Source: Microvenator marinus
GTDB lineage: Bacteria; Myxococcota_A; Bradymonadia; Bradymonadales; Bradymonadaceae
Direction of reading: 5' to 3'
DNA: 64,000 nt
Assembly: GCF_007993755.1 (NCBI RefSeq)
Contig: NZ_CP042467.1
Span: forward strand, 4,798,001 to 4,862,000
This document shows positions 1 through 64,000 of the stretch, in pieces. Positions within the stretch are counted from its first letter, which is position 1. Every line of letters starts with the position of its first letter. The translations under genes and the position numbers were made by a program. The notes under the pieces were generated by a model that ran no database searches, was not told the origin of the DNA, and was given only the letters and a program-made list of their open reading frames with translations.

Positions 1-1182
1 GAGGCCGTGAGCGCAGCTTTTGAACATAAACTCGTGGTGATTACGGGTGGGCCTGGTACGGGGAAAACCACCATCATTCGCGCGATTTGTGAGATCGCTC
101 AGGGCCAAGAGATGCGCGTGGCGCTCGCCGCACCTACAGGACGCGCGGCAAGGCGAATGTCTCAGGCCACCGAGCGCGATGCGGTCACGGTGCACCGTTT
201 GCTCGAGTACAATCCCAACGAAGGTGGCTTTCAGCATAACTCGGAGCGACCGCTCGACGTTGATATTCTCATCTTGGACGAGTCCTCCATGGTGGATGTC
301 TACTTGCTCTATGCGATTGTGGATGCGCTCTTGCCGCGGGCCGTGCTCGTTTTGGTCGGTGATATCGACCAGCTTCCTAGTGTGGGGCCGGGCACGGTTT
401 TGGCGGATATCATTGAGTCTGGTGCAGCGCGTGTGGTGCGCCTGACCGAGATTTTCAGGCAGGCCGAGAACTCGAATATCGTGGCGAATGCCTACCGAAT
501 CAACCGCGGGGAAATGCCACAGGACGCGCCGCGAATCGAAGGAAAACTTTCGGATTTCTATACCGTGAACGCGCGTTCGGCGACCCACGCTCAAGAACTC
601 ATTCTGGAGTTGGTTTCGCAACGAATTCCGAGTGCTTTTGGCCTGGATCCCTTTGAAGATATACAAGTGCTCGCGCCCATGCACCGTGGAGAAATCGGAT
701 GCGAGACGCTCAATGTTGCACTGCAACAAGCGCTAGTGGTTGAGCGTGGTGAACGGGGTGTGGAGCGCGGCGGAGTTAAGTGGTTGGTGGGGGATAAGGT
801 GATGCAGACCCGCAACAACTATGAGCGGGGTGTGGTCAACGGTGATGTGGGTCGGATCAAGAGTGTTGAGGCGGCGCAGAAGAAGTTGAACGTAGTGTTC
901 GAAGATCGAGAAGTGACCTATGCGTTCAATGAACTCGATGAGCTGACGCATGCATTTGCGATTACGGTCCACAAGAGCCAGGGCTCTGAGTATCCGGTGG
1001 TCGTGATGCCGGTCATGACCCAGCATTTTGTAATGTTGAAGCGAAATCTTCTCTATACGGCAGTGACTCGTGCGCGCCAACTCGTGGTGCTGGTTGGCAC
1101 GTCACGTGCCGTGAGTATTGCCGTGTCTCAGGCGGACACTGGCGTGCGTTTTTCGGGGCTCGCACACCGGCTCCGCAGCTGA
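1..1182 (+). CDS. recD2: RecD/RecD2-type DNA helicase, C-terminal part (5' end outside window)
   Basis: Superfamily 1 DNA helicase of the RecD/RecD2 group, a 5'-3' ATP-dependent DNA-unwinding enzyme used in recombination and repair. The reading frame is open from base 1, so the N-terminal part lies upstream. Visible motifs in order: Walker A GGPGTGKTT (bases 46-72), motif Ia APTGRAA, Walker B LILDESSMVD, motif III GDIDQLPSVGPG, the arginine motif TEIFRQA, the RecD-type DKVMQTRNNY segment, and motif V/VI AITVHKSQGSEYP followed by LLYTAVTRAR. The presence of both RecA-like domains in a single chain and no visible RecBC neighbour favours RecD2 over the RecD subunit of RecBCD, but the missing N-terminus would decide this. 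The gene ends one base before the convergent aldo/keto reductase. Confidence 0.9.
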   Translation, partial: EAVSAAFEHKLVVITGGPGTGKTTIIRAICEIAQGQEMRVALAAPTGRAARRMSQATERDAVTVHRLLEYNPNEGGFQHNSERPLDVDILILDESSMVDVYLLYAIVDALLPRAVLVLVGDIDQLPSVGPGTVLADIIESGAARVVRLTEIFRQAENSNIVANAYRINRGEMPQDAPRIEGKLSDFYTVNARSATHAQELILELVSQRIPSAFGLDPFEDIQVLAPMHRGEIGCETLNVALQQALVVERGERGVERGGVKWLVGDKVMQTRNNYERGVVNGDVGRIKSVEAAQKKLNVVFEDREVTYAFNELDELTHAFAITVHKSQGSEYPVVVMPVMTQHFVMLKRNLLYTAVTRARQLVVLVGTSRAVSIAVSQADTGVRFSGLAHRLRS

Positions 1183-2127
1183 TTAGGCCCAGATGCCGTC
1201 AGCCGTGTAAGGCGAGTTGGGGCCGGCGAAGAAAGTGCCGTCGATATAGCGGTAGGACTTGCCGAAGTTGCTGATCGCGCCCATATCGTCCGCGTCCAAC
1301 TTGAGCTCGGTGGCTTTGAGATTGGAGCGGATACGAGAGTCTGTGACCGATTTGGGAATCACTGAGGTGCCGCGTCCGAGCGCCCATGCGATGAGCACAT
1401 CACCCGTTCCGACTCCATGCTTCTCAGCGATTTCCTTGATGGTCGGATGTTCAAGCAAAGAAGGCTCGTCGCTCTTTCGAGTCTGGCGGTCTGGTGAGCC
1501 GAGCGGTGAATACGCCGTGAGCTGGATGCCCTTGGACTGGCAGTAGGTCAGAAGCTCGGTTTGAGGCAGATAGGGGTGAGACTCCACCTGATTGACGGCA
1601 GGCGTTTCTCCAACGCCTGAGAGCAGGTCGATACGCTCGGGACCCATATTCGAAACACCGATTTGGCGAGTGAGCCCTTTGGCCTTGAGTTCTGCCATGG
1701 CCTCCCAGGTCTTTTCCAGAGGTGCCTCTTCCAGCGTGAGGAATTCCTCGCGTGAGCGCGGGAAAGTCACACCGTGCTTAAACGCAACCGGCCAGTGGAT
1801 GAGGTAAAGGTCTAGGTATTCAAGGCCGAGGTCGGAGAGCGTCTTTTGGAGCGCGCTTTCTACGTGTTGCGCCTCGTGGCTATCGTTCCATAGTTTGGAC
1901 GTCACCCAGATTTTCTCGCGTGAGGTGTCGCCGGCCTTGATGGCGTCGGCGATGGCTTTTCCCACTTCGTCTTCGTTCTGGTAGATGGCCGCACAGTCGA
2001 GGTGGATATACCCGGCTTCTAGTGCGACGCGCACCGCCGTGTAGACTTCGTTCGGCTTGGACTTCCAGGTGCCAAGGCCAAATGCTGGGAATTGAGTTCC
2101 GTCGTGTAGTTTCAAATGTGGTTGCAT
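1183..2127 (-). CDS. aldo/keto reductase family oxidoreductase
   Basis: NADPH-dependent aldo/keto reductase that reduces carbonyl compounds to alcohols; the cytosolic TIM-barrel enzyme has 314 residues from the chosen start, normal for the family. The catalytic tetrad is readable as D44 and Y49 (in HLDCAAIYQNE), K78 (in WVTSKLW) and H111 (in YLIHWPV). The cofactor-binding end motif IPKSVTDSRIRSNL is present. A GTG eight codons upstream (2151) is open, but the ATG at 2127 has GGAG five bases before it and begins MQPHLKL, as usual for this family, so it is preferred. The physiological substrate cannot be read from the sequence. Confidence 0.92.
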   Translation of the reverse strand: MQPHLKLHDGTQFPAFGLGTWKSKPNEVYTAVRVALEAGYIHLDCAAIYQNEDEVGKAIADAIKAGDTSREKIWVTSKLWNDSHEAQHVESALQKTLSDLGLEYLDLYLIHWPVAFKHGVTFPRSREEFLTLEEAPLEKTWEAMAELKAKGLTRQIGVSNMGPERIDLLSGVGETPAVNQVESHPYLPQTELLTYCQSKGIQLTAYSPLGSPDRQTRKSDEPSLLEHPTIKEIAEKHGVGTGDVLIAWALGRGTSVIPKSVTDSRIRSNLKATELKLDADDMGAISNFGKSYRYIDGTFFAGPNSPYTADGIWA

Positions 2128-2246
2128 GTGTTCTCCATATGCCGTGTTCACACAGAGAGATGCCTCAGACTCAACTTTGTCTCAAACCAACTTTACAAAG
2201 GGGGGATGCTCGTCAAGACTCCCGTAAAGACCTCAGAGGTGTCTAG

Positions 2247-5165
2247 ATGCCAGAAAATGTGTTGAAAATTCCGCGCACCACCCAAAACCGACTCCACTTG
2301 AAGCTCCAAGATGGTTTTGTAGGTTTGAGTTGGACCAGAGCCCAAGAGGTCTCGGCGTCGGCCAAACTTCAAGCGGCTCGCGTCTACTCCCTGGCCGTAC
2401 TCGATGCCGCCATGCGCTCCTTGGTTGAGCGCTGGCCCGGTTCCAAGGAGCTTCAACACAAACCCTCTAAGAACGCCGTGGAAGAGCTTCAATCCACGAA
2501 TGCATGGGAAGTGGTCTACTGGGCCTTGCATCGCGGGAATCGCGCTTTAGGCGAGCTAGAAGGGCTCTTTGAAACCCAGGTGGACCTTGGATTGGAACAA
2601 GCCGAAGTTTTTGCGGATGCTGAAGGCCTAGACGAGGTGGAGGGTGAAAAACTGCTGGAGCTCCTCTCGGAGCCAATCCGCCTGCACGACGACCTCGATG
2701 CGCAGATCGCTCATGTGCTCAAAAGATGGGGCAAATACCTCGACCCGTCATTGAAGGAACAACTCCTGAGATCCAGAGACTACCTGCGCGAGGCGTGGGT
2801 TGGTCATTTTGGCCCAGCAACTGCGGCGCAAGCCCCGGATTTTTCGAGCCTCTACCAACACCAAGAACGCTTTACGCACGACCGCGACTGGATGCCGAGC
2901 GTGGTGCTCATCGCCAAGAATATCTACGTCTGGTTGCACCAACTCTCGGCCACCTATGGCTACAGAATTGAACGGCTCGACGAAGTCCCCGAGGCCGAAC
3001 TGGCGCGCCTCAGAAGCCAAGGCATCACGGGACTCTGGATGATTGGACTCTGGGAGCGGAGCCCGGCCTCAAGGCGCATCAAAGAACTCTGTGGCCGTCC
3101 CGATGCCGTAGCGTCAGCGTATTCGCTCTACGACTACAGGATTGCGGGCGCGCTGGGCGGCGAAGAAGCACTCGAGTCATTGCGCCAAAGGGCGGCATCA
3201 CACGGCGTTCGGCTGGCCGCGGACATGGTTCCAAACCACATGGGAATCACCTCAGAATGGGTCAAAAACAATCCGGAATGGTTCCTCTCAGTAGACCACC
3301 CACCATTCCCTAGCTACTCGTTTCACGGCGAGAATCTAAGCCACGAACCAGAATTCGGGGTTCAGATCGAAGACCATTATTACGACCAGACCGATGCTGC
3401 TGTGGTCTTCAAACATATGGACCACCGAACGGGGCAAACGCGCTACATCTACCACGGCAACGACGGCACCTCGTTTCCATGGAATGATACCGCGCAGCTT
3501 GATTTCCTGAATCCTGAGGCCCGCGAGGCCGTAATCCGCACTATCATCGACGTGGCGCGAAAGTTTCCCATCATCCGATTTGATGCGGCGATGACGCTTG
3601 TCAGAAAGCACGTGCAACGCCTTTGGTATCCACCGCCTGGCCACGGTGGCGCTATCCCCTCACGCTCGCAATTTGGGGTTTCGCAGGAGGAGTTCGACCG
3701 TCGGATGCCCATGGAATTCTGGCAAGAAGTCGTAGACCGCATCCAGGCCGAAGCCCCCGATACCCTTTTGCTCGCCGAGGCATTTTGGATGCTCGAGGGG
3801 TACTTTGTGAGAACGCTCGGCATGCACCGCGTCTACAATTCGGCGTTTATGCATATGCTTCGCGACGAGGATAACGCCGGTTACCGAAAGCTCATGCGAG
3901 ACACGCTGGCTTTCGACCCTGAGGTGCTTAAACGTTATGTGAACTTCATGAATAATCCGGACGAAGACACGGCGGTCAATCAGTTCGGCAAGGGCGATAA
4001 GTACTTTGGTGTGGCCGTGCTCATGGCCACCATGCCAGGACTTCCGATGCTTGGGCATGGTCAGCTCGAGGGCTTTACCGAAAAGTACGGTATGGACTTT
4101 AGGCGCCCGCTTCTCAACGAGCTCCCCGATAAAGGCCTGTTGGCCCACCACGAGCGCGTTTTGATTCCGCTCCTTCACCGACGAAGGCTCTTCGCGGAGG
4201 TGGCTCATTTTGCGCTTTATGACGTCTTTAATCCGCAAGGTGGGCTCGAGCAGAACGTCTTTGCCTACTCAAACATGTTGCCCAATGAACACGGGCTAGA
4301 GAGGGCGTTGGTGATCTACCATAATCGCTATGCGGAGGTACGGGGCTATGTGGATCGTGGCGTGTCGGAGTCAGGCGGGCGGCTCGTAGACCACCTGCAG
4401 CTCCCGGCCTATGGAGTGGTGAGATTCCGCGATCAAATCTCCGGTGAGTGGTTCCTTAGAACTGCGGAGTTGCTACACAGGCACGGGCTCTATGTAGAGC
4501 TCGGGGCCTATAAGTGCCATGTGTTCTTGGACTGGGGTTTTGAAGATGGGCAAGAATGGTTTGAGCTAGAGTCACATCTTCAAGGACGCTCTACCCCGAG
4601 TCTAGACCATGAGTTCGTACTAATGCGGTACGGAACGTCCCGTACCGCATTGACGTGGCTCCTTGATTCAAACCTCAAAGATTCCGTGGCGCTGAAACGT
4701 GAGTTCGAGACTTTGAGTCAAAGCATTTTGAACTACTGGCCCGACGCCGAGCTCACTGAGTTGCCTGCACTCGAGGGCCATTCGCCCGAGGCGAGGCTGG
4801 TGGTTTTGGTAGAGTGGCTGGAGGAGTCGGGGGCTAGTGATGTGTGGGAGCGCATGGCACTCGAGGAGTTGACGCCCTTTGGTTCATTGGTCCGTGCCGC
4901 GCTCGATATCGACTCCTTAGATGTGTCTTCGTGGCCGTTGCTTGAGTCCGTTCAAGAAGCTTTGAGTGTGCATGAGTTTGAAGGTACCCGTTATTTCGTG
5001 GCTCAGAAGGCTGATGGATTCTTAAAGAAGATGCCGGAACTCTTGGGTGTGAAGTCAGCGCTTTGCGGTACGGATCGTAGCGAATTTACCGTTGCGATGG
5101 AGGAGTTTGGAAAGGCGCTAGAACAAGCAAGCTACGATTTTGACCAAGTGCGGTTTGATGGTTGA
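2247..5165 (+). CDS. GH13 alpha-amylase-family glycosidase with long helical N-terminal extension
   Basis: Large (972 aa) alpha-glucan-active enzyme of glycoside hydrolase family 13 without a signal peptide, so probably acting on cytosolic storage glucan. A helical region of about 250 residues comes first, followed by a TIM barrel with region I DMVPNHMG (about residue 325), nucleophile D446 in RFDAAM, acid/base E511 in LLAEAF, and the third acid D572 in NNPDED. The usual NHD triplet of region IV reads NPD here, and GKGDKYFGVAVLMATMPGLPMLGHGQ follows closely. About 300 further residues lie C-terminal to the barrel and have no obvious domain signature. ATG with AGAGG seven bases upstream. The stop codon lies inside the next gene (8-base overlap), so the three genes to 7280 look cotranscribed. 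Exact bond specificity is not deducible. Confidence 0.85.
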   Translation: MPENVLKIPRTTQNRLHLKLQDGFVGLSWTRAQEVSASAKLQAARVYSLAVLDAAMRSLVERWPGSKELQHKPSKNAVEELQSTNAWEVVYWALHRGNRALGELEGLFETQVDLGLEQAEVFADAEGLDEVEGEKLLELLSEPIRLHDDLDAQIAHVLKRWGKYLDPSLKEQLLRSRDYLREAWVGHFGPATAAQAPDFSSLYQHQERFTHDRDWMPSVVLIAKNIYVWLHQLSATYGYRIERLDEVPEAELARLRSQGITGLWMIGLWERSPASRRIKELCGRPDAVASAYSLYDYRIAGALGGEEALESLRQRAASHGVRLAADMVPNHMGITSEWVKNNPEWFLSVDHPPFPSYSFHGENLSHEPEFGVQIEDHYYDQTDAAVVFKHMDHRTGQTRYIYHGNDGTSFPWNDTAQLDFLNPEAREAVIRTIIDVARKFPIIRFDAAMTLVRKHVQRLWYPPPGHGGAIPSRSQFGVSQEEFDRRMPMEFWQEVVDRIQAEAPDTLLLAEAFWMLEGYFVRTLGMHRVYNSAFMHMLRDEDNAGYRKLMRDTLAFDPEVLKRYVNFMNNPDEDTAVNQFGKGDKYFGVAVLMATMPGLPMLGHGQLEGFTEKYGMDFRRPLLNELPDKGLLAHHERVLIPLLHRRRLFAEVAHFALYDVFNPQGGLEQNVFAYSNMLPNEHGLERALVIYHNRYAEVRGYVDRGVSESGGRLVDHLQLPAYGVVRFRDQISGEWFLRTAELLHRHGLYVELGAYKCHVFLDWGFEDGQEWFELESHLQGRSTPSLDHEFVLMRYGTSRTALTWLLDSNLKDSVALKREFETLSQSILNYWPDAELTELPALEGHSPEARLVVLVEWLEESGASDVWERMALEELTPFGSLVRAALDIDSLDVSSWPLLESVQEALSVHEFEGTRYFVAQKADGFLKKMPELLGVKSALCGTDRSEFTVAMEEFGKALEQASYDFDQVRFDG

Positions 5166-5745
5166 GTCTCGACTAAAACCTACGCGCCGTCAGTTCCTTA
5201 TTGCGGCTTCGCTCTGCGGCGCTGGCGTGCTCATTACTCGCCGGTTTACGTGTTACGAGGACACCGATTGGACTCCGCTTATGCTCACTACAGCACAAGG
5301 GCTTGCGTTGGCCGCGGCGGCCGAGGTGATGGTTCCAGACGGGCCTGGTCCCTCGGGATTGGAAGTGGCAAAGAACGTAGATAGATTCCTGGCGGGCATG
5401 CCGCAGAGCACGTTGCGTGAACTCGATGGTCTCTTCCTACTCCTTGAGCACGGCACCCTGATTGGCGGCAGCTTGAGACGGCTCACGGACCTTAGTCCGG
5501 AAGATAGACTCGAATTCTTAAATGCCCTTAGTACCCAGACGGGCCTCTTAGGAGATGCGTTTGAGGGGCTGCGCGCCCTGGTCTATTCGGGGTGGTACCA
5601 AGACAGAAGAACCTGGGCCGCAATCGGCTACACAGGGCCTTGGATCAACCGCGGGCCTAGGCCGTTGGTGCCCGGCGCTTCGGACGCTGGTGCTTTGGCG
5701 AAATGGGTTGCCGGAGAGGGCGCAAGAATGAGGGGGCTTCTGTGA
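5158..5745 (+). CDS. gluconate 2-dehydrogenase subunit 3-like protein, Tat signal
   Basis: Small subunit of the gluconate 2-dehydrogenase subunit 3 type (195 aa), which in known systems accompanies a GMC-family flavoprotein and is exported with it. A twin-arginine signal is visible at residues 9-14 (TRRQFL) followed by a hydrophobic stretch, pointing to folded export across the inner membrane. The body has the family pattern: LTTAQGLALAAAAEVMVPDGPGPSG near the start, VDRFLAG, and a C-terminal WAAIGYTGPW. The ATG at 5158 overlaps the glycosidase stop by 8 bases; an ATG at 5140 is also open but would add six residues and a longer overlap. The gene overlaps the next one by four bases, which fits translational coupling with its flavin partner. 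No cytochrome subunit is adjacent. Confidence 0.78.
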   Translation: MVESRLKPTRRQFLIAASLCGAGVLITRRFTCYEDTDWTPLMLTTAQGLALAAAAEVMVPDGPGPSGLEVAKNVDRFLAGMPQSTLRELDGLFLLLEHGTLIGGSLRRLTDLSPEDRLEFLNALSTQTGLLGDAFEGLRALVYSGWYQDRRTWAAIGYTGPWINRGPRPLVPGASDAGALAKWVAGEGARMRGLL

Positions 5746-7280
5746 TTTTTGATGCCTCAAACCAAAAGCTTCCGCTCAAACTCAAAGTCGGCCTCTGCGT
5801 GATTGGGAGCGGGGCAGGGGGAGCTGCGGCGGCCATGGTTGCCGCGGAGGCAGGCATGGATGTGCTGATCATTGAGGCCGGCCCTTTTGTGCCGCCTGGC
5901 GTCATGAATCAACGCGAAGAAGATATGATTCCCGCGCTATTAGAGGCGAACGGCGGGCAGACATCTTCAGACCGAAACTGCATGATTGTACAGGGTCGCG
6001 CGCTCGGTGGGTCAACGCTTCATAATATCAATCTTTGCAAACGAATCCCTGAGCCGATTCTAAGGGAATGGCAACGTGAACGCGGCATGGAGCACCTGGG
6101 GCTTGAGACCTGGACCGCTCTCTATGACGAGGTCGAGTCACTGCTTCAGGTGAGTCAGATTCCAGAGTCGCAGGTGAGCAAGCACAACCAGGTCTTTCGG
6201 GAGGGGACTAAAAAGCTCGGCTGGAAGGGCGGGCTCTTGAGCCACAATCGGTCGGGCTGCGTTCAGAGTGGGTTTTGCGCCGTGGGGTGTGCGTACGATG
6301 CGAAGAACAACGCGGTCAAAGTCATGCTCCCTCGCATCCTGGCTGCAGGTGCGCAGATTCTTACGCATTGTAAAGCCGTCAAGCTCGTTCAGGAGCGAGG
6401 TCGTGTGGTCGGGGTCGATGCTCGCGCGTTGGACCCGCTGACCCGAAAGCCCATCGGAAGAGTCGAGATTCAATGTGAGCAAGTCTGTGTGTCGGGGTCC
6501 GCAACCGGCAGTGCGGCGTTGCTGCTCCGCTCCAAGATAAAGGACGACTCGGGCTCCACAGGCAAAGGTTTGACGATTCACCCAGCACTAGTTGCGGCGG
6601 GTGAGTTTGACGAGTCTATTGAGGCGTGGAAGGGAATCCCGCAGTCGTGGGAATGCACTCAGTTCTTGGATTTTGAGCGGGCACATGCGGAGGAACCCTC
6701 AACTGAGATTGGCATCAGGACTTGGATTATCCCCGCGTTTGCGCATCCCATGAGCACGGCCACCATTCTCCCAGGCTGGGGCGACGCCCACGCTGAACTC
6801 ATGCAAAAGTACTCACGGCTCGCCGTTCTCACCGGCATGATTCACGACACGTCTAAGGGTGTTGTGACCCCGCGTCAGGAACTAGAGCAACGTATCGACT
6901 GGAAGCCCAATAAAGGCGACCGCGCGGAACTCCTCTTTGGTCTGAAGCGATCGGCGGAGATCCTCTTTGCCGCAGGCGCCAAGAGAGTGTTTGTACCTTC
7001 TAAAAAACTCCTTGTTTTGGAATCACCTGCAGACCTTGACCAGGTGGACCAAATCCGGCTTGATGCGGGCGAAATGCCGATGACCGCGGTTCATCCAATG
7101 AGTACCGTGTCCATGGCGGATGACCCACTCAAAGGGCCCGTGGATAGTCGCGGTAAACACCACCATATTGAAGGCTTGTGGGTTGCCGACGGCTCCCTCT
7201 TCCCTGGCTCGATTGGAGTCCCGCCTCAGGTTTCCATCTACGCACTGGGCTTACACGTTGGGCGTGCGATCGCTACCTAA
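5742..7280 (+). CDS. GMC-family FAD-dependent oxidoreductase
   Basis: Glucose-methanol-choline family flavoprotein (512 aa) that oxidises an alcohol or sugar and passes electrons to a membrane acceptor. The FAD-binding Rossmann motif is at residues 22-27 (GSGAGG) followed by IIEAG; GRALGGSTLHN is the second FAD signature; the C-terminal active-site block reads AVHPMSTVSMADDP, then GLWVADGSLFPGSIGVPPQ. The start is taken as GTG at 5742 because the preceding purine run AGGGGG is well placed and GTGA overlaps the stop of the small subunit, a typical coupled junction; an upstream in-frame codon at 5703 would cause a 43-base overlap. It has no export signal of its own and probably travels with the Tat-borne small subunit. 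Substrate unknown; sterol, long-chain alcohol or sugar are all possible. Confidence 0.88.
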   Translation: MIFDASNQKLPLKLKVGLCVIGSGAGGAAAAMVAAEAGMDVLIIEAGPFVPPGVMNQREEDMIPALLEANGGQTSSDRNCMIVQGRALGGSTLHNINLCKRIPEPILREWQRERGMEHLGLETWTALYDEVESLLQVSQIPESQVSKHNQVFREGTKKLGWKGGLLSHNRSGCVQSGFCAVGCAYDAKNNAVKVMLPRILAAGAQILTHCKAVKLVQERGRVVGVDARALDPLTRKPIGRVEIQCEQVCVSGSATGSAALLLRSKIKDDSGSTGKGLTIHPALVAAGEFDESIEAWKGIPQSWECTQFLDFERAHAEEPSTEIGIRTWIIPAFAHPMSTATILPGWGDAHAELMQKYSRLAVLTGMIHDTSKGVVTPRQELEQRIDWKPNKGDRAELLFGLKRSAEILFAAGAKRVFVPSKKLLVLESPADLDQVDQIRLDAGEMPMTAVHPMSTVSMADDPLKGPVDSRGKHHHIEGLWVADGSLFPGSIGVPPQVSIYALGLHVGRAIAT

Positions 7281-8391
7281 TGAAGCCAATACCCGCTTGT
7301 ACAAGCTTCCACTTCAGGCTCGGATCTACCTTCAAAAACTGAGACCACATGGTGGCCGCAATGTCGCTGACGCCGCTCTGGTCTGAGAGATAGGCCTGCC
7401 ATTTCTTCGTTGGTAGTTGAAAGAAGGACTCAAAGAACCGGCGCGTTTGCGCAGCATCAAAGCCGAGAAGCACATCGAGCCCGAAGTTTTGAAAGTCCCG
7501 GGCCCTTCGCATGTCTTTAGGCCAGACCACCTTACTGAGGTCGTCCACACCGCCGGCGATGGCATCCGCCAACGTTCCCGCACTTCTCAGGGTCCGCGAC
7601 AAACTGTAGCCCGTGGCAGGATGCACAAACCCCGCCGCCGCACCAAACGCAACCGCCTCACTCCGCGGAATCTCTTCGCCCATTGGTATCACACACCGTT
7701 CAACTTCATGGACTTGCATAACCCGTACGCCTCGCCCCTCAAGCCGCAAGTACAAAAGCTCCTCAAGTCTTGAGATACTAAGGGCAGGGCGCGCGGAAAG
7801 GACCGTTTCTTCTAGAAACCATAGGTTCGGATTCTCGTGTCCACCAAGACGCATGGCGTACAAAAACGTGGCGGGGTCTTCTTCAACCCCAGGTATAGGG
7901 CGATAGTCCATCAAGGCCATATCGTGACCGTCAATTGGCTCGCCATCTACCTCGGCCAGAATGCCGTACGCCGTCTGAAATGCCGGGTCCGGGCTCCGAC
8001 CGCCAGAAAACACGCGCTGAAAGCCGCTCGCGTCCACCACAATTTTGGCGCGTGAACGGTCCGATTCAATGGCCCTTCGGTCCTCTATCAGTACCTTGGC
8101 TTGCTGCTCCGTATTGACCAAAAGCCCCTTCAAAAGCTCGTTATCAAAACGACCATAAGTCGCGTCCAGAACCTGTAGTTCGTTCTGAAAGCCAACCGTT
8201 GGACTTGCCCACGTCCATGCCAATGCTGAATGGAATTCAGGCGGCACCTCACTCAGCCACGCGCCGTATGCATTGGGCCACGGCTCGTCAACGTCGGGCG
8301 CGATCCACAAGACATCCACCCCTCGTTTGGTCAATTCACCCACGATTGCGTAGCCAGCAGGCCCCGCTCCAACGACCAGCACGTTGTGCAT
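7273..8391 (-). CDS. crtL: lycopene cyclase, CrtL/CrtY-type flavoprotein
   Basis: Lycopene beta- or epsilon-cyclase-type enzyme that closes the end rings of lycopene in carotenoid synthesis, associated with the membrane. The dinucleotide fold is at the N-terminus (VVGAGPAG). Family signatures follow in order: NAYGAWLSE, FQTAYGILAEVDG, DMALMDYR, TFLYAMRLGG, FLEETVLSARPALS and the C-terminal GAAAGFVHPATGYSLSRTLRSAG. About 372 residues matches bacterial and plant cyclases. An ATG at 8391 begins directly with the dinucleotide fold and is chosen; a GTG at 8400 would overlap the adenosyltransferase stop by 8 bases. The gene is last in the cobalamin-riboswitch operon, and no other carotenoid gene is nearby, which is unusual. 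It overlaps the convergent GMC gene by 8 bases. Confidence 0.87.
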   Translation of the reverse strand: MHNVLVVGAGPAGYAIVGELTKRGVDVLWIAPDVDEPWPNAYGAWLSEVPPEFHSALAWTWASPTVGFQNELQVLDATYGRFDNELLKGLLVNTEQQAKVLIEDRRAIESDRSRAKIVVDASGFQRVFSGGRSPDPAFQTAYGILAEVDGEPIDGHDMALMDYRPIPGVEEDPATFLYAMRLGGHENPNLWFLEETVLSARPALSISRLEELLYLRLEGRGVRVMQVHEVERCVIPMGEEIPRSEAVAFGAAAGFVHPATGYSLSRTLRSAGTLADAIAGGVDDLSKVVWPKDMRRARDFQNFGLDVLLGFDAAQTRRFFESFFQLPTKKWQAYLSDQSGVSDIAATMWSQFLKVDPSLKWKLVQAGIGFIR

Positions 8392-8392
8392 C

Positions 8393-9022
8393 TTACTCAC
8401 GAGCGCTCGATGCCTGGTTCGGTTGCCATAGAACTTCGTCCTTGGCAGCCTTTACGGTCACCCAACGGCTCCAGACAAAGAACGCATCACTCAGGCGGTT
8501 CAGATACGCGATGGCCAACTCGTCCACGCTTTCGTGCTCCTGAAGGGCTACAGCATGTCTCTCCGCACGCCTGCAGATGGTGCGGCACTGGTGGAGCTCG
8601 GCGTTCGCGCGCGTGCCTCCGGGCAACACAAAAGACCTTAGGGCTGGAAGCGACTCGTTATGATGGTCAATACTCTCCTCCAACGCCTTGATATCGCGCT
8701 CAGTGACCCTCGGCATATACTCGCCGACGTCCTCCGGAAGAGTGGCCAAAATGGAGCCCAGATTGAAGAGTTCGTGTTGCACGCGCAAAAGAGTCTCGCT
8801 CAACGCCTGAAACTCAGGGTCCGAGGCGTACTCCTCCAACGACACACGGACTGCGCCCACAAATGAGTTGAGCTCGTCCACCGTGCCGTAGGTTTCAATT
8901 CGCATGGAGCTCTTGGGGACCTTTTGACCACCCACCAATCGCGTTTTGCCGGCATCTCCCGCCCTTGTGTACACACGGTTGATGGCGAGTTGCGGGTCTT
9001 TAAATGATTTCTTGTCGCTCAC
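8393..9022 (-). CDS. pduO: cob(I)alamin adenosyltransferase, PduO type
   Basis: ATP:corrinoid adenosyltransferase of the PduO/MMAB family: it transfers the adenosyl group from ATP to cob(I)alamin, giving adenosylcobalamin, in the cytosol as a trimer. The ATP-binding N-terminus is clear (YTRAGDAGKTRLVGG), followed by RIETYGTVDELNSFVG, and the C-terminal signature FVLPGGTRANAELHQCRTICRRAER. Length 209 aa is normal. Translation starts at GTG with GGGAG six bases upstream, 14 bases after the lipoprotein stop. Its place downstream of a B12-sensing riboswitch, a TonB receptor and a propeller lipoprotein makes salvage of imported cobalamin the likely role. Confidence 0.93.
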   Translation of the reverse strand: MSDKKSFKDPQLAINRVYTRAGDAGKTRLVGGQKVPKSSMRIETYGTVDELNSFVGAVRVSLEEYASDPEFQALSETLLRVQHELFNLGSILATLPEDVGEYMPRVTERDIKALEESIDHHNESLPALRSFVLPGGTRANAELHQCRTICRRAERHAVALQEHESVDELAIAYLNRLSDAFFVWSRWVTVKAAKDEVLWQPNQASSARE

Positions 9023-9036
9023 GGATTCTCCCTGGT

Positions 9037-10176
9037 CTAGTTCTGACTCGGCCGGAATTTTACACGTCCAAGTCGATTTGAAAGGCTCAGTAAGTAGTAT
9101 GCGTCTACGCCACCTTCTGGTGCGTCAACCACCTGAATCATGTGCGGTCCTTCCAGTAGCGACGACCGCCCAACCTTCACCGGTTCTGCCAATACCTCGT
9201 CACATCGCGTATCGACTCGCCAGATTTCATCCGTGTTGAAGGCCGTCACATAGAGCATGCCGTCTGGACCTGCGCTGATATGATGAAGTGTATCCTCTTC
9301 CGATTCATAAAGCACGATGGGGTCTTCGGGGCCGCGAACCCAGGTCAAGGTCTCGAGGTCCAGCTTGTAGATCTCTGGCGCGGTCGCCGATGTGAAATAG
9401 AGATACTTGGAGCCGGGTGGCTGTGCTGGACGGCTCAGGGCGCCGCTCCGCTGTGGCGAGGGCACCGGGAATTCCACGGTACGCATCGTGCCGTCACTGG
9501 CGATGACGTCTACCGCTCCGGACGAGGTGGCCATCGCTTTGCGATCCACAAACTGTACGGCTCCCGTGGATGTGAGCACCAAAACTTCCTCATCACCGAG
9601 CTGAAACACATCTGCAAATTGTGTGTTCAAGAACGCCATCTCGATGACTTCTTCTTCGTCGGTCTCAAGGTTGCGCTTGACCACGGTGGATGGCCCAAAT
9701 CCCTGTGAGGGACTGATATAGTTGACGTCCGTCACCCAGAGATGCCCCGCGAACTCAGCCACTCCAGATGGGTTCCTAAAGGATGGTGCGGCCCACGCGT
9801 CAACATTCTCTCCGCCTTGGGTAATCTGCGAGACCGTGCGCCCGATGTAGTTTGTGACCCAGACCACCCCAGAACCCACGAACAAATCATAAGGGTTTTG
9901 ATCGTTTCCGAGGTCTGCAAACGGCGAGTACTGCTCGAGCTCGATATCCCAGGTAGAAATGGTGTTGTCGCGGCTCTCTACCACATAGAGCCAGCCGTCT
10001 TTGTGGTGCAGCGCGTTGGACGCAAGCCCGGTAACGTGAAGTTCCTCTGCCGCCCAATAGCCCAGGTTTTGGGCGCCACACGTTTCTTCGGATTGGGTGA
10101 AGGAAGGCGCCCCGGAATCCGAAGAACAACCCGCGATTAAGCTCGCGAACAACACTATATTTAGGCTTCTTTTCAT
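9037..10176 (-). CDS. beta-propeller lipoprotein, candidate BtuG-like surface cobalamin-binding protein
   Basis: A 379-residue lipoprotein: lipobox LIAGC with Cys17 and no Asp at +2, so sorting to the outer membrane is likely. The mature part consists of repeated short beta-sheet units of the YncE/NHL sort, for example GWLYVVESRDNTISTWD, YDLFVGSGVVWVTNYIGRTV, SGVAEFAGHLWVTDV, DEVLVLTSTGAVQFVD and DGMLYVTAFNTDEIWRVD, consistent with about seven blades. The start is ATG at 10176 with AGGGGG four bases upstream; it overlaps the TonB receptor stop as ATGA, so the two are translationally coupled. In Bacteroides, BtuG is a seven-bladed propeller lipoprotein that caps BtuB and captures B12. The same fold, lipidation and position here suggest an analogue; this is inference, since sequence similarity to BtuG was not tested. 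Confidence 0.72.
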   Translation of the reverse strand: MKRSLNIVLFASLIAGCSSDSGAPSFTQSEETCGAQNLGYWAAEELHVTGLASNALHHKDGWLYVVESRDNTISTWDIELEQYSPFADLGNDQNPYDLFVGSGVVWVTNYIGRTVSQITQGGENVDAWAAPSFRNPSGVAEFAGHLWVTDVNYISPSQGFGPSTVVKRNLETDEEEVIEMAFLNTQFADVFQLGDEEVLVLTSTGAVQFVDRKAMATSSGAVDVIASDGTMRTVEFPVPSPQRSGALSRPAQPPGSKYLYFTSATAPEIYKLDLETLTWVRGPEDPIVLYESEEDTLHHISAGPDGMLYVTAFNTDEIWRVDTRCDEVLAEPVKVGRSSLLEGPHMIQVVDAPEGGVDAYYLLSLSNRLGRVKFRPSQN

Positions 10177-12098
10177 AGTGCCCCCTCGGTGCTGATTTGG
10201 GCAGAAACGAAGATCGTCCGGCCGGGAAGGGGCGCCTGTAAAGAATCGGTGAGGTCGCGTCGATCGAAGAGATTTAGACCACGCGCCCTTAGGCTCAGCC
10301 AGGCGTTTGGGGACCAAGCAAGGCCAGCGTCCATGGTCGCGAATGCGGGGGCTTTGATGCTGCCAAAGGTGTCAAGGTTGGTCTCTGAGCGCCCGCTCAG
10401 GCCCGCGTTCAGACTCGCTTTTTGGGTCCCGGGAATCCATTGGTCGAGCCGCAATCTGGCTCCTACTCGGCCCGAAAAATCAGGCTGATGAGGCACCTGA
10501 TCGGACGTCTCGGCAAGCTCCGCACGCGTCCATGTTCCGCTGAGCTCCAGGTCAACCGGTTTTGCCAGAGTCCAATCAAGCCGAGCCTCAAGGCCATAGG
10601 CGCGGGTGGGGTCGATATTCTGAGCTTCGGTGACCGCGGAGGTGATCGGAAGAAAGAGGATCATGTCCTCGGTGTTGTTTTGGAAGAACGTTAGGCCCGC
10701 CTGGATGGTCTCGAAGGCTACCTCGGCACCGATATCCCACACGAGCGCGCGCTCGGGCTCCAAATCTGGGTTTCCGCGAATACTCTCGAGGTTCAGAAAG
10801 AGCTCGTCAAAGTCCGGTCTTCGTAAAGTGCGGGCGACATTGCCCACCAAACGAAATCCTTCGGTGGGTATCAAGGCTGCGCCAAAGGCTGGCAAAAATG
10901 CGCTGACACCACCGTCCCCTTGGGAGATGTTGGCACGTATCGCGCCGGTAAATTCTAGCCAATGAGTCGGCATGTAGTGTGCCAAGGTTGACGTCTCGGC
11001 GAGGCTTCTAGAACGCTCAAGACTAGATCTGATCTCACCTGATTCTTCACCTTGGTACGATTCGTGCCGAAACCTAACGCTCAGGTCAACTTTCCATGGA
11101 GACTCAAGATCTGAAGAATAAACGGCGGCATTTAGCGTGCCGCCACTGCTCCAGAAGTCGCTATCGGTCTGAAGGATGCCTCCGCCGGAAAAGGCGTCCG
11201 GGTTCAGATACCTGTTTTGCCTTAACTGAACGTCGAGTGATTCCTCTAAATCCAGTGAGAAGTAGGTGTTTTTGATCACGTTGAGTTGTTTGGCATTTAG
11301 CGTGCCAAGACCAAACGCGTCTTCGACGCGGGCATCCGAAAAACTCTCTTGGAATTCAGCAGGTCCAGCACTCCCTCGCTCGGTGCCCGAGAACCTGATG
11401 GATGCCCCTACGTGTCTGACATTGGAAAACGCATGGCTGGCCGTGAGCGCCGCTCCGAGCGCGCGGTGGTCGTTGTTGATCCGTCGGTGCTCTTGCCCCT
11501 GAGCGTCAACGAAGTCGTAATCACCCTCAGATGCCCGTGTTTGAGCCGAAAAGCTGACCTGACTCTTGGTGCCAGCTAGCCATGCGCCGGCTTGTAGACC
11601 CATGGTTTGATTCGACCCGCCGAGTGCGCCTACATGGCTTCCCCAGCCTGGCGAATGCCGAGTCTGAGTCCTGAAATCGAGCGTGCCGTTGAGGCCTGTG
11701 GCCCCGGCCGAGATGCCTGCTGCACCGCGATAGATATCCGCCGATACTACGCCCGGTAAGAGTAGGGTGCCGAGGTCGGTTCCCACGCCGAAGGGCACAT
11801 CCAGAGGTACGGAGTCGATGGAAACCGCGACCTGACGCGGGCTAGAGCCGCGCACGAGTACGTAGGCCGGTTGGCCAAGTCCTCCATGGGATCTGATTTC
11901 TACGCCGGATTCTCGCTCGAGTTCTTCCTGTGAATCCCCGTCTAAAAAACTATCGCGAAGGTCAACCTTGGACGTCACACCCGTCGGATGTATCGGCGCG
12001 CTCGCCCGCGTTTCCACACGATGCTCCTGTGCCGCAAGGAACTTGGGCACAAGCACGGTAGCGGCCACCAAAAGGCCTATATGAGCGGAACGTTTCAA
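10173..12098 (-). CDS. btuB: TonB-dependent outer-membrane receptor, BtuB-like
   Basis: Outer-membrane beta-barrel receptor that imports a scarce ligand using TonB-ExbBD energy; the upstream cobalamin riboswitch points to vitamin B12 or another corrinoid. The predicted protein has 641 aa with a signal peptide (MKRSAHIGLL... ending at FLAAQ), a plug domain (LERESGVEIRSHGGLGQPAY, VLVRGSSPRQVAVSIDSVPLD, GVVSADIYRGAAGISAGATGLNG) and a barrel of alternating strands; conserved late elements are NVARTLRRPDFDELFLNLESIRGNPDLEPE and LFDRRDL. Initiation is assigned to TTG at 12098 since CGAGG lies seven bases before it and a proper signal peptide follows; another TTG at 12137 would add 13 charged residues. 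Its last four bases overlap the lipoprotein start. A usual C-terminal aromatic residue is absent (ends EGAL). Confidence 0.88.
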   Translation of the reverse strand: MKRSAHIGLLVAATVLVPKFLAAQEHRVETRASAPIHPTGVTSKVDLRDSFLDGDSQEELERESGVEIRSHGGLGQPAYVLVRGSSPRQVAVSIDSVPLDVPFGVGTDLGTLLLPGVVSADIYRGAAGISAGATGLNGTLDFRTQTRHSPGWGSHVGALGGSNQTMGLQAGAWLAGTKSQVSFSAQTRASEGDYDFVDAQGQEHRRINNDHRALGAALTASHAFSNVRHVGASIRFSGTERGSAGPAEFQESFSDARVEDAFGLGTLNAKQLNVIKNTYFSLDLEESLDVQLRQNRYLNPDAFSGGGILQTDSDFWSSGGTLNAAVYSSDLESPWKVDLSVRFRHESYQGEESGEIRSSLERSRSLAETSTLAHYMPTHWLEFTGAIRANISQGDGGVSAFLPAFGAALIPTEGFRLVGNVARTLRRPDFDELFLNLESIRGNPDLEPERALVWDIGAEVAFETIQAGLTFFQNNTEDMILFLPITSAVTEAQNIDPTRAYGLEARLDWTLAKPVDLELSGTWTRAELAETSDQVPHQPDFSGRVGARLRLDQWIPGTQKASLNAGLSGRSETNLDTFGSIKAPAFATMDAGLAWSPNAWLSLRARGLNLFDRRDLTDSLQAPLPGRTIFVSAQISTEGAL

Positions 12099-12144
12099 AA
12101 TGCGACCTCGCTCTCTTCTCGCGAAGAGCGTTGTCAATGTGGTG

Positions 12145-12290
12145 CGTTCGCTCGGATATCCTGACTTGCGAATAGGGCATTGGGCCTGCGTCCTAGCCGC
12201 CTTCCCTCGTTAGAAGTGGCGTCTGGCTAGTACTCATCGCTTACAGTGGCGCGACCGTCCCGGATTTGCACCGGGTTCCCCGCGCGAACG
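12145..12290 (-). promoter_or_regulatory. cobalamin (adenosylcobalamin) riboswitch
   Basis: Read on the minus strand, the conserved B12-box core is present: GGGAACCCGGTGCAAATC, then CGGGACGGTCGCGCCACTGTAAG, a GCCAGACGCC arm, and near the 3' side GTCAGGATATCCGAGCG. The ends close as a stem, CGTTCGC (bases 12284-12290) with GCGAACG (12145-12151). Between the aptamer and the TTG start at 12098 is a GCGA-tetraloop hairpin, CTCTTC/GAAGAG, just before the ribosome-binding GAGG; with no U-run, a translation-controlling expression platform is more likely than a terminator. It should repress the btuB-like operon when cobalamin is plentiful. Confidence 0.93.
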
Positions 12291-12300
12291 TCTGCAACAT

Positions 12301-12330
12301 GTCATAAGGGGAGGGCAAGTACAAGTACAA
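12301..12330 (-). promoter_or_regulatory. candidate promoter of the riboswitch operon
   Basis: On the minus strand TTGTAC (12325-12330) and TATGAC (12301-12306) are separated by 18 bases and lie directly upstream of the aptamer. The spacing and position are good, the -35 match is moderate. It falls within the 50-base gap after the preceding minus-strand gene. Confidence 0.45.
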
Positions 12331-12340
12331 GCGGGCTGCT

Positions 12341-12856
12341 TCAAAAGACATCTGACACGGAGAGAGCCCGCGTCGAGAGTCCCATCTGAGCCGCATATTC
12401 CCAATCGACGTCCACACCACGGACCACCAACACGGCACTTGCACCCATTTTTCTGGATGAATCGAAGAAGGTCGCAGGAAAGTAGGACTCGCCGCTACGC
12501 CTCGGAACGCGATGGCCGAGCTCAATGCCTCCGGGTCTCTTGGCTTCCAACGTGTAGTAGAATCCATGGCCCATGTCTTCATCGAGCCCAATCAGCTCAA
12601 CTCCAGCTCCCCGCAACACATCCGTCGTTCGTTCAACTTCAGCAGGTTTCCAGCTTGCTGAGTTCAACACGAGCCCTCGAATTCCAGCGGAAGCAAAGGA
12701 CGGCAAGATGTACTCGGTTGATGGGGTGATCGGCGTACTCAGCGCTGCGTAACCGACGCCTTTGCGAATACGTTGCACCCACTCCACGCCGATCCAAGGA
12801 TTGATCGTCTGCTCATCAAACTTCAGCTCGCCTAGGAAATAGTGGGTCAAGGGCAT
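12341..12856 (-). CDS. hypothetical protein (171 aa)
   Basis: No family recognised. The 171-residue product has no signal peptide or membrane segment and mixes short hydrophobic strands with charged loops (for example GIRGLVLNSASW, GAGVELIGLDEDMGHGFYY, ASAVLVVRGVDVDWEYA), consistent with a small cytosolic alpha/beta protein. Two tryptophans and a Gly-His-Gly (MGHGF) cluster stand out. The ATG overlaps the end of the PKD lipoprotein gene by 10 bases, so it is probably cotranscribed with it; the reading frame could also end a transcript before the riboswitch promoter. Coding potential rests on codon use and the junction only. Confidence 0.6.
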   Translation of the reverse strand: MPLTHYFLGELKFDEQTINPWIGVEWVQRIRKGVGYAALSTPITPSTEYILPSFASAGIRGLVLNSASWKPAEVERTTDVLRGAGVELIGLDEDMGHGFYYTLEAKRPGGIELGHRVPRRSGESYFPATFFDSSRKMGASAVLVVRGVDVDWEYAAQMGLSTRALSVSDVF

Positions 12857-14871
12857 GTATCAAAGGCCTCGTTCTGCGCCCCGGGCGTACCGAGGTCAGA
12901 CTTGCCGCCGGCTGTGACGTACACAGTACTTCCCTCGCACCAGGCGCTTGCTGAGTCGTTCAAAACCTCATCGATTTGGGAGCGTTTCAGCGCCTTTGTG
13001 GCGCCGGCCGTGTTTGACCAACCGTTTGACTCATCGAACGCAACCTGAGCTATTTCATTGCCATTGCAGGTGATGATGATTTCGTCGTCTGAGTTGGCGA
13101 GGAGGAAATTGGCGTAGACGTAATCAGGCGTAAAGCCCGGAGACGTTGAACGTGCCAGCGTTTTATACGCGCCGGGCCCAATCACGAGGTCTTCGGAAAT
13201 GGTATGGGTGTCAATGCCAAGGTCCTCGATCACGCAATTGCTCAAACTCCACGTGGAATTCGTGGGATTATGAATTTCAAACCATTCACCAACCGTGTCT
13301 GAGAGTGCGTCCGGGTCGTTCATAAACTCCGTGATCACCACATCGCCTTCTGCGGCAGGCTGAGGCATTCCGGGCGCTTGAGCACTCACGACCAGCGAAT
13401 CTGGAGCGCTATCTACCGAGCCATCGTTTACGATGAGCTGGATCACGTAAGAACCTTCAAGGTCGGCCGTAAACGTAGGCATGGCCGCACTGGTATTGGA
13501 GAGCGCTGCGGCCGATCCTTGGGGCTTGGACCCGATGCTCCACCGGTAGACTAAGGTGTCTTGGTCGGGGTCGGTGCTCAGCGTTCCGTCGAGCTGAACC
13601 ACGGAGCCGGCGAGCACCGATTGGTCAGAACCTGCTGCAGCGACGGGGGCGCGGTTAGACTGTGTGGCGCTGATAGTGACGGTAGACGGGCTACTCTCCA
13701 GAGAACCGTCCGAGACCACCAATTGAACGGAATAGTCGGCTTCCACATCCGGCACAAACCGTGCCGAGGCTGTGGTCTTATCGAAAAGCTCCGATTGGCT
13801 CGCCCCGGGCTTACTTACCCAGGACCAGACGTACGTGAGGGTGTCGTCGTTCGCATCAAAAGACGCGCTGCTATCAAGAACCACCTCTTGCCCAAGAGCG
13901 ACCTGCCGATTTTGACCCGCATCTGCAACGGGCCGAATATTCTCGGTTGATGCCGTGATGATGACCGTATCCGGATTGCTCTCCGACTGACCGTCCTGAA
14001 CCTTGAGGCTCAGCTCGTAGGTACCGTCTACATCCGCATTAAACGTAGGGTTGACGATATCCGTCTCGCTCAGCGCCGCTGCGGACCCAGCAGGCTTGGA
14101 AACCATCTCCCAAACGTAAACGAGCGGGTCTGAATCAGCATCATAGGAAGCGATTCCGCTAAGCTGCACGCGCGACCCCGTCGCCACCTCCTGATCCGCA
14201 CCGGCGTTGGCGATGGGCGGGGTATTGTCCAAGAACGCCCGAATCTCAACCGTCGCCTGAGTGCTCGTGGCAATACCATCGCGGACTCTGAGCTCTACCG
14301 TGTAGGTACCGGCACGGTCCGCCACAAAACTCGGTCGCGGAATGGACGGCGAGTTAAGCTCGGCGGTGCTGCCCGGCGGTCGGGTGACGATACTCCACGC
14401 AAAACTAAGTGGGTCGGCATCGGGGTCGGAACTCCGTGTGCCATCGAGCTGAACAATCTGGCCCACCTGCACGTTTTGAGCATTCCCCGCATCGGCCACG
14501 GGAGGGCGGTTCGAGCTCGTTGGATCAAGCTCCACCTTGATCAGCACAAAATCAGGTTCAGAATCGATTTTGCCGTCGTGCACAGTCAAGGTAGCTTCGT
14601 AAACACCAGCTAGATCAGGCACAAAATTGACGTCCATACTGGCGGTCGCGTTGAGCCGAGCCTGCGAGCCCTCGGGCCCGATCAAACTCCACCTAAATGT
14701 CAGCGGGTCCATCTCCCGGTCCCACGAGCCTTCACCGCTCAAGAATACGGTCTGGCCAAGCTCAATGGTTTGATCCGGCCCCGCGTTCGCCAAGGGCTCG
14801 CGGTTCGTATCCACCGGAGTCTCAGCCTCCGCACAGCCCACCAAAAATACGAAAACGAGTAAGTATCGCAT
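12847..14871 (-). CDS. surface lipoprotein with five PKD-like repeats and a C-terminal lamin-tail domain
   Basis: Predicted lipoprotein of 674 aa: lipobox FLVGC with Cys13, then five Ig-like PKD/K319L-type repeats of about 97 residues. Each repeat has the pattern PxANAGxDQxVxxGxxVxLDG...DPDxDxLxYxWSxxxKPxGS and ends with YxxxLxVxDGxxxSxPDxVxI. After about residue 505 a lamin-tail (LTD) domain begins at GDVVITEFMNDPDALSDTVGEWFEIHNP and runs to the C-terminus with VIGPGAYKTLARS and ASAWCEGSTVYV. Such proteins are probably cell-surface adhesion or scaffold components; the exact role is unknown. No clear Shine-Dalgarno precedes the ATG. It is divergent from the DUF1015 gene, 69 bases away. Confidence 0.85.
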   Translation of the reverse strand: MRYLLVFVFLVGCAEAETPVDTNREPLANAGPDQTIELGQTVFLSGEGSWDREMDPLTFRWSLIGPEGSQARLNATASMDVNFVPDLAGVYEATLTVHDGKIDSEPDFVLIKVELDPTSSNRPPVADAGNAQNVQVGQIVQLDGTRSSDPDADPLSFAWSIVTRPPGSTAELNSPSIPRPSFVADRAGTYTVELRVRDGIATSTQATVEIRAFLDNTPPIANAGADQEVATGSRVQLSGIASYDADSDPLVYVWEMVSKPAGSAAALSETDIVNPTFNADVDGTYELSLKVQDGQSESNPDTVIITASTENIRPVADAGQNRQVALGQEVVLDSSASFDANDDTLTYVWSWVSKPGASQSELFDKTTASARFVPDVEADYSVQLVVSDGSLESSPSTVTISATQSNRAPVAAAGSDQSVLAGSVVQLDGTLSTDPDQDTLVYRWSIGSKPQGSAAALSNTSAAMPTFTADLEGSYVIQLIVNDGSVDSAPDSLVVSAQAPGMPQPAAEGDVVITEFMNDPDALSDTVGEWFEIHNPTNSTWSLSNCVIEDLGIDTHTISEDLVIGPGAYKTLARSTSPGFTPDYVYANFLLANSDDEIIITCNGNEIAQVAFDESNGWSNTAGATKALKRSQIDEVLNDSASAWCEGSTVYVTAGGKSDLGTPGAQNEAFDTCP

Positions 14872-14940
14872 GGCCGGGGAAGCTAGCTGAGATCGTTAAA
14901 TTACGCTACCCTTCGCTCGCCCAGACCTCAGGAGTCACGC

Positions 14941-16173
14941 ATGGTAGATATACGTCCGTTTCGAGCACTTCGCCCTAAGAAAGACCTCGCAAAAGCAGTG
15001 GCAGCGCCGCCTTACGATGTTTTGGATTCGTCAGAAGCCCGGACTCTCGTGGCCTCAAACCCGCATTCATTTCTTCACGTCACGAAGTCAGAAGTTGATC
15101 TACCTGAAGGCACCCATCTCTACTCCGATCAGGTCTACGCTCAGGCTCGCCAGAACCTCGCCAATATGATCGATGAAGGTGTGCTCGCCTTTGACCAGAA
15201 TGAGACGTTCTACGTCTACCGGCAGCGCATGGATGGTCGCGAACAGACAGGTATTGTGGCCGGGACGAGTGTCGCCGAGTACAACGAAGGCATCATCAAA
15301 AAGCACGAGAAGACGCGCCAGGGAAAAGAGGATGATCGCACTCGCCATATCCTCGAAACCGGCGCCAACACTGGGCCTGTCTTTATGACGTATCGCGCGA
15401 GTACAGCGATCGATGAGATTGTAGACAACGTCTGTGCCGCTGAGCCCGACGTGGATTTTGTAGCCGACGATCAGATCGCGCACACGATTTGGGTGATCAA
15501 AGATGAGTCCAAAGTCAATGCCCTGCAAAGCGCCTTTGAGAAGGTCCCCGCACTCTATATCGCGGACGGACATCATCGAAGCGCTTCCGCGGCTCGCGTA
15601 GCGCAAATCAAGCGCGATCAGAATCTGGCGCACACAGGTGATGAGCCCTACAACTACTTTATGTCGGTGATCTTCCCGGACTCTCAACTCCGAATCCTCG
15701 ACTACAATCGCCTCGTTAAGGATCTCAACGGCCTGAGCCCGGAAGACTTTCTGACCAAGCTCGGTGCCGAGTTCGAGGTGGAGAAGATCCAAAAGGCGCG
15801 CCCAGCTGAGAAGTACGAATTCACCATGTTCTTGGGCGACCAGTGGTATCGCCTACGCCTGAAAAACGCCGTGGATACTACGGACCCTGTCGCATCACTC
15901 GATGTCTCCATCCTTCAAGATCGCGTGCTCGCTCCCATCCTTGGCATCGGCGACCCACGGCTTGACGAGCGCATGGACTTTGTTGGCGGCATCCGGGGGA
16001 TGGATGAGCTCGAGCGCCGCGTGAAGGACGGCATGGCCGTCGCGTTCGCCGTCTTCCCTGCCTCCATGGACGAGCTGCTCAACATCGCGGATGCATCCGA
16101 AATCATGCCCCCAAAGTCCACCTGGTTTGAACCAAAACTTAGGTCAGGCCTCATCATCCGCACGATTGAGTAG
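14941..16173 (+). CDS. DUF1015 family protein
   Basis: Protein of 410 aa matching the DUF1015 family over its whole length: start IRPFRALRP, AAPPYDVLDSSEAR, NPHSFLHVTKSE, the middle GIVAGTSVAEYNEGIIKKHEKTR, and the ParB/Srx-fold motif YIADGHHRSASA. Distant relatives with this fold include ADP/ATP-dependent serine kinases such as SerK and SbnI, so a small-molecule kinase is conceivable, but that transfer is uncertain. Cytosolic; ATG with AGGAG six bases upstream. The next gene follows after 59 bases. Confidence 0.82.
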   Translation: MVDIRPFRALRPKKDLAKAVAAPPYDVLDSSEARTLVASNPHSFLHVTKSEVDLPEGTHLYSDQVYAQARQNLANMIDEGVLAFDQNETFYVYRQRMDGREQTGIVAGTSVAEYNEGIIKKHEKTRQGKEDDRTRHILETGANTGPVFMTYRASTAIDEIVDNVCAAEPDVDFVADDQIAHTIWVIKDESKVNALQSAFEKVPALYIADGHHRSASAARVAQIKRDQNLAHTGDEPYNYFMSVIFPDSQLRILDYNRLVKDLNGLSPEDFLTKLGAEFEVEKIQKARPAEKYEFTMFLGDQWYRLRLKNAVDTTDPVASLDVSILQDRVLAPILGIGDPRLDERMDFVGGIRGMDELERRVKDGMAVAFAVFPASMDELLNIADASEIMPPKSTWFEPKLRSGLIIRTIE

Positions 16174-16232
16174 AAGACGATCACAAATTCATTAACTGCG
16201 AACGCATTGATTTTCAAAAGGGAGTGAGAACT

Positions 16233-17084
16233 ATGTCTCTGAGCTATTCGAAGTATCTGGTTTCAACGAGCACATCGGGCGGAAAGTACTGGGAAGTTGA
16301 GGTCGAGGGGACCGATGTACGTATCCGCTACGGGAAGTTGGGCGCTGAACGTCCTTGGTCCACAAAGTCTTATGAGACCGAGGAGAAGGCGATAAAGGAA
16401 GCCGAGAAGACGGCGAATAGCAAACTTCGAAAAGGGTATTCCGAGGCTCCTCGGCCCTCAGAGATCAGCGATGAGTCGGTCGATCTCAGCAAAACTCCTC
16501 TGCGCGGGGTATTCTACTTCCGCGCCCTGGACCGCTATCCGGGAGGAAATGCGGATATGTTCACAATCAAGATCACGGTGGACATGTCTCCGGGCGAAGA
16601 TCCCAAAATCAAAGCGGCCAGGCATAGCAATTGGGACGGCGAGCACTTCACCACCACCGAAACTGAATTTGAGATGCCGGGGCTTAAGGAGAACACGGCC
16701 AAACTGATAGGAGCAGCTCAGTCCCTGACTGACGCGGGGCAGCGCGAAGGTGACTTCATCATCGACGAGCCCCGCTACGACGACGAAGAATACGACACCG
16801 AATGGAGCTTCCTCGAGTTTACACTCTATAAAAACGAATCCGCTTCCGAGAGCAAAGATCCGGTCTTGTTGAAGGTCGTACAACGAGCCATTCCCAAGGC
16901 TCCTAAAGTCAGCCCGCCAGACGAGACCTTCGCGGCATTCATCGAGGCGGTCCACACCCTTTGTGGAATCGGCCGAGTTGAGAACACCTCGGAATCAGGT
17001 GATGCTTTTTCTGCGGCCTTCAGCAAGTCCTCTGAAAACATATCTCATGGGTACAAAGACGGCGAGATACCCCTCTATCTCTGA
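16233..17084 (+). CDS. WGR-domain protein
   Basis: 283-residue protein with a WGR domain in its first 80 residues (KYLVSTSTSGGKYWEVEVEGTDVRIRYGKLGAERPWSTKSY). The WGR fold binds nucleic acid in PARP1 and MolR-like proteins, so nucleic-acid or regulatory binding is possible. The rest (about residues 90-283) is rich in acidic and aromatic residues (GVFYFRALDRYPGG, FIIDEPRYDDEEYDTEW) and was not recognised. ATG at 16233 follows GGGAG; a GTG three codons upstream is the alternative. The 3' end overlaps the truncated antitoxin frame by 38 bases, so its C-terminus may have been altered by the same rearrangement. Confidence 0.72.
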   Translation: MSLSYSKYLVSTSTSGGKYWEVEVEGTDVRIRYGKLGAERPWSTKSYETEEKAIKEAEKTANSKLRKGYSEAPRPSEISDESVDLSKTPLRGVFYFRALDRYPGGNADMFTIKITVDMSPGEDPKIKAARHSNWDGEHFTTTETEFEMPGLKENTAKLIGAAQSLTDAGQREGDFIIDEPRYDDEEYDTEWSFLEFTLYKNESASESKDPVLLKVVQRAIPKAPKVSPPDETFAAFIEAVHTLCGIGRVENTSESGDAFSAAFSKSSENISHGYKDGEIPLYL

Positions 17085-17781
17085 AGAAATTGGAGTCAGT
17101 GAGAGCTCCGGAAACTCGAATGAGTTTAAGCGCGTGGGAAGACCTTCTAATGTGTTTGCGGCCAAGAGTTCTCGGATTGCTCGCCATCTTTTGCAACATC
17201 CTAGCGACTCATTCCTCCAGGTTGAACTGGCCGACGCGACGGGTCTAGATCCGGGCTACACCAGTAAAATTGTCCATCGCCTCGAAGAACTCAGGCTCAT
17301 CTCGCGCAATGAAAACGATGAAGTCAAAGTTCGTGACCCGGACTTGTTGCTTGATGCCTGGAGAGAGAAATACGACTTCTCCATGCATCGCATCATCAAG
17401 GGCACGGTGGCTGCTAACAATAGTCGCGATCTCGCGCTCGCGCTTCAGGAGCGACTTCGCGAGTATCCGGGGGAATACGCCGCCACAGGGTTGACCGCCT
17501 CGTGGTTCATGGACAAATTCGCGACTCACCGAATCGTGACGTTCTTTGTGGAAAAGCCGACGAAGGCCATGTTGTCAGCGCTCAGGTTTCACGAAGGCGA
17601 GAAGGGCGCAAATGTGTGGTTGGTCTTGCCTAAGGATGAGGGCGTGTTTCAAGGGAAGAAGATGGTGAATGGTCTGATGTGCGTCCACCCAGTACAAGCC
17701 TATTTGGACGTGTTGCAGCATCCCGAAAGAGGACCAGAAGCCGCAGATTCCTTGCGCGAATCTCAACTTAAATGGACATGA
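17047..17781 (+). CDS. AbiEi-like type IV antitoxin, N-terminally truncated
   Basis: C-terminal two domains of an AbiEi-type antitoxin/regulator: from about residue 32, GNSNEFKRVGRPSNVFAAKSSRIARHLLQHP, a winged helix (LQVELADATGLDPGYTSKIVHRLEELRLI), then the variable AbiEi_C-like part (TGLTASWFMDKFATH, TFFVEKP). Related full-length proteins have an additional N-terminal segment of about 100 residues ending in a GNC-x-REG-PN stretch; here the frame starts almost exactly at that boundary, so the N-terminal domain is missing. It starts inside the end of the WGR gene and precedes the toxin remnant by one base. Whether it still represses its own promoter or antagonises anything is unknown. Confidence 0.6.
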   Translation: MGTKTARYPSISEEIGVSESSGNSNEFKRVGRPSNVFAAKSSRIARHLLQHPSDSFLQVELADATGLDPGYTSKIVHRLEELRLISRNENDEVKVRDPDLLLDAWREKYDFSMHRIIKGTVAANNSRDLALALQERLREYPGEYAATGLTASWFMDKFATHRIVTFFVEKPTKAMLSALRFHEGEKGANVWLVLPKDEGVFQGKKMVNGLMCVHPVQAYLDVLQHPERGPEAADSLRESQLKWT

Positions 17782-17782
17782 T

Positions 17783-18001
17783 ATGCCTCATCCTCCATTA
17801 CACGCAGCCGACTACACGCCAGATGACCTAGAGCTCGTGAGAGCTGGCTGCCTTGAAGTTGCCACGAGCTTGGGCGACCTGATGAAACAGGTGGTGCCAC
17901 GCTTGGAATTCATCGCCTTTGAACGACCTTTCCAAGATCAAGGCGAGATCGACGAGTTCCAGCAGCTCATCGAACAATCCAACGTTCTCTTCCTCGAATA
18001 G
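17783..18001 (+). pseudogene. AbiEii-like nucleotidyltransferase toxin remnant with internal deletion
   Basis: Seventy-two-residue remnant. The first 36 residues resemble the start of AbiEii-type nucleotidyltransferase toxins (YTPDDLELVRAGCLEVATSLGDLMKQVV); in such proteins a VVGGLVPSLL nucleotide-binding loop normally follows. Instead the chain jumps to a short acidic C-terminus (PRLEFIAFERPFQDQGE ... LFLE), so catalytic motifs are gone, probably by an in-frame internal deletion. It lies one base after the antitoxin-like gene, the normal order and spacing of an AbiE pair. Most likely non-functional as a toxin. The assignment rests on remembered family patterns rather than a search. Confidence 0.5.
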
Positions 18002-18060
18002 CCGAAATTCATTTGAAGCAGGGGCGGATTCTCGCTAATACTCGTGGCGCTCTAAAATTT

Positions 18061-18107
18061 CGCGAGACCCTTATAAATTGGGCGTTTAACCAAATTTTGG
18101 TCTCGTG
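18061..18107. repeat. inverted repeat upstream of TSP3 lipoprotein gene
   Basis: CGCGAGACC (18061-18069) is repeated inverted as GGTCTCGTG (18099-18107), 8 of 9 bases matching, around an AT-rich centre. It lies 27 bases before the ATG of the next gene and could be an operator, or a leader hairpin; neither arm is followed by a T-run. Confidence 0.4.
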
Positions 18108-18133
18108 AGTCGCGATGTATTGAGAGGTTTGAA

Positions 18134-20821
18134 ATGTTGAATAAGAAGCTATTGATTCTTGGAATGTTGGTGTTCTGGAACGCCGGTTGCTCCGGTTGTG
18201 ATGATACCGCGACGGGCGGCGCCGGTATTGGCGAAGCTTGCGTGTTAGAAGAAGATTGCGCCGAAGGTCTGGTCTGTACGGATGGCCTGTGCGCTGAGCC
18301 TAACACCGAACCACGAGACACCGATAGAGACGGTATCCCCGACTCCGAAGACAATTGCCCAGACATTCCAAATCCTCTTCAGGAAGATAGCGACAATAAC
18401 GGCATCGGCGACGCGTGTGAGCCTCCGAGCGGAGATGACCGCGACGGTGACGGCGTGCGTGACAGCGAGGATAACTGCCCCGATGAGCCGAACCCAAGCC
18501 AGTCAGACGTCGATGGTGACGGCATCGGCGACGCCTGCGACCCCGACGCTGACGACGACGGCACCCTCAACGAAGACGATAACTGCCCGCTCGTTCCAAA
18601 CCCCGGCCAGGAAGACCAAGACGGTGATGGCCAGGGCGACGTGTGTGATGACTCGGATGGCGACGGCGTGCTCGACAACGAAGACAACTGCCCCGATGTC
18701 TCCAACCCAAATCAGAGTGACCAAGATGGAGACGGCATCGGCGATGCCTGTGACGATGACCGCGACGGAGACGGCGTCATCAACACCAATGATAATTGTC
18801 CGGACGTTGAAAATCCCGAACAAGAGGATACCGACGAAGATGGCGTAGGCGATGCTTGCGACCCCGACACCACACGTCGCGAAGGCCGACCTTTCGACGA
18901 TACCTGTATCTACGGGGCACCGATCGGTGTCTTTGAGCCAGAGTTGAAATGGTCGCTTGGAATTGGTGCCAATGACCCCTATCCAGACCGCACTCAGGTG
19001 ATGATGACGCCGGTTGTGGCGAACCTCACAGACGATGACGCAGACGGCGTGATCGGCACGCGGGACACGCCGGACATCATTTACGGAACCTTCTCGACCT
19101 TCGTGAAGGCTAGCCACGACGATTTGCGCCGAGGCGTGTTGCGCGCGGCTTCGGGAGACGGCACGGGCCTTCTCTGGAGCGTTGGTGCCGACGAGCTCGG
19201 TATCGGTTCGGGTGGCGGCATCAATCCGGGCGGCAACATCGCAGTAGGCGATATCGATAACGATGGGTTCGTCGAGATTATCGCGAGTGTGTGGTCGGAT
19301 ACGGCCGAAACCGGTGGTCTCGTGGCCGTTTCTCATGACGGCCAAGTCCTTTGGATGACCTCGTATTCAAGGAATGGCCTGCTCCAACCTCGGCAGTTCA
19401 AGTCGTGGTGGGGTGGACCTTCCATCGCGGACCTGGATGGAGACGGAAATCCCGAAATCATCATGGGCGCGACCGTCTTCACCAACACGGGCGATCTCAA
19501 GTGGGATGCGGCGACTTCCGCCACGCTCACCGGACCGATGGGCGAGGGCATCAACTGGCCGAATGGCGACTCCACACGAACCACCTATACAGGACCACTC
19601 AGCGTGGTGGCCGATCTGGACGGTGTAACGGACCCAACTCTCAACCGAAAGACCCAGGAAGTTGTGACCGGCCGAACGGCATACAAGCATGACGGCACGG
19701 TGCTCTGGGAAGCTGATGCTAATCTTCCTGATGGCTTCCCAGCGATCGGTGACTTTAATGGGGACGGCAATCCTGAGGTGGTTGTGGCTGCAAACGGCGA
19801 TATCCGCATCCACGATGGTTTGACCGGAGCCGTAGTTTGGGGCCCGGTTGACCTTGAGGCTGGCCGCCTTGGCGCGCCTACCGTGGCCGACCTTACAGGC
19901 GATGGGAATCCAGAGATCGGTGTAGCCGGTCAACGTGAATTCTTCGCCCTGACCGTAAACCTCAACACGCCTAACCCTACGCTCAATCAGGCAGTACTCT
20001 GGTCGAACGTGACCCAGGACGCCTCGAGCTCCATGACGGGATCATCGGTCTTCGACTTCGAGGGCGATGGCAAGGCCGAGCTGGTCTACAACGATGAGCT
20101 CTACCTGCGCGTCTACGACGGCACCACTGGCGACGTGCTCTTTGAGCAGCCAAACACCTCGTACACCGCGGTCGAATACCCGATCATCGTCGACGTCAAC
20201 AATGACGGCGCCGCGAATATCGTGGTGGGTACGAACGATTTCGAGTGTGATGACGTGCTCCCTTGCCCGAAAGGATTCTCGGGAATCCGAGTCTTCGGAG
20301 ACGATAATGACAATTGGGTCTCCACTCGCCGCATCTGGAATCAGCACAGCTATCACATCAACAATGTCAACGAGGACGGAAGTATCCCGTCCCAAGAGAC
20401 ATCAAGCTGGGTTGATCACAATACCTACCGCTTGAATCGGCAGACCGAACTCGACCCTCAGGCTGCTCCAGATCTCATTTTGGAAGAACCACAGGGACTC
20501 TTTGACGCATGTACGGGCACGCTCACAACATGGGTGACCAACGCGGGTGCGGTACGCGTGGGTGCAGGGCTTCCTGTCAGCTTCTACGGCGATGATGGCT
20601 CCGGCCAGCAATACCTCGGACAAGCCTTGACTCAGCTTCCGATGGAGCCCGGCGATTCGGAGCGAGTTCGCCTCAACGTGACTCTGACCAACGCGGGCCC
20701 TTGGGCGTTCTTTGCCGTGGCGGATGACCTCATGGGCGCTGGGGCCCCGGGCACTCAGAACGAGTGTAATGAGGACAACAACCAGATTCTGGTGCCTGCC
20801 GTCACGGATTGTCAGCCCTAA
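18134..20821 (+). CDS. surface lipoprotein with thrombospondin type 3 repeats and FG-GAP/VCBS propeller
   Basis: Protein of 895 aa with a lipoprotein-like signal (Cys19, weak lipobox NAGC) and an EGF-like cysteine stretch (ACVLEEDCAEGLVCTDGLC). Residues 62-243 carry five calcium-binding thrombospondin type 3 repeats (DNCPDxPNPxQxDxDGDGIGDAC). From about residue 300 a chain of FG-GAP/VCBS blades follows (VGDIDNDGFVEI, IADLDGDGNPEII, VVADLDGVTDP, IGDFNGDGNPEVVV, VADLTGDGNPEIGV, VFDFEGDGKAELVYND, IVDVNNDGAANIVVG), each ending in aspartate-rich loops; a CARDB-like strand domain ends it. Probably a calcium-stabilised surface or secreted protein of predatory or particle-attached bacteria. The stop overlaps the next ATG as TAATG. 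Confidence 0.88.
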   Translation: MLNKKLLILGMLVFWNAGCSGCDDTATGGAGIGEACVLEEDCAEGLVCTDGLCAEPNTEPRDTDRDGIPDSEDNCPDIPNPLQEDSDNNGIGDACEPPSGDDRDGDGVRDSEDNCPDEPNPSQSDVDGDGIGDACDPDADDDGTLNEDDNCPLVPNPGQEDQDGDGQGDVCDDSDGDGVLDNEDNCPDVSNPNQSDQDGDGIGDACDDDRDGDGVINTNDNCPDVENPEQEDTDEDGVGDACDPDTTRREGRPFDDTCIYGAPIGVFEPELKWSLGIGANDPYPDRTQVMMTPVVANLTDDDADGVIGTRDTPDIIYGTFSTFVKASHDDLRRGVLRAASGDGTGLLWSVGADELGIGSGGGINPGGNIAVGDIDNDGFVEIIASVWSDTAETGGLVAVSHDGQVLWMTSYSRNGLLQPRQFKSWWGGPSIADLDGDGNPEIIMGATVFTNTGDLKWDAATSATLTGPMGEGINWPNGDSTRTTYTGPLSVVADLDGVTDPTLNRKTQEVVTGRTAYKHDGTVLWEADANLPDGFPAIGDFNGDGNPEVVVAANGDIRIHDGLTGAVVWGPVDLEAGRLGAPTVADLTGDGNPEIGVAGQREFFALTVNLNTPNPTLNQAVLWSNVTQDASSSMTGSSVFDFEGDGKAELVYNDELYLRVYDGTTGDVLFEQPNTSYTAVEYPIIVDVNNDGAANIVVGTNDFECDDVLPCPKGFSGIRVFGDDNDNWVSTRRIWNQHSYHINNVNEDGSIPSQETSSWVDHNTYRLNRQTELDPQAAPDLILEEPQGLFDACTGTLTTWVTNAGAVRVGAGLPVSFYGDDGSGQQYLGQALTQLPMEPGDSERVRLNVTLTNAGPWAFFAVADDLMGAGAPGTQNECNEDNNQILVPAVTDCQP
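18317..18862 (+). repeat. five tandem thrombospondin type 3 repeat units
   Basis: Within the lipoprotein gene, five related units of about 105 bases each encode DNCP...PNP...DGIGDAC calcium-binding segments. Units differ enough in sequence to be old duplications. They are protein repeats, not an array of identical DNA. Confidence 0.85.
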
Positions 20822-21618
20822 TGCCAGAATTTTCCTGGGTTGAGCGCCATGCTTTCGAGTTCAGGCAAACGGACTCGAAGCCGAACACGTGTTTCGTGCT
20901 CTTGCACGGATTTGCGGGTTCGCCGGCTGAGATGCGCCCGCTCGGTGAAGCACTTTTTGCGAAGGGTTACGACGCGGTGGGACCGGCCCTTCTGGGTCAC
21001 GGAATCAATCCAGAGGCCCTGAACCTCGTGCATTGGCAAGATTGGGTGGAAGCCGCGCGGGATTTCCTGCACGAAGAGCGCGAGCGATATCCTACGGTGG
21101 TGTTGATCGGTCTAAGCATGGGAGCCCTCGTCTCGTCTATCATCGTGTCGTCCTCTGAGCCCCAGGAGTTGCCGGATGCTCTGGTTCTTCTGGCTCCAGC
21201 GCTAAAAGCCCGCGACGAGCGTCTGAAATGGGCGCGCTGGATGAAGTACGTGCTTCCCTGGTTCCCAGAGACGGTGCGTCCTCAAGCGGGCCTGACCAGC
21301 AAAGACGGCTGGAAACGCCTCTGGCATTACGAAAAACGCCCCGTGCATGCCCTGGCCGAGCTCTACTACATTCAGGAATTCGCAAAGACCATTCTCAGCA
21401 AGGTCCATAAGCCCGTGCTTGTGGTGCATGGCATGAAAGACCTGACGGTGCCTGAGAGCTCGGCTAGAGACGTTTACGAGGGCCTGGCGTCGCGGCAGAA
21501 GGAGATTCTTTGGTTGGAGAAATCCGGTCATTGCCTGACCGCCGATGTGGAGCTCGATCTCCTCGTCTCCGAGATTATCGAGTTTCTCGGGCGAGCACTT
21601 CCTTCCATTGAGAAATGA
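20821..21618 (+). CDS. alpha/beta hydrolase (carboxylesterase/monoacylglycerol-lipase type)
   Basis: Alpha/beta hydrolase of 265 aa that likely cleaves short-chain or glycerol esters. Oxyanion motif LLHGFAGSPAEM near residue 28, nucleophile Ser99 in GLSMG, acid in GMKDLTVP and histidine in EKSGHCLTADVE complete the triad. The ATG at 20821 overlaps the previous stop (TAATG), so translation is probably coupled; a TTG at 20809 is also in frame. No signal peptide. The last 44 bases overlap the convergent glycosyltransferase. Confidence 0.88.
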   Translation: MPEFSWVERHAFEFRQTDSKPNTCFVLLHGFAGSPAEMRPLGEALFAKGYDAVGPALLGHGINPEALNLVHWQDWVEAARDFLHEERERYPTVVLIGLSMGALVSSIIVSSSEPQELPDALVLLAPALKARDERLKWARWMKYVLPWFPETVRPQAGLTSKDGWKRLWHYEKRPVHALAELYYIQEFAKTILSKVHKPVLVVHGMKDLTVPESSARDVYEGLASRQKEILWLEKSGHCLTADVELDLLVSEIIEFLGRALPSIEK

Positions 21619-22615
21619 CCGTGGGCCAATGATAGGGGCTCAGGTCATAGGTGGGGTAGGGGGCGCCTAAGGCTCTTTCTATCGCTTCTGCAAGAGCCAC
21701 GGATTCACTGGAGCCGGGAGAGTAGAGATCTTCATCGTGGATGTACTCTGGGTAGGCGAGCCTTGCAGGCGCCACAGGACGCGCTCCTGCTTCAATGGCC
21801 TCGAGCATGGCCACACCCTGAAATTCGTGGATTGCGGAACTCACCACAACACCGGCCGTGCGTAGACTTTCCACGTACTCATCACGAGTCGAGTAGCCAA
21901 AATGCTTTAGCCGATCACCAAACTTTGCCTGGGCTTCGCTGAAAACATCGGGGCTCGTCCGGAAGGCCTCTCCATGAATGGAGAGGTCGAAGTCAACGCC
22001 GCGTTCAGCCAAGACTTCAACGGCCTCAAAGAATACCTCAGGAGCCTTGTCCCACTCCCAACGATGGTTCCAGACGACGCGCCGTTCCCGCTCGGTTTGG
22101 GCTTCAGCCAAAGGCTCTATGCCAACCGGAATTACCTCGGAACGCTTGATGGAATCTCGCAGAAGACTCAGGTCCACCGCGTCAGGCTTCTTCTCGAAGA
22201 AGCGCTCAACCCCATCCAACAAAGAGTCCCTATTGTAATTCGAGTTAAAGATATTCACGCTCGCCGATGCCAACGTGTAGACTTCCTTCATTAGGATGAA
22301 GGCATCCACATCCCGCGGGTAGGCAAACTGATTCTCATGCCAGTACACAATCGTCGGGATTTCGCGCAATTCCGGCACAATCCCTCTTAGTGTCGCGAGG
22401 TCGAGCACACTGGTCGTGATCAACACGTCCCATGACTCGGCGAGCAAGTCGGAAAAAGTCGTTTTGATTTGCCAGGGGGCCGTGCCAATGCGCCACGCCC
22501 AAGCACGCGGAGGCAGAACGATCTGGTGGAGCTCAATGTCCAGGTACTTCTCGAGTCCGTTTCGCCAAGCTCGGTGGCTTCCGGCGTCGTAGGCTGAGAT
22601 CAGGAGTGCCTTCAT
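21575..22615 (-). CDS. GT4 glycosyltransferase with DUF3524 N-terminus, tRNA-queuosine mannosyltransferase-like
   Basis: 346-residue retaining glycosyltransferase. The N-terminal domain has the pattern of DUF3524: LLISAYDAGSHRAWRNGLEK, then LPPRAWAWRIGTAPWQ, SVLDLATLRGIVPELREIPTIVYWHENQFAYP. The C-terminal half is a GT4 domain: NHRWEWDKAPEVFFEAVEVL, SIHGEAFRTSPDVF, LKHFGYSTRDEYVE, VVVSSAIHEFQGVAMLEAIEAGARPVAP, LAYPEYI. This arrangement is the one of human GTDC1, identified as queuosine-tRNA mannosyltransferase (QTMAN). A role in tRNA queuosine glycosylation is therefore plausible, but bacterial relatives are barely characterised and a role in envelope sugars cannot be excluded. It overlaps the upstream lipoprotein gene by four bases (ATGA). 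Confidence 0.83.
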   Translation of the reverse strand: MKALLISAYDAGSHRAWRNGLEKYLDIELHQIVLPPRAWAWRIGTAPWQIKTTFSDLLAESWDVLITTSVLDLATLRGIVPELREIPTIVYWHENQFAYPRDVDAFILMKEVYTLASASVNIFNSNYNRDSLLDGVERFFEKKPDAVDLSLLRDSIKRSEVIPVGIEPLAEAQTERERRVVWNHRWEWDKAPEVFFEAVEVLAERGVDFDLSIHGEAFRTSPDVFSEAQAKFGDRLKHFGYSTRDEYVESLRTAGVVVSSAIHEFQGVAMLEAIEAGARPVAPARLAYPEYIHDEDLYSPGSSESVALAEAIERALGAPYPTYDLSPYHWPTVISQWKEVLARETR

Positions 22616-22959
22616 GGGGTTGGAGTCGACTCTTCCTCGGTAGGCTTGTCTTCCACCGGCTTGTCTTCCACTGGCTTGTCTTCCACTGGCTTGTCTTCCA
22701 CCGGCTTGTCGGCGGGTTCGGCTTCCTCGGATTCCGTACCTTCAGTCTCAGATTCCGGCTTAGTCTCAGGCCCAGGCGCGGGTGGTGTCTCGACTTCCTT
22801 TCGACTCGTAGCGTAGATGATCCCGCTATCCTCTGATTCCAAGGCTGCGCGGGTATTCTTGGCCGAACGTTCCGCGAGGCTCTCTCCACTCTCGACTTCT
22901 TTTTGAGTGCCTGTGGTGCAACCACCGACAAAGATAAGTAGAAGAATCAGGAATTTCAT
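22612..22959 (-). CDS. small lipoprotein with VEDKP tandem repeats
   Basis: Lipoprotein of 115 aa: signal with lipobox FVGGC (Cys14), then a polar Glu/Pro/Thr-rich chain with no predicted fold. Near the end the pentapeptide KPVED recurs four times in a row. Such extended tails may span the periplasm or serve as a surface stalk. It overlaps the glycosyltransferase start, so the two are likely cotranscribed. Function unknown. Confidence 0.8.
   Translation of the reverse strand: MKFLILLLIFVGGCTTGTQKEVESGESLAERSAKNTRAALESEDSGIIYATSRKEVETPPAPGPETKPESETEGTESEEAEPADKPVEDKPVEDKPVEDKPVEDKPTEEESTPTP
22643..22702. repeat. four 15-bp tandem repeats in lipoprotein gene
   Basis: Four adjacent copies of a 15-base unit (GGCTTGTCTTCCACC, with C/T at the last base) plus a partial fifth ending at 22710. 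The unit encodes one VEDKP pentapeptide on the minus strand. Copy changes would keep the frame, so the tail length could vary between strains. Confidence 0.92.
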
Positions 22960-22973
22960 AGGTCACCAAACAC

Positions 22974-23002
22974 AAAAAAGCGGTGGAGTTATCCACCGCT
23001 TT
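22974..23002 (-). terminator. intrinsic terminator of rpsD
   Basis: On the minus strand AAAGCGGTGGA, loop TAAC, TCCACCGCTTT is followed by a run of T: an 11-base-pair stem just downstream of rpsD. Strong hairpin and poly-T support Rho-independent termination. Confidence 0.88.
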
Positions 23003-23030
23003 ATAAACGAAAAGTCTCTTTATGCGAAGA

Positions 23031-23639
23031 TCAGAGTCGTGGTGAGTAGTACTCGACCACGAGCTGCTCGTCGACTTCCAAAGGCACGTCTTCACGGTCT
23101 GGAAGTTGAGTCATTTTGCCAGTAAGGGTCTTCTGGTCGAACTCAAGGTACGAAGGAAGACGAAGAACTGGGTTTGCGACTGACTCAGAAACGATCTGAA
23201 GCTGGCGGCTCTTCGGACGAACCGAGATGTTCGAGCCGACCTGAACGCGGTAGCTTGGACGGTCAACTTTCTTGCCGTCGACAAGGATGTGGCGGTGAAC
23301 CACAAGCTGGCGTGCAGCAGGAATTGAAGGAGCGAGTCCAAGGCGGAAGATCACGTTGTCCAAACGCTGCTCGAGCAAACGAAGGAGAACAAGACCAGCT
23401 GGATCTTTAGAGCGTCGAGCATCGGTGAAGATGTTGCGAAGCTGCTTCTCGCTGATACCGTAGTTGAAACGCAGTTTCTGCTTTTCGTAGAGCTGCTTCT
23501 TGAACTCGCTGAACTTCTGGCGTCCCTGTCCGTGCTGTCCTGGAGGATAAGCGCGATCTGACATTTTTCGTGTGAGACCAGGAAGGTCAGTGCCAAGGCG
23601 GCGAGTGATGCGAAGTCGTGGTCCTCTGTAGCGTGCCAT
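23031..23639 (-). CDS. rpsD: 30S ribosomal protein S4
   Basis: Small-subunit ribosomal protein S4, which binds 16S rRNA early in 30S assembly. The 202-residue product has the S4 N-terminal domain (MARYRGPRLRITRRLGTDLPGLT), RKMSDRAYPPGQHGQ, KQKLRFNYGISEKQLRN and the S4 RNA-binding domain (RLDNVIFRLGLAPSIPAARQLVVHRHILVDGKKVDRPSY). The ATG at 23639 gives the normal start; the upstream extension is not coding. No zinc-binding cysteines, so this is the C-minus form. It stands alone, not next to rpsM, rpsK, rpoA and rplQ as in the alpha operon of many bacteria, and has its own terminator. Confidence 0.98.
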   Translation of the reverse strand: MARYRGPRLRITRRLGTDLPGLTRKMSDRAYPPGQHGQGRQKFSEFKKQLYEKQKLRFNYGISEKQLRNIFTDARRSKDPAGLVLLRLLEQRLDNVIFRLGLAPSIPAARQLVVHRHILVDGKKVDRPSYRVQVGSNISVRPKSRQLQIVSESVANPVLRLPSYLEFDQKTLTGKMTQLPDREDVPLEVDEQLVVEYYSPRL

Positions 23640-23742
23640 AGATATTCTGCTCGATTCGTGTTGCCGTAAGTTGGGCTTCAGTTCACATTCAATAAAAGCT
23701 AGCGCCGCAGCGCCGAGCCCATAGGGGGCGAGAACATAGCAG

Positions 23743-23770
23743 AAAAAAAACAGGCGGCAACCGCTTTTTT
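23743..23770. promoter_or_regulatory. hairpin with poly-A/poly-T flanks between rpsD and the next gene
   Basis: GCGG, loop CAA, CCGC is flanked by eight A on the left and six T on the right, so each strand reads as a short terminator-like hairpin followed by T. It is about 105 bases upstream of rpsD and 32 before the rightward gene. It might attenuate rpsD or simply lie between divergent promoters. The stem is short. Confidence 0.35.
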
Positions 23771-23801
23771 GAGGACTTTGCAAAAATGATCGAGAAAGAC
23801 C

Positions 23802-24341
23802 ATGAATGAACTCGAAGAGCTCCTTATAATAGGCACCCGTACGCCATTGAGCGAATCTTTCGCACGACTGGCCGTGGCCTACGGTTTAGAGCCGATCTGG
23901 GTGTTTGAACGAGCTCCGGTCGAATTTGAGCCATGGCATCATGCGATCACCTGGGAGGGAAATCCATCCAGTTTCGCCAGGAAATCCAACTCTCCTCTCA
24001 TTGCCGTAGTGTTTGATGATGCTCAAGCCAGTGATTTTAAGGCCGATCGCTGGGTCTTTGTGAGAACTCCGCCTTTTGCCGGAATTTTGCACGCCACTAC
24101 CGACGAGTCCGAGTTCGGGTTTGTAGAAATTCATACCGGCCTTCTTCACGAAAATGATCCCCTACAAGCCGAGGAAGAGTTGTCTAAACAAGTCTCCGAA
24201 GCCACTAACCACGTGGCTATCGCCGCAATGGCAACCCTCAGGTGTGCCCTCGAATATGAGCGTAAGGGTGTGATCACCCCCGAAGACGTATCGGTGATCG
24301 GCGATGCCATGATGCTTCAATCCACGGGGAGAAGTTCGTAG
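23802..24341 (+). CDS. hypothetical protein (179 aa), Rossmann-like N-terminus
   Basis: Not assigned to a family. The chain starts LEELLIIGTRTPLSESFARLAVAYGLEPIWVFER, which has the beta-turn-alpha look of a nucleotide-binding fold, though the GxxGxxG glycines are not conserved. Later segments (LIAVVFDDAQASDF, DRWVFVRTPPFAGILHATTDES, VEIHTGLL) look like short strands of a cytosolic alpha/beta protein, ending in a helical tail. ATG with GAAAG upstream. It lies between rpsD and the rpoB leader, so it could be read into rpoBC if no terminator intervenes. Confidence 0.68.
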   Translation: MNELEELLIIGTRTPLSESFARLAVAYGLEPIWVFERAPVEFEPWHHAITWEGNPSSFARKSNSPLIAVVFDDAQASDFKADRWVFVRTPPFAGILHATTDESEFGFVEIHTGLLHENDPLQAEEELSKQVSEATNHVAIAAMATLRCALEYERKGVITPEDVSVIGDAMMLQSTGRSS

Positions 24342-24686
24342 GTTTTGAGTTTCTTTAAAAACGGTTTGACAATCCGGGCGAATTTTGCTTTCTTTCTGCA
24401 CCTTCAAATCCGGTGCCATGTTGGCCCAGATTTTGAATAGTGGTTGATGTTAAGGGTGTCGAGGCAGTGCCAGGGCAAAGTAAGGCTGGAAATCCAGGAG
24501 GGGCACGACCTGTCGCGCCACTCCTTGCAGTTTAACGAAAATAAATGATTCAGACAGGGTTGCTCTACCGGGTCACAGGTTGAACCGGGGAGGGGCCCTT
24601 CTTGCGTTCTGTTTCTGGTGCCAATTCCCGCCTTTGTGGCTGAGAGCGTGTGCGCGAAAAGATATCGCGACAGTTAAGGAGACATG
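24342..24686 (+). promoter_or_regulatory. rpoBC leader, about 345 bases without a gene
   Basis: TTGACA (24366-24371) is a good -35 hexamer, but the sequence 17 bases further on (TTTCTT) is a poor -10. From about 24449 the leader has several possible paired segments: GTTAA (24449-24453) with TTAAC (24532-24536), GGAGGGGC with GCCACTCC (24496-24523, one mismatch), and CCGG pairs around 24569-24588. No known riboswitch core or tRNA is evident. AAGGAG precedes the rpoB start. Possibly a structured regulatory leader; this is inference. Confidence 0.4.
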
Positions 24687-28898
<4,212 letters not shown>

Positions 28899-28998
28899 AG
28901 CTGATTGAAGAATCGGGCAAGGTAATTTTAGTGAATCGAGCCGGCAGAGCGCCGGCGATATATAGCGAGGGCGAGAGAGACGCCCACCGGAGGTTATT

Positions 28999-33162
<4,164 letters not shown>

Positions 33163-33189
33163 GAGAATCTTGGCTTGAGGCCAGAAATC

Positions 33190-33224
33190 AAAAGGCCCTC
33201 GGAGCGATGCTTCGAGGGCCTTTT
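33190..33224. terminator. bidirectional intrinsic terminator after rpoC
   Basis: AAAAGGCCCTCG, an 11-base loop, then CGAGGGCCTTTT: a perfect 12-base-pair stem with A and T tails on either side. It can serve rpoBC on the plus strand and the convergent hexapeptide gene on the minus strand. Confidence 0.9.
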
Positions 33225-33247
33225 CTTTGTGTCTTACGGCGATAGGT

Positions 33248-33763
33248 TCAGCCGGCGTGAAACCGAGCCATTTCCGAATAGTGGGCCGCTGAATCCAAGA
33301 AGCCTTGGACTTCTTCGTCAGTGGTTTGCCTCACAACTCGCCCAGGAGCGCCCATGATGACGCTACGAGGTGGGAACTTCTTTCCAGGAGTGATTAGGGC
33401 TCCGGCACCCACAAGGCTAAACTCGCCGACTTCAGCCTCATCGAGGATGATGGCTCCCATTCCGATGAGGGAGGTGTGTCCAATGGTACAGCCGTGGAGG
33501 ATTGCTCGGTGGCCTACCGTCACATCGTCTCCGATAACCGTCGGACATACGCCGGTGGTCGCATGGATCATGGAGAGGTCTTGAATATTGGTACGTGCGC
33601 CGATGATGATGTCTTGCACATCACCACGAAGGACTGCGTTGTACCAAATGGACGCTTGGTCTGAGAGGTGAACACGTCCGATGACGTGAGCACCGGCCGC
33701 GATGAAGACGTCCTCGCCGAGTTTGGGCCAGATGCCTCGAAAGGCCGAGATATTAGTCTTCAT
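33248..33763 (-). CDS. gamma-carbonic-anhydrase-like hexapeptide protein
   Basis: Left-handed beta-helix protein of the gamma-carbonic anhydrase/YrdA/PaaY type (171 aa). Hexapeptide repeats run through the chain (VIGRVHLSDQASIWYNAVLRGD, IGARTNIQDLSMIHATTG, VTVGHRAILHGCTIGHTSLIGMGAIILD). The metal-binding histidines of the family appear in SMIHAT and GHRAILHGC. Many such proteins have weak or no carbonic anhydrase activity, so the actual substrate is unknown. It overlaps the end of the upstream pseudokinase gene by 11 bases, suggesting cotranscription. Confidence 0.9.
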   Translation of the reverse strand: MKTNISAFRGIWPKLGEDVFIAAGAHVIGRVHLSDQASIWYNAVLRGDVQDIIIGARTNIQDLSMIHATTGVCPTVIGDDVTVGHRAILHGCTIGHTSLIGMGAIILDEAEVGEFSLVGAGALITPGKKFPPRSVIMGAPGRVVRQTTDEEVQGFLDSAAHYSEMARFHAG

Positions 33764-35417
33764 CTTCTTCTTCGAAGAGTTTTCCGTACTTATCTAGCTT
33801 GTTGAGCACGTCGCCTTCTTCTTCGCCCTCGGCGCCTTCTTCCGACTCTTCTTCGTCGGCTTCAGAGTCTTCGCCGGCCGAGCTTTCCGAAAGTTCAGAA
33901 GATTCGGAATCAGCCGAGCTCTCGGAGAGATCTGAGTCTTCGCCTTCTTCAGCTTCTTCGCCATCCTCAAGGGGCGCGAGTTCAACCTTGAGGCCGCTTG
34001 CTCCATATTGGATTGGGTCGCGCAAGAAGACGAATCCACCGCGCTTGTCCAAAATCTTCATCACATCTTTTGAGCTGTAGAGGTCGGCCAAAATCTCGTC
34101 GATATTATCGTAACGGTCGCTCTGATCGTCCATGGACATGCGGTCGAAGATATCATCGAGTTTACGCGGAATGTCCGGGTAGAAGCTCGAAGGCATCGGA
34201 GAGCGACGGCCAGGCACTTTGCCGGTCAACATCTCGTAAAGCATGATTCCAAGCGAGTAGATATCACTCTTGACGCTCGAGGCGTTCGGGTCACGGAACT
34301 GTTCCGGACTCATGTAGGCCACGGTTCCGACGCCTACATAAACCTGATTGGCACGCGATCCGTCGAGCTCCACCACTTGGGAGATTCCGAAGTCCGTGAT
34401 AAGCGCGTTGCCTGCAGAATCGAGCACCACGTTCTCAGGCTTGATGCCACCGTGGGTCACGTCGTGATCGTGTGCCGACGAAAGTGCGTGCAGGATTTGG
34501 AGGAAGTACTTGAGCGCCACCTGGAGGGGAGGGCGCCCATCAACATCGATGAGTCGGCGTAGGTTTCCATTAGGTGCGAGTTGCATGACCACAAACGGAA
34601 AGCGGGCGTCGGTGTCGAGGTCGATCGTTTGGATGATATTGGGGTGAATCAGTCGAGACTGAGTCTGAACGATCTGGGTGAAGCGTGCGATGATATCGCT
34701 TCGCTGGACACCCGCAAACACGTCGAAGATCTCTTTGATCTCTTTGAGCGCGACCACGCGATCAAGTTTAACCTGCTTGGCTTTGAACACGGTCCCCATA
34801 CCACCGCTTCCAAGCTCTTCGAGCCTTTCATAGAGGCCCGACGAAGCAGGTGTTGCGGATTCTGGTGAAACGGCTTTCTGGTTGCCGGTAGAAAAACGTC
34901 GTTCGCGAAGTGGATCTTGTGTCATCGTATTCGTCGCAGGTGGAGTTGAGGGTTCAAAGGGCTCGGTCGAGAAATCCACGTCGGGGATCGCGAGATCGGG
35001 CCCAGTATTTTCGTCTTGGTCGAGTTCTAGCGGCTCTGGATTGGGTTCAGAAATCTCGCCGAAACCCTCCAGAATATTGTCCACATCGAAGTCTAGCCCG
35101 TCATCATCGTCTAGCTTCAGGTGGGCGCCAAGCGAGCTCTTAACGTCTTCTCGCCATACATCCGGATTGTGCAAGGCCTCATGGGTAGAGGCCGAAATCG
35201 TGATCGAGTCGTTGACCCGGTCGTATTCGGCATAGCCGTGATTTTCCAGAAATCGGATATACGTCAGAAGATGCAGGTTCAGCTTCGGGAGCGTTTGCTG
35301 CATGGCGGTATATGAGGCGGAACCATCGGGATTCTGATCACGAATTGCGCTGGCGATAATCTTCAGATCATCGAGCGCGACCCCGAGAGTTGGACCTTTT
35401 GTTGTAGAATCAACCAT
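33753..35417 (-). CDS. Ser/Thr protein kinase-like protein, probable pseudokinase (HGG in place of HRD)
   Basis: 554-residue kinase-fold protein. An N-terminal domain (1-100, helical) and a low-complexity linker precede the kinase domain: glycine loop GSGGMG at 203-208, Lys225 in VVALKEI, DFG at 342-344. The catalytic loop reads HGGIKPEN (from 322), so the proton-accepting Asp of HRD/HGD is Gly324 (codon GGC, bases 34446-34448). The activation segment and SPEQFRDP are otherwise intact, so ATP binding may persist while phosphotransfer is doubtful. The last 90 residues form a Glu/Asp/Ser-rich tail. Start at 35417 is by protein alignment, there is no strong ribosome-binding site. It sits 66 bases after a membrane protein gene. 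Confidence 0.85.
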   Translation of the reverse strand: MVDSTTKGPTLGVALDDLKIIASAIRDQNPDGSASYTAMQQTLPKLNLHLLTYIRFLENHGYAEYDRVNDSITISASTHEALHNPDVWREDVKSSLGAHLKLDDDDGLDFDVDNILEGFGEISEPNPEPLELDQDENTGPDLAIPDVDFSTEPFEPSTPPATNTMTQDPLRERRFSTGNQKAVSPESATPASSGLYERLEELGSGGMGTVFKAKQVKLDRVVALKEIKEIFDVFAGVQRSDIIARFTQIVQTQSRLIHPNIIQTIDLDTDARFPFVVMQLAPNGNLRRLIDVDGRPPLQVALKYFLQILHALSSAHDHDVTHGGIKPENVVLDSAGNALITDFGISQVVELDGSRANQVYVGVGTVAYMSPEQFRDPNASSVKSDIYSLGIMLYEMLTGKVPGRRSPMPSSFYPDIPRKLDDIFDRMSMDDQSDRYDNIDEILADLYSSKDVMKILDKRGGFVFLRDPIQYGASGLKVELAPLEDGEEAEEGEDSDLSESSADSESSELSESSAGEDSEADEEESEEGAEGEEEGDVLNKLDKYGKLFEEEDED

Positions 35418-35483
35418 AGGCACCAGGTGGAGAGTAAACTGCTTGACCGAGACCGTAACCCGTAAGCGCTCAACGCGCAATAA

Positions 35484-36308
35484 TTATGGTTCGGTTGTCT
35501 TTGGTTCGACGACGGGCTCAGCCGGCGTTTCTTCCGGTGTTTTAGCCTCTGGTGGGGTTTGGGCTGGAGCCTCTTCGGTAGAAGGTTCTTGTGCGACGGG
35601 GTGTTGAGTTCCGAGCTCGAGCGCGGTCGGAGTCTCGGCGCCGAGTTGACCGGCTAGGAATGCGCTGAACCATGTCAGAGCGCCGTGCGCTCCGCTCGTG
35701 GCTTCTGCCCCTCTTGCGGCGTTGATGGCGGTGGACGGCCAGTGTCCATAACTCCCAATCACGTTGGCGGCCATGGTTGGCATCGGGGCAATCAGCCCCG
35801 CCAAAACCAGCGTTGAAACCCCGGCGAACCACCACGCCTTCTTTCCCTTCCGTTTGGAGAGTTGCCAAAATCCAAGCGGAAGCGAGAGAGTAACCACGAG
35901 CGCGATGGCCAAAACAAGCCACCACGCCGAGATCCACTGGGCAAGATAGGCACCGAGCAACCAAATAGCAGCGGTTGTGCTCAGGGTGACAAAGCCCCAC
36001 TTCATAAGCGCCAGCACCACAGGAAGTTTGCTCTTCTTCTGAGCTTGGTCAGTGGTCTCGGTCTTGGCTTCCTTCTTTGGAGCGTCGGGCTTGGTGAGTT
36101 CTGCCTTTGGGGCCTCTTTGGGAGGCGCAGGCTCGGGCATCTTGGGCTTCGTGGCAACCTTAGCCGCAGGAGCCGGCGAGTCATCCCCGGCGTCTAGGCT
36201 TGCAAGGAAAGCCTCCAAGTCCTCTTCGTCTTCGTCGATTCTCGCGGAACTACCGGAGTTCGCGCGGCTTTCAAGCTCTTTCAAAAGGGCGTCTGTATCA
36301 TCAGCCAT
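35484..36308 (-). CDS. hypothetical membrane protein with acidic N-terminus and proline-rich tails
   Basis: 274-residue protein from the ATG at 36308 (AGGA eight bases upstream). N-terminal 110 residues are polar, first acidic (DEDEEDLEAFLASLD) and then Pro/Lys/Ala-rich; three or four hydrophobic helices follow (LMKWGFVTLSTTAAIWLLG, WWLVLAIALVVTLSLPLGFW, WFAGVSTLVLAGLIAPMP), and the C-terminal 50 residues are Pro/Glu/Thr-rich. No domain recognised. It precedes the pseudokinase on the same strand and may act with it, but there is no direct evidence. Confidence 0.72.
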   Translation of the reverse strand: MADDTDALLKELESRANSGSSARIDEDEEDLEAFLASLDAGDDSPAPAAKVATKPKMPEPAPPKEAPKAELTKPDAPKKEAKTETTDQAQKKSKLPVVLALMKWGFVTLSTTAAIWLLGAYLAQWISAWWLVLAIALVVTLSLPLGFWQLSKRKGKKAWWFAGVSTLVLAGLIAPMPTMAANVIGSYGHWPSTAINAARGAEATSGAHGALTWFSAFLAGQLGAETPTALELGTQHPVAQEPSTEEAPAQTPPEAKTPEETPAEPVVEPKTTEP

Positions 36309-36398
36309 TTGGATATCCTGGATTGTGCAAGTTCCCGGAACACATGTTGACGACTCCGTCACAAGGTCCGACAATCTAAGCTTAGTCTATACATCAGG

Positions 36399-37544
36399 TT
36401 GCTAGGACACAACGACGAGAGAGTGTTGCTTTCAGTGGGGACGAGTTTGAGTTTTCCAAAACCTGGCGAAGAGTTTGAGGGGTACCATGTACTTTCGGTG
36501 CTAGGCAGCGGCGGATTCGCTCGTGTCTACAAGGCGTGGGAGCACCTACACGCGCGTCCCGTAGCCCTCAAGGTGCTCCTTCCCGAAGGTGGTGATTCGA
36601 CCCTCGTCGCCCGATTTGAAAGAGAAGGCGAAGTCCTAGCTCGACTTCAGAGTCCGTATACGGTCCGCATGCTTTCACGTGGCCACTCGGCTCTTGGGCT
36701 TCATTACATGGCCTTGGAGTTTATCGACGGCAAGAGTTTGGCGGAAGTTCGCCAGCCCGGGCAGTCCTTTGAGCCAGAGCGGGTAGTCAGGATTATTTCT
36801 CAAGTCTTGGAGTCACTCAGTGAGGCCCATCGGCTTGGAATGCTTCACAGAGATATCAAGCCCGCGAATATCATGGTTGGGCAAGACGAAGACGGGCTCG
36901 ATTTTGTGACCTTGGTGGACTTCGGGATCGCGAAGGCGAGCGATTTGCCGCTTAGAAAGGGGCTCACAACGGACGGAACCGTACTAGGGACGCCGCGCTA
37001 CATGTCGCCTGAGCAGATTCACGGCGAAGGGGAGTTGACCGCTGCGGCCGATATCTACTCGTTGGGACTCGTCGCGTACGAGCTTCTGGTCGGGCGCCGA
37101 GCCATCGAATCCGAAAAACCGATGGACATGATCTCCGAGCAACTTTCGGGGATCTCGTTCTCGCTACCTTTCGATTCAGGGGTGCCGCCAGCCTTGAGAA
37201 CGGTGGTCAACCGAATGATTGAAAAGAACAAGTCGGCCCGGTTCTCGGCGGCTGATGACGTGCTACTTGCCCTAAAGTCCCCGGATATACTTGAGCGAGA
37301 GGAGGCCGGTGGACCCTCTACCATGCAACTAACGGCGATCCGTGTTCCAACTCAGGAGTTGCCGCCAAGAGTCGAGCCGACCCCGCCGAAGTCACTGAGT
37401 TCTGACGATATCAAGAGCGCGCTACATACATCCGGAATTCGCAAGAGGTCGAGGAATCGCCTGGATAGCGTCTTGAAAGCGCTCGCTCTCTTTCTCTTGG
37501 TTTCATTGGGTGTGGTGCTGGTTCTAATCTGGCTCAGACGCTAG
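36399..37544 (+). CDS. transmembrane Ser/Thr protein kinase (Hanks type)
   Basis: Active-looking kinase, 381 aa from the first in-frame start. The domain spans about 30-300: glycine loop GSGGFA (36-41), Lys58 in VALKVL, catalytic HRDIKPAN with Asp153, DFG with Asp175, and GTPRYMSPEQIHGEG. A single transmembrane helix lies near the C-terminus (LKALALFLLVSLGVVLVLIW), leaving almost no periplasmic sensor. The start is uncertain: TTG at 36399 has no good ribosome-binding site, GTG at 36423 or 36435 are alternatives; no ATG is present before the domain. It diverges from the membrane-protein and pseudokinase gene pair. Confidence 0.88.
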   Translation: MLGHNDERVLLSVGTSLSFPKPGEEFEGYHVLSVLGSGGFARVYKAWEHLHARPVALKVLLPEGGDSTLVARFEREGEVLARLQSPYTVRMLSRGHSALGLHYMALEFIDGKSLAEVRQPGQSFEPERVVRIISQVLESLSEAHRLGMLHRDIKPANIMVGQDEDGLDFVTLVDFGIAKASDLPLRKGLTTDGTVLGTPRYMSPEQIHGEGELTAAADIYSLGLVAYELLVGRRAIESEKPMDMISEQLSGISFSLPFDSGVPPALRTVVNRMIEKNKSARFSAADDVLLALKSPDILEREEAGGPSTMQLTAIRVPTQELPPRVEPTPPKSLSSDDIKSALHTSGIRKRSRNRLDSVLKALALFLLVSLGVVLVLIWLRR

Positions 37545-37556
37545 CACGCGCACTGG

Positions 37557-38645
37557 CTACTTTCTCATGGAGATATTCAGGAGCAAGCCAACCCCTACCA
37601 TTGTGGTGAGAAGGCTCGATCCGCCGGCGCTTAAGAAGGGCAGGGTGAGCCCGACGACGGGAAGCAGACCTGTCACCATGCCGAGATTGACCACCACATG
37701 CCAAAAGATCATGGCGGCGACTCCAATCGAAACCAAGGCTCCGAACCGGTCGCGTGCTGTGGCAGAGATGCGCAACGCCCAGAGAATCAGGGCGAAGTAG
37801 AGACCCACGAGCCCAACCATTCCAAGAAATCCGTAGCGCTCTCCCCAGTTTGCGGCCACAAAGTCGTTCTCGTATTCCGGGACGAACCCTTGTTCGATCT
37901 GCGTGCTCTCGCCGCCTTTTCCGAGGATTCGCCCACTGCCAAAGGCGATGATCGATTGGCGAACCTGCCAGGAACTACCCTGTGTGTCCTCGTCCAGATT
38001 TAGGAACGAGACCACACGTGTCTTCTGGTAATCGTGCATTCCAAAATTCCAGACGACCGGAACCGAAATCAGCGCAACTACGAAGAGAACGGTGAGCGTT
38101 GGCATCCGGATGCCTTGGAAGAGCAAGATTGACCCAAAAATGGCGAGGATCACGAGCGAGGTGCCAAGGTCGGGCTGTTTGAGCACGAGGGCCACCGACG
38201 CACCCACCACTCCAAAAGGCACGATAAGATCTCGCATCGATAGTGGTCCATCGAAGTCCCGATCGTGCAGGTATTTGGCGGTGAAGAGGATCACTCCAAG
38301 CTTTAGGAGTTCGGAGGGCTGCATCATAAAGAAGCCCAGATCGAGCCATCGGTACGAGCCGTTGAGCTCGGTTCCGACTAGAAGCACAAGGACCAAGAGT
38401 ACCACCACAGAGCCGAAGAGCGCGTAGCTCCAACGCTCGTAGACGCGGTAATCGAGCAGCGCGGTAAGCGCCATGACACCGAGGCCGAGAACGAACCAGA
38501 TCGACTGCGTGATATGTACCGGCGCGCCATAAGCTGCGCCCGCAAATGAGTAGAGATTCAGGATGCCCAGCGCAGAAATCAACCCGACCAAACTCAAGAG
38601 CGGTACGTCGATTCGTCGAAGTTTCTCAAGGAGGCCCTTATTCAT
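37557..38645 (-). CDS. rodA: rod-shape determining protein RodA, SEDS peptidoglycan glycosyltransferase
   Basis: SEDS-family polymerase that makes glycan strands during cell elongation together with PBP2. The 362-residue protein has ten hydrophobic helices and family segments ELNGSYRWLDLGFFMMQPSELLKLGVILFTAKYL, LKQPDLGTSLVILAIF, IAFGSGRILGKGGESTQIEQGFVPEYENDFVAANWGERYGFLG and LPVVGLTLPFLSAGGSSLLTTMVGVGLLLNI. ATG start; the 5' end overlaps the PBP2 gene by 8 bases. Last gene of the mre operon. Confidence 0.97.
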   Translation of the reverse strand: MNKGLLEKLRRIDVPLLSLVGLISALGILNLYSFAGAAYGAPVHITQSIWFVLGLGVMALTALLDYRVYERWSYALFGSVVVLLVLVLLVGTELNGSYRWLDLGFFMMQPSELLKLGVILFTAKYLHDRDFDGPLSMRDLIVPFGVVGASVALVLKQPDLGTSLVILAIFGSILLFQGIRMPTLTVLFVVALISVPVVWNFGMHDYQKTRVVSFLNLDEDTQGSSWQVRQSIIAFGSGRILGKGGESTQIEQGFVPEYENDFVAANWGERYGFLGMVGLVGLYFALILWALRISATARDRFGALVSIGVAAMIFWHVVVNLGMVTGLLPVVGLTLPFLSAGGSSLLTTMVGVGLLLNISMRK

Positions 38646-40581
38646 CTGCCACCTCTTCTTCTAGCTCTTCCTCTTGGCCCGGGTTTCCTGGGTTTTCGGA
38701 CGGGAAGATCTCGGGAACGTTGTCACCGATCTTACGTGTGCGCGGGTCGTCTCCTTCAAACCATCGTTTCAAGATTTCCATAGCCACCGGTGTAGCATCC
38801 GAGCTTCCATGGCCTCCGTGCTCCAGAAAGACCGTGATGGCAATGGTCGGCTCCTTTGAAGGAGCGTAGGCAGAAAACCAAGCGTGGTCGCGGAATCGAA
38901 ACTCCTTGTCCCGATTTGCGACGCGTATTCGGCCGATTTTTTTGACCTGCGCGGTGCCGGTTTTGCCGGAGACTTCAACCTCTTCAATGCGATACGGGTA
39001 GGAGGTGCCACCATCCTCTTGAACGGTCATCCAGAGTCCTTTCTTCAAGACCGCCACATGTTCGTCGCTGGCCTTGATGGTCTTTCGCACCCGAGGTTCA
39101 AACTCGAAGAGGGTTGAGCCGTCGGCATTTAAGATCCGGTCGATGAGGCGCGGGTAGTAGATGGTCCCGCCGTTCGCAAGGGCTGCGTAGGCGAGCGCGG
39201 CCTGCAGGGGTGTGGTCAGCGTATCACCTTGTCCGAGCACCGTGTTGAGGGCAAAACCGTGTTGGAATCCACCCGGCGTGATCTTGGCGTGCCACTCCTT
39301 GGTGGGCACGCGACCAGGACTTTCTGAATTGACCGGATAGCCGGTGGGCTCGCCAAATCCGAAGCGGTAGGCGTACTCAGCGATCTTGTCGATCCCGAGG
39401 GTCTCCGCAACCTTGTAAAAGTACACATCACACGAGTGTTGCAAGGCTTCCATCACGTTCATCTTGCCGTGCCCGCCGCCTTTCCAACAACGGAATCGCC
39501 TGCCACCAAAAAGGTAGGAGCCCGAACATTTGATGGTGTCGTCCGGCTTCATCATGCCTTCTTCAAGCGCTGCAAGGGCTCCCGCGAGCTTGAAAATCGA
39601 CCCGGGGAAGTAGGCGCTGATCGATTTGTCCAACATCGGCTTATAGGGGTTGTTATCGGACTGAATCTTTTCGGTGGTGGAGAGCCGCCCCGACCAAGAG
39701 TTTGGGTTGAACGAGGGTTTGCTGTACGCCGCGAGTACGCTTCCATCTCGCGGATCAACCGCGACTACTGCGCCCGACGGGTAGTTCTTCATGGCTTCGT
39801 CGATGATGAGCTCAAGCCTCGAGTCGAGCGTGAGTTTCACATCGCGACCAGGGACCGGGCGAACTTTCTGATAATCACCGATAAGAAACTTGGTCTCAGC
39901 CTCTCCCTGCGGGATTCCACGGGCGTCCACCACTGACCTCTCAATGCCCGGAGAGCCCCGCAAAACGGCCTCGAATGAGCTTTCAACGCCCACTCGCCCG
40001 ATATAGTCACCTGGTCGGTAGCCCGTGGAACGCAGCTCTTTGAGCTCTTGAGAACGTATCTCGCCCACGAATCCGATGACGTGTGAGCCGACGTGTTCAA
40101 GCGGGTAGTATCGATGTGAATTCGCCTGGATTTCTAAGCCGGGGAGTCGCAGGCGGTCACCTTCAAGAAGAGCCACTTGATATCTCGGGATATCCCGTTT
40201 GACCGAGACTTCACCGGCTCTTGCTTCCAACCCCTTTTCTACGCGTTTGAGGTCAGTTTCGTTGAGGTTGAGGTACTTCGTCAGAAGCGTAAGCACCTCG
40301 GGGCGGTCCTTTTCAGAGACCAGGTGCGGGTGCACAAAAACGTCGTAGGACGGACGGTTCTCGGCCAAAACGGTTCCGTGTGCGTCCAGAATTTTTCCGC
40401 GCGGCGGCCTGGTCTCCACGTTGCGAATGATATTCTCAGTACTCGCCCGGAAATAGGTGTCTCCGTTGATCACCTGAATGTACCAGAGCCTCCCGAGGAT
40501 GATGGAAAACGCAAAGGCCACGAAGACGATTAGCCCAAGATACCGTGTGACCCCATAATCTGGTTTTTGTTTGGGCTGCAT
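38638..40581 (-). CDS. mrdA: penicillin-binding protein 2 (transpeptidase of elongation)
   Basis: Class B PBP of 647 aa that cross-links peptidoglycan with RodA. One transmembrane helix near the start (YLGLIVFVAFAFSIILGRLWYIQV), then the dimerisation domain (RGKILDAHGTVLAENRPSYDVFV). Active Ser328 is in FPGSIFKL with Lys331; further motifs are SCDVYFYKVAE and VSGKTGTAQVKK. The C-terminal end is acidic (EEELEEEVADE). It starts at ATG, 14 bases after mreD. Confidence 0.97.
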   Translation of the reverse strand: MQPKQKPDYGVTRYLGLIVFVAFAFSIILGRLWYIQVINGDTYFRASTENIIRNVETRPPRGKILDAHGTVLAENRPSYDVFVHPHLVSEKDRPEVLTLLTKYLNLNETDLKRVEKGLEARAGEVSVKRDIPRYQVALLEGDRLRLPGLEIQANSHRYYPLEHVGSHVIGFVGEIRSQELKELRSTGYRPGDYIGRVGVESSFEAVLRGSPGIERSVVDARGIPQGEAETKFLIGDYQKVRPVPGRDVKLTLDSRLELIIDEAMKNYPSGAVVAVDPRDGSVLAAYSKPSFNPNSWSGRLSTTEKIQSDNNPYKPMLDKSISAYFPGSIFKLAGALAALEEGMMKPDDTIKCSGSYLFGGRRFRCWKGGGHGKMNVMEALQHSCDVYFYKVAETLGIDKIAEYAYRFGFGEPTGYPVNSESPGRVPTKEWHAKITPGGFQHGFALNTVLGQGDTLTTPLQAALAYAALANGGTIYYPRLIDRILNADGSTLFEFEPRVRKTIKASDEHVAVLKKGLWMTVQEDGGTSYPYRIEEVEVSGKTGTAQVKKIGRIRVANRDKEFRFRDHAWFSAYAPSKEPTIAITVFLEHGGHGSSDATPVAMEILKRWFEGDDPRTRKIGDNVPEIFPSENPGNPGQEEELEEEVADE

Positions 40582-40595
40582 ATCCTACCCTCGCC

Positions 40596-41108
40596 TCATG
40601 AGAAGCGTAGACCACTTTGCCGTGGGCCAAAAACTTCTTCAATCTTGCGCAATAGAAAGAAGACTCCCGCGGCGCAAATCCCTGCAACCGGAGCCGCCCA
40701 GATTACATTCCAAGCAATCGAAGAAAGAATCCTGGAGCCGGGTGAAAACACGACGAGTACAAGCGCCATGACCAAGGCGTGAATCAGGCAGATCACAAGA
40801 CCTAGTAAGGCGTGGGTGAACGGAGAGAGCGCCTGAATCTTGAGGTTTGTGGGGCGAAGGACCAGAAAAGAGACCACCACGCCAGGCACCCAGACCGAAC
40901 TTGGCGCGCCCGATGTGAGGACCATAAAAGGCAAAAGTGCCGAGAGTGTGAGGGAAGACGGAGATAGCTTGCCGTTTAGTCCAAGCCACGTCGTCAAAGC
41001 GATCCAAATCTGAGGGGTGAGGCTTTCGAACCCAAAAACTTGAGCCGCCACGCTTTCTAGCAAGAGCAGAACCACGCCCACCAACCAGAAGACCAGAGGA
41101 TGCATCAT
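40596..41108 (-). CDS. mreD: rod shape-determining protein MreD
   Basis: Small membrane protein of the elongation complex (170 aa) with about five hydrophobic helices (FWLVGVVLLLLESVAAQVFG, VVVSFLVLRP, ALLGLVICLIHALVMALVLVVF, ISSIAWNVIWAAPVAGICAAGVFFLL). MreD sequences are poorly conserved; the assignment relies on length, topology and position between mreC and mrdA. The first of two ATGs overlaps the mreC stop by four bases (ATGA). Confidence 0.85.
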   Translation of the reverse strand: MMHPLVFWLVGVVLLLLESVAAQVFGFESLTPQIWIALTTWLGLNGKLSPSSLTLSALLPFMVLTSGAPSSVWVPGVVVSFLVLRPTNLKIQALSPFTHALLGLVICLIHALVMALVLVVFSPGSRILSSIAWNVIWAAPVAGICAAGVFFLLRKIEEVFGPRQSGLRFS

Positions 41109-41944
41109 CGCACTCCGGTCAGGACGAAGACTTCTTCGAGTCTAGAGAAATCTACGGCCGGCTCGATAGTGGCCTCTTGGAAGAGGCCTCGTTGTGCACT
41201 TTGGACCTCTTTGACCGTGCCGATAACCAGCTCTTTGGGCATGAATTCTCCCATACCGCTCGTGACCATGAGGTCGCCAGGGCGGACCTCGTCCGAATCG
41301 CGCAAATAGGAGAGCTTGGCGAAATAGTCGCTATCGTGTCCGAGTCCTTCGACGACCGCTTGAGCGCGGGTGCGCTGTGCAATGGCATCGACCCGGTGAC
41401 GCGGGTCGGAGACGATGATGACCTCGGCGTATTTATCGAACACTCGATGAACCTGCCCCACGAGGCCCTGAGCCGAGATCACGGGCATTCTTGGTTCGAT
41501 TGGTGATTCGGGTTCGAGCGCGATTCTTATGTGTAGAACGCGAAAATATGGCGAGGTGTCGCGCGCAATGACTTTGGCCGGGGTGAGGTCGAACTCTGGC
41601 CGTCGCGTCCTGAGTTCCAGGACCCTTCGAAGCCTCTCATTTTCCTGCAAAACCCCAATGAGCCTGGCTTTTTCTTCTCGAAGACGAGCGTTTTCGAGTT
41701 GGAGTTCGCGGTTTTCGACTTCGAGTTCAGATTCCAAAAATGAGTCGATAAACCCCGTGACAGCAAGGATAGAAGCCGAACTAACACCGAGCGCAGGTGT
41801 GGCTGGCAGAAGAGTGATCTTGGTCAGTAATGGGGTCTTGGTGCCTACTTCGCTGCCGGAGGACGTGGCGATGAGCGCGAAGGCGCTAATTATCAGGACG
41901 CCGAGCGCGAGCTTTGAGCGATGCTGGTTCCAAAAGACGTTCAA
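41105..41944 (-). CDS. mreC: rod shape-determining protein MreC
   Basis: Periplasmic scaffold of the elongasome (279 aa): an N-terminal membrane helix, a coiled coil (SELEVENRELQLENARLREEKARL) and a beta-rich domain with RVIARDTSPYFRVLHI-like and ISAQGLVGQVHRVFDKYAEVIIVSDPRHRVDA segments. It binds PBP2 and connects it to MreB and MreD. Gap to mreB is 14 bases. Confidence 0.95.
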   Translation of the reverse strand: MNVFWNQHRSKLALGVLIISAFALIATSSGSEVGTKTPLLTKITLLPATPALGVSSASILAVTGFIDSFLESELEVENRELQLENARLREEKARLIGVLQENERLRRVLELRTRRPEFDLTPAKVIARDTSPYFRVLHIRIALEPESPIEPRMPVISAQGLVGQVHRVFDKYAEVIIVSDPRHRVDAIAQRTRAQAVVEGLGHDSDYFAKLSYLRDSDEVRPGDLMVTSGMGEFMPKELVIGTVKEVQSAQRGLFQEATIEPAVDFSRLEEVFVLTGVR

Positions 41945-41958
41945 GCCGAATACCGATC

Positions 41959-43137
<1,179 letters not shown>

Positions 43138-43225
43138 TTAAGGTGTGCCGCTAACATCCGGTGCCTTTCGTCCGCGGGAGCGGCGGAAGCTCGCAAAATA
43201 ACACAAGAATTGTGCAGGAAGTCCT

Positions 43226-44977
43226 ATGTTGCAGGATATTCGTTCAGCCTCCAGAAGTGGTTGGACTTACATTATGGTCGGTGTGTTGATCGTGGTCTTC
43301 GCGGTGTTCTTCGGAGCTCCACTCGATGGCTGCGGCTCGGCTACTCAGCGCGCGTTGGTGGCGAAAGTAGGGGGTGAAGACCTTCATACAGACGACGTCA
43401 ATATCATTTACAACCGTACCTTTGGCGGACAGCGCACGGTGGATGAATCGCAGATTCAAAGCCAGCAAGCGGTCGCACTGCGCGCGCTTCTGATGATCCA
43501 CGTGATGGCTGAGAAAGCCGAGGAGCTCGGGTTGCGCGTCAGCGATGATGAGCTTCAGGCCTATATCAAAGATCCGCTGAACAACTTCGAATTCCTCTAT
43601 GCTTACGGGCAAAGCGGCTCATTCGATGGCCCATTCTATAAGGCATACGTGCAAAATCAGCTTCGGACCCCACTTCCGAAGTACGAGGATTTCAAGCGTC
43701 GCGAATTGCTCGCCCGCAAGTACGTAAGCTTGCTCGAAGCTCAGATCCAAGCTTCAGAGTGGGAGATTCGGGAACTCCACAAAGTTCGAAACGAATCGGT
43801 GACCTTTGAGTACATCAAGCTCGACCCAGAGACTCTGATGGACGCTATCCAAGTCAGCGACGAAGAAGTCACCGCTTTCCTCGCAGAGAATAAGGAAGTC
43901 GTTGAGAAGTACTACACCGATAATAAGGCCGACTATGAGGATGCCGAAGAAGTTCGACTGCGACGTATCTTCATCCTCAAGCCCGGCGAGGCAGAAGGTG
44001 ACGATAAGCGTGAGGAAGCAGCGAAGAAGTTCGCGACCGCCAAGACACGCGTTGAGTCCGAGAATTTTGCTGATGTGGCAGGTGAGTTGACCGAAGACTT
44101 TGCTAAGGAAAAACAAGGGCTGATGGATTGGTCGACCCTTGAAAACTTGGACCAGAATATCGCCAAAGCTATTGCTGATGCGAAGGTCGGCGACGTCCGA
44201 GAAGTGGAGACCGATTTTGCCTATATGTTGGTGAAGGTCGAAGAGCGGAAGGAAGCCAAAGTAACCCCGCTTAGCGAGGTTGAGCGCGACATCGCAGGTA
44301 CGATTCTGAAAACTCAGAAGGTTGACGCCGAGATCAAGCGGATGGCGGATGCTCTCCTCGCCGCTGCTGGCAGCCAGACTGACCTTCAGGCAGCTCTTGA
44401 CTCGCTCAAGCCTGCCGCTGGTGAAGACGGTGTCCGTCCAGAAAGTCCATGGGACGCTCTCTCGGTGGCAGTGGCCCAAGACGTAACGCTTGAAGGCCAA
44501 GACCTCTCGGCTTTGCTCGGCCGTCCGATGCCGGGCCTTGGACGCCCTTGGGACATGATCCCAGGAATTGGAAAGAGCAAGGAACTCGCGCTCGATGTCT
44601 TCAAGCTTACCGAGGCGGAGCCTCTTGCTAAGAAGGTCTACCAAGTCACCGGTTCAAGTTTCATCGTGCGTTTGAAGTCGAAGCAGGAAGCGACCGACGA
44701 GAAGTTGGCTGAAACCCGCGATGAGCTTGCGCTCGAAATCCGCGGCACCAAGATCTCCCAGTTGTTGGGCTCATGGCCAGCTCTCTTCTCGCGTCCGATC
44801 TCAAACTTCGGCGAGCCTGTGACCAAGTACGGCCCGGTCCTTGAGCAAATGCTCAAAGACGCTATCGAGGACAAGACTGTTCGTCTCTTCGAGGCCAATT
44901 ACCCTGCGGCAACACGAATCACGACGCCGCCAGAGGAAGCCCCGGAAATCGCTGGGCTCGAGCAGCTCGTGCAATAA
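43226..44977 (+). CDS. PpiD/SurA-like membrane-anchored peptidyl-prolyl isomerase (foldase)
   Basis: 583-residue foldase tied to the inner membrane by one helix (WTYIMVGVLIVVFAVFFGAPL, residues 13-34), followed by a SurA/PpiD N-terminal region (ALVAKVGGEDLHTDDVNIIYNRTFGGQRTVDE..., ALRALLMIHVMAEKAEELGLRVSDDELQAYI) and a parvulin-like domain at about 250-360 (VRLRRIFILKPGEAEGD, RVESENFADVAGELTEDFAKEKQGLMDWSTLENLD, VGDVREVETDFAYMLVKVEERKEAKV). Such proteins help outer-membrane and periplasmic proteins fold. ATG with AGGAAG at proper distance. Divergent from mreB. Confidence 0.87.
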   Translation: MLQDIRSASRSGWTYIMVGVLIVVFAVFFGAPLDGCGSATQRALVAKVGGEDLHTDDVNIIYNRTFGGQRTVDESQIQSQQAVALRALLMIHVMAEKAEELGLRVSDDELQAYIKDPLNNFEFLYAYGQSGSFDGPFYKAYVQNQLRTPLPKYEDFKRRELLARKYVSLLEAQIQASEWEIRELHKVRNESVTFEYIKLDPETLMDAIQVSDEEVTAFLAENKEVVEKYYTDNKADYEDAEEVRLRRIFILKPGEAEGDDKREEAAKKFATAKTRVESENFADVAGELTEDFAKEKQGLMDWSTLENLDQNIAKAIADAKVGDVREVETDFAYMLVKVEERKEAKVTPLSEVERDIAGTILKTQKVDAEIKRMADALLAAAGSQTDLQAALDSLKPAAGEDGVRPESPWDALSVAVAQDVTLEGQDLSALLGRPMPGLGRPWDMIPGIGKSKELALDVFKLTEAEPLAKKVYQVTGSSFIVRLKSKQEATDEKLAETRDELALEIRGTKISQLLGSWPALFSRPISNFGEPVTKYGPVLEQMLKDAIEDKTVRLFEANYPAATRITTPPEEAPEIAGLEQLVQ

Positions 44978-44990
44978 GCTCAAAGCTTAT
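44974..44990. terminator. short hairpin between convergent stop codons
   Basis: ATAAGCT, loop CAA, AGCTTAT forms a 7-base-pair stem covering the ends of the foldase gene and the DUF547 gene. There is no T-run, so termination is only possible. Confidence 0.3.
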
Positions 44991-45792
44991 CGTTTAGCTT
45001 CCAATCATAAGGGATGAAAGACACCTTGGGGTCGCCATTGGCGGCCTCAACTACTTTCTTGACCTCTGGGGTGCTGTAGTTGGCCACATACGCCGCAACG
45101 GTCTTCTGGTGGCCTTTGAACGAGGTGTTCGTGAAGTCCGACCCATACCAGTCGAGGATTGACGTCAGCTCCAAGGTCGACCCGCTGAGCCGTGCGTAGG
45201 CTGGATTCTTCAGTGTGGACGAAGTGACTGACTCGAGCTGTGCTTCGAGTTTGGGTCCCGTAAACGCGAAGTCGGCCAGGGGAGGGCAGCCGATTGAGGC
45301 GCAGTTGACGGCGAAATGAATCCGCGGGTCTTTGTAGATGGGACGCAATAGACCGTGCTCGATATCGTCTAGGCTCAAGGTTTCACCGCCTACGACCCAG
45401 CGTTTTTGTTTCCACGGGTCGTCGATATCCTTGATGCTCTTGATGGCCGGGTACTTCTCCAAAATCAGCTTCACCGTGTAGGCGTTATAGGCGTTGATGA
45501 GGAGTGCCATTTGTTCGTCGCGGTTGAGCGATTTGAGATCGGCGTCCGCCAGGGCTTGCAGATACGATTCGAGCTCTGCCTTCCGGTCTAAGAAGACCTG
45601 GTAGCGAACCTTTGACTCCGCGGGTAGGGACGCGGCGGCGAGCAATTCATTCCACACGCTGTGGTCAAAGACCTTCTCAGGTGCAGCCTCTTTCCCCTTC
45701 TCGATGTGTTGGACGAGCGGGCTGTCGATGACTTTAGCTTCTGGGGCGCAGCCGAATCCGAGCAATGCCCAGAGCAAAAGAGCTTTTCTCAT
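44980..45792 (-). CDS. DUF547 domain lipoprotein
   Basis: 270-residue protein with a short lipoprotein signal (Cys15 in GFGCAPE) and a DUF547 domain: NRDEQMALLINAYNAYTVKLIL, DDIEHGLLRPIYKDPRIHFAVNCASIGCPPL, FAFTGPKLEAQLE, and a final ILDWYGSDF. DUF547 proteins occur in many Gram-negative bacteria and plants without a proven activity; the conserved NCASIGCPPL resembles a cysteine-based site. It overlaps the upstream carboxypeptidase gene by four bases and so shares its transcript. Confidence 0.85.
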   Translation of the reverse strand: MRKALLLWALLGFGCAPEAKVIDSPLVQHIEKGKEAAPEKVFDHSVWNELLAAASLPAESKVRYQVFLDRKAELESYLQALADADLKSLNRDEQMALLINAYNAYTVKLILEKYPAIKSIKDIDDPWKQKRWVVGGETLSLDDIEHGLLRPIYKDPRIHFAVNCASIGCPPLADFAFTGPKLEAQLESVTSSTLKNPAYARLSGSTLELTSILDWYGSDFTNTSFKGHQKTVAAYVANYSTPEVKKVVEAANGDPKVSFIPYDWKLNDKL

Positions 45793-46847
45793 TTGGAAAA
45801 TCCTTGGTTGACGTGAAACATGAAAGGTCTCCAGTTTTCACGAATAAAGTTGAAAAAACGCCTATCTTCGGGATGTTTGCTGCCCCAACGAGATTCAAAA
45901 CTGTCCCATTGTGCATTCAGCGCGGCCGCAAAATGGGCCTCGTTCGCCCTCACATGTTCTTGTAGCGCTGCCGCGATGGGCACGTAGGACCAATGCCAGC
46001 GCTCTTCCATATAGCCGTGGTCTTGATGCCCGCCGATATAGGCCTGTGAGTATCCCCAATGCACTCCATGCTTTGCGAGCCATTGGTATTCGTCGTTCAT
46101 ACGGGCCCCGTCCACAAAATTGCGTGGATTTAGGCTGAAGAGGTCGAAGTCGGTTCCCCAATGGTGCCTCGAGATGCCGGGGGCTGCGGATGCCCCGAGA
46201 ATCTCGACCTCGCGCTCTTCGGTACTGAGGGTTTCGAACCAGCAGGTTCGATGACTGCTCATGGCCGGATTCCAGGTTCTTCCTTCGGGGAGCTCGCATT
46301 TCTTTGCGGCGTGGGCTGACACGCGATTGAAGGGATTGCCACGAAACACGAACTTGCGGTGCCAGATGTAGGACTGTTCGCGCGCATCGCGATAATCCGA
46401 GCGAGTAATCCAGTCGATGAGATTCCTTCTAAATCGGGTATCGGTTTGAAATCGGTCGAAGATACGAGGCATGGCGCTCGCGTCGTGATTCTCGTCACCC
46501 CAATGAACGACCATTTCATTGCTCGGGTCCGCCGCAGCCACAATCAGGGAGACGAGCATGCAGTCTTTCTGATTCGTAGATTCTTCGACGACGGATTGTG
46601 GCGGTTTTGCAGCCCCGATGATCCAGGCCGTCAAGTGTTCAGGGTTTTGGGTCCACCAATCTTGAATCAGCGCTCGCCATTTCTGCGTGCGGGCCTCAAT
46701 GGACGCGGCGTCTACGAAGAGCAGGCACGTTGCGGGTTTCAGCCCGCGCTTTTGCACCAGAGCATCGAAGTCCTGATCGGGAGATTCTGCCCAGGAGGTT
46801 GCTGAGAGAAAAAAACTCAGCAAAAGTGCCGATAAGATAGCTTTCAT
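45789..46847 (-). CDS. M15B family D-alanyl-D-alanine carboxypeptidase-like protein
   Basis: Periplasmic zinc peptidase of the VanY/DdlC (M15B) type, 352 aa with a Sec signal (MKAILSALLLSFFLSATSWAE). Zinc site is visible as SRHHWGTDFDLF (His and Asp ligands) and EERWHWSYVP (Glu catalytic, His ligand), both characteristic of this family, which cleaves the terminal D-Ala-D-Ala of peptidoglycan stems. An N-terminal domain of about 160 residues is not recognised. ATGA overlap with the DUF547 gene. Confidence 0.85.
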   Translation of the reverse strand: MKAILSALLLSFFLSATSWAESPDQDFDALVQKRGLKPATCLLFVDAASIEARTQKWRALIQDWWTQNPEHLTAWIIGAAKPPQSVVEESTNQKDCMLVSLIVAAADPSNEMVVHWGDENHDASAMPRIFDRFQTDTRFRRNLIDWITRSDYRDAREQSYIWHRKFVFRGNPFNRVSAHAAKKCELPEGRTWNPAMSSHRTCWFETLSTEEREVEILGASAAPGISRHHWGTDFDLFSLNPRNFVDGARMNDEYQWLAKHGVHWGYSQAYIGGHQDHGYMEERWHWSYVPIAAALQEHVRANEAHFAAALNAQWDSFESRWGSKHPEDRRFFNFIRENWRPFMFHVNQGFSK

Positions 46848-46915
46848 CCGGTGATCTGTTGTGTTAAAACGTTAGATAGAGAAGTCGCCATTCATGAACA
46901 GAGCGGAGCCAGCGG

Positions 46916-47629
46916 ATGCAGATCGGCTTTAATAATGATCTAGAACATCGGGGAAAGACGTTCCACATCCAAACTGAGGACCGTGGTTTACCAGCGGCCC
47001 AGATAGAGACGCAAATCTTTTGTGGTGGTGCCATTCTGGACACGACGATTGTGTCCTACCAGAAGATTGTGGATTCGGAGAAGGATGAGGAGGCGCGGAC
47101 CACGAAGATTCGCACCATGATGCAGGCCGCTCACCGAAATCTCTACAAAAAGCTTAAGTCCGGAGAATACGACTCCATGGTCGGCCTCGAACCGCTCAAC
47201 ACGGGCGAGGTCGTGGTGGACGAAGAAGAATTCAGTCCTGGACAGGACAGGGTGCCGTCGTCAGCGCTTGAGATGGAGCAGAATCCAGAGGCCTTTGATA
47301 TCGACCCAGGGATGGGCGAGTCGGTGGATTTGGCGAGTCTTCAAGCGGCGCTCAATGCCGATGCAGCAGCAGCAGAGGCGGCTGATGCGGCCAAGAGTTC
47401 AAAGGGTACTCTGGCGGATGACTCGGACGCCGACCAGCCGACGATGATGATTACTCCAGAAGAACTCGACGGACCGAAAATCGCTCCGCCAAAGATGAGC
47501 CCTCCAAGGATGGCTCTTCCTACGGGTATGCTGGAGATTCCGCGCACCGGTACGCGTGCGTACGAGGGGTGTTTTGCCCCTAAAGAAGACCTATCCCTGA
47601 CAGCCATGGTTGAGGCGTTTCTGGGATAA
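46916..47629 (+). CDS. conserved hypothetical protein (deltaproteobacterial type)
   Basis: 237-residue protein starting with a compact beta-rich domain (IGFNNDLEHRGKTFHIQTEDRG, TQIFCGGAILDTTIVSYQKI, TKIRTMMQAAHRNLYKKLKSGEYD) of a type seen in myxobacterial proteins of unknown role. The rest is acidic and low in complexity (NADAAAAEAADAAKSSKG), then Pro-rich (GPKIAPPKMSPPRMALP). Cytosolic. It lies 37 bases before ftsE on the same strand and may be read with it. Confidence 0.72.
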   Translation: MQIGFNNDLEHRGKTFHIQTEDRGLPAAQIETQIFCGGAILDTTIVSYQKIVDSEKDEEARTTKIRTMMQAAHRNLYKKLKSGEYDSMVGLEPLNTGEVVVDEEEFSPGQDRVPSSALEMEQNPEAFDIDPGMGESVDLASLQAALNADAAAAEAADAAKSSKGTLADDSDADQPTMMITPEELDGPKIAPPKMSPPRMALPTGMLEIPRTGTRAYEGCFAPKEDLSLTAMVEAFLG

Positions 47630-47666
47630 AAACTTGTGTTCAAGGATGAACGCAGAGTGAGGTATT

Positions 47667-48380
47667 ATGCGCAAGGATGCGCCCATTATTTCGTGTTTTC
47701 ACGTCAACGTCGAAGATCCGCGCAGGGGAATGCGGGTTCTGAACGATATCAGTCTAGAAGTGGCCCGAGGGGCGTGGGTTGAAATCGTGGGACCCTCTGC
47801 ATCGGGAAAGAGTTTGCTTTTCTCGATTCTGAGTCTTCGCGGGCGTGCGGCGCGCCCGAGCAAATTGGTCATTGGTGGCAGGAATCTGGACAAGGCAGAC
47901 GCGGCCGATATTGCCGAGCTGCGTCGTCATATTGGCAGCTGCGCAGAGACTCCACAGCTCCTTCGGGACCGCACGGTGATTGAGAATTTGGTCGTTCCTT
48001 TTGTGGTGCGTCACGAGCCTCGGATGGCGTTGAGCCATGCCGAAGGCCTGCTCGAACGGCTCGACCTCGAGTACCTGCGCGACATTCGTGTGGAAGAGTG
48101 TTCACGGCAAGAAAGACTATGCCTCGGCGTGATGCTCGCCATGATCGGTGAACCCGAGCTTATCCTACTCGATAGCCTGCTGGAGCAACTTGAACCGAGA
48201 TTCGCCAAACCGCTCATGAACGAGTTGCGGGCGTGTCACCTGAGTGGCTCCTCGGTGGTCCTATTCGGGCGTGAATTCAGCGAGAATGCGCGGCGCGGTG
48301 AGCGTTATCGCCTCGATGAAGGGGCGCTGATTCAAATCGAGCAACCCGTGATCGTAGAGCTCGCCGGAGGTGCCCAATGA
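47667..48380 (+). CDS. ftsE: FtsE-like ABC ATPase with degenerate catalytic motifs
   Basis: FtsE partner of FtsX (237 aa). The Walker A is intact (GPSASGKS, 42-49). The Q-loop Gln is Glu94 (SCAETPQLL against VVFQDFRLL), the LSGGEQ signature is CSRQER (145-150), and the Walker B ends LILLDS, so the catalytic Glu after Asp169 is Ser170; the H-loop region reads VVLFGREF without a clear His. The result is a protein that may bind ATP but probably hydrolyses it poorly. ATG with GAGG upstream. It overlaps ftsX by four bases. Identification as FtsE rests on context; the sequence alone would be an ABC ATPase remnant. Confidence 0.82.
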   Translation: MRKDAPIISCFHVNVEDPRRGMRVLNDISLEVARGAWVEIVGPSASGKSLLFSILSLRGRAARPSKLVIGGRNLDKADAADIAELRRHIGSCAETPQLLRDRTVIENLVVPFVVRHEPRMALSHAEGLLERLDLEYLRDIRVEECSRQERLCLGVMLAMIGEPELILLDSLLEQLEPRFAKPLMNELRACHLSGSSVVLFGREFSENARRGERYRLDEGALIQIEQPVIVELAGGAQ

Positions 48381-49279
48381 TCGAGTCACCTCTTGAGATT
48401 TTTCGGCGAAATAGAGCACAGACTTTCTCGATGATCGTGGCGCTCGCGGCGGCGCTCATCTTCCCGTGTTTGGCCTTTATGGTCGTGTTTGGTGGGCAAG
48501 ATGTGGCCAGCCGTTGGATTGAGTCGTACCAACCCGTGGTCTACTTGGTCCCCGATGCGAGCGAAGCGCAGGTCAAAGAGCTTCGCGCCGAACTCGAGTC
48601 TTGGCCCTCGGTAAGTGAGGTTGAGCTTAGAAGCCCCGCACAGGCCAAACGTTCGCTGGAGTCGCGCTTGGGGCGCGAGTCTATTGAGTCCTTGGGAATT
48701 TCCGACTCAATGCTGCCTACGTCGATGATCCTCGTGCCAACTCAGGGGCTTAGCGGTCATATCGACCTGGTCTCAAAAACGGCCGGTCTTGAGGCCCGTA
48801 TGGAGGTAGACCGAGTTCAGGTTCCCGGTGTGGCCGGAGTTCGCGTTCTCTCGATGATATCTGGCGGGCTCATCTTCTCTAGTCTATTGGCGCTCCTCTC
48901 TCTTTTGGCCTTTTGCCTGCTGCTCTCGGGTTACCTGAGGCGACTGATGGAGAGCGAGCGGGAGATGGCCGACATGATGAGTGTTTTTGGAGCATCGTCA
49001 GCCTCGTTGCGCCGACCAACGCTAGTGCGCGGCGTTGGTGTTGGCGGCTGGGCGGGCGGTGTGGCCGCGACCGTGTTGGTGGTTGTCCTGGTGGTCGCTC
49101 AGAGTATCGCCCAAACGCTCTTGGGGATCTCTACCACCATGGTCTACGTCTGGCCTTTTGTGTTGGCACCGGTGGTCTTTGGTGCAGGACTCGGGTTTTT
49201 GATAGGATTGGCGCATTCACGGCCCTCAATGCGGCCGAGCGGGCTCGCGCCTAGGCTCTTGGAGGCCTATCATGTTTAA
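48377..49279 (+). CDS. ftsX: cell-division protein FtsX-like permease
   Basis: 300-residue membrane protein with four helices (about 20-42, 160-190, 222-247, 256-282) and a large periplasmic loop between the first two (VYLVPDASEAQVKELRAELESWPSVSEVELRSPAQAKRSLESRLG), which is where FtsX binds EnvC. FtsX relays ATPase-driven changes in FtsE to periplasmic amidase activators. Start ATG overlaps ftsE as ATGA; it overlaps the envC-like gene by 8 bases. Confidence 0.9.
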   Translation: MIESPLEIFRRNRAQTFSMIVALAAALIFPCLAFMVVFGGQDVASRWIESYQPVVYLVPDASEAQVKELRAELESWPSVSEVELRSPAQAKRSLESRLGRESIESLGISDSMLPTSMILVPTQGLSGHIDLVSKTAGLEARMEVDRVQVPGVAGVRVLSMISGGLIFSSLLALLSLLAFCLLLSGYLRRLMESEREMADMMSVFGASSASLRRPTLVRGVGVGGWAGGVAATVLVVVLVVAQSIAQTLLGISTTMVYVWPFVLAPVVFGAGLGFLIGLAHSRPSMRPSGLAPRLLEAYHV

Positions 49280-50291
49280 AGTCCACGCCCTGGTTTTGGT
49301 CTTGTTGGTGGGAGCCGTCGGAACATCGTTTGCGTTCACAAAGCCGCAGACCATTTTTGCCAAGCTCGATAGGCTCGAAGTGGAGGCACACGAGGCCGAG
49401 CTCAGCGCCAGCGAGCATGAGAAGACTGTAGAGGAGCTGGACAAATCCATTGCGCAGGCTGCGCTTCAACGTGATTTGGCGGAGCGGGCGGCAGTTTCCA
49501 TCAGACGCCGCGTGGTCGCGACTCTGGGCGCATGGGAAGCCGCCTCTAATCGGCGCGGGTTGACCTGGGAGGACCAGGACACCAAAAACCTTTTGGAGCT
49601 CGCTTCGACGCGAGCCATTGAGCCGAAATTGGCGGATCTCGAAGTCCTTCAGAAAGTCGACAACGAGCAGTCCCACGTGGAGTCGTTGATTCGCCTGCGC
49701 GCAAGTAGTGCGGTGGTTTTCGCTCAGCATAAGGCCGAGGGCGCCCAACGCCGGGCCGAGCGGGACGAAGTTTTGAAGACTGCCGCCAAGGACCCGAACC
49801 TAAAGGCCGATTTGATGCGTACAGACCAGACTCTGCACGACTCGATGCTCGAGATGTTGAAGTACGAGACGGATCGTGACTTCCACAAACTTAAAGGTAC
49901 GCTTTTGGTGCCCGTGACCACACCACCTTCGTTCAAGTTTGGAGTGCGGGCGACCTCCGCGGCAGACGTGACGATTCGTCATACCGGCTGGACGTTCCGT
50001 ACGCCTAAAGGAACTGAGGTTCGCTCCAGCGCCGACGGACTCGTGGTGTATGCGCACCATTTCGAGGGTTATGGGATGTTGGTGATCCTCGACCACGGCG
50101 GTGGCTATCATTCGCTTTATGCCCATCTGGACAAGATCAGCGTGAAGACGGGCGAGAAAGTTGGAAAGGGTGCAACTCTGGGATTGAGCGGCGAGACGGG
50201 TAGTCTCGAGGGTCCAAAATTCTATTTCGAGCTGCGCCAAGGTGGAAAAGCGATTGACCCACAGGCATGGTTCCTACAACCTGCGCGCTGA
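49272..50291 (+). CDS. EnvC-like murein hydrolase activator (degenerate M23/LytM domain)
   Basis: 339-residue periplasmic protein: signal peptide (LVLVLLVGAVGTSFAF), a coiled-coil region (KLDRLEVEAHEAELSASEHEKTVEELDK and on to about 200), and a C-terminal LytM domain. In the LytM domain the zinc residues are lost: HTGWTF instead of HxGxD, and GPKFYFELR instead of HLHFE; YGMLVILDHGGGYHSLYAHLD is kept. An inactive LytM domain is the hallmark of EnvC, which activates amidases under FtsEX control; position after ftsEX agrees. Confidence 0.88.
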   Translation: MFKVHALVLVLLVGAVGTSFAFTKPQTIFAKLDRLEVEAHEAELSASEHEKTVEELDKSIAQAALQRDLAERAAVSIRRRVVATLGAWEAASNRRGLTWEDQDTKNLLELASTRAIEPKLADLEVLQKVDNEQSHVESLIRLRASSAVVFAQHKAEGAQRRAERDEVLKTAAKDPNLKADLMRTDQTLHDSMLEMLKYETDRDFHKLKGTLLVPVTTPPSFKFGVRATSAADVTIRHTGWTFRTPKGTEVRSSADGLVVYAHHFEGYGMLVILDHGGGYHSLYAHLDKISVKTGEKVGKGATLGLSGETGSLEGPKFYFELRQGGKAIDPQAWFLQPAR

Positions 50292-50317
50292 TTTTGGACT
50301 TGTAGTTTGAGCCCGAG

Positions 50318-51046
50318 ATGTTGAAAGAAAAACACGTTGCGGTGGTCATTCCGGCCTACAATGAAGAGCGTCTCATCGCTCGGACCATCGGGCGAGTCCC
50401 GGATTATGTGGACTATATCGTGGTGGTGGATGATGGGTCGGCTGACCACACGCATATTGCTGCGACAGTGGCTCTAGGCGGGCGCCCGGGCGAGGTCATT
50501 CGACAGACCAACGCGGGCGTTGGCGCGGCGATTCGTCGTGGGTATCGCGCAGGAATCGTGGCTGGCGCCGATATCTTGGTCGTGATGGCCGGGGATGATC
50601 AGATGGACCCTGCCGACTTGCCGGCGTTGGTTGAACCCGTCATCGAGGGAAGGGCCGATTACGTCAAAGGCAATCGCCTCGCGCACCCGCTCGCCAATGA
50701 TATGCCCGGTGTCCGTCGTTTTGGGACTCATGTGTTGGCGCGCGCCACGGCCTTTGTAGCTGGAGTCCCCTTAGATGATTCGCAATGCGGCTATACCGCT
50801 ATTTCGGCGAGTGCGGCTCATAAGGTCGATTTGGACCGCGTTTACCCCAGATATGGCTACCCGAACGACCTGATTCTCAGGCTTTCGGATGCTGGCCTCA
50901 GAATCGCTGAAGTACCTGTACGCCCTGTCTACGCCGACGAAGTTTCTGGCCTCGCGATACACAAAGTCATCGCCCCGATCTCTAAGATCTTGATCCGTGG
51001 TGCCGCAAGAAAGGTCGTTGCCCGTACTCTGGGAAGCCGCGTTTAG
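50318..51046 (+). CDS. GT2 family glycosyltransferase
   Basis: Inverting glycosyltransferase (242 aa): VVIPAYNEERLI, VVVDDGSADHT (nucleotide-sugar metal motif), GVGAAIRRGYRAGIVAGADILVVMAGDDQMDPADL and DSQCGYTAISA. Resembles dolichol/polyprenyl-phosphate sugar transferases that make lipid-linked donors; no transmembrane region is present. Its stop overlaps the convergent small membrane protein by four bases. Confidence 0.88.
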   Translation: MLKEKHVAVVIPAYNEERLIARTIGRVPDYVDYIVVVDDGSADHTHIAATVALGGRPGEVIRQTNAGVGAAIRRGYRAGIVAGADILVVMAGDDQMDPADLPALVEPVIEGRADYVKGNRLAHPLANDMPGVRRFGTHVLARATAFVAGVPLDDSQCGYTAISASAAHKVDLDRVYPRYGYPNDLILRLSDAGLRIAEVPVRPVYADEVSGLAIHKVIAPISKILIRGAARKVVARTLGSRV

Positions 51047-51360
51047 GTCGTTCGTCTCTTCATGACTACGCCCGCAAGGATCACCGCGATGGCGATCACC
51101 AACGGAACGTGAATAAAGCCACTTTCAGCATAAGTTGACGTCAAACCAACCACCCAGGCTACGAAAAATGCGGTTGCAACTGCCCACAACATTGGGTCTC
51201 CTCGAGACGAAACTTGAAACGTCTCAGTGACGTCCCAGGTCCGGCGAATTGCCTGAATGTTTTCGTGGTAGTCGCGACTGAAGCTAGGAACGGAATTGGA
51301 GAAGACAAGCATCAATCCAGCGGTTCCAATCTTTACCCAAAGACTCCCACGAGAACTCAT
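51043..51360 (-). CDS. small membrane protein, hypothetical
   Basis: 105-residue protein with hydrophobic segments KIGTAGLMLVFSNSV, MLWAVATAFFVAWVVGLTSTY and FIHVPLVIAIAVILAGVVM, the last ending in a positive tail (KRRTT). No family. ATG at 51360 lies 77 bases inside the upstream GT4 gene; an ATG at 51312 is an alternative. Coding status is likely but not firm. Confidence 0.5.
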   Translation of the reverse strand: MSSRGSLWVKIGTAGLMLVFSNSVPSFSRDYHENIQAIRRTWDVTETFQVSSRGDPMLWAVATAFFVAWVVGLTSTYAESGFIHVPLVIAIAVILAGVVMKRRTT

Positions 51361-52396
51361 GGGTAGTGTTTTGCACGTTTTGGCGCAGCTCGTCCGAGTT
51401 TAGCAGATGGTCGATAGAGCTCGCCCACGCGTCCGCACGCAACGGCGGGGTTTGACGCCGGTCCAGAACGAGTTTTGCTGCAGACGGGATTTCGCCGATG
51501 ATCGGGACGGCTCCGGCCGCCGCGCACTCGAGAAGGCTCACAGGAAGGCCCTCAAATCGCTCGTGTTCCACTTTTGAAGGAAAGAGGCTCAACGCTGCCC
51601 GCGAGAGAATCTCGGCTTTCTCTTGGCCCTGTAAAATGCCGTGAAATGTCACGCGCGACGGGTCGGCAAGTCGCTCGAGTTTTTCGCGCAAGGGCCCGTC
51701 TCCCAAGATATGGAGCCGTTCGCACGTCTCAGAGAGGTGGACAGCCTCAATCGCGAGTTCGATATTCTTGATGGGCACGAGCCGTCCCATGAACACAGCC
51801 TCGGGCGCTTTGGGGGCGGACGAAACAGGGTTGAGGGGAAAACCCATCGGTAGAATTCGGATATGTCTGGCGTCTGAAAGGGTGTGGATTTTGGCTTTGA
51901 GCGCTTCCGAAGGAAGACTCGTTGGGCCATCGAGGATGAGGTCGGCGAGTGGACGCGCCATGGACTTCGGAAGCTTGCAGAGGAGATGGACCCCGGCACT
52001 ATGCCCGATGACTAGTGACGGTTTATCCAGAATCTTCGCGGCGTATCGCGCCACAAGACCTCCGGGAATCAACCAATGGCCGATGATCAAATCGGCAGCC
52101 TGGCCGCGCCTGAGAGCCTCTTTGAGCATGGCTCCGAGAGCCTGTGGGGCAAAGAGTGCGCGGGAAGGATGTGCTTCCAAGTTCTCGGGACCACCCGCTC
52201 CAAAAAAGAGTCCGCGAGGTTTCTTAGAGTAGCGAACCCACGCTGCATCTGTGCTCGTTTCATCACCTTCGGCCCACGCCAAAACGTCCACGCTGTGGCC
52301 CGCTGCACGCAGTACCTCGGCGTGTTCAGAAACAAACTGACCCGCGATATCGCCCGTGAATCGAGGAATGGAGCTGGTGATGACCAGAATTCGCAA
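51284..52396 (-). CDS. GT4 family glycosyltransferase
   Basis: Retaining glycosyltransferase of 370 aa, two Rossmann domains. N-terminal ILVITSSIPRFTGDIAGQFVSEHAEVLRAAGHSVDVL; C-terminal nucleotide-sugar side VFMGRLVPIKNIELAIEAVHL, LHILGDGPLREKLERLA, RVTFHGILQGQEKAEILSRAALSLFPSKVEHERFEGLPVSLLECAAAGAVPIIGEIPS. Probably adds a sugar to an envelope glycan. Lies 9 bases after the aspartic-protease-like gene and may be coupled to it. Confidence 0.9.
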   Translation of the reverse strand: MRILVITSSIPRFTGDIAGQFVSEHAEVLRAAGHSVDVLAWAEGDETSTDAAWVRYSKKPRGLFFGAGGPENLEAHPSRALFAPQALGAMLKEALRRGQAADLIIGHWLIPGGLVARYAAKILDKPSLVIGHSAGVHLLCKLPKSMARPLADLILDGPTSLPSEALKAKIHTLSDARHIRILPMGFPLNPVSSAPKAPEAVFMGRLVPIKNIELAIEAVHLSETCERLHILGDGPLREKLERLADPSRVTFHGILQGQEKAEILSRAALSLFPSKVEHERFEGLPVSLLECAAAGAVPIIGEIPSAAKLVLDRRQTPPLRADAWASSIDHLLNSDELRQNVQNTTHEFSWESLGKDWNRWIDACLLQFRS

Positions 52397-52405
52397 AGTA
52401 GAGGT

Positions 52406-53269
52406 CTACCAGGTGGGAGAGCGGAGGGAGAAACTTGGATTGTTGCACTCTCCGTACTTGATCCAACTCTCGAATTTTCGGGTCTGCCGGCTCGGGATGG
52501 ATGTGCGACCGAGTGAGATTTCGTTCCCGGTACACTCCAGAACGACTTCAACGGATGTGACCGATTTCGGCGCGCGATTCTTGAGTTCGACCACAAACTT
52601 GGCGCGTTCGAACTCGGACTTCTCAACGCCGGACTTTTCGATGGAAAGCCAGTTCTCGATGTCACGAATGCGGTCGCTGTAGTTCGTGGCGGGGATCATC
52701 GTGATTTTCCCAAGCCCCTCGTCGATGCTGTAGCGATATCGCCCGATGACGTTTCTACCCAGAAGGCCGACAATCGGCTTCCCTTTGTAGATCCCCGCCG
52801 GACAAGAGTCGCAAACTACGTAAGAAACGCCGTTATGGACGCGCCCACCTAAGGAGAAATTATCAAGAATGCCCATCTGCGCCTGGCGTTGTCCGTTTGC
52901 GGTTTGGAGCATGAGACTTGGCCCATCTTTTGGGGGCAGGGAGCCAACTGACTTGGCAAATGCCGAGGAAACTGTGGTGTACGTGGCGCCCGTATCGAAG
53001 AGGAAATAAGCATCTTTCCCCCTGATCTTGACCGGCACCAAAATGGACGTGTCCTGTTTCTCGAACATGATGGTGATGGTGCCCTGAGGCGGTGCTGCGC
53101 TTGAATCGGCTCCCTCTATGGACGGCAAGAACTCTTGCCCTGAGACGTCCGATACGGAGAGTGCTTTGGTTGGAAGCTCGTCTTGGCCTTCAAAAAGGTC
53201 GATCTCCTGCTGCGCGAGAGCAGGGGACGTGAAGAGGAATAGTATCAGGGCGCCCAGTCGTGTTTTCAT
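52406..53269 (-). CDS. retropepsin-like aspartic protease, exported
   Basis: 287-residue protein from ATG at 53269 with a Sec signal (MKTRLGALILFLFTSPALAQQ). The core reads VPVKIRGKDAYFLFDTGATYTTVSSAFAKSV, the single DTGA motif of dimeric retropepsin-like (clan AA) proteases, then GQRQAQMGILDNFSLGGRVHNGVSYVVC and VGLLGRNVIGRYRYSID. A C-terminal beta-rich extension of about 90 residues follows (KFVVELKNRAPKSVTSVEVVLECTGNEISLG). Periplasmic or surface peptidase; target unknown. Confidence 0.83.
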   Translation of the reverse strand: MKTRLGALILFLFTSPALAQQEIDLFEGQDELPTKALSVSDVSGQEFLPSIEGADSSAAPPQGTITIMFEKQDTSILVPVKIRGKDAYFLFDTGATYTTVSSAFAKSVGSLPPKDGPSLMLQTANGQRQAQMGILDNFSLGGRVHNGVSYVVCDSCPAGIYKGKPIVGLLGRNVIGRYRYSIDEGLGKITMIPATNYSDRIRDIENWLSIEKSGVEKSEFERAKFVVELKNRAPKSVTSVEVVLECTGNEISLGRTSIPSRQTRKFESWIKYGECNNPSFSLRSPTW

Positions 53270-53326
53270 GGGCTCGATTCTAAAGCCCTTGGCCGACAAT
53301 TCAAGCACGCAGTTGAGCTCGCCATT

Positions 53327-55450
53327 TCACGACGCTTTGCGAATCATGTGTTGGTGAGCTGTGACGCGGTCTCGACCATTCTGCTTGGAGTAGTAGAGCG
53401 CCTGGTCGGTGAGCTCGATGAGCTCTTGCTTATGGTCAGCATCTTCTGGCCAATAGCCTACGCCCATCGAAATCGTAATCGAGAAGGGCCCCTGGTCCGA
53501 GTCGAAGACGAGCTTCTTGATTTCGGTTCGCAGACGATTGGCAGTCAAGAGGGCGGCCTCGAGGTCAGTGTCTTCCAAAATCATAGCGAATTCTTCGCCA
53601 CCGTATCGAGCTGCGAGGTCCGTCTCACGCAGGTTTCCGGCGAAGTTCGCCGACACTTGTCGCAAGACTTCGTCGCCCACCGGATGGCCGTACGTATCGT
53701 TGACGCTCTTGAAGTGGTCGATATCCGTCAGGATCACCGCAAAGCCACGCCCCGTGCGGCGGTGCCGCGCGATGGTCTCGTCGAGTCTGGTCTGGAAGGA
53801 CCGGTGATTCGCAAGGCCCGTGAGGCCATCTGTCGTGGCCATGAGCTCCATCTGCTCGTAAAGACGCGCGTTGTGCAGAGTGGGGGCGACTTGGTTGCTG
53901 ACCACCTCGAGCATCTCTCGGCGCTCTCGTGAGAAATGATTCGCCTGAGAGTGGCCAACCACTAGCGTTCCAATGGTCTGATCTTGAGCGATGAGCGGAA
54001 TCACGAGAAGGCTTTTGAGGCCTTCGATCGGTGGGAAGCTCGAGAAAAGCTGAACGCTCGAATCGCGCACCACACCTCCATAAGGAAGGTAATGTCGATT
54101 CTTGAGGACCATCGAGACGAGTCCCGTATCATCTTCAAACTCCATGCCCTTGAGTCGCGAAAGGTGCTCGAATGGGCCGCGTGCCTCGATGGCGCTGACC
54201 TGATGCGCTCCCTTCTCAGACGTGATCGAGATGGCCGCGAACTCCCATGGTGCAATCTCGTCTGCGCTCGCGAGCGCAACCTTATAAACATCCTCGGAGG
54301 TCAGCACGTTGTTGAGCTTTCGGCTGGCCTCGAAGAAGCGGGTGAGTTCGTGTTTCGAGCGCTCCATCGCCGCAAACTGACGCTGATTCTCGATGGCGCG
54401 TACCAGATACGCGGCCGTATCTTCCATGAGTTTCAACGCGTCTGGGCCAATAGGCTCGCGAGTTTTTCGGTCTACACAAAGAACGCCGCGGAGGTGCCCG
54501 TTTTCGACCACAGGAATGCCCGCAAACTCAGTGATGTTCTGGGGCTCTGTGTAGTACGGGATGCCGCGGAACCCTGCTTTGAGGTCTTGGAGTTCAACGG
54601 CTTCGCGCCGCCTCGTGATGCCTCCGATGACGCCACGCGCAGGCTCGATGCCGTGTTCGATGATGTGGTCACTCTCGCTCAAGAGTTCCTTGATGTGCAG
54701 GTACTCGCCTTTGACGTCGAACCAGAGAAGCACCACGGTATGAGCTTTCAGGGCCGTTTTGAGCATGGATACGGTCACGTAGATCGCGTGGTTGACGGCA
54801 ACCACGGCCTCGCGCGCAATAAGTTCGGCCTTGGCCTCCTGCGGAAGCTCAAGTTCGGTACGTTGGCTCGAGAGCAGCCGGAGCTCGCGAGCCTGCCGCA
54901 GTAGCCCTTCTTTTTCTTCGGCAACCTCGCGCTGATGGCGCTTTCTTCGTTCGAAGATTTCCGCGCTGTGTACCAGGGTAGAGAGCCCCGAAAAGACCAG
55001 AAGGAACGCAGACTGAGCGATGAGTTCGTTGAGGCTCGCTGCCGTTTCACCCAGGAAAAATGGGCCCCAGGAGAGAGCCAGTGCGGTGCCGAGCGCTACA
55101 AATCCGCCGGTCTTGGAGTGCAATGTGACCAACAAGACCAAAACAATGTAGACGAGCGCTGAGCCAGACACCCCGAGCTTCTCGAGGAGCGAGGCCGCGA
55201 TGAACGCACCAACCATGAACGACACGGCGAGCGAGGCTTCTTGTAGCGGTCCAATCTTGGACTTCTTTTGCCATTGAGCAAAGAATATCGTCGGTGGCAA
55301 CGAAGTCAGCGCCAGGAGACCGATGAGTAGCCAGACTGGCCCAGCAGCGATGCCCCCAAAGGCGTAAGCAGAACCGATCGCGGACGCGACGCCCATCAAA
55401 ATCAGCGATGGATAGAGGTGTTTGGAGTTTTTATGCGAGTTTCTTGGCAT
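53327..55450 (-). CDS. membrane diguanylate cyclase with GAF domains
   Basis: 707-residue signalling enzyme that makes cyclic-di-GMP. Six or so N-terminal membrane helices (YPSLILMGVASAIGSAYAFGG to GLSTLVHSAEIF) lead to a coiled coil, two GAF-like domains (about 210-370 and 385-520) and a GGDEF domain. Active motif GGEEF; the inhibitory I-site RETD lies five residues before it, so product inhibition is likely. Start is taken at ATG 55450 (GAGG nine bases upstream); ATG 55459 overlaps the upstream gene and has no spacing from its GAGG. Confidence 0.92.
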   Translation of the reverse strand: MPRNSHKNSKHLYPSLILMGVASAIGSAYAFGGIAAGPVWLLIGLLALTSLPPTIFFAQWQKKSKIGPLQEASLAVSFMVGAFIAASLLEKLGVSGSALVYIVLVLLVTLHSKTGGFVALGTALALSWGPFFLGETAASLNELIAQSAFLLVFSGLSTLVHSAEIFERRKRHQREVAEEKEGLLRQARELRLLSSQRTELELPQEAKAELIAREAVVAVNHAIYVTVSMLKTALKAHTVVLLWFDVKGEYLHIKELLSESDHIIEHGIEPARGVIGGITRRREAVELQDLKAGFRGIPYYTEPQNITEFAGIPVVENGHLRGVLCVDRKTREPIGPDALKLMEDTAAYLVRAIENQRQFAAMERSKHELTRFFEASRKLNNVLTSEDVYKVALASADEIAPWEFAAISITSEKGAHQVSAIEARGPFEHLSRLKGMEFEDDTGLVSMVLKNRHYLPYGGVVRDSSVQLFSSFPPIEGLKSLLVIPLIAQDQTIGTLVVGHSQANHFSRERREMLEVVSNQVAPTLHNARLYEQMELMATTDGLTGLANHRSFQTRLDETIARHRRTGRGFAVILTDIDHFKSVNDTYGHPVGDEVLRQVSANFAGNLRETDLAARYGGEEFAMILEDTDLEAALLTANRLRTEIKKLVFDSDQGPFSITISMGVGYWPEDADHKQELIELTDQALYYSKQNGRDRVTAHQHMIRKAS

Positions 55451-55451
55451 C

Positions 55452-55958
55452 CTAGTCATCCTCGAAATTCGCCGATTTGAACGACGAAACTTCAATCGCG
55501 TCGCGCACGTGTTGGCGTTGCAGGGCGTCAACGTGCTCGTCGAAGCTCACCTTCAATTTGGCCCCAGGAACCTGAGTTTTCAGGTTGTCGAGGGCTTGTG
55601 AAAGTTCGGCGTAAGGAACCACCTTTCCGGCGAGCTCGCAGGAGTCGATCCCGACCTTGAGCAGTGCCTGTACTGGAGTTGGGGCTTCGGGTTCCTCGAA
55701 TTGGTAGATGACTTCAGTGGACCTTGCCATGCCTGAGGCGCGTGCACGCCGTTCAGCGAGACGAGGGTCGTCCTTGAGCGCCGCGATTGTCTCCTCAAGT
55801 TTTTCGTTTTCGTTGGCGAGCGCTTGGTTTTGTGCCTCGAGTTTCGCCAGTTCGCCTTTAAGGTGCTCCACGCGCTCAATGTTCTGATGCGTGAACGCGT
55901 AGTAGGCGAGGCCGGCGATCACCACGCCGGTAATTACGAAAATGAGAGCGCGCTTCAT
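55452..55958 (-). CDS. FtsB/DivIC-like coiled-coil membrane protein with ExbD-like C-terminus
   Basis: 168-residue bitopic protein. A short membrane helix (ALIFVITGVVIAGLAYYAF) is followed by a leucine-rich coiled coil (RVEHLKGELAKLEAQNQALANENEKLEETIAAL) and a DivIC-like turn (MARSTEVIYQFEE), the plan of FtsB/DivIC. The last 75 residues (LLKVGIDSCELAGKVVPYAELSQALDNLKTQVPGAKLKVSFDEHVDALQRQHVRDAI) have the strand-helix-strand pattern of the ExbD/TolR periplasmic domain. It follows exbD by 110 bases on the same strand. A direct function is not established; a link between the Tol/Exb motor and septal wall synthesis is a hypothesis. Confidence 0.65.
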   Translation of the reverse strand: MKRALIFVITGVVIAGLAYYAFTHQNIERVEHLKGELAKLEAQNQALANENEKLEETIAALKDDPRLAERRARASGMARSTEVIYQFEEPEAPTPVQALLKVGIDSCELAGKVVPYAELSQALDNLKTQVPGAKLKVSFDEHVDALQRQHVRDAIEVSSFKSANFEDD

Positions 55959-56067
55959 CCTTGAAGGCTCTTGGTTTACCCCGTCCGGGGCCGCGTCATG
56001 CGTAGGTCGAAACTATCCTCGCCCTAGACTAGTAGGTTGGGCGGGTTGCGCAACTTTTTTCTGCGAG

Positions 56068-56490
56068 TCATTCCGGGCGAGTGATCACCAAGTTGGCGCG
56101 TTTGAAGCCTTTGGACTTGATGGTGTCGAGGATTCTCACGATTTCTCCGTGGCTGACTTCACTGTCTCCACGAAGCAAAATATCTACATCTGGGTTTGTC
56201 TTGTAGAGGTTGTCGAGCCTGGTCTCGAGAGTTTCGCCCTCCGGCACCAACTTGCCTTCGAAGACCACGTCGCCCTCAGGTGTGACGGAGAGGATCACGG
56301 AATCACCCTCACCGGCAGCCTGTCCCGCCACACCGCTCGGCAGGTTGATAGGAATGGACTGTTCCTTGGAGTCCTGCGTGAACGTAGTGGTGATCATGAA
56401 GAAAATCAGCAACAAGAAGACCACGTCGATCAAGGGCATGATCTCAACGGTTGCGTCAATTCTTCGTTTGGCGGAGTGACGGAAGTTCAC
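56068..56490 (-). CDS. exbD: ExbD/TolR family biopolymer transport protein
   Basis: Proton-channel subunit (140 aa): one helix with the conserved Asp in IMPLIDVVFLLLIFFMITT, then the periplasmic domain (PINLPSGVAGQAAG, LSVTPEGDVVFEGKLV, DILLRGDSEVSHGEIVRILDTIKSKGFKRANLV). It energises TonB or Tol together with ExbB. Start is GTG with GGAG seven bases upstream, overlapping the exbB stop by four bases (GTGA). Confidence 0.94.
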   Translation of the reverse strand: MNFRHSAKRRIDATVEIMPLIDVVFLLLIFFMITTTFTQDSKEQSIPINLPSGVAGQAAGEGDSVILSVTPEGDVVFEGKLVPEGETLETRLDNLYKTNPDVDILLRGDSEVSHGEIVRILDTIKSKGFKRANLVITRPE

Positions 56491-57203
56491 GCGTCATCTC
56501 CTTTTTCGGAGTCTGTGTTCACGTCTTTAGAACCGTCATTCTCGACTGAATCGCGAAAGGCCATGGCTGGGCGTTGTGCCTCAGGCACGAGGTACTCAGA
56601 CGCCTTGAGCGCGATGTCCGCCATGTCTACGGCGTAACGGTCCACAATGCTTAGAACGAAGCGATAGGCGAGGTAGGCCGGGATAGCTACGGTAAGGCCT
56701 GCAGCCGTGGTGATCAGGGCCTCCCAGATGCCGTTTGCCAGCCCGCCCGGGTCCACAGCCTGGCCTTGAGAAGCCTGCGCCACAACGCGTTGGAAGACGC
56801 TGATCATACCGGTCACAGTGCCGAGCAGGCCTAAAAGCGGCGCCACTGTCGCAATCGCTCCCAGTGCTCCTGTGAAGCGTTCCATGAAGTAGACTTCGCG
56901 CTGACCGGCAGCCTCCATTCGCTCGCGGATTACGGCTTGGTCGCGTCCGGCGTAACGAATCCCTTCTTCCAAAATTCGGGCGATATGCGACTCGCTCTGA
57001 TGGCAGAGGGCTTCTGCTTCCGCGTAGCGTTCCTGCCTGAGCAGCTTGTCGATGACTTCCAAAAACCGTGGCGGTAGAGCCCGATTCTTTTGCAAGCTCC
57101 ACAGGCGCTCAATGAACAAGGCCAACGCCACCACTGAGCAGAGGGCGATGGGGATCATGATCCATCCGCCCTTGGACAAAAACTCGTAGGATTGCTCGAT
57201 CAT
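56487..57203 (-). CDS. exbB: ExbB/TolQ/MotA family proton-channel protein
   Basis: Motor subunit (238 aa) with three helices: IMIPIALCSVVALALFIERLWSL, FTGALGAIATVAPLLGLLGTVTGMISVF and GLANGIWEALITTAAGLTVAIPAYLAYRFV. The conserved TAAGLTVAIPA and APLLGLLGTVTGMI segments are characteristic. It could drive the BtuB-like receptor in this window, though a genome may hold several ExbBD pairs. Overlaps both neighbours by four bases. Confidence 0.95.
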   Translation of the reverse strand: MIEQSYEFLSKGGWIMIPIALCSVVALALFIERLWSLQKNRALPPRFLEVIDKLLRQERYAEAEALCHQSESHIARILEEGIRYAGRDQAVIRERMEAAGQREVYFMERFTGALGAIATVAPLLGLLGTVTGMISVFQRVVAQASQGQAVDPGGLANGIWEALITTAAGLTVAIPAYLAYRFVLSIVDRYAVDMADIALKASEYLVPEAQRPAMAFRDSVENDGSKDVNTDSEKGDDA

Positions 57204-57574
57204 GTGGTCTTTTTTCCTGGTTCTTCGAAAACAGCCATGAAGAATGGATAGGTGTCGTCTTGGCGAAAGTATTCCCGAAGCTCTTCGACCTGAAGTTCAT
57301 TCGTATCACAATATGCGCTAACTCTCTCGCGGGTGCGAGCGCGCCTTTTCCTGAGCACACCGCTCAAGACTTTGAGCCCTGCTAATAAGACCACCAAGGC
57401 GAGGAGCCAAGAGAAGACCCGGGTCTCGGCATTCATAAGGAATACGCCGCCAATCCAGGCGGAAAGGGTGAGCAAGATGGAAAATCCTCCCCAGCCATAC
57501 ACCCCAGAAACCTCTTGATTCACATCCCTGACGAAAGGGCGATGCGCTTCAAGCTCGTGGTTTTCGTCGCTCAT
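57200..57574 (-). CDS. hypothetical small membrane protein in exb operon
   Basis: 124-residue protein with two hydrophobic helices (GGFSILLTLSAWIGGVFLMNA and VFSWLLALVVLLAGLKVLSGVL), a basic loop (RKRRARTRERV), then an acidic tail ending PYPFFMAVFEEPGKK-like. No family recognised. Four-base overlaps on both sides suggest that its production is tied to ExbB and the zinc-ribbon protein. Confidence 0.72.
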   Translation of the reverse strand: MSDENHELEAHRPFVRDVNQEVSGVYGWGGFSILLTLSAWIGGVFLMNAETRVFSWLLALVVLLAGLKVLSGVLRKRRARTRERVSAYCDTNELQVEELREYFRQDDTYPFFMAVFEEPGKKTT

Positions 57575-58320
57575 TTCTTCTTACCCTTGAAACCATCGAC
57601 CACGTCTCGGACCCAGAACCTGAACCTGTCGAAGAGCAGGTCGTATTCCTCTGGGGCCCAGGTGTTGACGCGGCGGCCCTTGTGATACGTGTGATAGTCG
57701 GCGTTGTCTATCCGTGCATCACGTGAGTTTTTGGCCGCGGTGTGTCGGACCTCCGCCTTGGCTCGTGCAAGCGCGGCTTCCTTAATCCTGCGTTGTACTG
57801 GCGGGCCGTTTCCTCCCGGATAATCGCCTTCGATCACACACGCTTCACACCAAAACGAGTCCATACGTTTAAGCGAGCGCTGAATCGGTGTCTCCTCGCC
57901 ACACGAGGCGCAAATGGCAGTGCCAAGGTCTTGTAGAGGCGGGCGCTCAACGCGAATCTGTGGCTCTTCCGGTTGGGTCTCTTGTGGAGCCGGCTCTGGG
58001 GCGTCTTTTAGGGCATCGAGGTCTGCTGCTTCGACCCAGATGCCGCGGCACGTGGGACAAGTGTCGAGCTCAGCGCCTCCAAGGTCCGCAATTCGTAGAT
58101 CTTCTGAATCCCGCGGGCAGAGTCTGGGCTCCAAAGAGATAGCCGGATTAAGAATCGCGCTCTCGCGTATTTGGCTGGATAACTTTTGCCCGAGCACCAG
58201 ATCGAACTCTCCCGCATCCAACCATATGCCCCGGCATCGAGGGCAAACATCGATGACGACGTCCGAATTTGTAATAGGACGAAGTGGTGTCTGACAGTCG
58301 GGACAATTCAAGGTGTTCAT
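57571..58320 (-). CDS. zinc-ribbon protein with two TFIIB-type motifs
   Basis: 249 aa. Two zf-TFIIB ribbons: CPDCQTPLRPI ... DVCPRCRGIWLDAGEF, and CPRDSEDL ... DTCPTCRGIWVEAADLD; a third CxxC pair (CASCGEETPIQRSLKRMDSFWCEAC) follows. The C-terminus (VNTWAPEEYDLLFDRFRFWVRDVVDGFKGKKK) is helical. Such ribbons are found in regulatory or scaffolding proteins of unknown role. First gene of the overlapping zinc-ribbon/membrane/ExbB/ExbD set. Confidence 0.83.
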   Translation of the reverse strand: MNTLNCPDCQTPLRPITNSDVVIDVCPRCRGIWLDAGEFDLVLGQKLSSQIRESAILNPAISLEPRLCPRDSEDLRIADLGGAELDTCPTCRGIWVEAADLDALKDAPEPAPQETQPEEPQIRVERPPLQDLGTAICASCGEETPIQRSLKRMDSFWCEACVIEGDYPGGNGPPVQRRIKEAALARAKAEVRHTAAKNSRDARIDNADYHTYHKGRRVNTWAPEEYDLLFDRFRFWVRDVVDGFKGKKK

Positions 58321-58400
58321 AGGAATCCTTTCTTACGAAACGCTTGATAAATCAAGGCGTGAGCCGAATGTGAAGGAAACAAATCAGCCTCCGGTTTTGT

Positions 58401-58430
58401 TTGACAGTGCGAATATAGTGCAGGTATCCC
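58401..58430 (+). promoter_or_regulatory. candidate promoter upstream of cold-shock-domain gene
   Basis: TTGACA (58401-58406) and TATCCC (58425-58430), 18 bases apart, about 95 bases before the start codon. A perfect -35 and a weaker -10. It is in the divergent gap after the zinc-ribbon gene. Confidence 0.45.
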
Positions 58431-58526
58431 ATGCCCCCTGAAATGCATGAACTCATTTTCGTAAGTCTTGGGGAAGATGCGCGGGGACTTTGTTGTTAGT
58501 CTTTTGTGAATTGGATTGAGGTAGAC

Positions 58527-59252
58527 ATGTCGAATGGAAATGGTGCTATTGCAGAGCGGCTCAAAACCCACCTCGAGACCGTGGGAGCTCAGCTTCAGGT
58601 GGACGAGACGTTCGTGCGGATGTACGGGCTTGATTTTACGCTCACCCGGCTAAGAGATGTTCATGCGCACGTGAACCTTGGGGTTCATATCACCACCGCA
58701 AAAGACAACGTGGAGGAACTGACGAAATTCATTCAGGCGTCCAAACGTGGCGTCGTAATGAAGTCGATTTATATCGAAGTTAGCGACGATGCCTTTGAAA
58801 CGGGCGGGGTGCCCGTGGCCTTCGGTGCCTGTGTCACCGCACTATTCGACCGACGTTTTTCCCAGCACCGCTCCGTCGGCGTCAGAATTCATGAGGATTG
58901 CTCATTCCAATTCTTCGAGGTCGAAGAAGCGCTCAATCGGCTCGAGCGTAAATTCGTTGACGACGATCTTGTGATCGGCGACTCGCTTGACGGAAAAATC
59001 ATCGCCTACTTTACCGACAAGGGCTTTGGCTTCATCCAGACCGAAGACGAGCGGAAATTCTTCTTCCATATCGCCAACGTAGTGGATGATGACCTGCGAG
59101 CACGGCTCCCCGCTTATGTCCTGGGCGAGGTGATTCCAGTGGAGTTCCAGTTCGGTGGTAACGACGGAAAGAAGTACCCGAAAGCGATCAACGTGGCGCT
59201 GTCCGACGAGTTCTACGACGAAGAGTTTGATAGCGAAGGTTATCGAGATTGA
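58527..59252 (+). CDS. protein with C-terminal cold-shock domain
   Basis: 241 aa from ATG with GAGG five bases upstream (an in-frame GTG at 58506 is less likely). Residues 1-155 are not recognised (helix-strand mix with VHITTAKDNVEELTKFIQASKRG, SVGVRIHEDCSFQFFEVEEAL); the end holds a cold-shock/S1-like fold: GKIIAYFTDKGFGFIQTEDERKFFFHIANV, with RNP-1 KGFGFI and RNP-2 KFFFHI, and VIPVEFQFGGNDGKKYPKAINV. RNA or single-stranded DNA binding is likely. Confidence 0.82.
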   Translation: MSNGNGAIAERLKTHLETVGAQLQVDETFVRMYGLDFTLTRLRDVHAHVNLGVHITTAKDNVEELTKFIQASKRGVVMKSIYIEVSDDAFETGGVPVAFGACVTALFDRRFSQHRSVGVRIHEDCSFQFFEVEEALNRLERKFVDDDLVIGDSLDGKIIAYFTDKGFGFIQTEDERKFFFHIANVVDDDLRARLPAYVLGEVIPVEFQFGGNDGKKYPKAINVALSDEFYDEEFDSEGYRD

Positions 59253-59303
59253 CGTCGTTAAAAGGTGTGCGTACATGCACACACATCCGGCCACATTGAG
59301 TCC

Positions 59304-59333
59304 TTGACAAATTCCGGCGGGAATACTTAGGAT
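59304..59333 (+). promoter_or_regulatory. candidate promoter of outer-membrane barrel gene
   Basis: TTGACA (59304-59309) followed after 18 bases by TAGGAT (59328-59333), 145 bases before the ATG. The -35 is perfect, the -10 matches four of six. Confidence 0.5.
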
Positions 59334-59477
59334 GCGCGCCGTTTTGACCTGATTCAGGCGCCGACGGCTCGTGCTTCCTTTTGAGTAGGTATGAGCCTTG
59401 CAACAACTGACGCCTTGAATGTAATCGTTAGTTCGTGCACGGCTCCCTCTAGATTCAGGGTGCCCCCAGGAGAAAGA

Positions 59478-60581
59478 ATGAAAAATGTTTCCAAACTGAT
59501 TGCTGCCGCGATGTTCGTTCCTGCGCTGGCGAGCGCTCAAGCCCCCGCTAGCGCCCAGCCTCCAGGCCAGAGCGATATCCCTGGTGCCGACGCACCCGGT
59601 CAAGCAGTCATCGAACAAGATACGGAAATCGCAGAAGACGAGATTGAAGAAGCCTCCAAAGATTGGGGCGTGTCTGTCAGCCTCGGTACTTCGGTGGGCC
59701 AGGGCACCTTTGCCTCAGTGTCCAATGACACGGAATTCGCAGATGAAGTGGACGCCGGCGACAATGCCTACGACCGCTGGAGCCTCTCACTTGCCGTAAG
59801 TCCATCCTACAAGATCACCGACGACTTCACCGTAGATGCTAGCCTCGCGGTGGTTCAATGGCTGACCAATGGTGGCGGCATCAACGAGCCAGGCGAGTTC
59901 CGTTTTCAGGATATCAGCCTTGGGTTGGGCTGGTCGGGATACTCCTTTGAAGGAACCGGACTCTCGGTGAGTGCAGGTCTAAGTCTGACTCTACCCACCT
60001 CGGCTCTGAGTCAAGCAAGCTCACTCTATTTGGGAACGGCTCTATCGGGCAGTGCAAGCTGGACGATCTTCGACAAACTTACGCTCGGCTACAGCCTCGG
60101 CTTTGGTAAAGATTTCCACGAGTTCACAAGCCCCGTGGTGGAAGACGAAGTGGCCGGTGCCGATAACGTGATTTGGCGTGCTGGCGGCTCGGAGCGCCTC
60201 GGCGCAGGCCTCACAGCGATTGACGGCGTAAACACGGAATACGCCCTCTCCAACAGCTTCTCGGCTCGTTTTAGCATCATCGATGATCTCTCGTTCAGCG
60301 TCTCCTACGCCTTCGTGACTTCGTGGGCATACGACGTGTTCGAGCAAGACGAGTTCACCGCACCCGTTGCCGATCCAGGCCGTGGCGTTGGCCAGTTCGT
60401 CCGCACCTCGGTAGGCCTCAGCTACGCTGCACCTTACGATATCGGCGTATCGTTGAGCGCAAACACCGGCGTTCAGCCAAAAACCGCGGATAACCGCTCC
60501 TACAACTTTCCATTCTGGAATATGGACGGTGCGGCTGCAAACGCCTCCTCAATCCGTCTCGGTGTCAGCCGCGCATTCTAA
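59478..60581 (+). CDS. outer-membrane beta-barrel protein
   Basis: 367-residue protein with a signal peptide (MKNVSKLIAAAMFVPALASAQA), a short Pro/Glu linker, then alternating hydrophobic strands (WGVSVSLGTSVGQGTF, YDRWSLSLAVSPSYKI, FRFQDISLGLGWSGYSF, TGLSVSAGLSLTLPTS, LTLGYSLGFGKDFH, VGLSYAAPYDIGVSLSANTG) and ends SSIRLGVSRAF, a terminal Phe as in barrels recognised by BamA. ATG preceded by AGGAG. A porin-like or adhesion barrel; specific role unknown. Confidence 0.85.
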   Translation: MKNVSKLIAAAMFVPALASAQAPASAQPPGQSDIPGADAPGQAVIEQDTEIAEDEIEEASKDWGVSVSLGTSVGQGTFASVSNDTEFADEVDAGDNAYDRWSLSLAVSPSYKITDDFTVDASLAVVQWLTNGGGINEPGEFRFQDISLGLGWSGYSFEGTGLSVSAGLSLTLPTSALSQASSLYLGTALSGSASWTIFDKLTLGYSLGFGKDFHEFTSPVVEDEVAGADNVIWRAGGSERLGAGLTAIDGVNTEYALSNSFSARFSIIDDLSFSVSYAFVTSWAYDVFEQDEFTAPVADPGRGVGQFVRTSVGLSYAAPYDIGVSLSANTGVQPKTADNRSYNFPFWNMDGAAANASSIRLGVSRAF

Positions 60582-62038
60582 CGATTTGAGTAAGTCAGCT
60601 CGTTTTGACACTCAAAGCCATTCCCCTCAAATCTCAGGGCCCGTACTTTGGCGAGCTGGTAGTCGATGTAATACCAGCCATTGCCTGGGTCTCCTTCAAA
60701 TGACGTGAAAGCGGCACCCGCTGCACCAGGCGGGGCGGTCGACCGCACAAGTCCCTCAAATCGAATTTCAAAGTGCTCGCCATCCGCATCCACTTCAACA
60801 AATGCACGATCTCTCCATCCGTTTGCGTTCGTCCATACTCCTGCACTCCCAAGATGAGCTTGCCAACTCGCAGGGAAAGAACCGGATACAATCGTAGACT
60901 GCGGTGAAACCCATTGGAGAAGTGAGCCATCTGGGAAGTTCAGCATGAACACGGTCCCTCCAAGATCTTGAGAGAAAATCGAGGTTCCCGTGATTTCGAA
61001 TTTTCCACTTTTATGAGCAGGTCCAAAGGTCTGGTACCTGCATTGGCAGTCGCCGACTTGAACCTTCATTTGGCGGGTGATGGGGTCTCGGTTTGGCCAG
61101 GTGGCGGTTGCCCAGAGTTCATACTCGCCCTCTGCTTCGGCTCTAAACACACCGTCTTCTATCTCAGGGCTCCATGTGATTGTTGCTTCTTGGCCGATGT
61201 GTGAAGACGCCGAAGGGTTGAAGGCTACGGATTGGCCCACTGAAAGACACTCACTGGTGGGAAAGACCACAAACTCTTCCAGGACCAAGATGGTGTTGCC
61301 TCGACGAGGAACGGGGCCAAGGCTGGGCTTTCGAAGTCCCGTTTTTGCTGCGGATTCAGCACGAATCAGAAGTGGATAGAGGCTTTCATCGGTGGGAGTA
61401 CCGTAGGAGAAGTAGCCCCAATCCACGTTTGTAGTGAACGGCTGTGTGATGCCATCATCGACTTGCCACCTCAGTTCATTGTCAAGCGCGTTGCTTATCT
61501 GAAACTCAATATCTATCAACTCTCCAGGCTCAACCGCTCTCACAGTAGGGTGAAACTGAACTTCGATTGGTAGTATCTCTCCATCAACAATGATCGCCTC
61601 CGACTTAAGTAGAAAAAGATCTTCCCTTGGGGCCAAAACCAAGACCTCTTCACCTATCTCGAGAGGATCCACACAGAGTTTGCCACACGACCCGCCAACC
61701 ATGTTGCCATTTTGGGGGATAATCGTAATCCATCGATCATGGTTGAGATCGATGTTCGAAAACAGCCAGCCTCCGAACATACCCGCCTCGATTTCTTGAG
61801 AGAGAACGCCAGATGCTTTGTCTTTTGCAAGGTCCACAACGGAGTCCAATATCTTGGCTGTTTCACCACCTAAAACCGTCTTTTGATAGGAACCCAAGCC
61901 CTTGACGAAGTATGCGAGTCCAACAGTAAGGCCTATGAGATTCGCTGGCTCTCCAGCCTTGGCTGTATAGAGCACGCTCTGAAACTCGATTGTCTCGCGA
62001 TCTTCTTCGAACCGAAGGAAGGGAGGAGCTCTGGGCAA
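60578..62038 (-). CDS. hypothetical surface protein, apparently 5'-truncated
   Basis: 486-residue open frame without a signal peptide. The interior is rich in beta-strand-like text with Cys pairs (GGSCGKLCVDPLE, VGDCQCRYQ) and conserved-looking Gly/Pro turns; the first eight residues (MPRAPPFL) look like chance sequence over a breakpoint near 62015. The body from FEEDRETIEFQSV looks like the middle of a larger exported protein. It overlaps the head of the SNF2 fragment on the other strand by 49 bases, an arrangement explained by a deletion or recombination junction. Function unknown. Confidence 0.55.
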   Translation of the reverse strand: MPRAPPFLRFEEDRETIEFQSVLYTAKAGEPANLIGLTVGLAYFVKGLGSYQKTVLGGETAKILDSVVDLAKDKASGVLSQEIEAGMFGGWLFSNIDLNHDRWITIIPQNGNMVGGSCGKLCVDPLEIGEEVLVLAPREDLFLLKSEAIIVDGEILPIEVQFHPTVRAVEPGELIDIEFQISNALDNELRWQVDDGITQPFTTNVDWGYFSYGTPTDESLYPLLIRAESAAKTGLRKPSLGPVPRRGNTILVLEEFVVFPTSECLSVGQSVAFNPSASSHIGQEATITWSPEIEDGVFRAEAEGEYELWATATWPNRDPITRQMKVQVGDCQCRYQTFGPAHKSGKFEITGTSIFSQDLGGTVFMLNFPDGSLLQWVSPQSTIVSGSFPASWQAHLGSAGVWTNANGWRDRAFVEVDADGEHFEIRFEGLVRSTAPPGAAGAAFTSFEGDPGNGWYYIDYQLAKVRALRFEGNGFECQNELTYSNR

Positions 62039-63315
62039 TCATGGACTTTGCGCAGCCCAGTCTTCTGAGTTCCAAAGCAGACTTTAAGGCAAGGTATGAA
62101 GAGCCGATCGAGCGACGCGGGCCAGAAGGGGACCAGGCGGCCCAAGGGTTGCTCGCTGCGTTGGGCAATCATTATCTGCGCCGAACCAAGGAGGAGGAGC
62201 TCGCTGATCAGCTTCCGAACAAGACTCACCAGGTGTTTGAAGCACCGATGAGCCCCCAACAGTTCGAGATTTACGATGCGGTCAGACGCTGGTATGTGGC
62301 AACTCAGCAAGGCCCTCTGCCCGCGATTAGCGGACTGATTATGGCCTGTGCGCATCCACTCGCCGTCAACCCGGATGTCTTAGAGGCCGTGGGATATTCG
62401 AAGAGCTTCACGCAGGAGACCCAAGGCGCGGAGCTCATGGAGATGAGTGCCAAGTTCGCGTATCTTCGCGAGGCTCTGGAGCATGTCGCGAGCGCCGGTG
62501 AAAAGGCGATCTTGTTCACCCGCTTTAAGGACTTACAGCTCTTGCTCCAGCGCTTCTTGACTGGTGAGTTCAAGATTCATCCTCGAATCGTGAATGGGGA
62601 AGTGGCTGGAAATTCCCGACAGTCGCTCATCGATCGCTTCAATGAGGGCAAGGGGTTTGGTTGCATCATCATGTCGACGGATGCGGCGGGCGTGGGTGTG
62701 AACGTGACCGGTGCGAATCATGTGTTCCATGTGACGCGCCCCTGGAATCCGGCCAAAGAGATGCAGGCCACAGACCGCGCTTATCGTATTGGACAGACGC
62801 GCGACGTGACCGTCCACCTCCCAGTGGTGATGCACCCGACGTTGAATTCACTGGATAAGTTGCTCCATGACCTTTTGGAGAGCAAGCGCGAGCTAGCCAC
62901 CCAGGTGATTCGACCGAGCGGCTCCCTGGACATCACATGGGAAGATCTCGAAGAAGGACTGGGAACGGTGGCATCGCACGAGACAGTGGAGTCGGTCCTT
63001 CCCTCCAACCTACCGTCCTTCAAAACTCCAGAGCTCGTTTTGAACCTCCTTGAGAGTCCTGTCTTGCGCGAACGTCTCGACCGACACGGCGTTCAGGGGA
63101 ACGACTTGAAGGTGGTTCTTTCATTTGCGCTCGAACGTGAAGGGCGCACCACCGTTTCCCAACTCGCACGTTGTATGAATCGCGACGAGAGTAGGGTCGC
63201 CAGAATGATCTCGCCACTCATGAACGTGCTGAATCGCGACGGCTACATGGTGCTGAGGCGTGAAGAGGGCTTGCTACACTTGAACAAAGACCTCCTTCAT
63301 CAACAATTTGCGTGA
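61990..63315 (+). CDS. SNF2-type helicase C-terminal half with winged-helix tail (5'-truncated)
   Basis: 441-residue frame. Homology to SNF2 helicases starts abruptly at ELWAIMDF (about 62027), a position normally preceded by TGTPxENR and the whole ATP-binding domain; those are absent. What remains is the helicase C-terminal domain: ILFTRFKDLQLLLQRF, LIDRFNEGKGFGCIIMSTDAAGVGVNVTGANHVFHV, and motif VI QATDRAYRIGQTRDV. The end is a winged helix (VSQLARCMNRDESRVARMISPLMNVLNRDGYMVLRREEGLLHLNKDLLHQQFA), of a type seen in PglZ-like and helicase proteins of defence loci. The head before 62027 is likely chance sequence. ATPase-dead remnant. Confidence 0.75.
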   Translation: MSRDLLRTEGREELWAIMDFAQPSLLSSKADFKARYEEPIERRGPEGDQAAQGLLAALGNHYLRRTKEEELADQLPNKTHQVFEAPMSPQQFEIYDAVRRWYVATQQGPLPAISGLIMACAHPLAVNPDVLEAVGYSKSFTQETQGAELMEMSAKFAYLREALEHVASAGEKAILFTRFKDLQLLLQRFLTGEFKIHPRIVNGEVAGNSRQSLIDRFNEGKGFGCIIMSTDAAGVGVNVTGANHVFHVTRPWNPAKEMQATDRAYRIGQTRDVTVHLPVVMHPTLNSLDKLLHDLLESKRELATQVIRPSGSLDITWEDLEEGLGTVASHETVESVLPSNLPSFKTPELVLNLLESPVLRERLDRHGVQGNDLKVVLSFALEREGRTTVSQLARCMNRDESRVARMISPLMNVLNRDGYMVLRREEGLLHLNKDLLHQQFA

Positions 63316-63346
63316 AGCCTAGGAATTGACCCAGTATCTTTAGCTC

Positions 63347-63376
63347 CGGCATGAAACGTGCCGCCTCTTCTTTTTT
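63347..63376 (+). terminator. possible terminator after SNF2 fragment
   Basis: CGGCA, loop TGAAACG, TGCCG (63347-63363) followed by CCTCTTCTTTTTT. A short stem but a good T-run, 32 bases past the SNF2 stop. Confidence 0.5.
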
Positions 63377-63467
63377 ACCGTTTGCGCTTGTTGAACTCCA
63401 GGAACCTTGACACTCTCGAGCAAACAAATCAAAGCGCCGGAGCCGAGGTTCGGCGGTTGGAGGATAT

Positions 63468-64000
63468 GTGGCAGAACTGAGACTGAGGTCCGTCGGAGAC
63501 CTTCTGAACGAACGATTTTTCGTTCCAGACTATCAACGTGGATACCGATGGACGAAACGGGAGGTGGAAGCCCTGCTCAACGATGTGGAAGCTTTCTACA
63601 AAGAGAGTAAGAAGAATACATCCGGCAGTAGCTTCTACTGCCTGCAACCGATCGTGGTTAGCCCCCGTGAAGACGGCTCTTGGGAGTTGATAGATGGGCA
63701 GCAGCGACTGACCACAATACTACTGATTTTGCGTGAGTTGGGCGGATTAGCCCCGGGACTGTTGAGCTCGGTTTTCAGCGTCGAATATGAAACGCGAATG
63801 GATAGCCACGGCTATCTGATGGATCCACAAGAGTCGCTTAAGGATGCAAACATCGATTTCGCCCATATCTATGACACGTGGGCCGTCATCCGAGAGTGGG
63901 TCAGTAGCCGCGGAACGATGAACCTGCATCTTCTAACCACGTTCATTCAGCCGGATGATGAGGGGCCAAATGTGCGCGTGATATGGTATGAGTTGGATCA
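63468..64000 (+). CDS. DUF262 family protein, N-terminal part (GmrSD type), runs off window
   Basis: Open frame of 177 codons to the window end, starting at GTG with GGAGG four bases upstream. The translation begins MAELRLRSVGDLLNERFFVP and carries the DUF262 motifs VPDYQRGYRWTKREVEALLNDV and LIDGQQRLTTILLILREL; the DGQQR core belongs to the ParB/Srx-like NTPase site found in GmrS, the subunit of the type IV restriction enzyme GmrSD, and in related defence proteins. Downstream (HNH nuclease, DUF1524) is not visible. Position next to a truncated SNF2 helicase suggests a defence island. Confidence 0.8.
   Translation, partial: MAELRLRSVGDLLNERFFVPDYQRGYRWTKREVEALLNDVEAFYKESKKNTSGSSFYCLQPIVVSPREDGSWELIDGQQRLTTILLILRELGGLAPGLLSSVFSVEYETRMDSHGYLMDPQESLKDANIDFAHIYDTWAVIREWVSSRGTMNLHLLTTFIQPDDEGPNVRVIWYELD

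Follow-up and report, generated by a model that had tools for sequence, protein, structure and literature searches.

A cobalamin riboswitch operon in Microvenator marinus encodes a BtuB-like receptor and a candidate BtuG-like lipoprotein lid

BtuG, the surface propeller that serves the B12 receptor BtuB in Bacteroides, is reported to be exclusive to Bacteroidetes (PMC6143338) and lacking in the other organisms that rely on BtuB (PMC12751083). A locus in the genome of Microvenator marinus (Myxococcota_A) raises the question of whether a receptor with such a lid also occurs elsewhere. We analyzed a window of 64,000 nucleotides (host genome positions 4798001-4862000; the genome is one contig of 5.85 Mb). 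The operon is close to certain to serve B12 uptake, and we consider it likely that it encodes cobamide (B12) capture and uptake with a BtuG-like surface lid. No report of BtuG in Myxococcota was found in the open-licence literature and, judged on that literature, a lidded B12 receptor outside Bacteroidota appears to be unreported so far.

Organization of the operon

All features of the locus are on the reverse strand. The only Rfam match in the window is the aptamer of a cobalamin riboswitch at 12154..12281 (RF00174, model positions 45-169; 66.1 bits against a gathering score of 31.5, E 4.1e-14). The leader folds no differently from shuffled sequences (z -0.28), and so folding defined no expression platform. 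Downstream are genes for a BtuB-like TonB-dependent receptor of 641 amino acids, with a TTG start, a signal peptide, a plug and a barrel (10173..12098), and for a 379 amino acid lipoprotein that is a candidate for a BtuG-like lid (9037..10176). The TGA of the receptor gene overlaps the ATG of the lipoprotein gene in the sequence ATGA (10173..10176). The original prediction had proposed this order and overlap, and the RF00174 match and the sequence bear both out. It ended the unit at 9037, one B12 gene too short: 14 bases past the propeller gene is a gene with a GTG start for a PduO-type cob(I)alamin adenosyltransferase (8393..9022; 187.7 bits with TIGR00636, above the cut-off of 108.45).

The next gene encodes a lycopene cyclase family protein (7273..8400). 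Because its start overlaps the stop of the adenosyltransferase gene, it may be on the same transcript and under control of the B12 riboswitch, but it has no part in B12 uptake. The two genes also adjoin in another locus (L045). On the 5′ side of the riboswitch (12341-14871, reverse strand), genes overlapping by 10 bases encode a 171 amino acid protein without a Pfam family and a 674 amino acid lipoprotein with five PKD-type domains and a lamin-tail domain.

The receptor

The TTG at 12098 gives the receptor a normal signal peptide, MKRSAHIGLLVAATVLVPKFLAAQ. The protein matches the Pfam families Plug (28.1 bits) and TonB_dep_Rec_b-barrel (123.1 bits), both above their cut-offs. A profile of 16 receptors, searched against the PDB (177,635 sequences), placed Escherichia coli BtuB first (E 1e-38), and the Bacteroides thetaiotaomicron BtuB structures 8bmx, 8p97/8p98 and 8blw_A were also within the top twelve matches. 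The colicin I receptor CirA, a siderophore receptor, is the lone non-B12 receptor in the top twelve, close behind BtuB. BtuB is the nearest solved receptor family, and the grouping with siderophore receptors that had been named as evidence against a B12 receptor was not seen.

Each of the 16 receptors scanned matches NCBIfam B12-receptor models, none being shown to reach the cut-off, and every NCBIfam model is below cut-off for the host receptor (79.7 bits with the B12 model TIGR01779, cut-off 599.7). The receptor group has one member in the host (758 bits; the next-best protein scores 110). The E. coli and host receptors have riboswitch control in common, but E. coli BtuB functions without a lipoprotein lid, whereas the host receptor is paired with a candidate lid.

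The propeller lipoprotein

The lipoprotein begins MKRSLNIVLFASLIAGC and is single copy in the host. Its lipobox is MKRSLNIVLFASLIAG^C (IAG-C17, 10126..10137); Cys17 is invariant in a 28-row alignment and is the predicted site of lipidation. An AlphaFold2 model made with 20 relatives has a pLDDT of 90.2 and a pTM of 0.88, and it depends on the alignment, since a single-sequence run gave a pLDDT of 33. In our reading, the predicted strands form seven blades of four strands each, and strand 38-48 completes blade 7. The earlier claim of a seven-bladed propeller with a lipobox is thus upheld by the model and the sequence motif, with fold and lipidation both predicted.

The DA/BC face has better conserved loops than the AB/CD face (p 3e-4; loops were assigned to faces from the predicted strands as we read them), as would suit the binding of a ligand or partner there. 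A charge asymmetry between the faces like that of BtuG2 was not seen; acidic charge extends over both faces, unlike the polar BtuG2.

In the PDB, the propeller profile reached BtuG1 of B. thetaiotaomicron (8blw_B, E 8.2e-9; 8ptd/8ptf, E 4.8e-8). In that ranking, 1l0q and hydrazine synthase beta came before BtuG1, and YncE and Vgb lyase after it. Alignment with BtuG1 by hhalign (Prob 95, E 2.2e-8) spans 155 columns, blades 1 to 3.5, with about 21% identity over those blades. In Foldseek, virginiamycin B (Vgb) lyase was the top match (TM 0.81 by target length); it, Lp49 and YncE all came out higher than several BtuG entries (query-length TM about 0.53-0.56). Propellers of the YncE / virginiamycin B lyase type have the same fold as the host protein; we know of no B12 control or lipidation in this type. 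Because Vgb lyase, Lp49 and YncE outrank BtuG by fold, and 1l0q and hydrazine synthase beta do so by sequence, the resemblance to BtuG may be that of any YVTN/YncE-type propeller.

PF16819 (DUF5074), the family of BtuG in Pfam and the one named for the propeller neighbors of DUF4465 proteins (PMC13398666), matched none of the 28 propeller family sequences and no frame of the host genome. Since this test failed, and fold and sequence do not separate the protein from other propellers, membership of the BtuG family is unproven and we do not claim it. The propeller nevertheless probably works like BtuG. Of the comparisons proposed with the original prediction, the profile search reached BtuG1 (E 8e-9), while Foldseek places the fold nearer to Vgb lyase. 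The predicted BtuBG-type capture is partly supported: its riboswitch, BtuB-like receptor and lipobox propeller are upheld.

Conservation of the operon

Relatives of the propeller are present in 33 of 58 related genomes and, at E 1e-10, in 69 of 379 Myxococcota genomes. Seven relatives named in a scan with a four-sequence alignment are from Bradymonadaceae, Lujinxingiaceae and 'Myxococcales' MAGs, which points most likely to a host in Bradymonadales, a closer placing than the 'deltaproteobacterium-like' host of the original prediction. Members of the host's own family almost always have the receptor gene first, then the propeller and then the adenosyltransferase. The available sequence reaches 2.6 kb or more beyond the propeller on its upstream side in 38 loci, and all of these were counted. 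A same-strand cobalamin riboswitch lies upstream in 26 of these, and a receptor lies directly upstream of the propeller in 26. This recurrence of the riboswitch is not chance, given that the whole 5.85 Mb host genome has two cobalamin riboswitches, including that of the operon.

A second riboswitch locus with a BtuH-like lipoprotein

The other host riboswitch lies outside the window (genome 1494447-1494287, reverse strand), at the head of a locus (host genome 1493142-1494447, in L063) that encodes small lipoproteins of 161 and 224 amino acids. Neither matches a Pfam family. In relatives (L103, L105, L106, L108, L109 and L111), the riboswitch of this locus is near an SRP RNA and tRNA genes, a conserved neighborhood.

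The family of the 224 amino acid protein (alignment A6, 19 rows) has a single PDB match at E up to 10, and this is BtuH2 (7biz), at a weak E of 0.14. For the matched region, hhalign with BtuH2 gives E 7e-5. Contacts of BtuH2 with B12 include Gln333, Asn399 and Phe401 (PMC8941943). The printed BtuH2 chain has Q, N and F at these positions with a single numbering offset (100) only. Under that offset, the Asn and Phe that are invariant in 19 of 19 A6 rows line up with Asn399 and Phe401. With a BtuH2 fragment added, the BtuH-like profile reached the H domain of BtuG1 (E 0.0022), which is not independent evidence. The likeness to BtuH and BtuGH (PMC8941943, PMC12751083) thus covers the region near Asn399/Phe401 and extends to fusion with the propeller in relatives. 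It has limits: only about 110 residues align with BtuH2 (E 0.14), and the 224 amino acid protein lacks PKD domains and has an unrecognized C-terminal half.

The BtuH-like family is linked to the propeller in other genomes. The order is riboswitch, 161 amino acid type, BtuH-like protein and propeller in L050 and L048, and riboswitch, 161 amino acid type, BtuH-like protein, receptor and propeller in L142. Propeller and BtuH-like domain form one open reading frame in five loci (L062, L135, L141, L148 and L149), like BtuG1 of B. thetaiotaomicron, which is a BtuG-BtuH fusion. Each of the links to BtuG and BtuH is weak alone; joined, they make a B12-binding role likely for both the propeller and the BtuH-like protein, as read from sequence.

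Lipoproteins of the 161 amino acid family carry a GCGGF.W motif (L063:5775-6260, also in L048, L050, L142, L147 and L149). They recur in B12-riboswitch operons and are sometimes duplicated or fused to a BtuH-like domain. A similar PDB search with this family gave streptavidin at E 0.15, about as weak as the BtuH2 match above (E 0.14); we regard it as a probable chance match and set kinship with streptavidin aside.

B12 metabolism of the host

The host genome has no match to CobS, which suggests that the host is a B12 auxotroph. For CbiA/CobQ it has short glutamine amidotransferase matches and no full-length one. Seven proteins with a B12-binding domain score above cut-off. Bradymonabacteria are described as predators, almost all of which lack de novo B12 synthesis (PMC7460792). 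B12 scavenging fits the host; that prey is the source is speculation.

In two genomes outside the host's order, a FecCD permease gene follows the propeller gene (L057, L058). The host has an ABC locus at 3.451 Mb (L151) with a periplasmic BtuF-like lipoprotein, FecCD and an ATPase. Its permease is nearer to those of L057 and L058 (206 bits) than is the permease of a heme-type locus (L150, 147 bits), and L151 is a candidate BtuFCD by sequence. L150 (host genome 2576000-2588000) also has FecCD/ABC genes, together with a TonB receptor and periplasmic lipoproteins of its own, and by inspection resembles a heme uptake locus.

Proposed mechanism and alternatives

Low intracellular B12 would permit expression of the operon through the riboswitch, if regulation runs in the expected direction. 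The receptor and the lipid-anchored propeller would be made from their overlapping genes. Most likely, the propeller would cap the receptor from outside the outer membrane, hold B12 on one face and then deliver it to the receptor, like BtuG in Bacteroides. Once in the cytoplasm, B12 would be adenosylated by the PduO-type enzyme. The second riboswitch locus may contribute the BtuH-like lipoprotein.

The alternative that survives best, although we think it unlikely, is a B12 uptake operon in which the propeller faces the periplasm, where it would pass B12 from the receptor to BtuF or help in another way, like a lipidated YncE. Its similarity to YncE is about equal to that to BtuG, by both profile and Foldseek. 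In E. coli, the propeller YncE has a receptor, PqqU (YncD), as its neighbor, which we count in favor of this alternative. However, the BtuH-like domain that adjoins or is fused to the propeller recalls the surface BtuGH in Bacteroides, and a separate BtuF-like lipoprotein exists (L151); both argue against this alternative.

It is very improbable that the propeller is instead an SGL/Vgb-type lactonase or lyase acting on the imported corrinoid or another ligand. Vgb lyase is the top Foldseek match, and the Pfam families Vgb_lyase (25.1 bits) and SGL (24.9 bits) are matched in part and below cut-off, but these matches span only about blades 1-2, whereas conservation extends over the loops of one whole face, and a comparison by eye recognized no complete catalytic site. 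Least probable is a receptor for siderophore or heme that B12 merely regulates: the host receptor scores 98 bits with a general siderophore-receptor model against 80 with the B12 model and CirA is close behind BtuB, but both scores fall far short of the cut-offs, BtuB tops the PDB ranking, the receptor is repeatedly accompanied by the riboswitch and PduO, and the heme-type locus is separate (L150).

Origin and circular permutation of the lid

The surface lid thus preferred can be compared with BtuB-BtuG of B. thetaiotaomicron (PMC10404256, PMC6143338). Both systems have a cobalamin riboswitch and a TonB receptor adjoining a lipobox seven-bladed propeller, and receptor and propeller each have detectable sequence similarity. 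The host differs in belonging to another phylum, in lacking PF16819 and in having PduO inside the operon, and the surface-export signal of Bacteroidetes is not expected in it. Of the origins first suggested for the system, independent or by transfer, a recent transfer from Bacteroides finds no support, as the propeller and its gene order are conserved across Myxococcota, and the propeller has about 21% identity to BtuG1 over blades 1-3.5 and lacks PF16819.

The propeller also differs from BtuG in being circularly permuted in most other Myxococcota. Blade 1 comes first in the host's order and in L056, which is from a different family of the class. In other Myxococcota families, 25 frames have blade 3 first and blades 1-2 last (L057, L058, L059, L062 and most of L131-L149, all outside the host's order). 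The best-scoring blades are 3-4 for the N-terminal parts in 25 of 25 of these frames and 1-2 for the C-terminal ends in 24 of 25, and we therefore reject an artefact of similar blades. The natural permutation of the lid may aid in testing which blades matter for contact with the receptor and the vitamin.

We suggest tentatively that lidded B12 capture (BtuB, a BtuG-like lid and a BtuH-like binder, with G-H fusions) could be old and common to Myxococcota and Bacteroidota, and no invention of Bacteroidota. The Myxococcota lid would then have two permuted forms (blades 1-7, or 3-7 followed by 1-2) in the same place in the operon. If the lid function is true, lipoprotein-assisted B12 capture would be widespread among free-living bacteria that are B12 auxotrophs and in part predators, and the trio would offer a way to study the co-evolution of lid and receptor. 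In one locus (L131:1005-7309), the receptor gene is followed by two tandem propeller genes and then a BtuH-like gene.
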